A DNA stretch of 64,000 nucleotides from Plicaturopsis crispa FD-325 SS-3 (taxonomy: Eukaryota > Basidiomycota > Agaricomycetes > Amylocorticiales > Amylocorticiaceae), in assembly GCA_000827205.1 (NCBI GenBank), contig KN832555.1, forward strand, positions 1,944,784-2,008,783, written 5' to 3'. The notes under the pieces are model-generated. The model ran no database searches and had not been told where the DNA came from. It saw only the letters and a program-made list of their open reading frames with translations. Each line of letters begins with the position of its first letter. Position 1 is the first letter of the stretch. Shown piece by piece: positions 1 to 64,000 of this stretch. The translations under genes and the position numbers were made by a program.

Positions 1-431
1 TTTCCGTGAATGAAACGCCGCCTCTTACTTGTAGCGACATAGGAACGTCAATGTTCGGTCCGGGATTTCTGCTCGCCCCTTGCATTCCACTGCAGTTCAA
101 CTGAACTGCGACGTGCAGCGCTTAGCTGGCAATTTATCCCACACCGGCCCACCAAGAAGGACCGTATACCCCAAGACAGCGATAACGCAATGTCGCTTCA
201 AGGTTTGCACAACGGGCACCCGCTTTTTGGAGGGCATTGCGGAAAGTAGACACTTCACTAGGGCACTTTGTTAAGTAGCCTGATGAGCATTCGAGCAACA
301 CTTGCGCGACCTTACGGACTACAGTGCGCGCGGCAATCTTATGGGTTAGGCCATTGATAAAACATGACAATTTTGACAACAACATTGAGCAACTACAACA
401 TTTTTTAGCCCACAAGGTCCCAGGGTGAGTC
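1..431. other. Intergenic, no gene seen
   Basis: Short open frames exist on both strands, but none has recognisable protein character, splice structure or family similarity. This is sequence downstream of the acid phosphatase gene on the minus strand. Confidence 0.5.
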
Positions 432-2546
432 TCAAGCCGTCGAGTTCCTCAAGGAAGGGGGATACCTCCCATCCACAATATTGTCCGGATCCGGGACCGT
501 GTAATTGGCCTGGCAGTCGAAGGCGTAGTCGACTTCGCTGATGCGTTCCTGGATGCCGCTGATAAAGGCAGGGAGCTCGCAGAGACCGTCGTCGTTGGCT
601 TTGCACCCTTTGATGCCAGTAAGAGGTACGACACCGTCGTTCAGGATCCACCGAATATGCGTCGGCTCGTCTGATGCTGGGCAAGAGAGGACCTGACCAA
701 CAAGCCGAGAGCCGAAGGGAGCGATTTGGTTCACAAAGTACGTCTGCGACGATATATTCGCATCAGTTGAGTGTGCGGCAGATTGCATATGAAATGGCCT
801 TTACCTGGTTTTTAGGAATATGGTCGGTGGGAAGAGGCCCATTTCCAATGAAGCTAGTGAAGTTCATCGCAACAATAACTTTGCAGTGGGCAGTGGTCAA
901 CATACATCAAGCCCCGCGAAATGGATAATACTCACTGGCGGAAATAATCGTGTCGTGGGTAGCATCCACGAAGATAGGCTGATCCAACGGGAACGTCACG
1001 TTGCTCCCAACAATCGTGCTATTCAAGGTAGTGTTGAAGTCGGTGATACGGGTCTTCGTCAAGCGGGAGATGAGCTCCTGCACGTAGCCGATGCCCTGTG
1101 CCGCGCTGGTGGGGTTTCCCGGACCAAAACCGTACCAGAACTCGAGATCTATGGTCACCAATGAGCAAGACAACCACAAGAAACGCAGTTTCCGACATAC
1201 CGTTGGCATATTCGAAGCCTTTCCATTCCTCCTCTGTGAATAAATCACAGAATGCGGAATATCCGAGAGCAACCGTCTGTCAAGTAAGACATATATAAGA
1301 AAAATGAACAGCATTTTGGCAGAACTACCGACTTCGTAAGGGCACAGCTCCTGCATGGCGAACACCGTCGTAGTGTTGAGCTCGATGCCCTTGATATGAG
1401 CAGACAAGCGTTTGACGGCAGGAGCCAAGTAGATCTCGATCCATTTGTTAGCCGCAACAGAGCCGATTTCGCTGACATTGGTGTTTGCATTGTAGCAGGT
1501 ATTCCACGGCGCGAGTGTGTTGTTGAATCCGTCCTCCTCTATGGATATTAGTTGATGGTAGTCAGTTGTGAAAGTCTGGACATCGAAGAATCCGGCGGCA
1601 AAGTTCAGCGCAGATGCGACCATACGAGCTACGAAATCATGAATGTTCAGTAAGCTCGACATGTTCACACAGATGTCATTCCCACCTTCAGATGTCGTCC
1701 TGAAAACAGGCAGGTCCTTGAAGCCGTTGAGCAAGTGACCATACTGCATACGGAAACCGACTCCGAGATTGAATCTTGGATACACATTCTATTTAGTTTC
1801 AAGTCCGTGCAAGATGAATCCTGCAAACTCACAGCTGCTGACGACCGTACGGCGTCAAGATTTCAGCACCCAACTTGTAAGTCCAAGTGTTGAGGAATGA
1901 CAACGGGCCCGTTGCGCTGAATCCGTTGCCTTTGGCCGCCTCTTGAAAGACACCTCCCAGGTTCGCAGGATAACCGCCGGAAGTGGGATATCTGGCACCG
2001 TGTCGGTGCAGAAGATGTGCCTGAGTCAGCTCGCAGCCGTCCGGGACCTGTGGCGATGTCTTGGGTAGACCGAACGCCTTTGACTCGATGGAAACAAAGG
2101 GCGCGAGATTCCCCCAGTGCGCCATAATGTCAAATCCAGAGACGTGGTCCGACGTATTTGCTTCTACCAACGGGAATGTGTTGGAACTCTTAGCATAAAC
2201 GGGAGCAGTGGCGATTGCTTCCGGCTGGTCTCCAGCTAGTGGGCCAGTACGCGTCAGTATAACGCGTTCCCAGGTCACTTCGACTTTACGCACTTGGGGT
2301 GGGTCCGGCAAATCCGACTACTCGAATTTATCAGACAAATCCAACGCGTATAAGAATATGCGGCAAACCTTGGCTTGCGACCGGGAAATTAGGGTCGTTT
2401 GCAGTCGCAGTCGCGTTGGCAGGCGGGAATATGGCTGTGGAGGTAGAGCCCGCGTAGGAAGACGTGGAACCATTTTCTGCACGTCGAAATCCTGCAGACG
2501 CGACCGTGAACGGCAAGGCGGCTAGCAGTGCGGAAGCAACCAGCAT
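432..2546 (-). CDS. Secreted histidine acid phosphatase / phytase-like
   Basis: Branch-2 histidine phosphatase that would release phosphate from organic phosphomonoesters (phytate or others) outside the cell. The protein begins with a hydrophobic signal peptide (MLVASALLAALPFTVASA). The catalytic signature RHGARYPT lies in the exon around 1833-2235, and the proton-donor HD motif (ATHDTIIS) is near 960. Other family landmarks are WGNLAPF, a GFGPGNP stretch, and many Asn-glycosylation sites. Introns interrupt the frame. Exon 1 is 2369-2546, a 24-nt exon 2 is 2294-2317, exon 3 is 1833-2235, the next begins at 1774, and the last carries the Cys-rich C-terminus ending at 432. The start is fixed by the signal peptide and a TATA element 60 bp upstream. 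Phytase versus general acid phosphatase cannot be decided from motifs alone. Confidence 0.93.
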
Positions 2547-2604
2547 TTTGGAGGAGAAATCTAGGGGGAGGAGCGTAAAGCATCTCGAAAGCGAAGAACA
2601 GTCG

Positions 2605-2612
2605 TATTTATA
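2605..2612 (-). promoter_or_regulatory. TATA element of the acid phosphatase gene
   Basis: Reads TATAAATA on the minus strand, about 60 bp upstream of the acid phosphatase ATG, a normal distance for a fungal TATA box. Confidence 0.55.
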
Positions 2613-4191
2613 TGCCGTTCACGGCGCTACCCGACGCGCCAGATGCCAACGTGCGTCTATGGCACGATTGGCCTGCATCGAGTCGGCGGCCCCATCATGT
2701 GGCCCTAGGGCCCTATGCCCCATTAAATGCTATGCAAGAGCGGAACCGCCGTTGATCGTGTCTCGTTGATGCCGATGAAAGAAGGTCTGTGCTCGCGAAT
2801 ACCTTGATGAAGATCAACCGACAGACCCAGCTGGAGAAATGGCGCACTCAATCAGTACATAGTGAAACGTTGTGGACGAGGAGAGAATCGCCACCAAAGA
2901 CACAGCGGTAAGTACCAACCTTTGAATCAGCACAACTAGTATTGAATCTGTTACAGCCGTGTTGACACTGTTGTAGAGCGTGGAGAACGTGCGCGGCAGA
3001 GTGGAACACGGCCCCTTAGACTAGACCCGCGCAGTCGACCACGCGCGCACACGGCTTGTCTTCAGCCTCCATCATCTCCTCTATCGTGTACGCGAACCTG
3101 AAGACCTATTTATCTGCGGTGCAAACGTGCTACACAAAACACCGACTTTTATTGACGCGTTAAATAATCCGAATCGGCGACGGGCCAGAGTCTTACACTG
3201 CGGACATGCATGGCATACGCATCGTATGCGTTCAGAGTCAGCGCAGTCAAACTACCAGGCACTGGCAAGCGCGGGCAAGTCGATCGGCACTTCCACGGAT
3301 GGTCTGAGTCCACGTCGTCCCAACGATGACGATATTGCTCTGTACCAGCAGGCTTACACGAGTAAGTAACAGCCATCGACTCGGAATGCTCTCGGACACA
3401 CTCGGAATGCTCTCGGACACACTTTGGGCATCGATGTGAGCAAACACATCATACTTACTCCCCCTTGTGCCCATAACTGACCCAGCTCTACGGAGGTCAC
3501 CAAAGTCTCAAGTTTGTGGGCGGACATTTCAGGCCTCACCTTCCGCTACAATCAGGGCGACGTCAACGGTTCACTAAATGAACTATGGTCCGCCCGCACG
3601 ATATCCAACACCGCTCGAGCCTAAGACGCGACAGGTTTCCGAATTCTTATCCTCCATAGTCCTTCATGGGCAGCTGAGATGCACATCTGCTAGAAAGCGT
3701 CGCAGCGCTCTAGCAGGCGGTGGCTCAATATGTTCTTGTGTTATGCTCAAATTCACTTTGTACCCACCGAACGACATATCCTGCAACCGCGCAACCACTA
3801 TTTGACATGGATTTTCAATGTCGGGATTAAGCCGCAACACCTTGTCCCAACTACCACTGGTAAATTTCCGTCCAACTCCCGAGTCGTTTGCATCTGCCCT
3901 CATTCAGCGTTTGCTGCATCGCAATGCAATGACTCTTGCGCCGCAAACGCGTTGGCAGTGACTTTATGTCATGCATATGGATCTACAGCTTTGTTGACAG
4001 TTGCGGCCCTTGATGCTCCTGGCACTGCTGAGCACTGACGATGTCCTGCTCTGGAGTTCTCGTGATAACTTTAGCTTCTATTTGTTCCGGCGCGATCCCG
4101 ACTAAAACACTCAGCCTTCAGGAAGCACTCGACCTCGATAAGCAACTCGCGAACATGCAGGCGAGATAGCGATTTTGGTGAGTCTTATGCG
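2613..4191. other. Intergenic between phosphatase and transporter
   Basis: About 1.6 kb with no open frame showing family similarity. It must hold the divergent promoters of the phosphatase (minus) and the MFS transporter (plus), and contains one exact 21-bp tandem duplication. Confidence 0.5.
3381..3422. repeat. Exact 21-bp tandem duplication
   Basis: The unit TCGGAATGCTCTCGGACACA plus C occurs twice head to tail with no mismatch, at 3381-3401 and 3402-3422. The copy number is low and no function is evident. Confidence 0.9.
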
Positions 4192-4198
4192 TATAAAA
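4192..4198 (+). promoter_or_regulatory. TATA element of the MFS transporter
   Basis: TATAAAA about 85 bp upstream of the transporter ATG. Confidence 0.5.
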
Positions 4199-4282
4199 CG
4201 AATATGACTAGTTACAAGAAGAACGTACAGATTCACAGGAACCCCCCACAAAAGATCTTGATCTTGCGAGCATCTGCATAAC

Positions 4283-6985
4283 ATGTCTATCGAATCCAAT
4301 GATGGGAAGACGAAGGAGCGGGACTTGTCCGTCACGGTCAGTCCTACGGCTGGGCTTGGTGACAATGCCTATCGCCCGGACGTAGATGTCTCCGGCGTCG
4401 ATGAGCGGAAACTCTTACGCAAAATCGACATACATGTCATCCCATGGCTCGCCTTGTTGTATCTACTCAACTTCTTGGACAGAGGCAGTATCGGAAATGC
4501 GAAGGTGAGCGATCACAATACGTCACGATGAAGCTATGACTTCTGCATTCTGCTTACCGCCTGCTTCGCTCTACAGCTATACGGAATGGAAACATACCTG
4601 CATATCACAGACAAGCAGTACTTGATTGCATTGACCATCTTTTTCTTCCCATATTCTCTATTTGAGGTATGTTTACTCTTGTCAGATTGAAAGCCTTGTG
4701 ATACTGAAGATGACTAGCCGGCAAGTAATGTCGTATTGAAGAGAATTCGGCCAGGAATATGGCTTTCCACTATGATGCTACTGTGGGGGATTGTCATGGT
4801 ACTTTCAAGAGAAGACCGTTTACTTTCAGCTTACTCATGTCATGATCTTCGTAGACATTGCACGGCGTCGCTGAAAATTATAGCGGCTTGATAGGTAAAC
4901 TCGCTGCCTCTCCCGATATGCTCTCAGAAAGATTGACCGACTTCATATATAGCTCTGCGCTTTTTCCTGGGCCTCGCAGAGTCAGGTAATTGATCCACTT
5001 CGTCAGTGCTCAAATGTGCCTTCATCTTATATTTGTCACGAAATATAGGGCTGTATCCTGGCATTGTGTTCTATATATCCTGGTAGGTGGTTCGCATGCG
5101 AATCGAAGGAGTCCGTGCTAACAATGCCGCTCGTCATTGTCAGCTGGTATCGACGGTCGGAGGTGAATAATTTTCGCCGCCATGGCACCACTGAAGAAGG
5201 CTGAAAGAAATTTCTGGTCAGCTCGGAACCCGAGTTGCTTTGTTCTTTTCTTCGGCTTCACTGGCTGGTGCATTTAGTAAGTTTTGCTCCATCGCCTTGT
5301 TGGGGACAACTCAACGACACTCCTTATAGGTGGCCTACTTGCCGCTGGCATCCAGAATATGCATGGCATAGGCGGAAAGCCTGGATGGGCCTGGATATTC
5401 ATCCTCGAGGGCTTGTTCACCGTCCTTGCGGCCTGTGTGTCGTATTTTGTGATCGCAGATTTTCCGATTGAAGCCAAATTTCTATCGGAGGCAGAACGTG
5501 CGTTTGTTTTGTTGGTACTGAACTTCGAGTGCCACTAACGCGGGTGCACATATGAAGGCGTGTTTGTCATCAGACGCCTTCAGGATGATTTGCAGTATAG
5601 CGCAGCCGGAGAGAAGTTCAAATTTGAATACGTATGGCAAAGTCTTGCGGACTGGAAGACATGGATTGCTAGTAAGAACGATCGTCTCATGCTACATCAT
5701 CGGGGAGCTGACGGTATGATTACCAGTGGGAATCTACATGGGCTTGTATGTGGTCTTGGTTTCCACACGCCCCTGCGCCGCTGAATGTACCGTAGTGATG
5801 GCCCTCTGTTTGCATTCTCTCTTTTTACGCCGACGATTATCAATCAGGTATGTCTTCCTGAATTATCACCGCGGAGTATCTGGCCATCTAACGGGCTGAT
5901 ATTTTTGCGGGGTAGCTGGGTCTGTGGTGTATCTATACCTGCACCTTGGGTGTCACTTATCTTGTGCTACTAATAGGTTTCCAAGCTACTGCCGCGAATC
6001 TTCTCTCTGTCCCCGTGTACGCCTGGAGTGCCATAATGACACTTGTTATTGGGGTATTAGGCGATCGCTTTGGACACCGTGGATACATCAATCTGTGGGT
6101 CGTCCATACCCCTCTCGCGGTTTCTCGCTGACGCCGTTTTCGTTTTGAAGTGCCCTGTTTGGCAGCGGGCTAGTGGGATATATCATCCTGATTGCTTCCA
6201 CGAATGGGCCACTGTCATACTTCGCCACCTTCCTAGCTGCATCGTACGTCAAATCTATCTTCCCATAGGATTTGTACTCTTGGGCTTACTGTGTACAAGT
6301 GCAATCTATCCTACAATCCGTGAGACGCCCCGCTTTTATTATTCACCGCTGATACTTACTCTAATATTGACTCTAGCAAACTCTGTGTAAGTGTTGTATA
6401 CTCTTCGTGAACATCTACCGGCAGTGCACTTACTTTACTGCGATAAATTAGGGCGTGGGTAGCATCTAACGTCGAAGGGTGCGTTCTTGCTCGTCATTGT
6501 CCCTGGAACTAAAACTCATTGAGATTTCTTTCTAGTTCCTACAAGCGCAGTGTTACTCTTGCCATGGCTATCGGATTGTGCGTCACCGTGCCTACTACCT
6601 AACTCACAATATCTGACCGCTTGAACTAGTGGGAATCTCAACGGCGCAGTCACATCAAACGTTGTGCGTATCTATGCTTCAGAGCCAAAGAAATTAATGC
6701 TGCAGGTACTGACTGCGAGCGTAGTATCGTGCAGTGGACAAGCCGTGGTACAGGCTCGGGCATGGAATTGTGCTGGCGTACATAGCCATCGGCTGGCTCT
6801 GCTCGCTCCTGTTCCTTGTTCTCTTGAAACGAGAGAACGCACGGAAGGCGCGTGGGGATCGGGACGAGGTCATCTCGGGTGTAGAGAACAAACGCGCCCA
6901 CGAACGAAACGGGCAGTTCGCCAGCGTAGAGGACGCAAGAAGGGAGCGAGGAGACAGGTGGAGCGGTTTCCAGTATACCCTCTGA
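4283..6985 (+). CDS. MFS transporter, DAL5/allantoate-type anion:cation symporter
   Basis: Plasma-membrane permease of the anion:cation symporter group, whose fungal members carry allantoate, nicotinate, pantothenate and related organic anions; the substrate here is unknown. The N-terminus ends in a conserved segment before helix 1 (KIDIHVIPWLALLYLLNFLDRG). The spliced frame then gives family motifs GLYPGIVFYIS, WYRRSE followed by LGTRVALFFSSASLAGAF, GWAWIFILEG, WIAMGIYMGFDGPLFAF and DRFGHRGY. The C-terminus is a charged cytoplasmic tail (KRENARKARGDRDEV). The gene is cut by about ten or more short introns; one small exon holds only the MGIYMGF segment. No frameshift or in-frame stop is needed in the model, so the gene looks intact. 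Confidence 0.9.
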
Positions 6986-7159
6986 GGTCAGACATGTCGT
7001 CGGACACTGTCTCGTAACGAATATAATGAACTGTGATACCTGTGTACCTATTTATCTTGTGCGAGAATGAACCCGGAGCTAGTGATGTATAGTGGTGCTT
7101 GAAATTAAATATGAAAATATGGTACATGCCAACGAAGATGCTATACCCGTAGAAAAACC

Positions 7160-9731
7160 TTAGGGTCTGTCCGAGTCTATCCTTGTTGCCGTAGCTAAAG
7201 GTGCAGGTGCAGGTCCGGGCCCAGGTGCATCTTGTGCGCCAGGCATGTCCTCCATGGGTGGCGGTGCATCACTTTCACCCCGATTCTTGTCTAACCACTT
7301 GTCCATGTCGTCCGAGCGGCCGATAAATGGCCGTTTGCCGAGAAGATCAATCATGTCCTCGCTACGTTTGATGGTCAGCTATGTAGACGATAGGGAGAGA
7401 AGAATCATATGGAACGTACCGAGTAATGACCTCCTTCTTAAGGAGCAGCTGCGCGACCTTCTCGACTTCAGGACGGTACTTGGTCAAGAGCTCCTTCGTC
7501 CGTTGATGTGCGTCACTAGAAAGATGTGTTGATTAGACCATGACAGTGAAAGAGTAAAAAAGGAGCATACGTGATCATTTTCCGCACTTCAAAGTCGAGC
7601 ATCTCGCCGGTCTTCTCGCTAAACGGTTTCGTCCAGCCCTCACTTGTGCCCTGTCGGCCGCCATAGCTCACGGGCCCGATGACGCCGTTCATGCCGTAGT
7701 TTGCGCAGGCCTCGAAAGCCATACGCGTGATCTTCTGTAAATCGTCCTGAGCGCCCGTAGTGATGTTATCCAGACCGAAGAATATTTCCTCCGACACACG
7801 CCCACCGAGCGTCATGCAGATGCGGTCCATCATTTGGGGCGTGGACAGAAGATAACGGTCGGGTGGAAGATACTGCGAGGAGGAACGTTAGGTCGCGAAT
7901 TAATTGGCTATTAACCGGACAGTGAACATACCTGAGCGTAACCGAGAGCGCCAACACCGCGAGGGATGATGCTGACTTTGAGGAGCGGGTCAGCGTGCTC
8001 CAAGAACCATCCGCACACTGCGTGACCAGCTTCATGGTAGGCGACCGTCTTCTTCTCCTCAGGGCTTAGCACCCTGCTCTTCCGCTCTAGACCAGCAATA
8101 ACACGCTCGATAGCACTCTCAAAGTCCTTCTCCTCGACCCACTCCCCTGATCTGCGTGCGGCGTGTAGAGCGGCCTCGTTACACACGTTCGCGATGTCTG
8201 CACCGGAGAAGCCGGGAGTGAGGACCGCAAGCTTCTGACCGAGGTTGTCGACGTCGGCGAGTTCTTTGGTGAGGCGAAGGGGGCCGAGGTGAACGAGGAA
8301 GATACCCTTGCGTCCAGATACATCGGGTCGGTCGATGGCGATGTGTCGGTCAAAGCGACCAGGACGCATAAGCGCGGGGTCGAGCACGTCTGGCCTGTTT
8401 GTACCCGCGAGCACTACGACGTGTTCCTGCGTCCCGAAGCCATCCATCTCAACGAGCAGTTGATTGAGCGTCGACTCACGCTCATCGTTGCCGCCCATGT
8501 TGCCGCCTTTCGACCGCGCCTTACCGATGGCGTCAATCTCGTCGACAAAGATGATACACGGTGCGTTCTTCTTGGCCGACGCGAAGAGGTCGCGTACACG
8601 GGAAGAACCAACACCGACGAACATCTCGACGAATTCAGAGCCGGAGACGGAGAGAAAGGGGACATTGGCTTCGCCTGCGGTCGCTTTCGCGAGGAGCGTC
8701 TTGCCTGTTCCCGGAGGCCCAGAGAGGATGGCGCCCCGAGGAATCTTCGCACCGAGCTTCTCGTATTTGGCGGGCTCCTTCAGGAATTTGACGAATTCCA
8801 TGATCTCCTCCTTGGCCTCGTCCATTCCGGCAACGTCCTTGAATTTGACCTTGACATCGGTGTCCTGATTAAAGAGCTTTGCCTTGCTCTTTCCGATATT
8901 GAAGATACCGCCTGAACCTCCACCACCTCCACCTGTCCGCCGCATCATCCACAGCATCAAACCCAGAATGGCAACGGTAGGCGCGAATGTGAGGACTGCG
9001 CCTAATATCGAGACCTCTTCGTGGTAAGCAACGGGAAGACGTTCGTGACTGGGTATCCCGAGCTCCTTCTGGGCTTCGTCAAGCTTGCGCTCGAATGCCT
9101 CGACGCTGCCTATCGAGAAGTAGTAGTCCCCACCACCCACAGACCCCGGGTACATGGTGCCAGTCGCGTTGGAGTGCAACTTGACGCGCACCTTGTTCCC
9201 ATTAACAACGACGAGCTTGTCGACGAGACCCTTGTCGAGGAAGGCAGTACGGAACTCCTGCCATGTAATCTCGCGTGACTGGGAAGTAGAAGTACCGTTG
9301 GCCGTGAAGTAGGCGACAGCAATGGACGTCGCGATGATGATGAGCTGGTTGGTGTTCGGCGTGTTATTGTTGGGACCCCCTCCACCTTTTCCATTAGGTG
9401 GTGGTTGGGGCTTCGAGCCTGTCTCCTGATCTGCGCGCTCGCCGCCCTTCTGGGATTGCTGCTGGTGATACCGTTGGAAAAAGCCCTCGAGACCGGACGG
9501 AATCTCTGGTGTGTTATCTGCTTTGTTTCCCGAGACCTCCTCCTTCCCTTTCCCCTTCCCTTGCCCAGCCTCCTTCGCCGCGTTCTTAGTCCTGCTCTTT
9601 GGCGACTTTTTGTCGTCGGCATTCGGGTTTTCGGAGGGAGTCGCAAAAGCGCGCTGCCATCTTGTTGAACTGAGCGAGAGCACCCGTCTGCTCGCAAGCC
9701 TTGAGGGTACGCCCAGCGAACGAGACAACAT
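7160..9731 (-). CDS. Mitochondrial m-AAA protease (FtsH/AFG3/YTA10-12 type)
   Basis: ATP-dependent zinc metalloprotease of the inner mitochondrial membrane, active in the matrix in quality control and processing of membrane proteins. Four exons (9731-7932, 7872-7571, 7515-7420, 7361-7160) give exactly 2400 nt and 799 residues. Residues 1-30 form an Arg/Ser-rich presequence. Transmembrane segments lie near 129-143 and 241-262 and flank an intermembrane domain. Walker A GPPGTGKT is at 338-345, Walker B ([10 protein letters not shown]) follows, and the zinc site HEAGH is at about 566-570. The two membrane spans and size fit the m-AAA rather than the i-AAA (Yme1) type. The chosen ATG is where the mitochondrial presequence begins; the same frame stays open further upstream, but that part does not look like presequence. 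Confidence 0.95.
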
Positions 9732-10392
9732 GTATAGATGATGGAAGTAAAGGACAAGGAGGACGGCGGCAAGACGGAGGACTTTGCAGCCACTGACTAA
9801 CCTCGACCGCACTCGATTCGCTTCGGCATCGCGCACGTAATCGGAACGTCCCTCGGGATCCGGCCACGTTCTCGCCCCGCTTGCCTCCGCTTCAAGGTTT
9901 CGTTCATACTTACACTCAAAATCCAAGAAAAATAACACGAATTTCTGGTTCTACTCGAGAGGATTCTGTATTTTCACGACAACATAACTCACAAGACAAC
10001 ATCCGACTTGCCACCGTGAAATGATTGTAAGTAGCAGCTATATTGGTATACTGAGCGGTTCTACTTGCAATTGTGCATGGGCTACAGTACTAGTTTACGG
10101 GTCTGCTACAAACAACAAGTATTATTGAAGACCTCACGTTACCGAATCGCGAGAAACAAATCGACCGGCACCGTACGAACTGCTCCAGGTATGCCATACT
10201 AACCCTCTGACCCTTCATGACAGTTCTTGGCGATGCGAGAAATAGCCGAAATCGTAGCGTCTATTCATCTCTTTGAACGTTCATGTGTGCGACTGAATAT
10301 CTCTCCTACTGTATCTCTAGGTCCTTTCCCGGCGGCCCGCCAATTTAAGCCGCTGTATGCTTTCTCGGGCCGCCATATAGCTGTCCTTCGTC
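9732..10392. other. Divergent promoter region
   Basis: About 0.7 kb between the m-AAA gene (minus) and the LPMO-like gene (plus). No further gene is seen. Confidence 0.6.
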
Positions 10393-10398
10393 TATAAA
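10393..10398 (+). promoter_or_regulatory. TATA element of the LPMO-like gene
   Basis: TATAAA 40-45 bp upstream of the ATG at 10438, within a purine-rich stretch. Confidence 0.5.
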
Positions 10399-10437
10399 GG
10401 CGAAGGGGACGAATAACATGAATCGATACACCAGAGG

Positions 10438-11404
10438 ATGTTTTCTACCGCACTATTTCCCCTTGTTTTCGCAGCTCACGCGTTGGCGCACGGCGTCGTC
10501 ACTACCCCGACTCCTCGGAAGGTGCGCATGCTCAGTGGTCTCAATTTCGTCTCAATAACAACGATCGGCTCGTAGATTGGTTCTGCGGTGAAGTCTGCGT
10601 GCGGGACTGCCGTCTACAACGAGTTGAAGTCCGGTATGTGTTCTGCCAGATCTCCAGATTTTTTCAAGCGGTGGGCAAGGCGCTGATTCTGTTATAGATG
10701 AGTACGGCCCCGTATGTCTTGTTAGGATGTGTTGCTTTCCAAAGTCCTGAACCCGAGTCATTAGATCGAGAACTCTGTAGCCAAGGAAGACAGCACGTAT
10801 AATGCAGACGAATGCCACCTTTATTTCTGCCGTGGCTACGAGGTACTTGCCTGTCTACCCCATTTGATATTATCCGTGACACTGAAAGCCAACGACGCAG
10901 TACGCCGATAACACCGACAACATCCGCGCATATGCCGCAGGAACAGAGGTCGCATTCCACGTCGACCTCGAAGCTCACCACACAGGACTTGCCGTGCGTC
11001 CACCCGCTAATTCAACCTATTGAACCTCAGTCATAGATGCAACATCTCGTTTCTAGAATGTATCGGTGGTACGGCGTTCCTGTCCGTATCTAATTATTTT
11101 TCCTCCTGACCCCGGTCCCTAGGTCGACGTTGCCGCACGGACCGTCATAGGATCCCCGCTGTTCAACTGGCCAGTCTACGCCAACGAATCACTGCCCCCC
11201 GCCGAGTGGCCCGCAAACGAAAGTAGGCAGAATCAATCATGTACACCAGTACGGCTACTAACTGGTGTCCTAGCCGATTTCACCGTGACGGTGCCCGACC
11301 TCGGCACGAAGTGTGCCACTGCGGGCGCTTGCGCTATCCAGTGGTGGTGGTACGCGTACAGCAATGACCAGACCTATGAGAGCTGTGTCGACTTTACACA
11401 GTAG
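10438..11404 (+). CDS. Small secreted LPMO-like (chitin-binding type-4-like) protein
   Basis: An 18-residue signal peptide ends in ALA, directly followed by His (ALA/HGVVTTPTPRK). Cleavage would therefore leave an N-terminal histidine, as in copper lytic polysaccharide monooxygenases. Eight exons (10438-10521, 10576-10633, 10698-10711, 10765-10842, 10901-10993, 11057-11065, 11123-11222, 11274-11404) total 567 nt, or 188 aa. The 14-nt and 9-nt exons are needed to keep the frame (SDEYGP and NVSV). Inner landmarks are PRKIG, SACGTAVYN, CRGYEYADNTDN, His residues in DLEAHHTG, and the tail IQWWWYAYSNDQTYESC. This matches basidiomycete proteins often annotated as chitin-binding type-4 domain; substrate and activity are unproven. 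An upstream ATG at 10418 was rejected because it gives no signal peptide. Confidence 0.85.
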
Positions 11405-12000
11405 CAAATGACGCTTATGTACTCCAACTTTTCCCGGCGCTCGTCTGAATCACGACAAAGTGTACTAGTACTCCAGTCTTCACTCTGCCGCAGGCACATT
11501 TTACAATGACAAGGAGTGTGGTATTCTGGTATGGGAGCGTCGACGTCTACATGAGCCACAAAACGATTATAAAGTAAAGGGGGCACAAATGAGGGGCGGG
11601 TAAACGGGGAACAGACGGTGACATGAACAAGGTCCATGGGTAGTGAGACGACAGATGAGTGAGGCTAGTCATGAGAGTGAATGGGAACCCGAACGAAAAT
11701 ATATGTGCTAGAAATCGAAAATATTGATAACAGCGCGCATTAAGAGTATAGATGGCAAGGTATATGGGGTGTAATGCATAGCGATGTGTGGGACCAAAGA
11801 AAAAAGGGTCAAGGTGTACAACAAAAATCAAAGGCAAAGTGTAAACACACACATAGATATCATAAAGTAGGAGGCGGGAAATGAGCCGTAATGAATGTGA
11901 AAGATCCTCCAGACCAGGGCGATGAACGCAAATAATAGATGAACAGCGAAGGCGAGACCGCTCCCAAGAGATATAGGCAGTATGAACATCAGCGCGCACC
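11405..12000. other. Convergent intergenic region
   Basis: About 600 bp between two gene 3' ends. It is AT-richer than its surroundings and no gene is supported. The long minus-strand frame here lacks protein-like composition. Confidence 0.55.
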
Positions 12001-14688
12001 TTAGACCGCGCTTCCGAAACGCGCGGCACCGCCGGTGCGCGCCCTTGGTCGATTAACGACCCCGGGTTTTGAAGTCCTCGCCTCCTCGTCTACCCGATCG
12101 TGGCCGTGACCCCCACCCCGACCACACATTTCGCAGTAGTCCTTGTCATTCCCGGCCGCACGCAAATCCTCCACTTCAGCCTTCAGATCCCGCACCTGTC
12201 CCTCCAACTCCCAGATCTGCCGCTGCCACGCCTTCCGCGCAGTGACGATCTGGTCCTGCAGCGCCTGGACGACTGAGGACTGGTCAGATCCCGCAGCTAT
12301 ACCAGCGGTGTCGCTAGTGGAGCTGAGCAACGGGAATCCAGGGGTCATGGGCGAGTTTCCGGTGCCGGGGCTGATCGAGTCAGACGTGTCGAGCAGTGTG
12401 TCTGGGGCGATTTCGTCGGGATCGTTTGTGACAATATGGTCCGTAAAGTGGGCACTGAAAAGCGTCGAGACGGGTCTCAGACTCAGCGAAGGGAAGTCTG
12501 TCGTGCCAGGCGGCGCACTCCGCGGAGATGGACCAGATTGGCTATGCGATGTAACGTGTTGTTGTGTGACGATGGAGAGGGAGGGACCCGTGCGCCGTGC
12601 GTTTGGATCGGTAGCTCTTGACTTGGGCTCTCGAGGAGTTACAGATCCAGTCGAGTAATCCGCGGTCAAATAGCTTCCTTGCGAAGACGAGTCGGGGACT
12701 ATGGAAGGGAACAGCTGCGGAACAGGGACGCGACTCGATTTCGCCGATTTGGCTTGAGCAGAAATATTCGGGTTCGACGAATACGGTGCATACGCGTCGG
12801 ACAGAGTGGGAACCGGTGGGGGCGGCGACCGATCCCTGTCAGTTCGTTCCCGCTCCTTCTCCTTTGACGCATTGAAAAGCCGCATGAAGCCACTCTTCTT
12901 ATGCTTGAGAGATTTCCCGCTGCCACCCGAGGACTGGTTGTCTATCGCGGGTTCAGAGTCTCTACGCTCCGGTCTAGGCGCGCTCTGATTACCCACAATA
13001 CTGTGCAAGGCGGTCTTGGCCCTCGCACCAGCACTGATAGAGCGCGCACGGGTTCGGTTCGCTGGGCTCGTGGGGCTATCACCAGAGCCATGGATTACCG
13101 AATTATCAGGTTCTGGGAATGTCTGTGAGAGAGAAGTAGTCCCGACAGTAGCGTGCGACGTAGCACTTCGAGAGCGCTCCTTCGCAAGAGCCTGCGCTTC
13201 TTGGAGGGAAATGAGCGTGATCGTTGGCGACGGAAGGTTGTCTTGCCAGCCAGGGAGTGAATTCGGCGCTGGCGGTTGCATGGTTGACAACTTGCCATCT
13301 TTTGCCCAGCTACTGCCGTTCGAGGTGTCTCGCTGATGGCGGCCGGGGCTAGCGCCATTGATCGTGATGGGCGATGATATCTCCTTGCCTTGGTAATTAG
13401 AGGCGCGATTTTGGGAAGAGTTGAGCTGTCCGCGGTGAACGTCAAAGGAAGAAGCCGTGTCAGGAATCAGCGTGGACGCTGACGTAGGCCGGGAAGTAGT
13501 GCTCACCACTGAGTGAGTGAGGGTAGACGTGGACGCTTTTCTTGTTACTGAAGGCGTCTGGAAGTTGCTACGGTTAGGAGATTGTGAAGTGTTCTGCTGC
13601 GCGTATGTTACTACGAGGTCTGGATTGGCGTAGGGATGAACTTCAGGTTGAGACGAGGTGGACGACCGCCCGGGCGACCTGTAACCATCGGGCCTAGCAA
13701 ATTCTGAGCGAGGGGAGGCGGTAGAAGGAGAAGGATTTGAGATGTGATATTGGAAGTGGGTAGATTGCGGACTTGGGTCAGGTGGTATGGGTGATGTCGA
13801 CCCCGACCCGACACGGCTCGGTGTCCGTGGACGTCCAAAACCCATGGTGAATTTGTGGCGACCTGTCGGCGCAGGAGAGGGAGATGGCGTAACAAGGGAT
13901 GTGGACGACATGGACGCCTGCGCTAAAGCCCTGAAACGATAAGTATGTTCGTGAGCCCTGTTATATGCGTGGGAGATATGAACCAACACTCACTGGAGGG
14001 CGCCTGAGGAGTTTGAGCTAGACGTATCCGACGACTTCTTGGACTTTGTCTGCGAGCGACTTGAGTCTGCACTGGGCCGACTGGCACCCTGGGCACGCTG
14101 TGATGATCCTATCCCGAGGCCTTTCTTTCCCGCGTGATTGCGACCACGGTGAAAGATAGACGGGGCCTTTGACTGCCCGCTATCAGAATCCTCCCCCTCC
14201 TCCTCCACCGGTTCCTCGCCCATTTCCCACGGCGCGAGACCGTGAAACCGCATCTTGGGGCCAAGCATGCTCATCCGCGGGTCGGCCTCCCCATCGACTA
14301 CGTCTGATTCGCCCTCCTCATCTGAGTACTGTTCATCCTGATCGTGGTCCTGAATGAGAGATGACGACGCGTACGACAGGCGAGGGTCCTCGTCAAAGTC
14401 CAGTACGCTGGCATTAGGGTCATGCATGGTCTGACGGTCAGGCGAGTGTGGCCTTCCTCTATGGCTGGAGGGAATGTGGAAGTTGAAAGAGTTGGTGTGC
14501 GCATCAATGTCAGCCTGATCCAGAGGATGCGGCGAGAAGTGGGCGTGGCTATACACAGAGGGGGAATCGGACATTTCGGAAAGAGAAGGAAAACGACCGT
14601 GGTTAGCACGGGTTGTCCGCTGGTCTAGTAGATGTCGAAGATGGTCGTTGTGAGTATCTGCGGGGGAGTTCATGGTCCTGAGCATCAC
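12001..14688 (-). CDS. Low-complexity Ser/Pro-rich protein with C-terminal coiled coil
   Basis: Two exons, 14688-13994 and 13930-12001, joined by a 63-nt GT-AG intron that restores the frame (GALQ then ALAQ). The product is about 874 aa and mostly disordered. It has a Ser/Pro/Thr-rich body, acidic patches near residues 110-160, and repeated SP/TP sites suggestive of phosphorylation. The only predicted fold is a short coiled coil near the end (roughly WQRQIWELEGQVRDLKAEVE), followed by a CEMCGRGGGHGHD patch that could bind metal. I do not recognise the family. The composition resembles fungal cell-polarity or cytoskeletal scaffolds, but that is only inference. Confidence 0.8.
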
Positions 14689-15689
14689 CCCCCAGGCTTT
14701 TGAGCAAGCGAGGAGGAGGGCGGGAGGAGGAGAAACAGAAACTGTGCGGGCGGTAGAGGAGGAACAGAGCCAAGAAACGAAACAGATGAAAAAGTATCGA
14801 ACCTCGGCGGTTAGCTGATCTTTTCGTTAGCAAATATCAAATACGTATACTTCAGTTACGGTAGCTTGGCCCACCATTAATCATAGTAGCGAACTCTATC
14901 ATTTAGAACGGCTCGATAAGATGTGTTCCGTTGGATCGTCTCGTTTCATTCACAAAAATGCAGTACAATACCCGGGTCCAAGGCAAGACTGCAGGACGCT
15001 GGGGGGACACGGAATCGTGTCACCTTGAACCGTAGCCGCCCATCGCGCTACCCTGGGATGCACATGCGTACTGACAGCGATCACTGAGCGGCAAGTGGAG
15101 CTCGCGATAAGTGCGAGTAGTATCCAGGTACTCGCTGGCACTCGCAGCCTCGTACCCGTAATGCCTCAAAGGGCATCAAGTGCTCCCGCATTGTACCTGA
15201 TCGTTGGAGGCTTTGAGCTGGGAAAAACAGGGTAGTTTGGTGCACCTGATCGTCCTTGTCTGTACTTTACAGGAAAGTGAAAACCACCTTGAGCAGAAAG
15301 AGGACGTTCGCATCTTCTGACGAAGGCCTGCAGGCTTCAACGTGGGACGCGCAGTGAGTCGAGTCGTGTGAAGTTCGTGTGTGTGTGTGTGTGCAGCATC
15401 AAGACCCTCCAAGCAGTATAGTCCATGCTGTTGATCAACGTCAAGGCGCTTGACTGCGAGCGTCCCGCGACGCGCGCCCGAGCTGCAGCTGCGCCATGTT
15501 GAGGAGAAACGTGCAAGGAACGTGGAACAGCTACGGAACTTTTTTCATCTTTGATTCGACGGCCGGCGCTCGACCCATTTATGGCAAGTTATAGATGCCT
15601 GTTTTCGGCCCTCGGCGGCCCGACAAGCTGGCATCTGCACTCATCTGCAGAAAACGGTTCACACTTCGGACGTCAGTAATCGCAAAACG
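14689..15689. other. Intergenic, divergent promoters
   Basis: One kb between the coiled-coil gene (minus) and CGR1 (plus), with a short dinucleotide repeat and no supportable gene. Confidence 0.55.
15377..15392. repeat. (GT)8 microsatellite
   Basis: Eight uninterrupted GT dinucleotides in the intergenic region upstream of CGR1. Confidence 0.9.
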
Positions 15690-16247
15690 ATGTCGACAGC
15701 AGGACCAGTCGACACGGATCTGAATACAACAGAGGCTATACGCATAGCCTCCAGCTCCAATGGTCGTGTCTCCGGGAAACCATGGAAGGAGAGAAAAACC
15801 GCGACAGTGTAAGTCGCCCCCAGTTACCCGTTCACGATAGTATATTCTAAAAAATATTCTATAGCCGCACGCACATCCCTGAAGGTGTGAAAACTAAGCG
15901 ATGGGAGGATCGGATGGAGAAGACGAAGAAAGAGCAGGCCATAAAGCAACTCGAGAATGAACTGAAGGAAGAGAAGCAGGCAGAGAAAACTCGGTGAGCG
16001 ACAGTCTGGGGCACAAGGTACAGCGGAACGTAGCCATGCTAATACCACGATAGGAGACGAGAGATCACCATGGAACGGAAGAAAGCCGCAGAAGAGCGGC
16101 GGCGACTGGAAGAAGATAAAGCAAAGGTCTGTATACTTTGCGTCCACTTCCCCCGCCGGCCTGATTCTCAAATCTATACAGATGGGCGCACGCAAAGCCG
16201 CTCGACTCCGGCGGAAAGCAGGGCGCACGAAGAAGATCAACGGCTGA
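15690..16247 (+). CDS. CGR1: rRNA-processing protein CGR1
   Basis: Small nucleolar protein needed for 60S pre-rRNA processing in yeast. Four exons (15690-15808, 15865-15993, 16054-16126, 16182-16247) total 387 nt and encode 128 aa, close to the yeast length of 120. The N-terminus holds SGKPWK; the middle is a highly charged helix (RWEDRMEKTKKEQAIKQLE, then RRREITMERKKAAEERRRLE). The C-terminus is the basic signature MGARKAARLRRKAGRTKKIN. Its 3' end lies only about 140 bp from the convergent VPS18 stop. Confidence 0.93.
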
Positions 16248-16390
16248 ATCTGCGTACTCTTTTCCACAAAAAGTATACCTTGTACTGTTTCTACTTACCG
16301 CTACACGTCCTCGGTGTTCGATCGGGGTATTCATTATGTTATGCCACTGCCTATCCTAAATTCCACAACGCTAGCGAGAAAGTCCTACGG

Positions 16391-19300
16391 CTAGAGATCC
16401 CAGCTTGCGTCAACCTCTTCCTCCTTGATGAATGGTCTGTCCAGACCGGCTACCACGCTCTCGCAGAGGGGGCAACTGCTCGCCAGAACATCGTCCAATT
16501 CTTGCCGCATCCGTTCAGCCTTCTTCCCCGCGTCCTTGTCCACCCCGTTCTTTTTCCCAGCCCCCATTCCCATGCCAGGAATCCATGTCGGTGCACTGAC
16601 AACGCTGGCGAGCGCGTCGGGAACGATGAGGTCGCGCAATTTATCGCCTGCATTGAGTAGGTTTCTGCCGAGGCCACGGGTCCCTGTCTGCAGCGGGCTC
16701 GCGAGTTGCGTGAAATTGGCAGAGAGGAGTGTCCGCTGAGCAGCCGGCGTCCGCGATGCAGGGTTAGCTCCCACCAGGGACGGATTAGTGATACTCGAAC
16801 GATCTAGCGCGCCCGGGGTGCCCTTAACGAGCTCCGTTTGAAGTGCAAGTATCCGCCGCAGCGCATGCGCAGGAAGATAGTCTTTAGCCTGCACATTCAA
16901 AATCCGTGAGCCTAAGCATGCGAGATATCGTAATCGTGGGACGCACCAAACCGATGAGGCAGTCGGCGTGGAAAGTGTGTTGACAAGGAAACACGTAGAA
17001 TTGCCTTGTTAGTAGCAGGTGTGAGCACACAGCACACCGCTCGCTAGCGTCGATCGTGACGAAGCGGTTTTTGAGCGCCGAGATGTCCTGCTTAATGGAT
17101 TCGGCAGTGCGTGTCGCCTCGTCCATTTCGCCTTTGAGCACGTCGATATGCGCGGAATAACCTTCGAGGGCATGAGCGATTTCCTCCTTGAAGTCGTCGA
17201 TTACAACGAAGTCAGGGAAGAACGGCAGAATGTCCTCAATCTTGAGTAGGTTAGTATTCTCCAGGAACCGCATGGCGCTATCGGAATAGATTGAGTGCTT
17301 AATAGAGAGAAACTAAGTCGAGGGCACACACCTCTTGATATCTTTCTTATCCTGTACCACGTACCGCGCGATCTTCAGCCATAGTTTCTTCCGTAACGGC
17401 TCATCATCCTCCGGCATGTCTGCGTTGATTTTCGCAAGCTCCAGATCGCCTTTCTCGAGTGCCAGATCGACGCTGTTCTCCCACAGGCCCATCTTCGAGT
17501 AAATATGCACGCAAGGTTGTGTGCGGCCGGTTTGCTTGCACAAGCGGAGTGCATAGTCGAGATCATAGTAGGGTTTATCAGTGAGAGGATCAGACGGTGC
17601 GCTAGAGAGGAAGCGCAAGAGCGGGCCATCGTCAGTATCGTTGGCCGCAGAGGAGGGACGAGCATAAAAGGTGATGATGAGATTGTGGATAGTGGGGGAT
17701 GTATTCTGTTGATCGAATATGACATGGTTGAGGTAGCGAATGGCATAGTTGGGTGATAGAGGATCTCGTGGTGCGTGCTGGAGCTGAAGGAGGGAGGGCA
17801 CTAGTCGAATCGGGTCGAGCGTTGGTCGCCGGAGCCAGGATTCTACCATTTCCTTCGGTGAATGACGCAGAAGGACGGGTCCGAAGCGGTAGTACATTTC
17901 AAGGTCGGTCTGCAAGCGACATATCAGTACGCTGAAATTTGAGGGCCCGGAATACAGGCCACGTACCTGGCGATTGATGGTGTCGATTGCTTTTATCCAC
18001 TCTTCCTCGAGGACCCAATGCTCGACGACACGCTCAAAGTCACCGACGACGGTGGCATAGTACAGATACATATCCGTGCGCCCATGACCCTGTATAAGCT
18101 CATAGACTGTACTCCGATCGAGATTCGCCTGGAATTTCATGGTCAGGATACAGACATGATAAGTCAGAGGGTTGAACATAACAGACTCACCTTGTATGTC
18201 TGGAAGAAATTGCGGACATCCTCTTCCAAGAAATTCCGTTGTGTCTGGAGAGTTTCGACGTCGTGCGACACAGATTCCGAAGCAATAAGATCGTCAAGCT
18301 CATTGCAGCTGCTGAGATAAAACTCGACTAGCCACGTCGCAAGCATCATGCGTTGTGTGAGATCCTTAGAGCAGGGCTGTCTCAGACTTTGAGTCAAGGA
18401 AGTATATAAATTTGCGCGCACCGTCTTTCGTGTCCGTTCAAGGCGTGATATGAGGTATGCCCGCAGGGCGTCTCGCTCCCCGGCATCCAAGAACTTCAGA
18501 GTCACTTCCTCAAACGTTACGGAGCATTGTGCATAACATTGTGCGGCTTGGAAATATCGACCTTCCTCGAAAAATGCGTGCGCCTGTGCTGAGAGGACAT
18601 GATCTCGCTGACCCGCTGTCTAGATGAATCCATTAGCACGTTGAGCAGCACTCTTGATGAACAAAAGACATAACAAACCTTCGCGTATTTAAGAGCGATA
18701 TCGAATTTTCCCTTCTCGAGATATATCTTCCAGACATCCCTGTCTTCGTTGTCCATGACGAGCTCAAACAATGATTGGTTTGTGTACACCCAGTATGTCT
18801 TGCGCACCGGGTCCGCAGTCAGGCCTCGGACCTCCTCGTTTGGTTTCTGTAAGATCAGCAGCGCCTGGGTTACTTACAGCTGATGGATCGTGCAATGCAA
18901 GGGACGTACCAGAGGCAGGGATTCCTCGTAAGCAAGCTTCTCATCTAGGATGCAGACGCCAGTAATCCGGTCCTTGTACAGTAAGAGGAAGTGGAACTCT
19001 GTCAAGGCTATTGAAACAGGAGCTTCTGCAGTCGTAGATGCACCGCGATCCGGAGAGCTAGATGTGGGGGAGAGTATCGGGTAGGGAAGAAGCTGTGCGC
19101 CGTCTATGAGGTCGTCCGACGTAGACTCAAAATTGAGAGTGCCATGGTAGATACCAGGAGCTACGTGTTCATGGATACGTAGTGAGCAGCAAACAGCATT
19201 GTGCCTACTTGCTAGACTTACCAGTCATCCATGCCATGCCTTTTGGAAGAGACAGTGCTTGGTCAGCGGTTGGTGTGTAAAACTGCAGCTCAGAATGGCC

Positions 19301-20325
19301 GAGATTTCCAGGAAGTTCAAGTATCCCTTGGATAGTTCAGTGATAGCAAGGTACTACGAGGACGTAAGTAACGTACTTGGAGCGGTTTCACGGTAGCTGG
19401 CAAACAGGCCGGAGAACACACGACCACCATCGTCCGACCGACGGTCCGGGGCACCTACGAATTGATATATTCGAGACGGCGTCGTGACAATGACGAGTGC
19501 TTTCCGAGGGTCCTGCGGGGAAAAGAAATCGAATTTGATGCCCGTTATTGGGTGTCTTTCGGGCAGGGAGAAGAGCCCTTGGAGGTAACGCTCTTGGGAT
19601 TTGAAGAAATCCTCTTCAGCGTCCAAAACAGCCTCGTATATTGTACCATTTCTGGCTCCAATGAGGAACTCCCGAGTCGAGGTCGCATGCTGGGAGGATA
19701 GCAGAGCAGGTTTATTCCACGCAATGCTCTCGATGACCATTTTGAATGTCTTGAGCAGCCTCGGCTTCTTCCAACCCTTGTAGAGATACCAATTTTGGCC
19801 TTGCACAGAAGTGATGATGAGATGGCGTCCTGACGGGTCGAGGAATATCTTGTATATGGACATGTCGGTGGGCTTGGCTGGTATTTGGAGTTTGATGACC
19901 TGGTCGGAGTGTGATAGCTCAATAAGAACAATAAGGTTGTTGGTGAAACCCATGGCCAGCATATCCGAGGACACGACAAGCGAAACGAGAGGTGCCGGTA
20001 CGTCAAACTGGACGCGACCGAGGTCGAATATGGGTGCGGTCGCTACATTGGGGTCTGCGAATCCCTTTGGTCAGGTTGTCAGCATTCCGCGCTTTCCAAA
20101 CAGGCACAATGCACGCACTGGACTGGTTATGCTCTCGATATCTGCGCCAGTATCCTCTGCTTCATGCGGAGACGGCTCGAAGCCCTCGTACTGGAGCTGC
20201 GGCAAGGGCGACGCGCCGTATGCAATAGCACCTGGCGGCGCAGATGCATGCTCGACGTCTAAGCGGCATGTAAGACACCTCTATTCACTAGACAAACACC
20301 AGGAATACTCACATTCGTCGAACAT
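16391..20325 (-). CDS. VPS18: Vacuolar sorting protein VPS18/PEP3 (HOPS/CORVET core)
   Basis: Core subunit of the HOPS and CORVET tethering complexes at the vacuole and endosome. The N-terminal beta-propeller region (about 18.8-20.3 kb) includes VQFDVPAPLVS, MLAMGFTNNL and LDPSGRHLIITS. It is followed by the Pep3/Vps18 segment and an alpha-solenoid (clathrin-heavy-chain-like repeats, e.g. LALEKGDLELAKINADMPED). The C-terminus has a coiled coil and a RING-H2 finger: CAVCSHLLL, then CQHTFHADC, and CPLCE in the last exon. Translation starts at 20325 (MFDE, then an intron, then YVEHASAPPG). Many introns are present. The intron in the second coding exon near 20.06-20.13 kb has a weak donor that I could not fix exactly. 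Confidence 0.93.
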
Positions 20326-20534
20326 TCCGGTTGTGCACTATTCAGCGTGTGGCAGCTGGGGACTCGGAGGTCAGACACGCGGCAATCGGAATGTCTTCAT
20401 CGACGCCAGCTCGCGTGGCATTTCTCCTCTTGGAAATCTACTTTCAAAGCCCACAGTTTCCGTACAAGTCCGCCATAAATATTCAGCGCCTCTCCTCAGC
20501 ATCCTCTTCTTGACCACCACGTTAAACTGACAGG

Positions 20535-21696
20535 ATGTCGCGCCCAATGCCCCGTTTGTTTCTTATCCGCCACGGTAAAGTGCAGCACCGCACCTGCTAT
20601 TGAAGATCGATCTAACAGCTCTGACGTAGGGGAGACGGAATGGTCTTTGAATGGGTCAGTCGAATGGCATTCACGCCAAGTATCTTTATACTCATGTTGA
20701 ACACCTCCCTTGATTAGACGACACGTATGCTTGGTTTTATGGCCGCATTGATAATTTATTAAACCGATCTTTAGACTGGGAAGACAGACATACCTCTTAC
20801 GGCTCGCGGAGAGTCCCAGATAAAGGACAAGGCCCAAATTCTTGTGGGCGATGGCAGTGAGTACTCGTCGAGCTATGCAAGATTTATTGACTGAAGAATG
20901 TAGAGGCGATTGACCCCAAGAACTTGTGCACGGTTCTTGTCTCGCCTCGCAAACGTTCACAGATGACGTTTCATCTTCTATTTGACCATCTCCCCAAGGA
21001 GCCGGATTTTATCATAGATGAAGAAGGTGTTTTTTGACCTTTAATTATACTCGATATGCCCTACTGATACACATGCTGCAGTGCAGGAATGGGATTACGG
21101 TGACTATGAAGGTCTCCGCCCCGCTGAGATCAAGAAATTAGACCCGAAGTGGACCATATGGCAGGATGGGTACGTAGTATATGCTTGTAAGGACATCATT
21201 GCTATTGAACACTTCTCACCGGAAATACTACAGATGTCCAGGCGGTGAAAGCACTGAACAGATGTGCGCCCGTGTAGACAGCGCTATTGCGAAGGTCCGC
21301 CGGCAATGCAATGCGACAAAGTCTGAATCAACCTAACCGCTCCCGAAAATCAGGTTCGTCAATACCACAAGGAATACGTGGAAGAGGGCAGGCATACGCG
21401 CGACGTCGTGATTATCGGTGAACCGTCCTTCGTTATTCTCAAGCCACCACACATCGTTCTCACGCGCGTTATTTTCTAGCTCATGGGCATTTCAACCGCT
21501 GTCTCATTTCACGCTGGATCAATTTCCCTCTGTGCCTCGGCACACACTTCAACGTTGAACCCGGAGGAGTACGTCCAGCATTTGTGTTCAGGACTCAATC
21601 CTCATCTATTGCTAGGTCGCTGTGCTTAGCTACAATCACAACAACCTTGCGGAACCTGCGCTCAACGCGCTCAACCTATATGCCGACATCAATTAA
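20535..21696 (+). CDS. SHB17-like sedoheptulose-1,7-bisphosphatase (histidine phosphatase)
   Basis: Member of the phosphoglycerate-mutase-like histidine phosphatases. It most resembles yeast Shb17, which dephosphorylates sedoheptulose-1,7-bisphosphate to feed riboneogenesis. The catalytic RHGETEW is split by an intron after RH. Later motifs are EWDYGDYEGL, the IWQDGCPGGE region, the second catalytic His in AHGHFNRC, and the C-terminal VLSYNHNNLAEPAL that is typical of Shb17 rather than of glycolytic mutase. At least seven short introns. The 3' end is TAA at 21694-21696. Its 5' end lies about 210 bp from the start of VPS18, in divergent orientation. Confidence 0.9.
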
Positions 21697-21999
21697 TGGA
21701 CGGCACAATTTGCGAGCCCAAGTCAAGTGTAATATTACATGGCCGCCGTGTATCAAATGCGGTTGTAGTGGTAAACGTCCTTTCTGCTATAGTATAGACA
21801 AATGTTGTAAGTCGAGGCGAGCAAGTCGAGCGGTCGGACGTCGACGTGAACCGAGTGGGACGATCACAAGTTGTTTTGCGATCTCCGAATTCGAATTGTT
21901 CCCGAGTCGAGTGATCTTCCATCGAAAAACCACGTTCCCTTTCCCTTATTCCCTTTCCTACTCTAACATTTCCCTTTATCTATCCTATACCCTTCCCAA

Positions 22000-24900
22000 A
22001 TGGCTGAGGTTGTTGCTCAGAGTCCGGCGGTTGCACCAGTGGAGGACAACGAGTCTGTTTCTGACGTCGCGGAATCTGTCGCTGCGCCGTCCCAAGCAGA
22101 ATCACATCCTGAGGAGCCTCCTCACGCTGAACACGACGGTGCTGACGTGGTAGAGCCGGAAGGACCTGCTGCGGAGGAGAATACGCCTACTCAAGAAAGT
22201 GCGCCAGGTGCAGGCGAGGCAAACGGCACGCCAGCAGATGACACGCCAACCGCTGAACCGCCCGCCGATGCGGAGACCAAGAAAGAGTCAACTGTAGCTT
22301 CTAAAACTGCAAACGTCGCTGGCAAACCAAAGGCTGCCATGTCTGTCAAACCTACCCCGCCCAATGGCAAAAGCGGTCCTCCGACGCCTCTGGTCAAAAA
22401 GGTATGCATCTCATCCCAAATTTACCTATTCCTCTCGTACGACGTGTTCTCAATAGATCATAAACTCTGGGACATTCGGTGCTGGCTCCGTCAAGGCCGC
22501 AACCTCCAAAGCTACAGGTACAAACTCAAGCGCGACGGCTACGAAGTCTGCGGCGGCCTCGGCGACTTCAACTTTGAAGAAGACTCCCAGTGCATCCTCC
22601 GCCAACACAGCAACCAAGCCCACCACGGCATCCTCAAAGCCACCTGCGAGTGGCGGAGCATCGGCCACGGGGCCTACCCGGCGCGCATCTCTTGCTCCGA
22701 GCAAACCTCCACCCACTCATGCTTCCAAGCCATCCCTTTCGTCCTCCGTCTCTTCCAAACCCACCGCCAACACTACTGCCGCCACCCGTGCATCTGTCGT
22801 CTCGCCCGCTGAATCAAGCGCCTCGCTCAAGTCGTCCGCGGCTGCACGTCCGCGGGCCTCCGTGTCTGAGGGCGTCAAACGAGCTCCTTTGAGTTCTAGG
22901 CAGAGCTTATCTGGAAAGCCTGCTGCTCCTGCTACGAAACCAGCTACTGCTACGAAGCCTAGTGCTCCAAGTGCGACGAAGCCTAGCGCACCAGGCACGA
23001 AGCCTGCTCGGACTGCTGGGTCTATTTCGTCCATAAGGGAGGTCAGAGAGGATGGAAAGGCATTGGAGGATCTACAGAACAAGGTACGGAGTGTGCTTCT
23101 TGATACTGTTCTATTCCTAACTCGGCCACTAGCTCAAGGACGTCACCGAATCCCTTTCAACCAAGTCGGAGACGGTCGCAGAGCTCGAGGACCAACTCGA
23201 GAAAGCCAAGTTGTCTCTCGACAACGCTTTAGTAGATGTTGAGTCCAAACGCTCCTCGGTCGAGCAGCTGGAGAAAAGTCAACAGACGTCCGAGCAAGAG
23301 CTGAAGGACCTGAAGTCACTTGTTGAGAGCTTGCAAAGCGAGAGGCCAGACGTTGACGGCATCCACCAAGAGGTGCGTCTGCTTATTTGCCCATGATAAT
23401 CTATGTTCTTACATGTATGACAGCTTGAGGCTGCCAAAGCTGCTTCCGTTGCGCAGAGCGAGCTCGTACAAACCCTCCAGGCGCAGGTCGAGTCATTAGA
23501 AGCAGAGGTGGCCGCTGCAAAAGAAAGCCTTGATTCCGTCCGCGCATCTACCGACTCCGACTCTGCAGCAGCTGCCGCCGTCGAACACGAAGCCCTTGTG
23601 AAAGCGAAGGCTGACCTCGAGGCCATTGAAGCGGAGACAAAATCCCTGCAGGCCGCTCATGCACAGGCCCTCGAGGAAGCCGCTGCTAAACGTCAGGACT
23701 CCGAGAGCAAAGCGGCACGCGTTGTGGCACTTGAGGCGGAGATAGCAGAACTCAAGCAGGAGAAAGAGGACAGCGCGAGCAAGCTATCCGAGCTCGAGAT
23801 CGAAATCCTCGAACTGAAGGAAAGCCAAGATGCCGCGGAGGACGAGCGTGGGGAGTCGGCGTCGCGTCTCAAAGCTCTCGAAGACGCATTGACTAAGGCC
23901 GAAGCTGCGACACAGCAAGCTATCGAGGATGCCAAGGTCAAGGAGGAGGAGTATAACCAGCAAGTCGAAGGCCTCCAGAAACAACACGCTGAGGCCCTCC
24001 AAGCTGCTGCAGACGAAGCGGCTAAGGTCGCCGCTCAACTCGCCGCACTTCAAGAGGACCTCGCTGCCGCTCAAGCCGCTCATGAAGAGTCTAAGGCCAC
24101 TGCGCAGGCCGCGGCAGACGAGCATGCTCGTAAACTTGAGGAACTGGAAGCCATTCACACCGCGAAGCACAACGAACTCCAGGCAGAAATTGATCGAATC
24201 ACTGCTGAGCTTGAGGTATGTTTCATCTGCTCGCTACATGGATGTAACATGCTCAAATTATATCCAGGGCCAAGAGGCGAAGTACGGCGCTAAAGTGGAT
24301 GCCGTCAAAGCTGAACATGACCAACTCCTCGAGGAGGCATTCCAACGTGCTAAGGTACGTTGTCCGTCCCTTGTCGCAAAGATGGTGCTTACCTATTCTC
24401 CTCGCTCTTAGCATGAGGCCGGTTCCGCGCACGGAGAAGATCTTCAGGCGCTCCGTGCTCAGTCTCAGAGCTCCATTGAACAGCTTAGCGCGTCGCACCG
24501 GTCCACCGTTGAAACGCTGAAGGCGGAGCACGCTGCTGCTCTCGAATCGGAAACTACAGCACTGCAGAAGAAACTGTCTGGGATCGCCCTCGAGCTCAAA
24601 GCAACTCAGGATGACCTTGTGAAGGCGAAGACCGCCTTACAAGCATCCCGCGCGGAACTAGAGACCGTCTCTGCTCAGCGAGACCAAGCGCGGATCGCTG
24701 CCTCGACCTCCTCCACCTCCACGCCAGAGCAAGCGGACGAAATCAAACGCCTTATCCAGGAGATTTCCAACAAGGATGATGATCTTAGCGCTACCAAGGA
24801 GGCTCTACTCCTTACGCAGCAATCGCTTTCGGCACTCTCTACCAACCACACGGTGGAGCTTGAAGAAGCTGCGAAAGGTCGCGCGGAGGAGGTCACGAAG

Positions 24901-25526
24901 CTGCGGTCCTTACACGAGGAGGAGATCGGTGCCCTTTCGCTCCAGAAGTCAGAGCTTATCACCCAACTCTCCGACCTGGAGGGTGAACTAGCGACGCTGA
25001 AGGCGGCGCAGGCTGCCGACTCTCAGGCCTCACCCAAGACCAATGGCAACGCACACGCGTCCTCTCCTGGAGTTTCGAAGGAGGAGCTTCAGCGTCTACA
25101 CGAGGCGCATAACCTCAAGCTGCACGACGTGCAAGCCGAGAACGAGAAGGCACTCAATGCTCTGAGGCAGGAGCTCGAAGCCCAGCAGACGAAGACGGAC
25201 GAACTTCAGCAAGAGCTGGCACGCAAAGCCATGGAGATCCAGTATCTTGAGAGCGAGCAGGATGAAACTCAAGAACAATATTCCCGGTATGTCAATCCCT
25301 TCAGATTCAAACGTCTCCTTGCGGGAGTCTTCGCGCTGGTCGTGATTTGCACACTCGTTTAAAATTTTCTGGCCTTTTCATTATCTATCTTGCCGCACAT
25401 CTTAAATTTCTATAATATCTAATACTGGACGATATTTTATTGACTGCGTATTTTATGTGTTCATTCAGATTGAAGGAGGACCACGAACAGCTGAAAGCGC
25501 AGCTGGAGGCCAGTGCCGCTGCCTAA
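22000..25526 (+). CDS. Long coiled-coil protein with Ala/Ser/Pro/Lys-rich N-terminus
   Basis: The first about 100 residues are acidic and disordered (AEVVAQSPAVAPVEDNES onward). A Ser/Thr/Ala/Lys-rich basic linker with KPSAPxxTKP repeats follows. From about 23.05 kb onward the frame is almost continuous heptad coiled coil (LEDQLEKAKLSLDNALVDV and similar) to the C-terminus, which ends LKAQLEASAAA. Introns lie near 22.40-22.46, 23.09-23.13, 23.37-23.42, 24.21-24.27, 24.35-24.41 and 25.29-25.47 kb; the last, at about 180 nt, is unusually long for this window. A pyrimidine-rich stretch (about 21930-21999) precedes the ATG. The architecture resembles fungal M-protein-repeat or cytoskeleton/nuclear-pore coiled-coil proteins; the function is unknown. 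Confidence 0.88.
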
Positions 25527-26211
25527 TGCATTGGAGCACCAACCCGCCCGGACGTTACGATCACCATCGACCTTGCGTCTCGCACAAGGTTTTTGACTGC
25601 GCCCACGCCGTGTACACCTGGAATCCTGCCATTTCCCATCCTCCCGCACTACCCTGTACAAGCCTTCCCCTAGCGTGTCGCCTACATTATGCATTCCATC
25701 CCGCTCATATTGCCCACCTGGAACCAAACCAACGTAAAGCATTCCGTCGTTTATTCTCCCCCTTGGCGTTACCATTATATCCCAGGACTCCACCGCTCTT
25801 CAACATACCCTTCACCCTTGATCGTACGCATGCCTTCCGGTTTCACTTTAGTGCTTAATGTCTCTATCCGTTCACGCCACTTTAATGATATCGTTAACTG
25901 CGATAATTTGCAAAGCTTGTGTTTCTCTCTGACGCCCGATTGACGCCCGACGCTGCTGGCGCTCTGCATGTGAAAGCTCGTTGAGACGCGCGTCGCCAGA
26001 CAGCCACCAGTACCGTCCGTAGTGCTAGAGACTTCAGGTCGCACTCAATCCATGAAACAAATGCCTAGGATAGATAAGGCAACTTTGCTCGTAACAATAA
26101 ACATGTACAGCGGCTATGGTGAGACTACGACAAGACCGTGCGGCCGTTCCAAGTGAACCGACATAGGCGCGTCGGGGCGGCTAAATCCGACTGCCCCAAC
26201 CGAACAGATTT
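25527..26211. other. Intergenic
   Basis: About 0.7 kb between the coiled-coil gene and the YHM2 gene on the same strand. No gene is supported; the distal part should hold the YHM2 promoter. Confidence 0.55.
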
Positions 26212-26218
26212 TATATAA
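26212..26218 (+). promoter_or_regulatory. TATA element of the carrier gene
   Basis: TATATAA about 85 bp upstream of the carrier ATG, followed by a CT-rich leader. Confidence 0.5.
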
Positions 26219-26300
26219 CGTCTCACTTTCTTCCCCTCCCTTCATCTTCCCTTTTCCCCACTTTTCTTTCGGTCTATATCCTTTGACACGGCAAGACGCA

Positions 26301-27830
26301 ATGGCCATCGAGAAAGAACCTGGAAAGAAGGGCGTCAACTGGTCCAACATCGCCGTCGGTGAGCGCGTCTGAGGCATGTGAAACCGTCATGAGCTGAGCA
26401 TTTCATTGTAGGTGCGATTATGAACATGGTACGCGCAGCAGCTCTGTATGAGCAGAGAGGAAACTAACGAAATGCAATAATGGCGTCCTACATATGAATA
26501 GTTTGTGAGTCACAGTGTGTGGTATGCGCTGTATAGTCGCTGACGACTGTCTTCACGCGTCCAGGAGGCAAGTTCGCTACGTGTTATGTCCGCTACCCTC
26601 GACCAGCCCAGTAACCCGATATGCTAGGTTACTTCTCTTGGCCAGCCCTTGGAAGTCCTCAAGACACAGATGGCAGCCAACCGGTCACAAACGATGGCAC
26701 AGGCCGCGAAGACTATCTGGTCGCGCGGTGGTGTCGCCGGTTTCTACCAGGGTCTTATTCCTTGGGTAAGCTACTATAAGCTACAAGTGTAAACACTAAT
26801 GCTCATGCACCTGGCACAGGCATGGATTGAAGGCTCTACGAAGGGTGGTGTACTCCTGTTTACCGCCTCCGAAGTTGAGACTGCAACCATTGGTTTGGGT
26901 GTAAATCCCGCTGCTGCTGGCCTTCTTGGTGGAATGTCTGGTGGTATTGCACAGGCTTATGCTACTATGGGTAAGCTTCTAATGTCTGCTCTTGCTACGT
27001 GATGCATACGATTCTATTCGAATGACGGCTAGTATCCGTACTATGTTGCCTTCAATTAACCATCTTTCGGGACTGATTTTTTCCTAAACGAACCACACCG
27101 TCAACGAGCTGACCCTGTGCGACAGGTTTCACGACTTGCATGAAGACTGCTGAAATTACGCGTCACAAGGTGGCAGCCGCCGGTGTCAAGCCTCCCTCGA
27201 CATGGGCCGTCTTCGCCGACATCTACCGTCGCGAAGGTCTTGCTGGTGTCAACAAGGGTGTCAACGCCGTCGCTGTGCGTCAGTGCACCAACTGGGGATC
27301 TCGGTATGTCTCGTGTTGCACTTTCACTGCATCACACCGTTGTTGATAAAGTACGTAGTATCGGTTTGGCACGGTTAGCCGAGACCGGCATACGGAAAGT
27401 CAGAGGTAAAGGCGACAACGACCCTCTGGGCGCGTTAGACAAGATTGCATCCTCCACTATTGGTGGTGCTTTGGCCACTTGGAATCAGCCTATCGAAGTC
27501 GTCCGTGTTGAGGTCGGTGTCCACTGACATATACCCTCTACGCGAATGCTGATGATGTTCGCAGATGCAATCTATGGCCAAGGGTGCAGCCAACGCCAAC
27601 CGACCCGCCAAGTTGACGATCATGAACACTTTGGCCTTCATCTACAAAGAGAACGGTATCAAGGGTCTCTACCGTGGTGTAACGCCACGCATAGGCCTCG
27701 GGATTTGGCAGACGATTTGCATGGTCTCCTTTGCAGACTACGTAAAAATATGGTGCGCCACAATATTTTTGACCGTTATGTTGTTGCTTATGTTTCGTTG
27801 TACTACAGGGTAAAGGGGAAACAGGCATAG
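26301..27830 (+). CDS. YHM2: Mitochondrial citrate/2-oxoglutarate carrier YHM2
   Basis: Inner-membrane carrier that exchanges citrate and 2-oxoglutarate and supports NADPH shuttling in yeast. Family stretches run the full length: [78 protein letters not shown] and [17 protein letters not shown]. My ten-exon model is 26301-26358, 26412-26428, 26502-26504 (TTT), 26565-26567 (GAG), 26628-26765, 26820-26970, 27126-27303, 27359-27512, 27565-27752 and 27809-27830. It sums to 912 nt (303 aa), close to the family length. The two 3-nt exons supply the Phe and Glu of the conserved MFEVTSLGQP junction. The intron after GAG starts GCAAGT, a GC-AG intron with textbook consensus. Confidence 0.93.
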
Positions 27831-28481
27831 AACATGCAGACATGTGGTTCCGTTTTTCACCATGATAGATTCGTGTGTCGAGGCGATGTCTTTGAGTCAC
27901 GGAGACTTTTCTACATCGTTGCTGCTATATTATACCTCGGCCACTACCCGCATTGCTATATACCTTCCTTTTCATGGGCTACAGCGTTCAACGGCCGCGG
28001 CGCATATTGACCGCAATGGTTCAGGAAAGGTACGAACGTTACGATGTTTCCTTCTTCAGTGCCCAGGCACGAGGGACGATGCCAAATGGCAAAAGCCTAA
28101 GTGCCGCACCCTATAAGCTTGTTGCCTTGACGTCAGTCCTCGGTTTCCGTGTCCAGACCCCGGTTTGAAAGGATTTTGAACATACAACGTTAGAATTAAT
28201 CCATGAACCGTGTCTCCTGGCATGCCATTATAAAACAACGTGAGGTAGAATATAGCGACAGAATGTTGCAGGCGAATAAATAGCGTGCCGTGAGGAGGCG
28301 ATGGTAATGATGTCAGTGCGCAAGGTCGAGTGTGTGGAAGATATTGGTACATGAATGAGCATGAGGGGGACATGGAACCTGCGTATGCGAAGCGTGAACG
28401 AACGACAGAAGGGTATTTCCGAAATGGGTGGTATACGTATCGGATCCTCTTCTCGTAGTGTGGAGTGAGACTCTGAGAGTT
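27831..28481. other. Intergenic
   Basis: About 650 bp between the convergent carrier gene and the small minus-strand gene. No supportable gene. Confidence 0.5.
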
Positions 28482-28991
28482 CTAAAAGTGATGTGGCGGC
28501 GCCTCTGTGGCAAGGCTGACCGTGATCACCCGCTTCGAAGGCCCTTTTAAGAGAGGTGTCCGCAGCAGGACATGGGAGTAGAGATCCTCGACACTGCTAG
28601 GCAGTCGAATGATGTTCCGTCGTTGTAAATCGTCGAGTGCCCGGATAACCCACACCGCACTGCTCCACCGAAACCCCCCATATTGGTACCCGTCTGTACC
28701 ACCCGGATATGCCCAAAGCATCCGGTCAACTTCAGATATGTGGCGGTCGATGACGCCGACATGGAAGACGCCGGCGAGTGCGCAGTAACGGGCGAGCTGA
28801 CAGCGAGTGTGGTCCGTCCGCCACGCAAGGCATCGGCCGTCGCGCGCGCGGTTATTTATTTGGTAGACATGCACGTTGGGCGCATCGTAGCTGGTCTCGT
28901 GTACCACGAGCGCCCAGTGGAAGTCGTCGCCCACTTGTCGATACATGGCAATGCCCAAGAGGCAGCTTGGCCGGTCATGGGAAGGCTGCAT
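28482..28991 (-). CDS. Unrecognised small protein (169 aa), intronless frame
   Basis: An uninterrupted 169-residue frame with protein-like composition. Near the start it reads LLGIAMYRQVGDDFHWALVV, then VHVYQINNRARDG in the middle and VIRALDDLQRRNIIRLPSS toward the end. The pattern of a hydrophobic strand, a HW motif, a Tyr-Gln-Ile strand, and a later Trp-rich helix resembles small fungal proteins of unknown function that share an HWxL strand. I cannot name the family with certainty. An upstream exon cannot be excluded, though the frame begins with a normal Met. Confidence 0.6.
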   Translation of the reverse strand: MQPSHDRPSCLLGIAMYRQVGDDFHWALVVHETSYDAPNVHVYQINNRARDGRCLAWRTDHTRCQLARYCALAGVFHVGVIDRHISEVDRMLWAYPGGTDGYQYGGFRWSSAVWVIRALDDLQRRNIIRLPSSVEDLYSHVLLRTPLLKGPSKRVITVSLATEAPPHHF

Positions 28992-29286
28992 GAAGGGATC
29001 GGGGTGAAATCTGAGGAAACTCTCGAGTTAGCGGGTGTAAAAATGGCTCAGGAAGTATAAGAGACACACGTTTGTTGGGGTGACTCAGGGTACGGAAGGA
29101 CACGCGGGGAACGCCACAGGTGCACTCCGAGGGTGGATAGACGATGAGTGCTCGGCAACGGTATAGATGCTGGCTCGGGTTATCGACGCTCGCACCAAAA
29201 TGCGTACGGGGTGGGTGCAACGATGGTGGTTGGATACCGGACGTGGCCGCAGGAGCTGGGGAGGTCGGAGGCAAAAGCGCGAATAT

Positions 29287-29703
29287 TTACGTTCTAGCGT
29301 TAGAAGCGAACGTCTCCGAACCAGTCGACGACTGAGGACTCTCGTGAGCTGAAGCAACGACAAAAACAATGTTTCCGATAATACCAGCGGTAAGTACTTC
29401 AGTGCAATAGATGATAGTGGAGCGGAAGGAAGAACAGATGCTGAGACACCAGACGATGAGCGGTATAAGCCATGATGAAAAGGTGCGAGTGACCTTGCCT
29501 CCGAAAACATGATATCGGTCCGTAAACTTCAAATGCCACCGGCTTGTCTCTTTCCTTCCACCAATGTCTAGGACATCTATTTTCTTTTTGAGCGTCCTCT
29601 GTTGGCTATCCTCTAGCCCCACACAATGACAGGTACTTACAGGAACAACATCTAGCAGTGATAACCACTGAAAATTATGCCAGAATATATCCGCCGGTTG
29701 CAT
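29287..29703 (-). CDS. Possible small membrane protein
   Basis: Low-confidence call. The minus-strand frame contains a possible short intron (GTAAGT to CAG, about 43 nt) joining LLDVVP to RTLKKKIDVLDIGG. It continues through a charged stretch to two hydrophobic segments (SWLIPLIVWCLSIC and AGIIGNIVFVVASA). No family is recognised, and the start and splicing are uncertain. It could be a chance open frame. Confidence 0.25.
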   Translation of the reverse strand: MQPADIFWHNFQWLSLLDVVPVSTCHCVGLEDSQQRTLKKKIDVLDIGGRKETSRWHLKFTDRYHVFGGKVTRTFSSWLIPLIVWCLSICSSFRSTIIYCTEVLTAGIIGNIVFVVASAHESPQSSTGSETFASNART

Positions 29704-30758
29704 GAATGCACGCGACCCTAGTGGCTCTGTACAGCGTATCTGTGTGTCTCTTCAACGCGGTCGGGTCTCACGCATAGAGCCGGAGCACAACAATGCGTAC
29801 CACCACGCGTTCCGATTCGTCTGCGGCAGGTCTACATCTGCAAATATTCCCCCTCATCGAATGAACAGTGCACGTGGAAAACTATGTGCGGTCGGAAATT
29901 GTGCGCACCGTGGGTGTAAGAATTTTCTAACATGAACGCATGCCCAACATTGATGATGTTGTCCCTTAGACAGAATCTACTTTGACACGCTCCCCCAAGG
30001 ATTCCACATCCTAGCGGTCATGCGGCTAGCGTACGTCACGATCGCCATATGTTCCCTCGTCTACACGTCCAGTCTCTTGCGAAATCTTGCTCCTGAACGC
30101 AGTGCCGAACTTTCTTGACGCGTCCAACTGTCTCCTTCGCCAAGGTCCTGCTAGCAACCGGTGCCTCTCACGAAGTTCACCGGAGTCATATTTTCCGTTT
30201 TCCTGGGCATCAGTCATCCTCCTACGGCGCGTCCGATCGCCGTACTCACAAGTGCTCAATCAGGCCCTGGTCCAACAGGGACCAACGATCATAAACATCA
30301 CGCATACGGACTGGCCGCATGAGAGCATCTAGTATGTGCTACGACCCTTATACTCCAGGCACTGCCAGCTCCAGGCAGCGGGTGCCATTCCGGGACGGCC
30401 TACGATGACTATCAGCGCCAATGCTTCCGAACGCCCTACCGATTTGCAGGTTCCGGTGATTTTTCGATGGGTATTTCTGGGGATATATTATATTAAGACA
30501 GGTCTTTTCTGAAATGCCAGTCTCTTTCATCCGCTTCGCTCTGTGCAAGCGGTACAAAGACTTCCCTCGCCTGTGCAAAGGCCATGAAGAACAGCCACAT
30601 CTCCTGTAACGGATGCAATGTAACCTGTGGCCGGCAAACCCCGCAATATGACGCGCTGTGCCCCTGTCAAAGTATAGCACCGCTCCCGAGTTCCTATTTA
30701 TTGCGGCTCAAGCTCAGCTTAGCCTCTCTCTCTCTAACCACCACAACACTTGCAATTC
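29704..30758. other. Intergenic
   Basis: About one kb upstream of the WW-domain gene; no gene is supported. A TATTTAT element lies about 60 bp before the WW-gene ATG, followed by a run of CT repeats. Confidence 0.5.
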
Positions 30759-31816
30759 ATGGCTCATCAAGACAGTAACGAACCGCCTCTGCCTTACGGC
30801 TGGGTGAAGGAATTTGACCAGACCTCGAATCATCCGTACTGGGTACGTACATTTGCCATCACTGCTCTCAAAACATATTTTGATTAGGGCTGAACGGTAT
30901 TCTCAGGTTGACACCAAAGCGACTCCTCCTCGTGCGATATGGGTACATCCGTACGAGGACGAACTGTTTCTCAAAGAGCATCCGGATATACGGGAGAAGG
31001 TCGCCCAGTACGACCATGCCCACGGGGCGTCTACTTTAGATGTACCCAAAGACGAAGCCCCTAGACGCCATTCGTTTAGCGGAGAAAGTAGCGCGCAAGG
31101 AGGCCGCTCGCGCGTGCACTCGAACCCGGCTACACCAGACACATCTGCACCCGGTGATAAGAAAAGAGGATTCTTCGGGAAAATGAAGGACAAAGCCATC
31201 GGTACGAAGGAGGAGCGGGAGGCTTACAACCGCCAAGTAGCTGCGGTACGTTCGTTTGCACTTGCTTTCAGATAATCTGAACTGACAATTATCCGGGACT
31301 CAGGCGGAGCAACGTCAGCAACAACGCCGGGTCGAGCAATACCGACAGCTACAGCAAATGCAAGCCCAGAATCCTCGGCGTAGTGGTCTCGGTGGTCTCG
31401 GCGGTGGTGGTCTCGGCGGAGGATACAGCAGCTATAGTGGAGGCTATGGCGGAGGCTACGGAGGAGGTTTTGGTTCTCCCCGGTACGGCCCTCCCGCAGG
31501 ATACCCACAGCAGCGAAGTCGATTCGGAGGTGGCGGATTCGGGGGTGGAGGCAGTAAGTCAACCTATCTCTTGAGCGTGCCTTGTTTATAACCGCTAATT
31601 ATCTTCCTAGTGGCTATGCCCCTCTTGGGTGGTATGGCGGGAGGGTTACTCTTGGGCGACGTAAGTCTCGTGTATTTTGTATTAATGATCATGTTCGAGT
31701 CCTCATCGGAAACTTTATAGATGATGGGCGGTGGCTTTGGCGGTGGCGGATTTGACGGAGGAGGTTTCGGTGGGGGAGGCTTTGATGGAGGGGGCTTTGG
31801 TGGCGGCGGATTTTGA
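30759..31816 (+). CDS. WW-domain protein with Gly-rich tail
   Basis: The N-terminal WW domain (residues about 9-48) starts LPYGWVKEFDQTSNHPYW; introns lie at about 30.84-30.91, 31.25-31.30, 31.55-31.61 and 31.66-31.72 kb. A basic linker (KKRGFFGKMKDKAIGTKEERE) and a Gln-rich stretch follow. The tail is Gly/Tyr/Phe-rich, with GGYGGGYGGGFG, a hydrophobic patch MAMPLLGGMAGGLLLGD, and final repeats of GGGFGGGGFDGGG type. WW domains bind proline-rich ligands; Gly/Phe tails are common in membrane-associated or stress-linked fungal proteins. The exact role is unknown. The frame is intact across all junctions. Confidence 0.88.
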
Positions 31817-32241
31817 GGTGTATACCCTTGGACTTGAGCAGGTGTAAGAGGTTTTGAGCTTGTATGACTTATGTGATTTACCACACTTCTTGTGGAACTT
31901 GTAGCGTCTCACTTCCGATGTATCGCTTTCTTGTAAAATACTACATATACACGAATCTGATATGAAAGTACAACGTGAAGGGTTGCTGAAGTTATTGAAA
32001 TGCCCGCGCCTGCCTCGGGAAGAGCCAGACACGCGTTGCGCGGCGCCAATTTCTGATAAACTCTCCGTTAACCACAGCGGTCCCCGCATCTGCTCACTGT
32101 TCTGGACGACGAGCTCGCCCTCGAACCACCGGACTCAGGCCTGTCAAGCCCTCAGACGTACGCGCTAGCTCCCCGGATAATTCCTCAAGGCATTCTTGAC
32201 CGGATACACTGCTCACCGTTGGCCGACCGCTCGAAAACTCA
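31817..32241. other. Intergenic
   Basis: About 425 bp between two same-strand genes, with no supportable gene. Confidence 0.55.
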
Positions 32242-35200
32242 ATGCCTCCCCCTTTACCGACGTCGCTCAGCCCCCATATATGCGTCTTGCAGTCGCCAGA
32301 TCTTACAGAGCTCCTTGTCAAATCCCAATTGCCACCTTTACCCCAGATTCTGCAGTCATTCTCGCCCCTTGCACAGGGTAAGTGAGATATATCCACGCTG
32401 GGGCTACATAGCTCATGACATAGTGCTTTGGTTCAGTCACGGCGCGCACGACATCTCTGACATCTGTACCACACGCCTCGTTCGCGTTACGCTTTTCCGA
32501 CTTACTCGAGATTGAGAATGCTTGCAAGGAGGACGAGGAACAACGCGCGGTCCGCACTATCGACTGGATAGGCGCACGCGTAGCCAAGAGGAGCGGCAAA
32601 TGGGTGGAGGATATGGAGAAGACCGACGGGCGATACGCACTACGGACACCGTGGTGGGATGAAATACGACGCTGTGCCGAGGGCGACCACGTCCCGTCAA
32701 AAGTCGAGGGTTGGAATCACCCTGTCGCTAGTGCGTCCTATCTACTCAGCGGCGGAGGTGTTGTTTGTCCCACTAATACTCTCTCTAGTTATTCTGGCTG
32801 TATCTACTACCGCGCCAAATCCATTGCAAGCGATTACTGCACTTCATTCCAGGATACCTGACTTTCCGCCATGGGTTGACTCCACACATATCCGATGCAC
32901 CCTCATAATACACCCTAGAGATTCCCCCTTATCTAATGAAGAGTAAGGTTTCTGTTGACACTTCCAGCCGAGAAAAATCTGACGGTTGTATTGTCACAGA
33001 GCCGGTGCTCTCTTCAACGCCGTTAAGAAACAATTCGGTCTTCACAGCTATCTCATCCCACTGGAACTGCCTCCCTCCCCTACGCCAGTCCCGGTTCCTG
33101 CATTAGTACCCCGTCTACCTCCCCCGTCCCCCGAATATGATCCCCCGGAAGTACCATTTGGTATACCCTCGACACCCATGCCCGCCACACCTCTTCACAC
33201 TGTACCCCCACACCCCGACACCGGAGCAACTTCCACTGTTCCGCTAGCCACACTGAAAATGTGCGAGCAGGATATCCAACAGACTGCAAGATTTACTAGG
33301 GAGTTTGTAGTCATGAGCCTCCTCCCCTGGATGGAGAAATGTGTGGTCGAGTGGAATGAAAACGTGATAATGGCAACAAAATTTTCGAACATTGCACTAA
33401 TGGGCTCTGTTTCAGTACTCATCGACCAGGCGACTTCCTTCCCGATTATTCTCGTCCACTCGCCGACTGTTCGGCACCGCCTCACCGCCTCCTGTCACCG
33501 CGAACTCTGCGACACACGCTCCGACGCGATCTCACACGTACAATGGCTCCCAAGGGTCGATAACGGGAGCTGGTGGTCTCGCAGGCCCCCCACCACAGCA
33601 AAGGCGTCTCGCCGAATTTGCCACAATTCTAGGCGACTTCAAACTCGCAGTGAGTGTCTGGGAATCCCTGAGAAAAGAGGGTAAGGGAGGTTCGGTGAGT
33701 GAACCTTCCCCTCGAAGCTGAACCATCCTTTTGAAAACTGATTGCGCGAACACGCTCTGTATTCGATTTTTCGTCAGGAAATCCTCCCTATGCTCTTGTC
33801 ACCGGCGCCTACGATACCTCTTCATGTCTCGCATGCATTATCGACAATACATCCACCCACACCCGAGCTACCGGCGTACGCACAACTTCGTGCCCTGGTG
33901 TATGCAGTTCGTTGGGAGCTGGGTATTGGAAGCGGTGACTTCCTCAGTAGCGTTTTGGAAGGGGAACGATGGCTCGTGTGGGCTGCAGGTAATGTACGTC
34001 CGCACCTTCTCTGTCCCCGCTGGAAGCGCGGGATCGCTTCACTCATTGTATATACACTGACCATATGGTGGTCGGATTAAGGCAGAGGAGCCCCCTTCCG
34101 CACTTTTACTTGCCCATGCGGCACTTCTGAGTGCTCGTAAACAGGCACACAGGCGTGCGGCGCTCTGGTACTTATTCGCTGCAAATCGGCTCGAAAAATG
34201 CGGCATTGTGCGTTCTGCGGGCATTTCGATCAATGCTTAATGCTGATTCCAAAATGTAGAAACCCCTTACAATGTACTTCCTTCGCCGCGCCCACGAGCT
34301 GTACAAGTCCGGGCCAGAGAAATCATTGTCTCCTTCGTTCTGGGACTCTGAAGGGAAAGTCTCGGCCGATGCTCTAGGGTTTGAGGATATCATGCCCGGC
34401 ATCGAACATCCTCTTGGTACATATTTCCCTATCTTCCCATTTCATGCACGAGTCTTACGCCAAGTTTTTGTAGGCCGATTGCTCTATACCACCGGCGAGG
34501 TCGCGGAAGCTGTCCGACTCTTCCTTGGTCTCCTCAAGAGATCTCAGCAGATCACACTCGACAATTATCAGTCTCCAAATATTAATGGTTATGCCAACGG
34601 CGAGCCGAAGTCCGTCAGCACTACTGATAGAGTATTCCTGGAGGATTTTCGTGTGGCCTTGCAGCACCTCAAGGACACTGCTGAAGGCGCCGTCGATACT
34701 TCTGACCTGAAGTTGCCCTTTACGCTTTGCCTCGTGCGTCCTACGAAGATCCGGTTACCCCGTGGTCATCTAGATTCAGAAGAGGCGGAATGGGAGACCC
34801 GTGAAGATGACTGGAGGGCTTTCTGGAAGTCGCGTGGCAAAGAGACGCTGGAAAAGAGTGGTAAAGCAGCCGTCGACGGTAAGTATTTTCTCGCCTGGAT
34901 ATCTGGCAAACTAACAGACCCTGTAATAGAGACATTCTGGGTGGACGTCGTACTGCGGAACCCTTTGGATGCTGAGATAAATCTCGCGAATCTGACTCTT
35001 GCTGTCAAAGAACGATCTTCGGAGAACTTCGACTCGGCGAGGGAGTTCGTAGAGGTCGAAAATCTCAACGAAATCACCCTCGGTGCGGGGGAGACACGCA
35101 CAGTAAGTCATTGTCGATGGTCGGAATAATGCAAACTGCTCAGGCAATCCCCCAGATCCCTATTGCGATCAAATCTACGCGGCCCGCGTCTTTGACCATA

Positions 35201-37253
35201 ACTGCAGTCTCATATGAATTTCTTGCACTCCTCCCTTTGTCCGAACCCCTAGCTATCCGGGGCCGAAGACTGCAGGAAACGGCTTTGCAGAGGCAAAGTG
35301 TGATGTATGCGCCAGACGTGTTAATGAACGTCGAGGTTGAAGAAGCTAGCCAACGACTGCTCATCGATTTCGTTGACGACGAAAGGCTCGAGCTTGCCCA
35401 GGGGGAGTGCAAACAGCTCAGATTATGGATCTCTAATGAAGGCACCCGGAACATCGGGGAGACGTGGCTGGTTGCGGGCGTAGCGGACGAGGTATGGGTG
35501 GACCATAGTACACAAGACCCTAGTACGTTGGTATAATCGCTCCTCAAATGTAAACTAACATGTATCTATTTACTTACTAGGCTCCTCAACAGTTGACACA
35601 CCTTCCACAACGGAAATATTCCACTCAGACAACCGCCTTGCGCCTCGGCAACCTCACCATGTGCCTTTATCTCTCCCCCCAGGAGACAGCACGCAAGTGC
35701 CTATCACCATCCATGCCGGTAACCTTGGAGAGCATGCCCTACGCATCCTTTTTGTTTACCGAGAGGTATGGGCGCTGCGTCTTCAACCAATCCGTATGCT
35801 CACTTCAATTCATCAGAAAGACGGGCAATCTTTCCGCTCTGTTCGTTTGACTCGGCATTACGCAGTCCGTCCAATATTCGAAGTGTCAGCTCGCTCGCAG
35901 CCAAGTCGGTCGCTCGAGCACCTGTTCCTCATCAATCTGGAACTAGAGAACGTCACGTTCTCATCCGGCGTCGAAGTTTCGCAAGTAACAGTTGTCAGCC
36001 CAACCTGGACGTGCACATCAGTAGCCGAGAATGCTATGTGAGTTGCACTGCTTTTGTACTATGCACGCCCAGTCTCACCGTCTCAACTTGTAGAGGTACC
36101 ATTCCGCCATATCAAACTGGCCGCATCTTCTTTGGCGCCAATCGTTGGAATGGTGGTTCGGGCGCTGACCAAACCTTGGAATTCGTGACACGCAAGCTGG
36201 GGGACGTCCTCTACGGCAATGTAGTGGACCCTTTGGAACCACCTCCAATAGAATTGCTCTGTACCCACACCTCGAAGGTAGTGCACTGCTTCACTGTCAA
36301 CTTGCAACCGACTAATCCATGTCCAGAAACGCCCCGTTCGAAGTGTGAACGATGCTGCCACACGGCATTTCATCCACAGCGGTAGGCGCAATTATGCCTC
36401 GTCTTCGGTGGCACATTTGCACCCGCACATTCCCTCGGTATCGTATCCCACGATATTCCCATTATACAACCCTGCATCGGTCGACGTCGTCGTATTTTGG
36501 GAAATTCCTTCGCAGCGGCGGTCAGGGCACCTTCTCGTGCCGGGCATTACACTCGGCGCGGGCCATGCTGCTCTGAAAGAGACAATAGAGGCTGCGGAAA
36601 ATGCGAAGGTGAAACGGAGCATGTACGCCGAGACACAGAGAGAGAAGATGGAGGTGCTGGAATCCATTCGCAATAGCGAGTGGAACAGGGAGATGAACCC
36701 GATAGTAGTGACACTACAAGATCAACGCCCACTTGAGCACGACTTCTCCAAAGGGTATGGCCATTCTCTCCTATGCTTTCTAGATAGTTGCTGACTCTCT
36801 TTTCTACAGACCCTGTCGACTATCGACTACCTTTGCTCTGCGGAATTACTCACTGACGCATACGTCGCGCTTCATCCTAAAGCTCCCGGCAGGTCCCACC
36901 TCTGCTTCGTATCCTCCATCATTGTGAGTTTGTTATCGAGGTTGTGCACAATATCGATAATTGACGCATTCTATAGGGACATTTTACCGCCGCGTTATTG
37001 TGGCCGCCTCACATTTCGAGGAACGCTACAGCCATCCGAGGTTGCCATCGTGCACCCCGAGCTATGGATAACTCGGCCAGGGACCTATGCGCTTGGTGGC
37101 TGGCGCCTCGAGACAGAGGTCGGCGAGCACTCTGAGGTATGGCGGACGAGGCATCGTTATGCGCAGGCCTCTTCGCCGAACGATCGGTCGTCTGTCACCG
37201 TGTCAGATATTTCTGCGCGCCACGGTCTCCCGTTGGTTTCACCGTCGCTGTAA
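32242..37253 (+). CDS. TRS85: TRAPP complex subunit TRS85/TRAPPC8
   Basis: Subunit of the TRAPP III tethering complex, a Rab (Ypt1) exchange factor acting in autophagy and ER-Golgi traffic. Exon 1 (32242-32377) encodes a Pro-rich start ending [17 protein letters not shown]. The next exon gives [20 protein letters not shown]. The conserved core includes [61 protein letters not shown] and [22 protein letters not shown]-terminal beta-rich region with several Ig-like strands ends at 37253 ([11 protein letters not shown]). About 15 introns; the model requires no frameshift. It is the largest gene in the window. Confidence 0.92.
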
Positions 37254-37397
37254 CAGTGTTGTACATGCAAGACTAGGTTGGCGGAGGATTTAATGTTATA
37301 ATGCCCGAGTAGTGGATGTGATACATTGTTCCGAATATATAAGCAAACCCAGGAGATGCAAGAGTAGTTCATGTTGCTGGAGAGCATACATCCGTGC

Positions 37398-38395
37398 ATT
37401 ACAGTTTCTTTTCGTCGGCATCCTTCGCTTCGCGTTCCTTTTTGGCCGCGGCGAGCCGCATTTTCTTGACCTTGTAATTGAAGAAGGTCTAGAGGGGGCG
37501 CAATTGTGAGTCTATGATAGGTGAAGGCATGGAAGAGCTTACGCCAACTGTAAATTGAACAGAGTTGAAGAAGGGAACCCAAAACTATAAGAGGCGGTCA
37601 GCGGAGCTAAGATAGATTGATTTAAGCCAGACTCACTTGAACCGGTACAAAGGATTGTGCAAAAACCATTGCTGCGGGGGATATAACCCACGACACCTAT
37701 ACGGTAAATGCAATTTAGACAGTGTTCTGTGCATTTGACGAGGAAAGGCATACTCTGATAACAGGGAAAAACCCGGCTTTGACTGTCCGCTCAATCTCTT
37801 CGAATGATTTAGCACCGTTGATCACAGCCATAGAGGCCAAGTACTGCGAAGAAGATCAACTTTGATAAGGGAGGACAGTATGTCGATGTTGCACCCACAA
37901 CTATACAAGATGAGAAGTCAGGAGTGAACTGGATAGTTAGGCGCGTTTAACCCTTACCTGCGGTCGTGATCGGCGTGACGAGTAAGCTATTAGCGACAAT
38001 CTGCGCTATCCGTGCGCCTGGTCCTGTCCGTCCTGCAAACGCTCGTTGGAGCCTTCCGACGAGAACATGGCTGAGAGGGGCTGATATAAAGAAGCCATAC
38101 AGGGCCATCTTGAACGCCTTCAAGTCGATGTTGGCCCGCGCCAGGACGTGCAGGATGAACGGAGCATCCTTTGCTGGCCGCTTCGCCGGGACTCCGGCAA
38201 GAGTTGACCCAAGTATTTCCTGGAGAAACGAGAGCACGCCTGGTGGGTATTAGGAAATGCAAAGCGCTGGCGACCGGTGAGGTACTGCGCACCTGATGTA
38301 GCTGACTTGGTTCGCAGAGGATGCTCGACGAGTTGTACTAGGTATTTGGCCAACAAGGGGTTTGTCTGCGTTGCGACTGGTACTGCAGCGGCCAT
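37398..38395 (-). CDS. MPV17/PMP22-family membrane protein
   Basis: Small integral membrane protein of the Mpv17/PMP22 family (SYM1, PXMP2, Mpv17), found in the mitochondrial inner membrane or peroxisome. It begins MAAAVPVATQTNPLLAKYLVQLVEHPLRTK. The spliced frame shows the family hallmarks DLKAFKMALYGFFISAPLSH, a helix ending RIAQIVANSLLVTPITTA, and the C-terminal WVPFFNSVQFTVG with a basic tail (KKMRLAAAKKEREAKDADEKK). At least five introns, and the stop lies at 37398-37400. The relatively long inserts between helices resemble fungal peroxisomal members more than SYM1, but localisation is inference. Confidence 0.88.
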
Positions 38396-38955
38396 TTTCC
38401 TAAAGTCAAATTCAGTGGTTCAGGACAAGGTATTGAAATTTGAAACAGTGTACCCCACAGTTTACAACGTTGATCGAACGTGGACCGGGAGCGCCGGGTA
38501 TGTTACTCCGGAGTCCCGATTCGTTTATTTCATCAAGTTATCATCCTTTTCTCAAGATGAGGATGCCGTGAAGCATACCATAGCTACATCCCCTCCTCTC
38601 CAAATAAATATACGGAGGAGAGCAAACGATTAGTATGTATGGAGTACGCATTTCGGATTTTTTTGACCGCTAGCTACGCTTCAGCAGGTGTATGCTACCC
38701 GGTAGTGCACACTCAACTTAAGCACGATATTTTGTGTGAAAGAGCGTTCGCGACAGGGAGGTCATAAGAATGATTCAGGTGTTCGTACAAACGGTGAGGA
38801 TCATGGTATGTAAGTACAGATGGTGAGTGCTTCCGAGACATGATGCATGTAGATGAATGGGTAAAGGTTGTCAGCCGATCGCGAACATTAGTGTCCCGCA
38901 AGATGCCCAAGAAGAGGAAAGGAGAGCAGGTAGCAAGAATCAGAGATAGAGCGAC
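38396..38955. other. Intergenic
   Basis: About 560 bp, no supportable gene; it separates two minus-strand genes. Confidence 0.5.
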
Positions 38956-39951
38956 TCATGTCGTAGTGCGCAGATTTTTTATGGCCTCTTGGATTTTATT
39001 CACTTTATCCTCCGTGGGCATCTGCGTTGGAAAAGTGCATATCAGCATAGGACTAAAACAGACTGGAAGGGGTGGCTAGGGACCACGCACCTCGAAAAAC
39101 TGATGCATATCGCGCTTGCGCTGCGCATCGACTGCCTCCTGGCGTGCGATGTCTTCGACGAATGCGAACGGATCAGGGTCTGCAGCCGTACGTGCCGCCT
39201 GTTTCCCCTTCTTCGAAGATGCGTTGCGTTTGCGATTCGTAGAGCCTCGTCCACGGACATTGTTACCGGTCAATTCTGCTTTGAATGCCTTCGCATGTCC
39301 CGAGGAAAGCGGGACCGTCTTGTCCACCGCGTCTCCCCAGCCATCTCCGGCGGCGCCCCATCCATTGTCCGGAGCACCCCATCCATCGTCGGCGACACCC
39401 CATCCGGTATTCGCAGCACCCCAGCCGTCTCCCGGATCTGCTTGCGCGCCCCAAGTGTTGGGTCCCGAATGCTTCGCCCACTCGGCTTCATCCAAAAACT
39501 TTTCCATGCTGAGTATTTCGCCCTTCTCCGCAGCCTCAACACCGCGCATCCAGAACGGGATGTATTCCCGAGCCTTCATTGCTCTGATATCGGCAGCACA
39601 TAAGGGTGTCTCGGTCCAGCCCCTGACGTCGGTCTGAGGCTTCCACGGATCGTGCTCGTCTGCGACGTACTGCGCGTGCACGTTTGATTTCTCGTGCTGC
39701 AGAGCGGTCCTACTGCTCATCTTCTTCGCTCCGACGCGATGGGGCGAGCAGACCTTGCAGGACCATTTGTCGGACCGAGGTACTCGGACAAAATCTATGA
39801 ATTGACCGGCGGTCATTAGTTTTGCTGACAGGAAGTTGAGACCCCTCTTACATTCAGGGCTCGTAAATGCAGGACCTGTAGATGAGGATGCTAGAGACAT
39901 CGTCCGCTGCGATGTGATGGAACGCAAGTCAAGTTTTAAGGATGTGGTCAA
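38956..39951 (-). CDS. Zinc-finger protein with tandem WG repeats
   Basis: Two exons, 39951-39091 and 39021-38956, join FFE to MPTEDKVNKIQEAIKNLRT. The product is about 308 aa, or 291 if translation starts at the second Met. Near residue 60 a C-x2-C...H-x5-H finger (WSCKVCSP to HEKSNVH) resembles matrin/U1-type fingers. A central tract carries six WG dipeptides, five of them in near-perfect 7-residue repeats (WGAANTG, WGVADDG, WGAPDNG, WGAAGDG, WGDAVDK) encoded by a 21-bp tandem repeat at about 39.34-39.45 kb. A basic RGRG/KRK stretch and a helical C-terminus follow. I do not recognise the family. Acidic WG repeats recall Argonaute-binding hooks; that link is a hypothesis. Confidence 0.8.
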
Positions 39952-41617
39952 GGTCCAAAACCAATTTATTTAAGCAGCATGTTAACGTTCCGAGTTCCGT
40001 CGCACGTGGCACCAATGCGGCGAGATATTAAATTTTAATAGAAACGGCCCTTCGGGCAATCCAGAAAGTCCGATTTATGGGGAGCAAAGTCCGCATACCG
40101 TTCCGCGGACTCAGCCACCACGGACCTGTGGCGGAAATCCCGTAGTAAACAACATCTACAAACAACGCTTTGCCTCAACGCCGCGTCCCCAACAGTGACC
40201 GTCGTCGCCACAAGACTTACTTGTACGCCAAAGCGCGCGACTTACGCTCGTCGCTTTGCCCGCCCTTTAGGCTGTTCTGAAAATGGTTGTGTTTCCCGTA
40301 TATAGATGTGCTGCAGCAGCACGAATAGATCATCCTTTCCCCACTCACTGTACTCATCTCCGAGCTCTTCCAAACCTACTGTTCCCGCACATGAGAGCTC
40401 AACACCGTTGAACGGATATGCCTGCAGATCAAGGCCACCTCCAATGCGACCCGATCACACATCGCGTAGGCCGCTGCGAGAAGTGTCAGAGCATCATGGT
40501 ACCCGACGTCGAGGACAATGCAATGCGCGCAATAGCCTTTTCCAGTGATCGAGATAAGAGGAACAATGAGCATTTGCGGGCGGCTACTGCCGATATGCTA
40601 AAGTGTCCGGTCCGCGCAAAGGTTTGCGCACCAGCGCGCGGACTGGTACGCAGACCTTCCTCCCAGTGGATCGAACGTTCTCGGGCAATCCTGGATACTT
40701 ATTTTTTTCTTTCTTTGTTCATTCGACTCGATGCTTAGACGCAAGATCATGATGTCGGTATGCTAATGACTTCGTGCTTGGTTTTCTTACTTTGACTCGG
40801 ATTGTCAGACATCTTAATCTAAGAGAGATTTTGGCCAATCCGTTGACCCGTTGAGATCCTTCAATCTGAGTCCTGGCAGGGATAAGCTTTCATCCACTGA
40901 CGTTGTTTGCGAGCGCAGCGAGCAATTATTCGCTAAAGGACTGAACCTCGCAGACAAACAAGTGCAAATTCTACTGTGCAGTGGCTGAACCAAGTTTTGG
41001 GAGGGGAGACTTTTAATCGGCCTCAAACACGCACAGTTCTGCACCTTTTTCCTTGAGGCACTGGCGTAGGTTTATAGCTATCCACAGATACCAGCACATT
41101 GAGATACATGGAGGATAACATAGGTTTCGAGCCTCCTCTTTGAAATTCCACCCACGAAGAAAGCCGAGTTCCGACTGCGCGAGCACCGGCACGTCTCGCA
41201 GATCCATATTTACCACAGGCAAGACATCACCGACAAGCTTCTACTCTGGCTTCACTGAATCACTTTAGCAGCGACACAATCGTATCATATTACATTGGTA
41301 ACAACGTCAAATATACAGAGTATAAGTCGGGCCATCGAATTCCGCATCGTCTTGATTCTTAGCCGCATGCATATGGTGTCTCCTGATGGGGAATACGAGC
41401 GAGCGTCAGAATCCATTGTAAAAAAACATCTTTATGTACTCACAATAAAGCAGACGCTGCGGGGATGAACGGAGCAACCTCGTCGAAGTAAAATATGTGT
41501 GTTGGTATTTCCGGAAGCTTGTCCCATGGTATCATAATTGATTCAATGCCTGAATCTCTACCAACAATACTATGCACAATGACAAAACATCAGGAAAATC
41601 AAAAATGTTCCAAGGTT
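39952..41617. other. Gene-poor intergenic
   Basis: About 1.7 kb without a supportable gene. The minus-strand fragment around 41.46-41.54 kb (EIPTHIFYFDEVAPFIPA) loosely resembles part of the frame at 44.81-45.19 kb (ending near FIPAFWEQF), so it may be a relic of the same family. Confidence 0.4.
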
Positions 41618-41860
41618 GCTATACAGAGCTATAAGACGCTATAGAGCACCATATAGTTCTTATAGTTTCAATAGCTACACTAGAGTGGTCCTGTCTATAT
41701 AGACACTTTGGATGGCCATTGTTGGCTGTCTTTACTATTATAGCTCATATAGCTACAATGAAAGGCATGGTTTCTAGCATAATATCTTAGGCTATGATAG
41801 CTATGAGAGCTCTTATAGACTCTTATAGCACAAATGAAAATAAGACATTCAAAATCAATT
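41618..41860. repeat. TATAG-rich degenerate repeat tract, left copy
   Basis: Dozens of short overlapping elements built from TATAGCTC, CTTATAG and AGCTATA on both strands. A similar tract lies at 44590-44730, on the other side of the minisatellite. Confidence 0.7.
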
Positions 41861-42949
41861 TATTTCACTAACTAGATACAAGTGGTAAACTGGCTTGTAG
41901 CTACAAAGTACATTCTACTGCAGAATTCAGAAGTCAACCTTTCATTCAATCTAGAAAATGATAGAATCAGGCATAGTACCATATTAGGGGAGCTGTAAGA
42001 CTTACTACTCAATATGCACATACACTGGCCTAGCATATATACACCCTGCAAACACAGCATCAGCCATAAACACATGCCAGAACAAAGAAAAAGCTCACAT
42101 TAATGTGCGGGAGAAGGTCAACGTCGGGCTGCGGCAGAGGCATGTCAGTGGGCAGAATGTGTGCAGAAGGGGTATAACATACCTTTATATCACTCTGTGC
42201 ATGACGGTGTGGTGTATGGATGTGCACGACGTCGCATGCACTGGGGGCATGTGCTGGCAAACACGGTGTGCGAACGGGCGGGGTAGTTTGGACGTGCGCT
42301 GGCAATTGCGCAGGATGGTGTGAGCTTGCGCTCAGGACAAGCATGTGACAGTGTCCCCGCCTCGAAGTAGTGCCTGTCGCAAAATCTATGTTAGTAACAA
42401 GTGTAACAGTAAGAAATGAGGATGGGGGACGGGTGCGCACGAGCTTTGGTATCCACAAGGTACGCAGCCCAGTGGGCTGCCACTCGGGGGGCAGCGCAGC
42501 GGGCATCCAGTCCTGCAGCTGCGCGTCGAGGTACGGCGGCAACGCGTCAGAGTGCTGCTGTGGGACGGACGTTGAGGGGAAATGTTGTAGCTAGACGGTA
42601 GAGAGAGGAGGACGACAATGGGAAATTCGACGTGGCAGCGATCGAGATTGCAGCATGCTGCAAGCTTTCCCACGCTAATTTCTCGCGCGTCGACTCTTTG
42701 AATTTCTCTAAGTCCATTCATTCTCTCATCTTATCTTCCTCTAGGCTCTTTCCACTACCATCTGGACGTTAGCTTATTTCAGGGTAGCGGGCGTTTGTGA
42801 TGAGGTCTCGGATAGGTGAGTAATAACGACTTTAATCTTCATGAATGACCTTGCTAACACATGTACAACACACCCACTCCAGACGCCTGCGCGTTCGCTC
42901 GCGCCAGTGCAGCACCACAGACGGCGCGCACACGCATACCATGCCCTCA
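41861..42949. other. Gene-poor, no gene seen
   Basis: Several open frames but no recognisable product. From about 42.4 kb the sequence becomes GC-rich and leads into the minisatellite. Confidence 0.4.
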
Positions 42950-43554
42950 CAAAACGGCGCCGGCACGTTAGGTCCCAGCACCAAACCAACAACGCCCCGC
43001 ACAAAACGGCGGCGCGGTCCCAGCACCGAGCCACCAACATCCACACGCAAAACGGCGGTGGTTCCACGGTCCCAGCGCCGAACCACGAACTACAAACCAC
43101 CCACACGCAACACGGCGACAGCGCGCACGCGCAAAACGGCAGCACCACCGAACCACCCACGCCGACGCGCAAAACGCCAGCGCAGCGCCAAAAGCGGGCG
43201 GCAACGGCGCCACGCTCCCAGCACCGAACCACCGACGCACACGCGCAAAACGGCGGCGGTGCGCGCAATCGATCACGCCGGCGCGCACACGCAAAACGAC
43301 GGCGGCGGGCCAGTCCCCGCATCATACCACCGACGCCGACACGCAAATCGGCGACGGCGTCCCAGCAACGAGCCACCGACGCCGACGCGCAAAACGGCGA
43401 CGCGCAAACACAAGGCGGCGGCGCCCGCACACTCGCAAAACAGCAACGCCGACGCCCAGAGGCGGTGCGCACTCAAAAAACGGCGGCGGCGCGCCAGGTC
43501 CCAGCAACGAACCACAGGCGCGCACACGCAAGCTAGCGCAGCGCCAGAGGTGGC
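42950..43554. repeat. GC-rich compound minisatellite, segment 1
   Basis: Degenerate units of about 45-60 bp. Each combines a CGCAAAACGGCGGCG-like core with GTCCCAGCACCGAACCACCG-like and CGACGCACACGC-like blocks. The same block reappears once, in the same orientation, near 44395-44460, past segment 2. Confidence 0.8.
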
Positions 43555-44360
43555 CCCCGCGTCTCGACGACGCACACGCCGCGCACGGCTTCGACGACGC
43601 ACACGCCCGTGCGCGTTGTCGATGACGCCCGCGCCCTCGCGCACTCTCGACGACGCCCGCGCGCGTACGCGTTTCGACGACGCCCGCGCCCACACCGTCC
43701 TCGACGGCAACCAAACCCTTGCGCACGCTCGACGACACCCGTGCCTTTGCGCGTTCTCGACAACGCCCCCGCCCTCTCCGTTCTCGACGACGCCCCTGCC
43801 CTTTCCGTTCTCGACGACGTCCCGCGCCCTTGCGCGCTTTTGACGACGCCCCATGCCGTGCGCGCTCTCGACGACGCCCCCGCCCTGCGCGTTCGTTCTC
43901 GACAGCGCACACGCCCCCTCCGTTCTCGGCGACGCCCGCGCACCGTGCGCGTTTTCGACAACGCCCCGCGCTGTGCGCATTTTCGACAACGCCCCGCGTC
44001 GTGCGCGTTCTCAACGACGCCCCGGCCCTGCGCGCTCTCGACATTGCCCGCCCTGCGCGTTCTCGACAATGCCCGCCCGGCGCGTTCTCAACGACGCCCG
44101 CGCACCGTGCGCGTTTTCGACAACGCCCCGCCCTTGCTCTCGACAACGCCCCGCGCTGTGCGCATTTTCGACAACGCCCCGTGTCGTGCGCGTTCTCAAC
44201 GACGCCCCCGCCCTGCGCGTTCCCGACAGCGCACACGCCCTCTCCGTTCTCGACGACGCCCGCGCACCGTGCGCGTTTTCGACAACGCCCCGCGTCGTGC
44301 GCGTTTTTGACAGCGCCCAGCCCACACCCTTACCGTTTTTGACAGTGCCCATGCCTGTGC
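43555..44360. repeat. GC-rich compound minisatellite, segment 2
   Basis: About 800 bp of tandem units of roughly 26-28 bp around TGCGCGTTTTCGACAACGCC (variants with CTCGACGACGCC and CTCAACGACGCC). A higher-order pattern is visible: a run of several variant units near 43.89-44.05 kb recurs at about 44.09-44.29 kb. Long Arg/Ala/Pro-rich frames on both strands are by-products of the repeat. Confidence 0.85.
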
Positions 44361-44589
44361 GTATTTTTTAGAAAGTGTACACCGCCCGCCGCATTCACAA
44401 AATGGCGCCGGCACGGTAGGTCCCAGCAACAAACCACCGACGCCCACACCCGATCACGCCGGTGCAGTGCCAGAGGGGCATACACCTGGGTGCTTATCAT
44501 TTCAGTAAATATATGACATGTATATCATTGCTCAAATACACTTTTTTTTTGATTGTATTTTAATTTTACACCTATCATGACTATGCAAT
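44361..44589. repeat. Right edge of the minisatellite
   Basis: The first half repeats a segment-1 block (CAAAATGGCGCCGGCACGGT, with the following CCCAGCAACAAACCACCGAC). The rest is an AT-rich transition with a poly-T run. Confidence 0.6.
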
Positions 44590-44730
44590 CTATGGAAGCT
44601 ATGGAAGCTATAATAGTAACTTAGCCTTTCATTAGTTCAAATGTGATTTTGCTTACAGTAGCTATAGTAGCTCTTATAGCTCTTATAGCAACAAAATTGC
44701 CTAAAGTAGCTCTTATAGATGATCTTATCT
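44590..44730. repeat. TATAG-rich degenerate repeat tract, right copy
   Basis: Short elements such as AGCTCTTATAGCTCTTATAG and GCTATGGAAGCTAT, like the tract at 41618-41860. Confidence 0.7.
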
Positions 44731-44807
44731 CGACTTTGTCTATATAGCCAAAGTGATTTTCCTGATGAACGCTTTCTGTCTGGTGCAAAGTCAGTAATGC
44801 CCAGCGA

Positions 44808-45191
44808 CTAGATGGATTGCTTACTGATGTCCTGTCTGAATTGCTCCCAAAAAGCGGGGATAAACGCGGTGCGATGCCCAAAGCCATAAACTGATCCGTT
44901 ATCCATATACATCTCGACTGGGACTTGCTCGTGATGGACCACAGACATGGTCTGCAAATCCCATACGAGGTAGATAGATGTGGGTACGACTAACGAGACG
45001 AATGGCAGGCTGGCCAAGAGAAAAAGATTTGGCGCTGACGGGGAATCGATATCCATGCTCGAAGTGTCGCCGATAGGCAGTGGGACAGCGACACATGGCT
45101 CCAGTAGCAGCTTGTGGTTATATAGATTGTTAAGAAGCACTCTGCAGGGTGATATACCTGTCAATGGGGTGTAAGGTAAGGGCAGCAACAA
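44808..45191 (-). CDS. Unrecognised protein fragment
   Basis: Low-confidence 127-residue frame with plausible composition (PSAPNLFLLASLPFVSLVV, then VPVEMYMDNGSVYGFGHRTA). A shorter look-alike (YFDEVAPFIPA) lies near 41.5 kb beside the other TATAG tract. It may be a relic of a dispersed gene family. Its start falls inside the left arm of the 95-bp inverted repeat, so the 5' end is doubtful. Confidence 0.3.
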   Translation of the reverse strand: MLLPLPYTPLTGISPCRVLLNNLYNHKLLLEPCVAVPLPIGDTSSMDIDSPSAPNLFLLASLPFVSLVVPTSIYLVWDLQTMSVVHHEQVPVEMYMDNGSVYGFGHRTAFIPAFWEQFRQDISKQSI

Positions 45192-45600
45192 AAAACATAC
45201 CGCAACCGTGTTACGCCCGTCTCAAATTCTTCAGAACTGTACAGCCCACGCCGTGTGGTTACTTGCGCACGTTCCAAGGCCTGCATGTGGAGCCCAAGGT
45301 ATTATGTGGCTAGGAAGGTGGTGGAGACGACAGAATCTGACAGCCCTGCAGGTGCGAGACCCCTTTAAATGTTCAAAAGCACTCATCTGAGCATGAATGT
45401 CGAATCAGGTCTCACGACCAACTCACGAAGATGGAACATGTGTTTTTCCTGTTGTCGCTGAGCATAGCCCGTTACGTGTTCCCCGTCTGTGTGTTGCCAA
45501 ACATGGCAAGTAACCACACGGCGTAGGCTATACAGTCCCGAGGAATTTGAGATGGGCGTAACACGGTTGCGGTATGTTTTTTGTTGCCGCCCTCACCTTA
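45172..45600. repeat. 95-bp inverted repeat with 239-nt spacer
   Basis: Left arm 45172-45266 and right arm 45506-45600 are reverse complements with, by eye, eight mismatches in 95 bp. All eight are transitions (A/G or C/T) and no indel occurs within the arms. Similarity stops sharply at both inner and outer borders. Confidence 0.85.
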
Positions 45601-48462
45601 CCCAATCTGTGTGAGAAACACTCTTCTCTTATCAATGTGCGGGCGAGAACATGATTCTTGCCAAGGATTTGTTCCGATGCTATGCCGGATAAGCCATTTC
45701 TTTGAACCCCTGGTGCCTCGGCGTGCAACTGCTTTAGGCATATCGGCGGAGCGGGGCTTTCGGTGTTGCAAGTGTACTGTCTCGTGTTTCAGCTAGGATA
45801 GAGCCATTTGACTCTTTCTGGAACTTCTTTGCGGGTTTGTGAATGGGAAGGCTACCAATGGGATGACACATGCAGAGCTGAAAATTGTCAATCAGGGGGA
45901 CGGACGAGTATGCATAGCCAGGTCTTGCGTTCGGATGTCGAAAAGGGTGCGATTGTGCGGACGACAACTACTTTGTGTTGTCAAGATGTCTAAATTTGTG
46001 ATCTACACTGCGGTTTGAGTCAATTTCACTGCCAGCTTGGTTTCACCTAACCTGCAGACTCTATGTAGAACCAATTGGGTGTCACCGCAACCTTCTGTGA
46101 GACTGATCCTTGTTTCACGGTCATCTGTTCTCAATTGTAACCTTACGTTACAGAAATGAGCAGACTTGTGATTATACGGCCCGCTGACTTGGGACATCAA
46201 GTTTACTGGAAGAGAATCTTACAAAGCATGCTTCGAAAGATAGGTGTCGATGTCCATTGTACCAGCGATGTAACCGGTGATCGGGATCCCGCATATGGTG
46301 GTTGATGTAGATCATGTGTTCCAGTATAGGCTAGTGATTTGGACATTTGTGGAGGTTAGAGGAATCTAGATGGCAATGGTAACATGAATACTCATATAGG
46401 ATGTAATATCTAGTATGCAATAGTGTTTACAGTTGATATGAAAATGACAGAAAAATATGATGTACTGCGGATCTCAGTCATTGATAAGCTTTGAGATAAG
46501 GAGTGCCTAAGACCTAAGAACCCCGTATACGTATACATATACATCTAGGTTCAATTCAAATGGAGCATAGACTTGGCCGCAGCGCTAAACTCATGACTCA
46601 CAATCAAAGATTACGAAGGTCCCAGATTGACGTAAGGAGCAATGAAGCCTCTGACCTATCCCCTTTATGACTTGGGGCAGGGGCTGGGCGGCGACGGCAG
46701 GGGCTGGGCACCCGGCGCGGGGCTTCGTGGAGCCTCTGACCTATCCTCTTTATAATCTCTGTCTAAGGACAAGCACGAATTGTCAACTGCAAAATGATCC
46801 ATCATTATTGCCCCTCTATCAGAGTCAACCCCTTTTCAGATGAAGGGTCAGTCTTCAAAATTTGCCAACATGTTGCATGCTGCTGACATATCTTCAGGCA
46901 ACAGACACGAATATCCTCTGAAAATGAGCAGGGGGGGGTGCACTACTCGTGTATCCCCTTTGACTCCGTAGCATTTCAATCCCTGCCTACCCTACACCTC
47001 CGCAACACAGGACCCAACACGTACATCCTCTACCGGCCTGAACACCCCGTGTGTGTTGGTATTACATACAAGGCCACTTGCATATGCATCCCACGCCGCA
47101 CCATCAATCACCTGTTCCTTATACTTCATTACAAAGGAAGCGACGGGCACCGCATCACCCTTGGCACAAGGACATGGGACGAGGAGGGTGAATATGAGGG
47201 AGAAGGTGATCTGGAGATGCCGAGAGAATGGGTCAGTGGGTTGGCAGGAGGTAGCGGTGAAGTGGAATAGGCACTACACATCTCCGATTGACTTCCGCAG
47301 TTTCCAACATGCCGGCATATCACAATCCTTTATACCTCGCTCTTTGACAATTTGACTCTCTGCTTTGCTTACACCAATGGGTTGCGCGTGACAGAAATTT
47401 AATCACAATGATCACTTTGCTTGCATAAATTGATGTGATTTTCCCCTCAAATTTGCCGACTGCAACCTGAGTTTTGGTTTGATCCGTACTTGCATTTTCT
47501 TTAGCAGACTCCAAACCTGGCTTTGGTTAGGTTGGATCAGGAAATCGGGTCATCTCTGAAACGCTATATCCGCCGATTTCTGTCTGCACTTTCGTCCGCG
47601 CTTTAGCGGCTGTTGAAATATTTCAAGAGCCGCTGGTCACAACTTCAAAATTGAATACTTTGCATATACACTGGTGAATTATTATGGCGTGTGGTTATGT
47701 GTACTCCACAGCTCCCACCTTGAGCTCCAAGGCTGTATGCGATGTATACAGTAGTGTGTCTACTGTCTCAAGGCTGTAAGTATACATCGCACTCGATGTA
47801 TCAAGCCAGCGTGCCACCGTCGGAGTTGCGTCGGAGTTGCGTTGGAGTTGGGAGTTATGTCGGAGCTGGAAATGTGCTGAAACTCTGAAGAACGCGCATT
47901 AGGAGACACAATATGACGATAAGTAGCAAGAGAACGCACACGATAGAGATACACATGGCAGAGGCGATATTTGTATGCAATAAGCGGGGCGGGCGGGCGT
48001 CGCGTTAGACGACAGTGGAAGGGGTGGATACAGAAAGCACAGGAGAGAATTGGCGCTCGCTGTATTGAGTCCCGAAAAGATTTCGACCTACAGAACCGAT
48101 CAGGCCCGGATAGGTTATCGCTAAGCTACAGATTCCTCGACAAATACCGTTCTATAGACGCACAGACGCTTGGGAGCGCTGTCTGTCCCGTGCCATCTCC
48201 TTTCGTAGTATTTATTAATGGGCGGTCTTCGAATCAGGAGACGGACCACTGGCCCTAGGGACAACTTGCATCCTCCGTACGGGAACGCCCGCTTCTCAGA
48301 TCTGCAGATCCGGCGTCGTTGACATCAGAAACTAACATGTACAAATACTTTCATGTTCCGATAGTCCGAGCTTCTCTGACGCGCTGAGTCACATTTCCTC
48401 TCGCGACTTTCTTCAATCTACCCTACGACCCCAACGCCAGTCCAGACAGGAACCCACCAGAT
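45601..48462. other. Gene-poor region with small repeats
   Basis: No gene is supportable. It contains a 23-bp direct repeat with one mismatch (46646-46668 and 46731-46753), between whose copies a 20-bp unit starting GGCAGGGGCTGGG is duplicated in tandem. It also holds a seven-G run near 46930, an 11-bp palindrome pair (47739-47749 and 47780-47790, arms reading GCGATGTATAC and its complement), and an 11-bp tandem repeat (GTCGGAGTTGC) starting at 47819. The frame at 46938-47270 has no recognised family. Confidence 0.4.
47819..47862. repeat. 11-bp tandem repeat
   Basis: GTCGGAGTTGC occurs twice exactly (47819-47829 and 47830-47840), followed by degenerate copies. Confidence 0.8.
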
Positions 48463-49145
48463 ATGGGCAACCTATTCCGTCGCAACAGCCGCGGGCACAT
48501 TGTCCTGCCTGTCCCCAATCCTCGAGTACAGCACACATCATTCTCGCAAAGTACTCCGTGCGTTTCCTATAATTGTAACGCGACGCCCAAAAGTGAGCAC
48601 GCTCGAATTCCCGGCGCAGACTATCATGACCTTACGTTGTTGACAGACGTCGACACCATCCAGGCTCCGAGTAGCACGTCTACTGCTACCCCCGTACCAA
48701 CCCGCCCGTACGGTGAATCATCCGCCAAGTATGGGATAGATAAAGTCGACAGAAAATATCGATACAAACCATTCATACCCGACGTAATCTCAAACGATCG
48801 AGTTGGACGAGATCGAGACAGTATCCGGACATTTCAGTATTCGTCCTGTACGTCGCGTGTAATTCGGCGCAAACATGTCGCGACACTGACACGTGTTTCA
48901 CCGAAGACCTCGTCAAGATGAAAGGTCGCAGAGTGTCACCCGAGGAGCTCTCCATACTAGACGCAGCGTACGCAATCACGGAATTTCCAAGTACAAAGGA
49001 AAGACGGCGATTAGCAGATCAACTTCACATGACCCCTCGGAGCGTTCAGATATGGTGACTTTTCGTCTACCGCACATGAGCAAACTCACACTGATGCGGC
49101 GCATACAGGTTCCAAAACAATCGCAGGACCAGAAAGCCTAAGTAG
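48463..49145 (+). CDS. Small protein ending in a homeodomain
   Basis: Predicted DNA-binding protein. My model has three exons: 48463-48847, 48907-49054 and 49109-49145, joined by GT-AG introns of 59 and 54 nt, giving 189 aa. The first about 130 residues (MGNLFRRNSRGHIVLPVPN onward) have no recognised domain. The last about 57 residues are a canonical-length homeodomain: SPEELSILDAAYAITEFPS, then ERRRLADQLHMTPRSVQIW, and the recognition helix WFQNNRRTRKPK. The second intron splits the Trp codon of helix 3. Asn51 and Arg53 are kept, while the usual Arg between them is Asn. The protein stops a few residues after the domain. Its stop lies 50 bp from the stop of the convergent pseudokinase. Confidence 0.78.
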
Positions 49146-49195
49146 CCGATGCATTCACGTTACCTCGTCCGTACATGTTGTTATGAATGAGCTGT

Positions 49196-50823
49196 TTACA
49201 ATATATCAAAATAACCAGAATCCAAGGCCTGCACGACAGTAGTGCGATCTGAAGGATCTGCTGCCAATAGTCCGCGTACGAGCGTACCCAAACCACGGTC
49301 AGAGATCAATGTCTGTTCGTCGAGACCATTGAGATGAGCCCTACTACAAAAGAGTGAACGGATGAACGTACGAGGACGGGTTTCAAATCCGACAGCGCGT
49401 ATGTTGCGCTATGAGGGGGGAAGTGTTTGCGTGTCGATGCGTCAGGGGAATGGGGACCGTAATTGACTCTCGGCGGGCTGTCGGGTGTAAATGCGTGTGG
49501 GTCAATCTGCTTGTATTGTTCAATGAACCGTGCATTAAAACGTCCGACGAGGATTTCGAGGACTGATAGCCTTTCGCGGCTACTCCCGGTGACCGGGAAT
49601 AAGATGCGTCCTACGTGAAGCTCGGAAACAATGCAGCCCACGGAGAAGGCATCGACCGATTTAGACCAACTTAGTTCTTTGACCACAACACGTTGAGCAT
49701 AAATCACTGGGCGATTCGAGGTCATCGAAGCCGCTCACCGTTCAAAAGCTCGGGAGGACCACACCGATTGTCCGACACGTTGACCCGCCCATATTCGAAC
49801 GAGAACAGCGAGTGAGAAAAGCCGACGATCCTAATTTGGGGTCTCTCGAGTACGTGCTTAACCAGAGGACATGTTAGCATTTTAACACTATCTGCATCGG
49901 GGATGGTGCTCACTTTGTTTCGGGACCCTACGACGTCAGTCGACGCGGAGGCGGATGTCGGATCGCTCAGCAGCAACACCTTTTCGAGGTTCAAGGATGC
50001 GTGCGTGATGCCGATGCCATTGAGAACTGTCGTCGATGATCGTCAGTCACGGCATCGGATGAAACTGTCGTGGAATATCTACTCACATCGGAGACCATCC
50101 AGAATTTGAGAGCCAATGAATTTCACACACTCGCCGGAAAACGGCGTGAACTTTCCATCGGACAGTAATCGTCCAAGATTCATGCTATACAAGTCCATCA
50201 CCATACAGTGGTGTTTGTTGTATTTGACGGATCCGATGACTTTTGTGAAGAGTCTAGGTCGTCACGATGAGACACGGTGTCACTCGAAAGGGAGACGGCT
50301 TACTCGGGTACAACGCGAGAGCTATCCCATACGGCCGCAAGGATTTTTTTTTCCCGAGCAAAACCATCTTCAGAGTAAAATTTTATCGCTACCACCGACT
50401 TTAATCCGGAGCGTACCGAGGGCTCCCGGGTGTACGACGACATCGTCACTACGCTGGAGGAGCCAGTATGAATCGCTACGTGATTGACGTCTATCGTTTC
50501 GTCAGTACACGGGTTTCTGTAATCGTTTTTGTGCGGGCCTACATTTCTTTCCGAGTACGTAGTTCGGATCCGGATAAGATAGACGAGGTCTAACATAGAA
50601 CGTGAGCTGCATAATACGATAAAATGCGAATCGCGCACCGTTCCACGGACTCTATCTTGATGTACGATGAACCGTGAACGACGGGGTCGGTACTTGAGGC
50701 GTCGTCTATCGGAGACGAATTAACAGATTGTCGTAGAAACGGCACGAATTCAATCTCACCGTCGTTGGACAACTTGCCGATAATCCGGTTGCTCCTGCGT
50801 ACGAGAACGTCGTGCGAATCCAT
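49196..50823 (-). CDS. CLK-like pseudokinase
   Basis: Protein-kinase fold with CLK (LAMMER)-like features. The spliced minus strand gives a glycine-poor N-lobe with an intact beta-3 lysine (SVVAIKFYS). A CLK-like hinge region (HHCMVMDLYSMNLGRLLSDG) and a late-lobe segment (SKSVDAFSVGCIVSELHVG) follow. The last exon (ending TAA at 49196-49198) carries LAADPSDRTTVVQALDSGYF, the subdomain XI equivalent. The catalytic loop reads THASLNLEKVLL where CLK kinases have H-x-D-x-K-x-E-N, so Asp, Lys and Asn are all replaced. The DFG equivalent reads VGFSHS, so that Asp is lost too. Introns are placed by eye; the donor before the final exon (GTCAAT) is weak. The first Met at 50823 (MDSHDVLVRRSN) is likely but not certain. 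Confidence 0.75.
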
Positions 50824-52370
50824 CGCTGTCGAAATCCAATACAGGATATCCGAGTGAGGAGGGGGAAGGATGAGGGTGTGAAGTTATGCGGGCACTTTGT
50901 TGCGCGCGCACTTATAAAGAAGTATTCGGTGACATCGAGTCAGAGGTACGCACTGCCGGGAAAGCGCTGATGTGACATACAAATTCCGCCCTCGACAGGG
51001 TCGCAGACTATTGGCATGTGTGGGAAGGGGCAAGGCGTTATCGATGGGAGCTATAGTCTTGAACTCACGGGAGCTTGAAGTCAGGGTTACCGACGCGATA
51101 TTAGACGCGCTCGATTCAATAGCATCCCGAACATCTGGGCGGGATAGTATGCGCGCGAATCAGAACGAGTGCCATATGGATATGGATCAGCGTGCGTTTC
51201 CAGAGAGCCCTCTGATATTGCCATAGAATATAATGACACGCCAGAGCATTGCGACGTCGCGGACAGAGCGATCATGGGAGAAATGTAGATTGTTCGTAGA
51301 TTCGATACCTTTGCCGACGTAAATTGGAGCGCGTGAGAGGCGGCCTTTACGATACCTGCAATTCGACCGTACCAGCAGACCGAAAACTGCGGAAGACGAA
51401 GCCCGCTGATCGACATGAAACAATTGATCAATGCTCTCACTGTATGGACAAAAGGGCGTTAGATACTTTGACGACCGGCGAAGAAAGATCTTACCTGGTT
51501 CGCTGATAGTCATACACCTCACCCCGCGTGATACGAGAAACACCGTTTCTATACACCCGAGCCTTCGGTACTGGGTTTCGCCAAGAGTTCACATTCGGCG
51601 TTATCGACTAGCGCAGAGTTGCGACACACGACAAGTATCGCTGGAGCGGGAGGATTGGGCAAGTCTAGGATGGGAGGTCTAAGGACTCAGGAGGAGGAGC
51701 GTTCGCGAGGTCGGATCGGAACTCGGAAAGGACTTGTGATAGATCGCAGACCTGTACGCTGAACGTCAATAAGAAACTACATTCTGCTGCATCAGGCCTG
51801 ACGAACCTCCTCGTACGTCTCCATCGCCCGCACCAGATATCAGAATATAATTGCAATCGATTGGAGAAGAAAACGGTGTGTCGGTGTCACCGACATGGTG
51901 CGGTGCGAAGAACTCACGACTACTAACGATCAATTTTGATCGCCGCGATGGGACCAGGAATGTCCGCGAACTGAGCGTAACACTTAATTCGTACCACACC
52001 ACGGGTACGGTTCGCCTAACTCCAGTTGCCGCAGATAACTGATCGTAGACAACATGACAGGAAAATGGGGTGGACAGTGTCCGAAAGTACAGTAGGCCGC
52101 GCGCTCTGGACAATCTATCGATGCGATGGATATCATTTCCAACTTGAAGTGGACCAGAAAGTTAGCCCCCTACCCAAAAAAACTCTGGAACTTACGCTCA
52201 CGGAAGGTATACCCCAACGTTGCGGATCTCTCCACTCCATCTCGTACGTGGGTCCGAGACCCCCCCCCCCTCGGGTTGGTTCTATCGAGTCGAGTTGCCT
52301 GTATTTCAACACCCGGCGCTGATATCAAACGGAAAACATCGAACCTTGTCGATATCCGCCTACTACCGTA
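50824..52370. other. Unresolved region, possible degenerate minus-strand gene
   Basis: Several minus-strand frames with plausible splice sites occur (for example a GTAAGA donor near 51.49 kb and acceptors near 51.44 and 51.67 kb). One stretch looks protein-like (SVQVCDLSQVLSEFRSDLAN), but no continuous model or recognised domain emerged. It may be a decayed gene or a diverged one. Confidence 0.35.
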
Positions 52371-53526
52371 ATGGAGTCAACAATCCGCCTGAGCAACAGA
52401 CCATGCCACGTCCCAGACATACCTGCCGTGTTCAACGTCGTTCCCGACAAACTGTCCGTTATCGAATGGGTCCTGCTGGGAAGTTACACCTCCACCGCAT
52501 TTCTGTTCGCCTTTTTCAGGCACTGGCCGCCGGAGACGATCATGCAGTTTGCATGCGTGTCGAGCAGGTTCCGCATACTAGTCAAGTGGTACTCCGAGTC
52601 ACTGTGGGACATTGACAGATTCCTTTCGGGTTGGTTCCAATTCCCGCTTCAGTTTAGAGAAACGATGGCATTCACGGGAGCCATGATTTCCGGTCCCCAA
52701 ACCCTACATTTCTTCGACAGACTCCCCATTACCCCCCTACCGCTCGACGTATACGTATCCGAAAGGGGACTATTCCATTTAGCGAGGACCTTGCGCCTTC
52801 AGCGATTCCAATTCCTACCGAGCAGCATGGACGAGCCTACCACACGTTTGACAGAGGGTATACTTCGTCACAGACGAGAGTCGAGATCGCCGCGCGACAC
52901 GATCTATAGTCGTCACCGCACATTCACCTTTTCCCGCACTGTGGACCCTCCTACGTCGTACGAGGAGAATATGGGAACACGAGTTGTCAAAGTGTACATG
53001 ACGTCTGGGGACGCCATTACTGAATTTATAGAGAGCAATCATTCTAGTAAGCTTGTACTTTCGTATTCGGAAAGATATATTAATATTTTGTACTTTCCAC
53101 CACGTAGCAGCAAATATGAACTTCATCACCGGAGACCGCGCCTTCTCCATGTTCCCAAAGACGACCTTTACTCGCAGATTGTCGGTTACCACTCAGTTTC
53201 CGACTAACTACGAGGGTGTACCCGTTTCGTGGCTGAGACACTATGCGGGAACCAAATTCAGAGAAATCGGTAAAGTGGATGGTCCGGAGGACCTAACAAG
53301 CGACGGAGAAATACGAAAATCGTATCGCTACGTCGGAGACCCGACATGCTGGACTATACATCTGTGTGGTAAGTCATCTTATTTCGCACACCAGGAATAT
53401 GCTAAAGTCCTCGTAGGCAACAGCAAAACGTCAAGGGTTGATCCGTTCAGCGTATTCGACGGACCTGCCTTCGAGGTAGAGATTTGCAGAACAACGGGGC
53501 GAGCACTGTACATGGATTTAGACTGA
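52371..53526 (+). CDS. F-box-like protein with degenerate NTase-like motif, copy 1
   Basis: Exon 1 runs from 52371 to 53046 and exon 2 from 53108 to 53526 (about 360 aa); the far 3' part could contain one more intron starting GTAAGT at 53369. The N-terminal block HWPPETIMQFACVSSRFRIL is F-box-like and is followed by LWDIDRFLSGWFQFP. Next comes ISGPQTLHFFDRLPI, then LDVYVSERG. In related mushroom-fungus proteins I recall this segment as ISGSxALxFFDR...DLDIYV, which resembles the GS...DxD signature of pol-beta-type nucleotidyltransferases. Here Gly-Ser is Gly-Pro and the first Asp is missing. A second copy lies 6.5 kb downstream. Function unknown. Confidence 0.75.
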
Positions 53527-53954
53527 GGAATATAGTCGCTGGGGTGCATGTCAACATGTACAATTTATTACATCGAATTTCCTGCTGCGCCGTGAACGCA
53601 AGTGAAGCAAAGTCGCCCGTCGGTTGAAAGCGGAGGCTTCGTAAGGGACAGAAGACACTCAATGCAGAGGCTTAGGGATAGCGTCAGAATGAATCGCTGT
53701 CGCGGCGGTTCGCGTGTAGCCACCCGAAGCTGCAAAGCGCTCGACAGGGAGACGACGGTCACTTGTTGGCTGATACTACTAACAATGTCAGCAAGACAAC
53801 CCTAAAAAATCACATATCGGTCGTTCATGTAAGGAACCGAAGAGCACGTTCATATTTTGGGGACAGTATGGGTGACGTTGTTCGTACAAAGGTGCTCATC
53901 GTACAACATCCCGAACCCAGTGTATATCAAAGCTCACGGACAACCAAATGAAAT
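53527..53954. other. Short intergenic
   Basis: About 430 bp between two convergent genes; nothing recognisable. Confidence 0.5.
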
Positions 53955-55554
53955 TTACACCGCATTGACGTCGTTCCGGGTGAAGTACGGGTGTTTCATG
54001 GCATTTTCCGGCAACGCCCGTCTACCGGGGTGTATATTGAGGAGGTCGAGCAGAAGAGACCTCAGAGCCGCGTCCTTCACGAGAGACTATAAACAGATGG
54101 TGTGTCAAAGATGGAGGCAGCGACGACAGCACGAATACTCACGACCAGGCTCCTGCACTTGCTGTGATCGGCGTAGTAAGAGACATGCAGCCCTGTCTGA
54201 CGCATGCCGGGCGCATACGCAATCCTCGAAGGACAGGTTTTCGAGAACATCCCCGGTCGCTTGCGCTCGATGGTACGGCGACAATCAGACGGAAATTCGC
54301 CGATAGTGAGCTCAATCACATGAAGTTGCTCGGCGATCGACCACGTATCCGGGAAAAGAGGCCGTCCCAGATACACGCCAGCAGCGATACATCCGATTGA
54401 CCACGAGTCCACCGTATACGACCAAGGAAGGTCTATTGTCCGATGCCACATATTAGGCGTATGTTGATCAACACGACTACAAACTTACCAGATACAATTT
54501 CTGGTGCATTATACCCTATAGTCCCGGTGATAACCGCACGTTCGTCGTTGTGGTACACCGCATTTCCTAGATCGATTATACGGATGCTGGGATCTCTTAA
54601 AATGGTCTGCAGTTGGACAGGTTAGACGGGAATTGAAAACATATCGTGAAGACATACTCGATTGATTGGAATTCCCCTGTCGTCGATGTCCATAAAGGGA
54701 ACCGTATCCGAATGTTCGAATACGATGTTGGCTGCCGAAAGATCACCATGCACGATCCCCAATGAATGGAGGTCTGTCAGAGATGCAAATATGCCCGTTA
54801 GCCAACAGCGATGCCTACACGAGCAATAATCTCACATCTGATGCCGCACAAAATCTGCAACAGGATTCCTCTTTGGTGTTGTCTGAGTAAGACGAACCCT
54901 TCTACCGGTAAAGGTAGTTGATTCAGATCTCTACCATAAAGAGGATATACTAGACAGCTGTGGTGCTTGTAAATTGTCACGTTAAGCAGCTCGGCAAAGT
55001 ATCTGGAACGAAGCAAACGCAGTGTGAGCGTTAAGACAACAAGGTGACGCAGCTTCGAACCTTATCTCGTGACCTCCTCCTTTACATAGAGCCCCGTACA
55101 TGTGGTCCTCTGGCTCCACTGTGGAAACTGAAGAGTCGTTTACTGAATGGATGACCTTCACTGCGACATATCGATTTTCGTATAAGTCTGCAGCACTTAT
55201 CACGGTTCCGGACGCGCCATATTGCAGTGTGTGCATCGTGAGATCTACATACAAATGTGTTAGATTTGACAACGCTCGCGCATTGGCCATACTCACAGCG
55301 TCTACCGAATACGACTCCGGATACCGGTACAAACGGAACCCCACTGGTACGTGTAAATAGTAAATATTAGAACCGGTAAAAAGACACAAATATAACTTGC
55401 AGTTCATGATCACGAGTGGTCTTGGCGTGAAATGCCACTATTGCGCCAATCTCGTCGATTGTGAGTTCTTGTGCGTAAGGCGTGTAGTGATCGACACGGC
55501 GTAGACGATTATCGACGGCACAAGGTCCGGAGTTTGGTACTGCCGAGGCCTCTT
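53955..55554 (-). CDS. CLK-like protein kinase with intact catalytic residues
   Basis: Paralogue of the pseudokinase at 49.2-50.8 kb. The minus-strand exons give a Gly loop (YGASGTVIS) and VAVKV with the beta-3 lysine. The catalytic loop is LHSLGIVHGDLSAANIVF, with Asp and Asn present, and a DLG replaces DFG (IRIIDLGNA). NAPEIVS stands in for APE, followed by SYTVDSWSIGCIAAGVYLG, and the last exon (54086-53955) ends with HPGRRALPENAMKHPYFTRN. Splice junctions near 54.10-54.13, 54.42-54.48, 54.61-54.66, 54.77-54.83 and 55.02-55.08 kb all keep the frame. The 5' end is not resolved; coding-like sequence (VDHYTPYAQELTIDEIGAIV) extends to at least about 55.55 kb, and the gene may start as far up as 56.2 kb. 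Confidence 0.78.
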
Positions 55555-56642
55555 TAGGACGACACTCTCGGACTGTGAAGTATAGGTGAAAACACTACTC
55601 ACGCTCGCGAGTATACGATGGGGGAGGGAAAGAGCTCTGCATGATAGTTGTCGAGTTGGAAAGCGGGGGATATTGCTGATTGCACAGTCGACATATGGGA
55701 GTAACCGTTTTATAAAGATGGCCCATACGTTTGCATTGTAGAGTCCCTCGAGAGATGCGCCCTTATCGATGCCGTCCTGTACTGATTTAGGTGAGTCATA
55801 CGCTCCCATACACGTTGTGCAGACGCATACATTGGTGGACAGGTGTTCGTGCTCTACGTGTCGACGAGCAGCAGAACATAAACCCAGCTTTCGGTAAGAC
55901 CGCGATATACCCACGAGAGCAACGAAGAATTGATTCAGACCCATTCGGAAGATCAGCACGATGGCTTTGCAAGATGGCTTTCACGAGCTTACCGGTAACC
56001 GCCCAGCGCAACGTTTCCGTATCGTAAAGTACTACGATGGTCGCACGATTGACAGAACGTTCAGTCCAGATAGTGTCAGGGTCGACTCGGCTAGCGAGTA
56101 CCGAATAAAGGGATGGCCTCGCTACGGCATTGGGTACAGCATTGTGAACGACCTTCTGATACGCAACACAAACAAAGACGGTTAGTCTACGCAGCAAAGT
56201 CGTAAGCTATTTGTCCAGATTCGTACGGAATGAGAAAGGGCACCCACATAGAGGCCCGATCGCTGAGAGGCGGACACGCCAGTGAACGGTCAGACGACAG
56301 CATAATGCCGTATCGACGGGCTACTGCAACACTGCTGACGGGCCACGAGCGGGGGCCGGGCCATTCATCGCGCGTGCATTCGTAAGTTGGAGTACCGGCA
56401 TAGCTGACGATTTTGTCTCGTCTGTGAACAACACGAATAATAGTTTGACCCCGAAGAACCCTCATAATATAGACCCCGGGCACTTGCGGATACACGTAAT
56501 ATATAGTCACACCCATGCTGCGCAGTGGTCAGTTGCGGCGCGTATTCAACTATTGAACGCAATGAAATTGACAGACGCAATTGCATACCAATGCACAGCA
56601 GACAGGCAAGGAATTACAGATGTCCAGATCGCAATTGAGGGG
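55555..56642. other. Unresolved, possible upstream exons of the kinase
   Basis: Minus-strand frames here look protein-like (for example NRATIVVLYDTETLRWAVTG and NANVWAIFIKRLLPYVDCAI), and they may be N-terminal exons of the kinase or a separate gene. A plus-strand frame at 55961-56185 (MALQDGFHELTGNRPAQRF) competes for the same DNA. I could not decide. Confidence 0.4.
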
Positions 56643-57823
56643 TTACAACGGATACTCGATGTCCCAAAATCTTAATATGTCATCTCGGGTCGTATCCAAC
56701 GGCTTTCCTTTGATGAGCTTCGACACCTCTCCCATTTTCCTGTTTATGTTAGCGCGTGTCCACCAACACACAGTCGATGAAGATGGCTCTGGTGTCCACA
56801 TCTCCGCACGGGGGTCTAGCCTCCAAGTGTGGGGTCCGAAGCGAACAGTTTCGATGGACGGATACATGCCGGTTATATTATTCAACAGTTTTTGCTGAAG
56901 GTGAAGCTGTTGAGCCAAATCCCCGAACGTGAGCCTGATTCCGATGGGCGTCATGTACAGAACTGGCTCTGAGCAGACGTTTATTGACACGGTCCTGAGC
57001 GTAACGTGGAAAGACTTTGTGTTGCAGAATTGCGTAAGAACAATCTACAAATGCGTCAGGGTAATTTACAGATTTGAGCGGACGGTATACTCACCATCGG
57101 GTCCGTTGTCCCTTGCTGGACCGTAATACTCGTCATGGAGGGAAAATGGGTGAAGATTTCGGGAAGAGCGACGTCAATATCAGTCGACGCGGTAAGCATC
57201 AAGGATATGGTCAGAGTCTGATGATGATAGCCGCTTCGTAAAATCATGGGTTTGATCCACTGCTTGAACTCCAAGGCGCTGTATATGCCGAGCGAAAATT
57301 CGGGAAGGTTTCGCAACACAACGAGCTCTGCTAATCCGCGACTGCAAGTGACGGATAGACGACGCAGTTTACGAAGGTATGGAAAAGCGTAGGGGATTTC
57401 CGAAGAGGAAGCGGCGAATAGACCATAGCGCTGTAGACAGGTTACGAGGAAGGGTGTCGTATGTTTGGACGCGGAAAGATGGAGATTTGTGAGGTTGTGA
57501 GCTCGGCGAAGAGCCTCGCAGAGCCGCGGGAACGCCAATAGGATGTCGACGCCCCAGTTGAAATTGTACGTGAGGTCACGAACATGGACGGCGTAGTCAA
57601 CGAACTCGTTCCGTGGATTGAGCATGACACCGAGACACCGTGCATCGTTTGGGGTGGAGATGATGATAGTCTCGTACGCGTACGGAGCGCAGCTTTTGAA
57701 AAGCCATATGCAAGTCTTCATCAAATTTATGATGCTACCGCGAGGAAGGAAGATGCAGAGGTACATGAACATCTCGGCCGGAAACTCGAAAATCGGGGCG
57801 AATTCCCTAAGGAGTTGAGGCAT
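56643..57823 (-). CDS. F-box/leucine-rich-repeat-like protein
   Basis: Two exons, 57823-57095 and 57044-56643, separated by a 49-nt GT-AG intron, giving 376 aa with both junctions in phase. The N-terminus (about residues 10-50) is F-box-like (FEFPAEMFMYLCIFLPRGSI). It is followed by leucine-rich segments (LRRAHNLTNLHLSASKHTTP, LRKLRRLSVTCSRGLAELVV), a typical substrate-receptor layout for SCF ubiquitin ligases. The second exon continues as beta-rich, Trp-containing sequence. Such proteins are abundant in Agaricomycetes; the target is unknown. Confidence 0.72.
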
Positions 57824-58899
57824 ACTGTGTGAACGGATGCATCTGTCAGCGACGAGGATGACGACGGGTACGAGAGAGCGTACCGTTCTATATTCTTCGG
57901 TACTCTATCCTCTTCGCGTAGCCGAAACGCAGTCTGTCGGATGAGGGGTGACGACACATGCGGTCTACGATGACAACGCCGTACGGCACGACCTCGTCAG
58001 GCATATTGAGCGCGCTGATGTTGACTGTAGCTTACCGATGCGACAAAGCAAGGGTCGACGATGGGTACATAATTGTGCCAATACGCTGCTCAAGGTCGAA
58101 GGCGTCTCAGCAAGTCGGCGAGGAAAATGTTCTAAGCAACACTCACAAATCAATGGTAGGACCCACGGTTTGAAAGTCGAAAAGAGGGCACCTTTTTTTT
58201 CAAACCAAATTCACGGAGTCGAGTTATACCACCGTGATCGCAACGAGGAAAGTGGACGGGCGCTGAAAAGTGCGCGGAGATCATATCGAAGCGATAACGA
58301 AACATCGATGCCATACTGACACCTGACTTCGATTTCAGAGAATCGGATTGAATAGCCTGCGCAGCTCGCAAGGTTTGAATGGGACCTGCTCCGTTTGAGG
58401 AAAACCACCGGCTGATCGTCAGAAAATAATCAATTATCGACAGCACGGATTGTCAGCGATGTCGTATCCATCGACCGTAGGACGGTATCGGATTATGCTG
58501 CCCAAGTCAGATTCGATAATAGACAAGGCAGGCAGGGGCGGGGGTGGAGATCCTGGGCGGAATGTTGGTCTAGTTCTTCTTTTGGTCCGGAATTAAAATT
58601 TCACTAATACGTACTAGGAAGATATCAGGCGGCATTTTTTGCGGCAACGCACATGTAAACAACGAACCCAACCAAATCGCAGAAGCGCTCATACTCTCAA
58701 GCTATGCTCACTTGATCATCGATCGACGCTGGTTCTGGTTCGGGGAGAGTACTGTATCAACTTCTGCTCACAGTAACGAGAACGAGGTAACCAGAATGTT
58801 CCCCGCGACGGTCAGGCAAGATTGCACAAACCCGGACCTCATATTTGCGAAGGTCCACGTCTATACCTCGGAACCTCCGACTCTTACTCTGACCCTTTC
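57824..58899. other. Unresolved intergenic
   Basis: About 1.1 kb between two divergent genes. Competing frames exist on both strands (58150-58446 minus, 57948-58319 plus), but none has a recognised domain. The distal half probably holds the promoter of the second F-box-like copy. Confidence 0.4.
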
Positions 58900-59901
58900 A
58901 TGGAACTTGTCGTAGCAGACGCCATATCGCCCATCGAACTGACCCTGTACGCCTTGGGTGACAGCGGACCTGGCTATACAAGTTTTTTTCACCATTGGCC
59001 TCCTGACGCCATCCTGCGATTTGGTAGAGTGTCCAGACGGACGCGCTACATAACGTTGTGGGTCCGGAGAAAATTCTGGAACATCGAGACACTTTTGACT
59101 CCCTGGGTTCGGTCTCCAACCGGATTACTCCGCGAGATGCTCATATCGGACGCCGTCATCGGTGGATTGGTCGCGCTCCAGTTTTTCGATCGGGTCGTCG
59201 ACGAGCGTGCAGTGTTGGACATTTACTCGTCAGAGATGGGCATCCGAGGGCTAGGACAATACCTCATCCGAGACGGTTACCGTTTCCTAGGTGTTATGCC
59301 CGATTCTACCTTCGACGCGTCAGTAGAGCGAATGCTATGGGAGCCCACTATTCGATCGGAGATGAACAGTGTTCGCGACTCGGCGATCACTGCCTATCCG
59401 TTCTCCTTCTCGAAAATAGCCTCGTACCACCATCCGAACTCCCTTCCACGATTTCAGAAAGTACGCCTGATGCTCGTTTGTGGGTCACCCATCAAATTCG
59501 TAACCCAAACAAATTCCAGTACGTCTACGTCCACATCCATCTTACAACTTGCGGGCATCGACTCACAAAACTGAAACCCTCCGTCAGCCGCTATGATGAA
59601 CTGTTTGCTGGGGGACCGAGCAATATCGCTGTATCCTCGGACGACCTTCATGGACCGTGTATCAGTGAGATGCAATAAGACCGCGGAGGACACAGCTCAC
59701 GTCCCCCACGTCGTGGAGAAGTATACCGGCCCGCCACTAGAAGCCGGAACATCGGCAAAGATACAGCGAAGGGAGATCGAGGTGCATCGATCCATCGCAG
59801 ACCGTGTGTCGTGGATAATTGATTATAGAGGCAAGTTTTCTGGTAGACACGACCATATTTCGCTGCTTACCAGTGCACGCACAGCTTCAGTAATGCGTTG
59901 A
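58900..59901 (+). CDS. F-box-like protein with degenerate NTase-like motif, copy 2
   Basis: Exons 58900-59518 and 59588-59901 (about 310 aa). The intron lies at exactly the same place and phase as in copy 1, between a Thr codon split 1/2 and the MNxxxGDR block. Aligned blocks include HHWPPDAILRFGRVSRRTR, FWNIETLLTPWV, ALQFFDRVVDERAVLDIYSS and GLGQYLIRDGYRFLGVMP. The NTase-like signature is degraded further: the Gly-Ser position is GG and only one Asp of DxD remains. The C-terminal third (LLGDRAISLYPRTTFMDRVS) also matches copy 1. The 3' end may be shortened by a GC-AG intron (GAGGCAAGT at about 59.83 kb). Function unknown. Confidence 0.73.
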
Positions 59902-60263
59902 CTAGCAAGAAAGGCGCTTGACGACGTTGAACAGCACTCGCTGCGGGTACGGGTGGCGGGATCGGGCTGGCTTCTGGGGGTGGGTGGGGGGAGGTGGGAG
60001 GGGCATATCAGTGAGTAAATCACATTGTTTATTCTCGTTCATCGTCCTCATTTACGCCGCAGGGTTTTCGATGCGGCATGCGTATATTATGATGACAAAA
60101 TTTATATGCAATACGCACACATTCAACCTGCTATTATGGGGACGCAGTGCTCGTTCATGCTTCGCTGGTCGCTGTCCGCTGCTACTTCTATCGTTCCATA
60201 TGCTGGAACCACCTGCGAAAGCATTCAGTTATGATGCAGCCTATCTAAATAACTACCCGAAAC
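59902..60263. other. Intergenic
   Basis: About 360 bp containing G-rich runs (GGGTGGGTGGGGGG type near 59.98 kb); no gene seen. Confidence 0.4.
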
Positions 60264-61118
60264 TCACAAGCCGAGCAATATTTTTGCGACACCCATGTCT
60301 GCGCGGGTCATTTCACGTATGTGCATCTCGTTTCGACACCACATCACAACCAAAACATTACCCTTCCAGATCGTCCCAGGAAACGCGAGCTCGACGGACA
60401 GATTGTTGCGGAATGTGTCCGCGTCAATCGACACGATGATATTGACCGGATTAGACAACGAGATCGACGATCCGGGAGCCTGACGCAAAGTCACGCTTTT
60501 CCAACCGTACGGAAAAAGGAGCCTGCAGTCGAGGTCGTCCACGGTTACAGGATCGTTGGGCACACGCCGAATAGGTATTGCGACGACCTTCGGGAGCATA
60601 CAATCCGTCGGGAATGCGATGCAGTTGTACGTGTGTCGACCAATCGGCTACGGTTTAGCAATGTGAGTACACTTTGCTGCACATCTCTCTGGACAACAGT
60701 AACGCACCTGTCCGATAGTGAGCACCCTCCAATTAATGAAGGATATGATCTTGTGATCGTATATTTTTGCGGGAGTCATGGCTCGATCTTCTTGCGACGG
60801 TGTTCCTTGTAATTCGTGCTGTTCGGGAGACGACGTGAATACGAGCGCTGCGGGTGACCAGGGTAAGTTTTGCAGTCGACTTGCCTGTCGAAACGAGTAC
60901 TCTTCTAACATTTTGAGCGAATAGGTCGAAAACGTCAAACGCAGAAGCATAGAGCTGGCATACAAGACTATTATACACACGTCAAGTACGGATTTCGCAA
61001 GTGACAGGACATCGGGATTAGACCTGTCGACCGCCGTGCGAAGACAATAGAAAACAAGAAGATCATGATTCACCGAGATAGGTCGATGAATAGTGAGTAG
61101 AGGCTGTACAATCCGATG
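60264..61118 (-). CDS. Unrecognised protein, 5' end unresolved
   Basis: The C-terminal exons are convincing. Exon 61023-60708 (SNPDVLSLAKSVLDVCII onward) is joined to 60647-60264 by a GT-AG intron in phase (LTIGQ then PIGRHTYN). The last exon has a compact globular look (LPKVVAIPIRRVPNDPVTVD, then CRLLFPYGWKSVTLRQAPGS) and ends at 60264. An upstream exon down to 61074 (GLYSLYSLFIDLS) fits in phase as well. Beyond 61118 an in-frame stop blocks the obvious continuation, so the start is unknown. No family is recognised. Confidence 0.5.
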
Positions 61119-61574
61119 CTAACGATAGACTACTTGAGGGATCCGGAGATATCTCTATCGACTCTGAAATCCGATACAGCCGTCAGCGAACCAAGTGGGT
61201 ACGTCAGGATATCAGGTGCGTGTATACAATTCCAGTTACGAGTCCACACATTATCTGATTCACTGATTGATAACCAGCATCGATGGGAGCGTATCCAGCC
61301 GCCGAACGACAGGAAAACGGGATTCGCTTTTGATATCGAAACAGATAAGTGGAATACGGCAGTTGTCAAAAGTTGTCTCCATATGGTCATCCAAAGGATG
61401 CGCGCGGGCAGTTCGCGGACGTGTCGCCACAAGTCGCGTTCTTTATCCATACTGATACCGATTTCCTCGACGCATATAAGACATAGACATTGGAGGCTCC
61501 AAATCAATATCCTGGATTTTTTTCAAAATCACTCTCCTCAAGAAACCAAAATCACTCATAACACAGACACCGCC
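61119..61574. other. Unresolved
   Basis: Both strands are open here. The plus-strand frame (61116 onward) could be a leader of the next gene, but the ATG at 61575 makes better sense. The minus-strand frame may belong to the gene at 60264-61118. Confidence 0.35.
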
Positions 61575-63282
61575 ATGGAATTCCTACCCAAAGAGCTTCT
61601 CCTATGGAGGTCGCAGAAATTCGATCAAAACCACGTATCTCTCACGGCGGCAACGGATTCGATCGACAATAAGACCGACATTGTCCAGGTCAGAAAAACA
61701 AAATCTGCATCCCGCTGGAACGTACGTGCCCGCCCGTTCTTCCCAAACACCCAAAATTTTACTGACCGCCGTTCAGATACATCCTGTGGGGTCGACGTCT
61801 ATCGCGACGTTTGCACATTCTGCCATATGGTACGACGGCACTCCGCCACAGACAGGCAACTATGTCAGACACGGTACCAACGCCTCTAAATCCATACCCG
61901 TCGATAAAATGTAGGTCGCCGGATCAGTTCATTGGTCGCCAAGCTGACCATACTACTTGATGGGTACAGTCAACGAGAAATCAGTTACAAATGTGAAGTT
62001 ACTTATACTTTCGACACGAAGGAAGACAAATCACTCTACAACAATCTCGCGGTACGTACATCCCTAATGTCGCGGACCAGTAATTCTAATAATCCCACTC
62101 GGTAGGTCATCGAGTCGCTAGCGCTCAACGAGGAAGGTATCAGCCACGTCGGACGGCCACGCCGCACATGGCAATCGGGCATCCAGGACAGGTTCCAAAT
62201 GACCTCCCAACTTTTTATGAACAAGGCACCTTGGAACGAGAACGCGGTCGCTCAAAATAAGATTCCGTACGATCTTCACCCAGACATACTAGACGCTGTG
62301 GAAAATTCAAATGAATATGTCCCGACCATCACGGAACCAGCTCGTTTCCTCGCTTGGGAAGGTGGTCAGTTAATACCACTCAAAGACAGTGTGCAACCCG
62401 ACCTCGTCAGAGGCGACATCGTGGCGATATCTTTCACAGTCGCATTTGTCGTCGGCAAGACCTATTGGTGGCCAGAGATCAGTCCACACAGCATTGTCAA
62501 AGTCCATCGTCCCGAGGTCGTCAAGGGCGGACATATTAATCACATCCCAGTACAACTGAAGGTGACCCCACTGGCGTTGGGGAGAGTCGCAGTCTACAGT
62601 GAGTCGCTACTTACAATTTACATATACACTACTGACTGTATTGTGCAGACTCTAAAGGAGAATGTGCGATACCTGCCTCGGAAGCACCATCGGTATCGCC
62701 GTCCACGAGCACGACTACTCCTACATCGCAACCGACGTCCGCCCCGGTGCAGACCAATCAAAGCGTACCGCGAGGTGGCGACAGCAATGCAGTGGATTCT
62801 GCCACGAAGACAGCAGCAACGGAGGATACACAGACCGGAAATTCAGATCAGGCGACACCACCGAGCGAATCAGACATGGATGTTGATGACACCGGCAACG
62901 AGTCAGATGCTACCATATCATCGTGGTCTTCCGCGACCGCTTCCGACTCTGACTACGTTAATGTATCGGCGACCCAAGGTGTGTGGAGCCGCCCTATCGA
63001 TTGCTACAAAGATGCTGATGACTTTTAGTCGGGGAAAACAATCGACAGGCAGCCGTACCTGATGAGGTATCATCGACGGGTTTTGTGGGCTTGCGCGATA
63101 TACCCAGCGGGTCCAGCCACAAGGAGCTGAGACCAAATGCTACTAACCCAGAACACGCAAAGGGGACTGCCGATGGGAGGGTTAACGGGAAGAGACGGGC
63201 ATCTGACGACCATGGACAAGACTCACAGTTGGGATCTCCTTCTCCAAAAAAGAAGCCCGGAAAGTCAAAGAAACGACCGTAA
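61575..63282 (+). CDS. Unrecognised protein with disordered tail and nuclear-localisation signal
   Basis: Six exons (61575-61688, 61777-61910, 61970-62051, 62106-62598, 62649-62978, 63029-63282), all GT-AG and in phase, encode about 468 aa. The folded N-terminal half contains KCEVTYTFDTKEDKSLYNNL and a conserved-looking block DLVRGDIVAISFTVAFVVGK that continues TYWWPEISPHSIVKVHR. The second half is Ser/Thr/Asp-rich and disordered (SDMDVDDTGNESDATISSWS), ending in a basic cluster (KKKPGKSKKRP) likely to be a nuclear-localisation signal. I recall similar proteins in Agaricomycetes of unknown function, but I cannot name the family. The gene looks intact. Confidence 0.75.
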
Positions 63283-63718
63283 CCAGCACGCCGAATGTAC
63301 ACCGTATGTTCGCGGGCGCTCCTGCTCGACGACCTATAAGGGTGTGATGTGAGATTGGCGCGTTTATTGTAGTCGAAATTGGGAACAATTGTACCGTCGA
63401 ATCTAGCAATTTTTGAACGATTGTCTATGCGCGACACCAAGGCTCCCGGCACTGATCATAACACCGAGAACGAAATCGCGCTATGGGCCCGGAACAGGTC
63501 GCAAGGCAAGGGGCTCGCCACAGCCGACGCAACCAACAACATCGAGGTGGAGCGAGCCACAACCCGCGCGCGCTAGTGGCTACCCCTCAATCCTGCCACC
63601 CCTCGCGCCTGCGGATTGGAGACGGAGGACGGAACTGATCCTGTACAACGGGCGACAAAGTTGCTCACTGATTTCAACTTCTACCGCACGTCGGGCACAC
63701 TATTCAGTGACTTAAGGA
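63283..63718. other. Intergenic
   Basis: No supportable gene. It leads into the repeat cluster at the window edge. Confidence 0.4.
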
Positions 63719-64000
63719 CATTCAATGTGCTCACCCAGTGCAAATTAAGGGTGTTTCAATGTGCTTACCCACAGCTGGGCCGAGTTTTTTCGGCACATTC
63801 AATGTGGTGGGCCGATTACATTCAATGTACTCGGCCCAGTTCTTATAGTAATAGCGGAATAGCCAGTCAATTGTATAGCCATCAGTAACCATTGATACCC
63901 TATTAAAAGCGCTAGGCCCTATATATTTTAGGCCCATTCAATGTGTTCGGCCGAGTTTTCGGCACCTACCTAGGGCCCTATTCAATGTGTTCGGCCGTAG
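63719..64000. repeat. TTCAATGTG-type interspersed repeat cluster
   Basis: Six copies of (A/T)TTCAATGT(G/A) within 280 bp, most followed by GGCC or CACCCA. The longer unit CATTCAATGTGTTCGGCCGAG occurs near 63946, with partial copies near 63797, 63829 and 63980; GGCCGAGTTTT(TT)CGGCAC occurs twice. The cluster continues beyond the window. Confidence 0.8.

Follow-up and report, generated by a model that had tools for sequence, protein, structure and literature searches.

How small can the exons of a fungal gene become? The Fusarium CYP621A P450 genes possess an exon of a single nucleotide, which was detected through misfitting exon phases and is backed by RNA reads in two species, according to the excerpts of that study drawn on here (PMC12940212). 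Among basidiomycetes, the available portions of two further reports describe exons down to 5 bp in bglA genes of basidiomycete yeasts, where GC-AG borders lie beside microexons (PMC9142197), and small introns together with exons as short as 6 bp in the P450s of Phanerochaete chrysosporium (PMC1184071). Consecutive microexons of 3, 18 and 22 bp are given for human RPS24 in the corresponding excerpt (PMC11162997), and the excerpted plant survey lists 1-nt exons, an adjacent pair of 5 and 12 nt in rice, and many microexons that annotation had missed (PMC8831610). Exons of only a few nucleotides are considered too short to be defined across their width; in the relevant excerpt, intron definition with PRP-40 bridging across the intron has been proposed, and very short flanking introns ease the dependence on that bridging (PMC8378409).

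The gene described here lies at 26301-27830 on the + strand of the window, by which we mean the whole 64-kb stretch of Plicaturopsis crispa DNA that was analysed. It encodes a YHM2-like protein with three Mito_carr repeats (PF00153, 8.9e-29), as in mitochondrial carriers of the SLC25 family. In our model the gene consists of 10 exons and 9 introns, the exons sum to 912 nt, or 303 codons plus a stop, and the translation is free of internal stops (Table 1). Two of the exons, TTT and GAG, are very probably real, adjacent, in-frame coding exons of 3 nt each, as judged from the sequence, and the mature mRNA would include both. Three phase-0 introns thereby separate Met25, Phe26, Glu27 and Val28. 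TTT is preceded by AG and followed by GT, and GAG is preceded by AG and followed by GC, so that each is a short internal exon with usable splice sites and falls well within the limit of 30 nt by which we define a microexon. A preliminary description of this DNA had proposed two consecutive 3-nt exons followed by a GC-AG intron, and that arrangement scores best when splice signals, the lengths of the introns and the reading frame are considered together; direct reading bears out its intron lengths of 73, 60 and 60 nt, its 17-nt exon and its GC donor, and its total of 912 nt and 303 codons was reproduced.

Table 1. Exons of the YHM2-like carrier gene and its first four introns (positions in the window)
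Feature	Position	Strand	Length and description	Basis
Exon 1	26301-26358	+	58 nt	direct reading, gene finder
Intron 1, GT-AG	26359-26411	+	53 nt	direct reading
Exon 2, microexon	26412-26428	+	17 nt; finishes Gly20, codes AIMNM	gene finder
Intron 2, GTACGC...ATAG	26429-26501	+	73 nt; branch-like CTAAC 34 nt before end	
Exon 3, TTT	26502-26504	+	3 nt, phase 0, Phe26	gene finder, path scoring
Intron 3, GTGAGT...CCAG	26505-26564	+	60 nt; branch-like CTGAC 21 nt before end	
Exon 4, GAG	26565-26567	+	3 nt, phase 0, Glu27	gene finder, path scoring
Intron 4, GC-AG (GAG/GCAAGT...CTAG)	26568-26627	+	60 nt; lowest score in gene	
Exon 5	26628-26765	+	138 nt	direct reading, gene finder
Exon 6	26820-26970	+	151 nt	gene finder
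Exon 7	27126-27303	+	178 nt	gene finder
Exon 8	27359-27512	+	154 nt	gene finder
Exon 9	27565-27752	+	188 nt	gene finder
Exon 10 including stop TAG	27809-27830	+	22 nt	gene finder

The gene model was obtained with a gene finder of our own writing that combines models of 3-periodic coding sequence, donors, acceptors, branch sites and intron length, and uses no homology. Its training set was the window plus twenty 10-kb stretches of this genome, 264 kb altogether, in which it predicts 76 gene models, and it returned the exact 10-exon structure de novo. The same 10 exons were returned when the YHM2-like gene was excluded from the models of donors, acceptors, branch sites, intron length and coding sequence, a run based on 71 genes and 421 introns in which the background model still contained the gene. 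The intron penalties were chosen by hand, and the sensitivity of the result to the intron prior and to the length model was examined. A first version of the program, whose intron penalty was weak, placed too many introns throughout the window, and its output was set aside as evidence.

The junction itself was analysed by enumerating every path between fixed borders at 26428 and 26627, allowing no intron shorter than 42 nt and up to two internal exons, each no longer than 60 nt. Inclusion of both TTT and GAG is the best of the 79 in-frame, stop-free paths (-4.94 nats), followed by GAG only (-9.14 nats); TTT only reaches -10.14 nats and a single 199-nt intron -12.44 nats. Only five of the 79 paths insert two residues, and FE ranks first among them, with the runner-up at -14.25 nats; one residue followed by Glu is inserted by just two, FE at -4.94 and CE at -18.63 nats. 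As a null, 1500 first-order Markov shuffles of the junction stretch were scored, keeping its first 6 and last 8 bases. The gain of the real sequence (7.49 nats) was reached by four shuffles, and two 3-nt exons were never the best path (0 of 1500). Some internal exon appeared in the best path of 386 of the 1500 shuffles, so the mere fit of an exon would mean little.

The 10-exon call depends on the settings of the program and on the acceptance of GC donors. De novo, it survives at the intron prior that was used and at priors raised by 1 or 2 nats, but a prior lowered by 1 nat or more abolishes it; the YHM2-like model is then reduced to 4 exons, and from -3 nats downwards no exons are predicted. 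With a flat intron-length model a 274-nt intron reaching to 26702 is chosen instead, and with a flat length model and a prior raised by 3 nats both microexons return while the start of exon 5 moves to 26703. The start at 26703 was rejected, as it would delete 12 residues with the carrier signature, PX[DE]XX[KR]; the start of exon 5 given in Table 1 fits this motif. Disallowing GC donors costs the model both microexons and 75 nt at the start of exon 5.

Intron 4 is the weakest intron of the model. It is a GC-AG intron whose GCAAGT donor, directly after GAG, has the strong flanking consensus AG/GCAAGT and whose acceptor reads CTAG, but against the 421 introns its donor falls at the 6.4th percentile and its total score at the 0.5th. 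A search of it for a CTNAY branch site found none; the best match, CCGAT, scores negatively, and direct reading locates nearby a GTAAC that is one base off the branch consensus. GC-AG introns are a small class in the sample, five of 430 with intron 4 included. The donor of intron 4 is similar to those of the other GC introns (4 of the 421), three of which have AG just before the donor and three of which carry GCAAGT.

The protein family offers a further view of the junction. Against S. cerevisiae Yhm2, in what we take to be its sequence, the predicted protein is 62% identical over its full length, and FE aligns to SE ungapped. Conservation of FE at the junction is putative, and is based on this yeast comparison and on the preliminary description. 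Among the solved carriers, the GTP/GDP carrier is matched by the FE form only (19.7 bits), of the FE, F-only and residue-less forms compared; the scores of the same three forms against UCP1 are 17.6, 17.8 and 15.8 bits, and against UCP2 18.1, 20 and 18.6 bits. The Pfam Mito_carr score is 103.4 bits with F only, 100.4 with E only, 99.5 with FE and 99.1 with neither. Mito_carr therefore does not support inclusion of both residues, and comparison of the isoforms with Pfam and PDB families is not decisive for inclusion. The plasmid, viral-contig and genome-contig collections, which by design contain no fungal genomes, returned no relative, and peptide strings do not occur in the texts of the papers searched.

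A DNA search with the whole gene, in which the best candidates across the 33.2-Mb genome were scored, returned no second copy of the gene and no copies of introns 2-4 elsewhere; the one other match is confined to a stretch of intron 6. This unusually long intron (26971-27125) is 79% identical over 92 columns, at 27000-27082, to C8:805019-805109 (L010), which likewise lies between predicted exons, and the shared stretch is perhaps a small element residing in introns. An origin of introns 2-4 by tandem duplication was considered and discarded, their mutual local scores (11-13) being as for other intron pairs.

Could the junction be read in another way? If any one of introns 2-4 were retained, translation would end early (codon 38, 39 or 47). 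Omission of TTT, GAG or both (6 nt) keeps the frame, so no stop would flag an error of skipping. The claim that the conserved junction can be rebuilt only with both triplets was for this reason too strong: skips of either or both stay in frame, and Pfam tolerates them. If 26429-26627 were excised whole, as a single 199-nt intron, the protein would be made without Phe26 and Glu27. In favour of this reading, the frame is preserved, the Pfam score hardly changes (99.1 against 99.5 bits), and a 155-nt intron is present in the same gene. Against it, the path is 7.5 nats worse than that with both exons, it loses two residues where the yeast protein presumably has SE, and an equal or greater length is found in only three of 438 predicted introns, 394 of which measure 50-75 nt; we consider it very unlikely. 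The use of one microexon, GAG or TTT alone, giving a protein one residue shorter, is marginally less likely still. GAG alone is the second-best path, and the F-only protein is the form preferred by Pfam and by the UCP2 structure (20 bits, against 18.1 for FE), but these paths lie 4.2 (GAG) or 5.2 (TTT) nats below that with both exons and would require an intron 136 or 123 nt long.

Alternative splicing of the two exons, yielding carriers with or without F and/or E, overlaps with constitutive inclusion and is improbable rather than remote. Frame-neutral exons of 3 nt would evade nonsense-mediated decay, either or both triplets can be removed in frame, the weak intron 4 would favour some skipping, and a regulated microexon is known in Trichoderma from the excerpted report (PMC11121469). 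A change in helix length would, however, probably harm the carrier. The remaining explanation is a stwintron or recursive splicing, in which TTT and GAG would be traces of internal introns within a larger intron. Splice sites three bases apart do look like such layouts, but every splice pair here gives an intron of ordinary length, TTT and GAG read in frame as FE, and nesting is unnecessary; we regard this as the least probable reading, with hardly any weight. Constitutive splicing of TTT and GAG, with a GC-AG intron after GAG and three introns within six coding bases, is probable. If it is correct, this is the tightest run of single-codon exons known to us, and ordered removal of the neighbouring introns would be required.

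How might such exons be spliced? Introns in gene models of 450 or more coding bases are short (n = 430, median 56 nt, 5-95% range 50-116 nt), and intron definition of the YHM2-like microexons would fit both this median and the literature. Introns 2-4 would each be short enough for recognition as a unit, with U1 at the donor and BBP/U2AF at the branch site and acceptor. U1 pairing spans about three exon bases. Factors flanking TTT or GAG would collide if this footprint is taken at face value, which makes ordered removal likely; for a 3-nt exon to carry factor sets on both sides at once is probably impossible. Stepwise removal would then be probable, with intron 3 leaving either before the other two or only once introns 2 and 4 are gone. 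Among introns 2-4 the total score is highest for intron 3 (65th percentile) and lowest for intron 4, which suggests that intron 3 leaves early and intron 4 late; the weak GC-AG intron may be the last to be removed. Both triplets would be expected to be mostly constitutive, and Phe26 and Glu27 would probably sit in the first membrane helix, just before PX[DE]XX[KR]. Matches to the FF domain, a domain type found in PRP40, number five in this genome, at two places (C10 and C1).

Exons of a few nucleotides do not appear to be rare in the genome as sampled. The 264-kb sample contains 367 predicted internal exons, of which 44 are no longer than 30 nt and eight no longer than 9 nt (1, 2, 3, 3, 3, 4, 6 and 6 nt), two of the eight being TTT and GAG of the YHM2-like gene. 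The 1-nt exon (in a P450, L030), the third 3-nt exon and the 6-nt exon of L026 look doubtful as models. The other 6-nt exon (L017, - strand 4256-4261; G000:C2:2504256-2504261) codes for SL within the segment WDTAGQERYKSLAPMYYR of a Rab5-like protein. The two residues lie within QERYKSLAPMYYR and restore the SL of solved Rab5 chains, ungapped against Rab5B (2hei), and when the exon is omitted the Pfam Ras score drops from 200 to 189.8 bits. Supported by homology, this predicted exon can serve as a working control in the same genome. A 2-nt exon, TT, is predicted on the - strand of the window at 37899-37900, where it completes a Val codon between introns of 57 and 55 nt. Its gene is Mpv17/PMP22-like (PF04117, 1.7e-14), with the domain match at residues 140-196 and the exon outside it. 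The path with this exon scores 5.74 nats against -6.28 nats for the best single-intron path, about 12 nats better under a model trained with the gene included, and skipping the exon shifts the frame into stops. The preliminary description had called the YHM2-like pair remarkable; the pair itself is upheld, whereas its uniqueness is tempered by the 6-nt Rab5-like and 2-nt Mpv17-like exons. Elsewhere in the window, a predicted 20-exon MFS transporter model on the + strand includes a 10-nt exon (6377-6386) that adjoins a 20-nt exon. A 4-nt exon is predicted in L030 (- strand 2312-2315), where the frame is kept between two introns of 61 nt; its host protein appears coiled-coil-like from a reading of its sequence.

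Where genome annotation imposes a minimum exon length or disallows GC donors, residues at a junction of this kind would be dropped or wrongly placed. The YHM2-like junction could also be viewed as a compact natural test of how the spliceosome copes with splice sites 3 bases apart twice running, and of whether neighbouring introns have to leave in order. In the part of the open-access literature that was covered, no fungal gene with two 3-nt exons side by side came to light. Plant microexons, in the excerpted survey, are backed by RNA-seq or RT-PCR and their pair measures 5 and 12 nt, whereas the YHM2-like pair is predicted (PMC8831610). RPS24, as excerpted, is mammalian and alternatively spliced and has just one 3-bp exon (PMC11162997). 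The excerpted CYP621A study offers the nearest parallel, an ultra-short fungal exon that lies between short introns and codes within a conserved motif; unlike the single 1-nt exon of those genes, the YHM2-like exons form a frame-neutral pair of 3+3 nt with one GC-AG intron, and are predicted from DNA (PMC12940212). In the P. chrysosporium P450s the shortest exon is 6 bp and the available part of the account describes no adjacent pair (PMC1184071), and the smallest exon of bglA is 5 bp, with no single-codon pair in the part of the report drawn on (PMC9142197). Tiny fungal exons and GC-AG introns beside microexons were thus already known, and the predicted TTT and GAG pair of the YHM2-like carrier would be an extreme new case among them.
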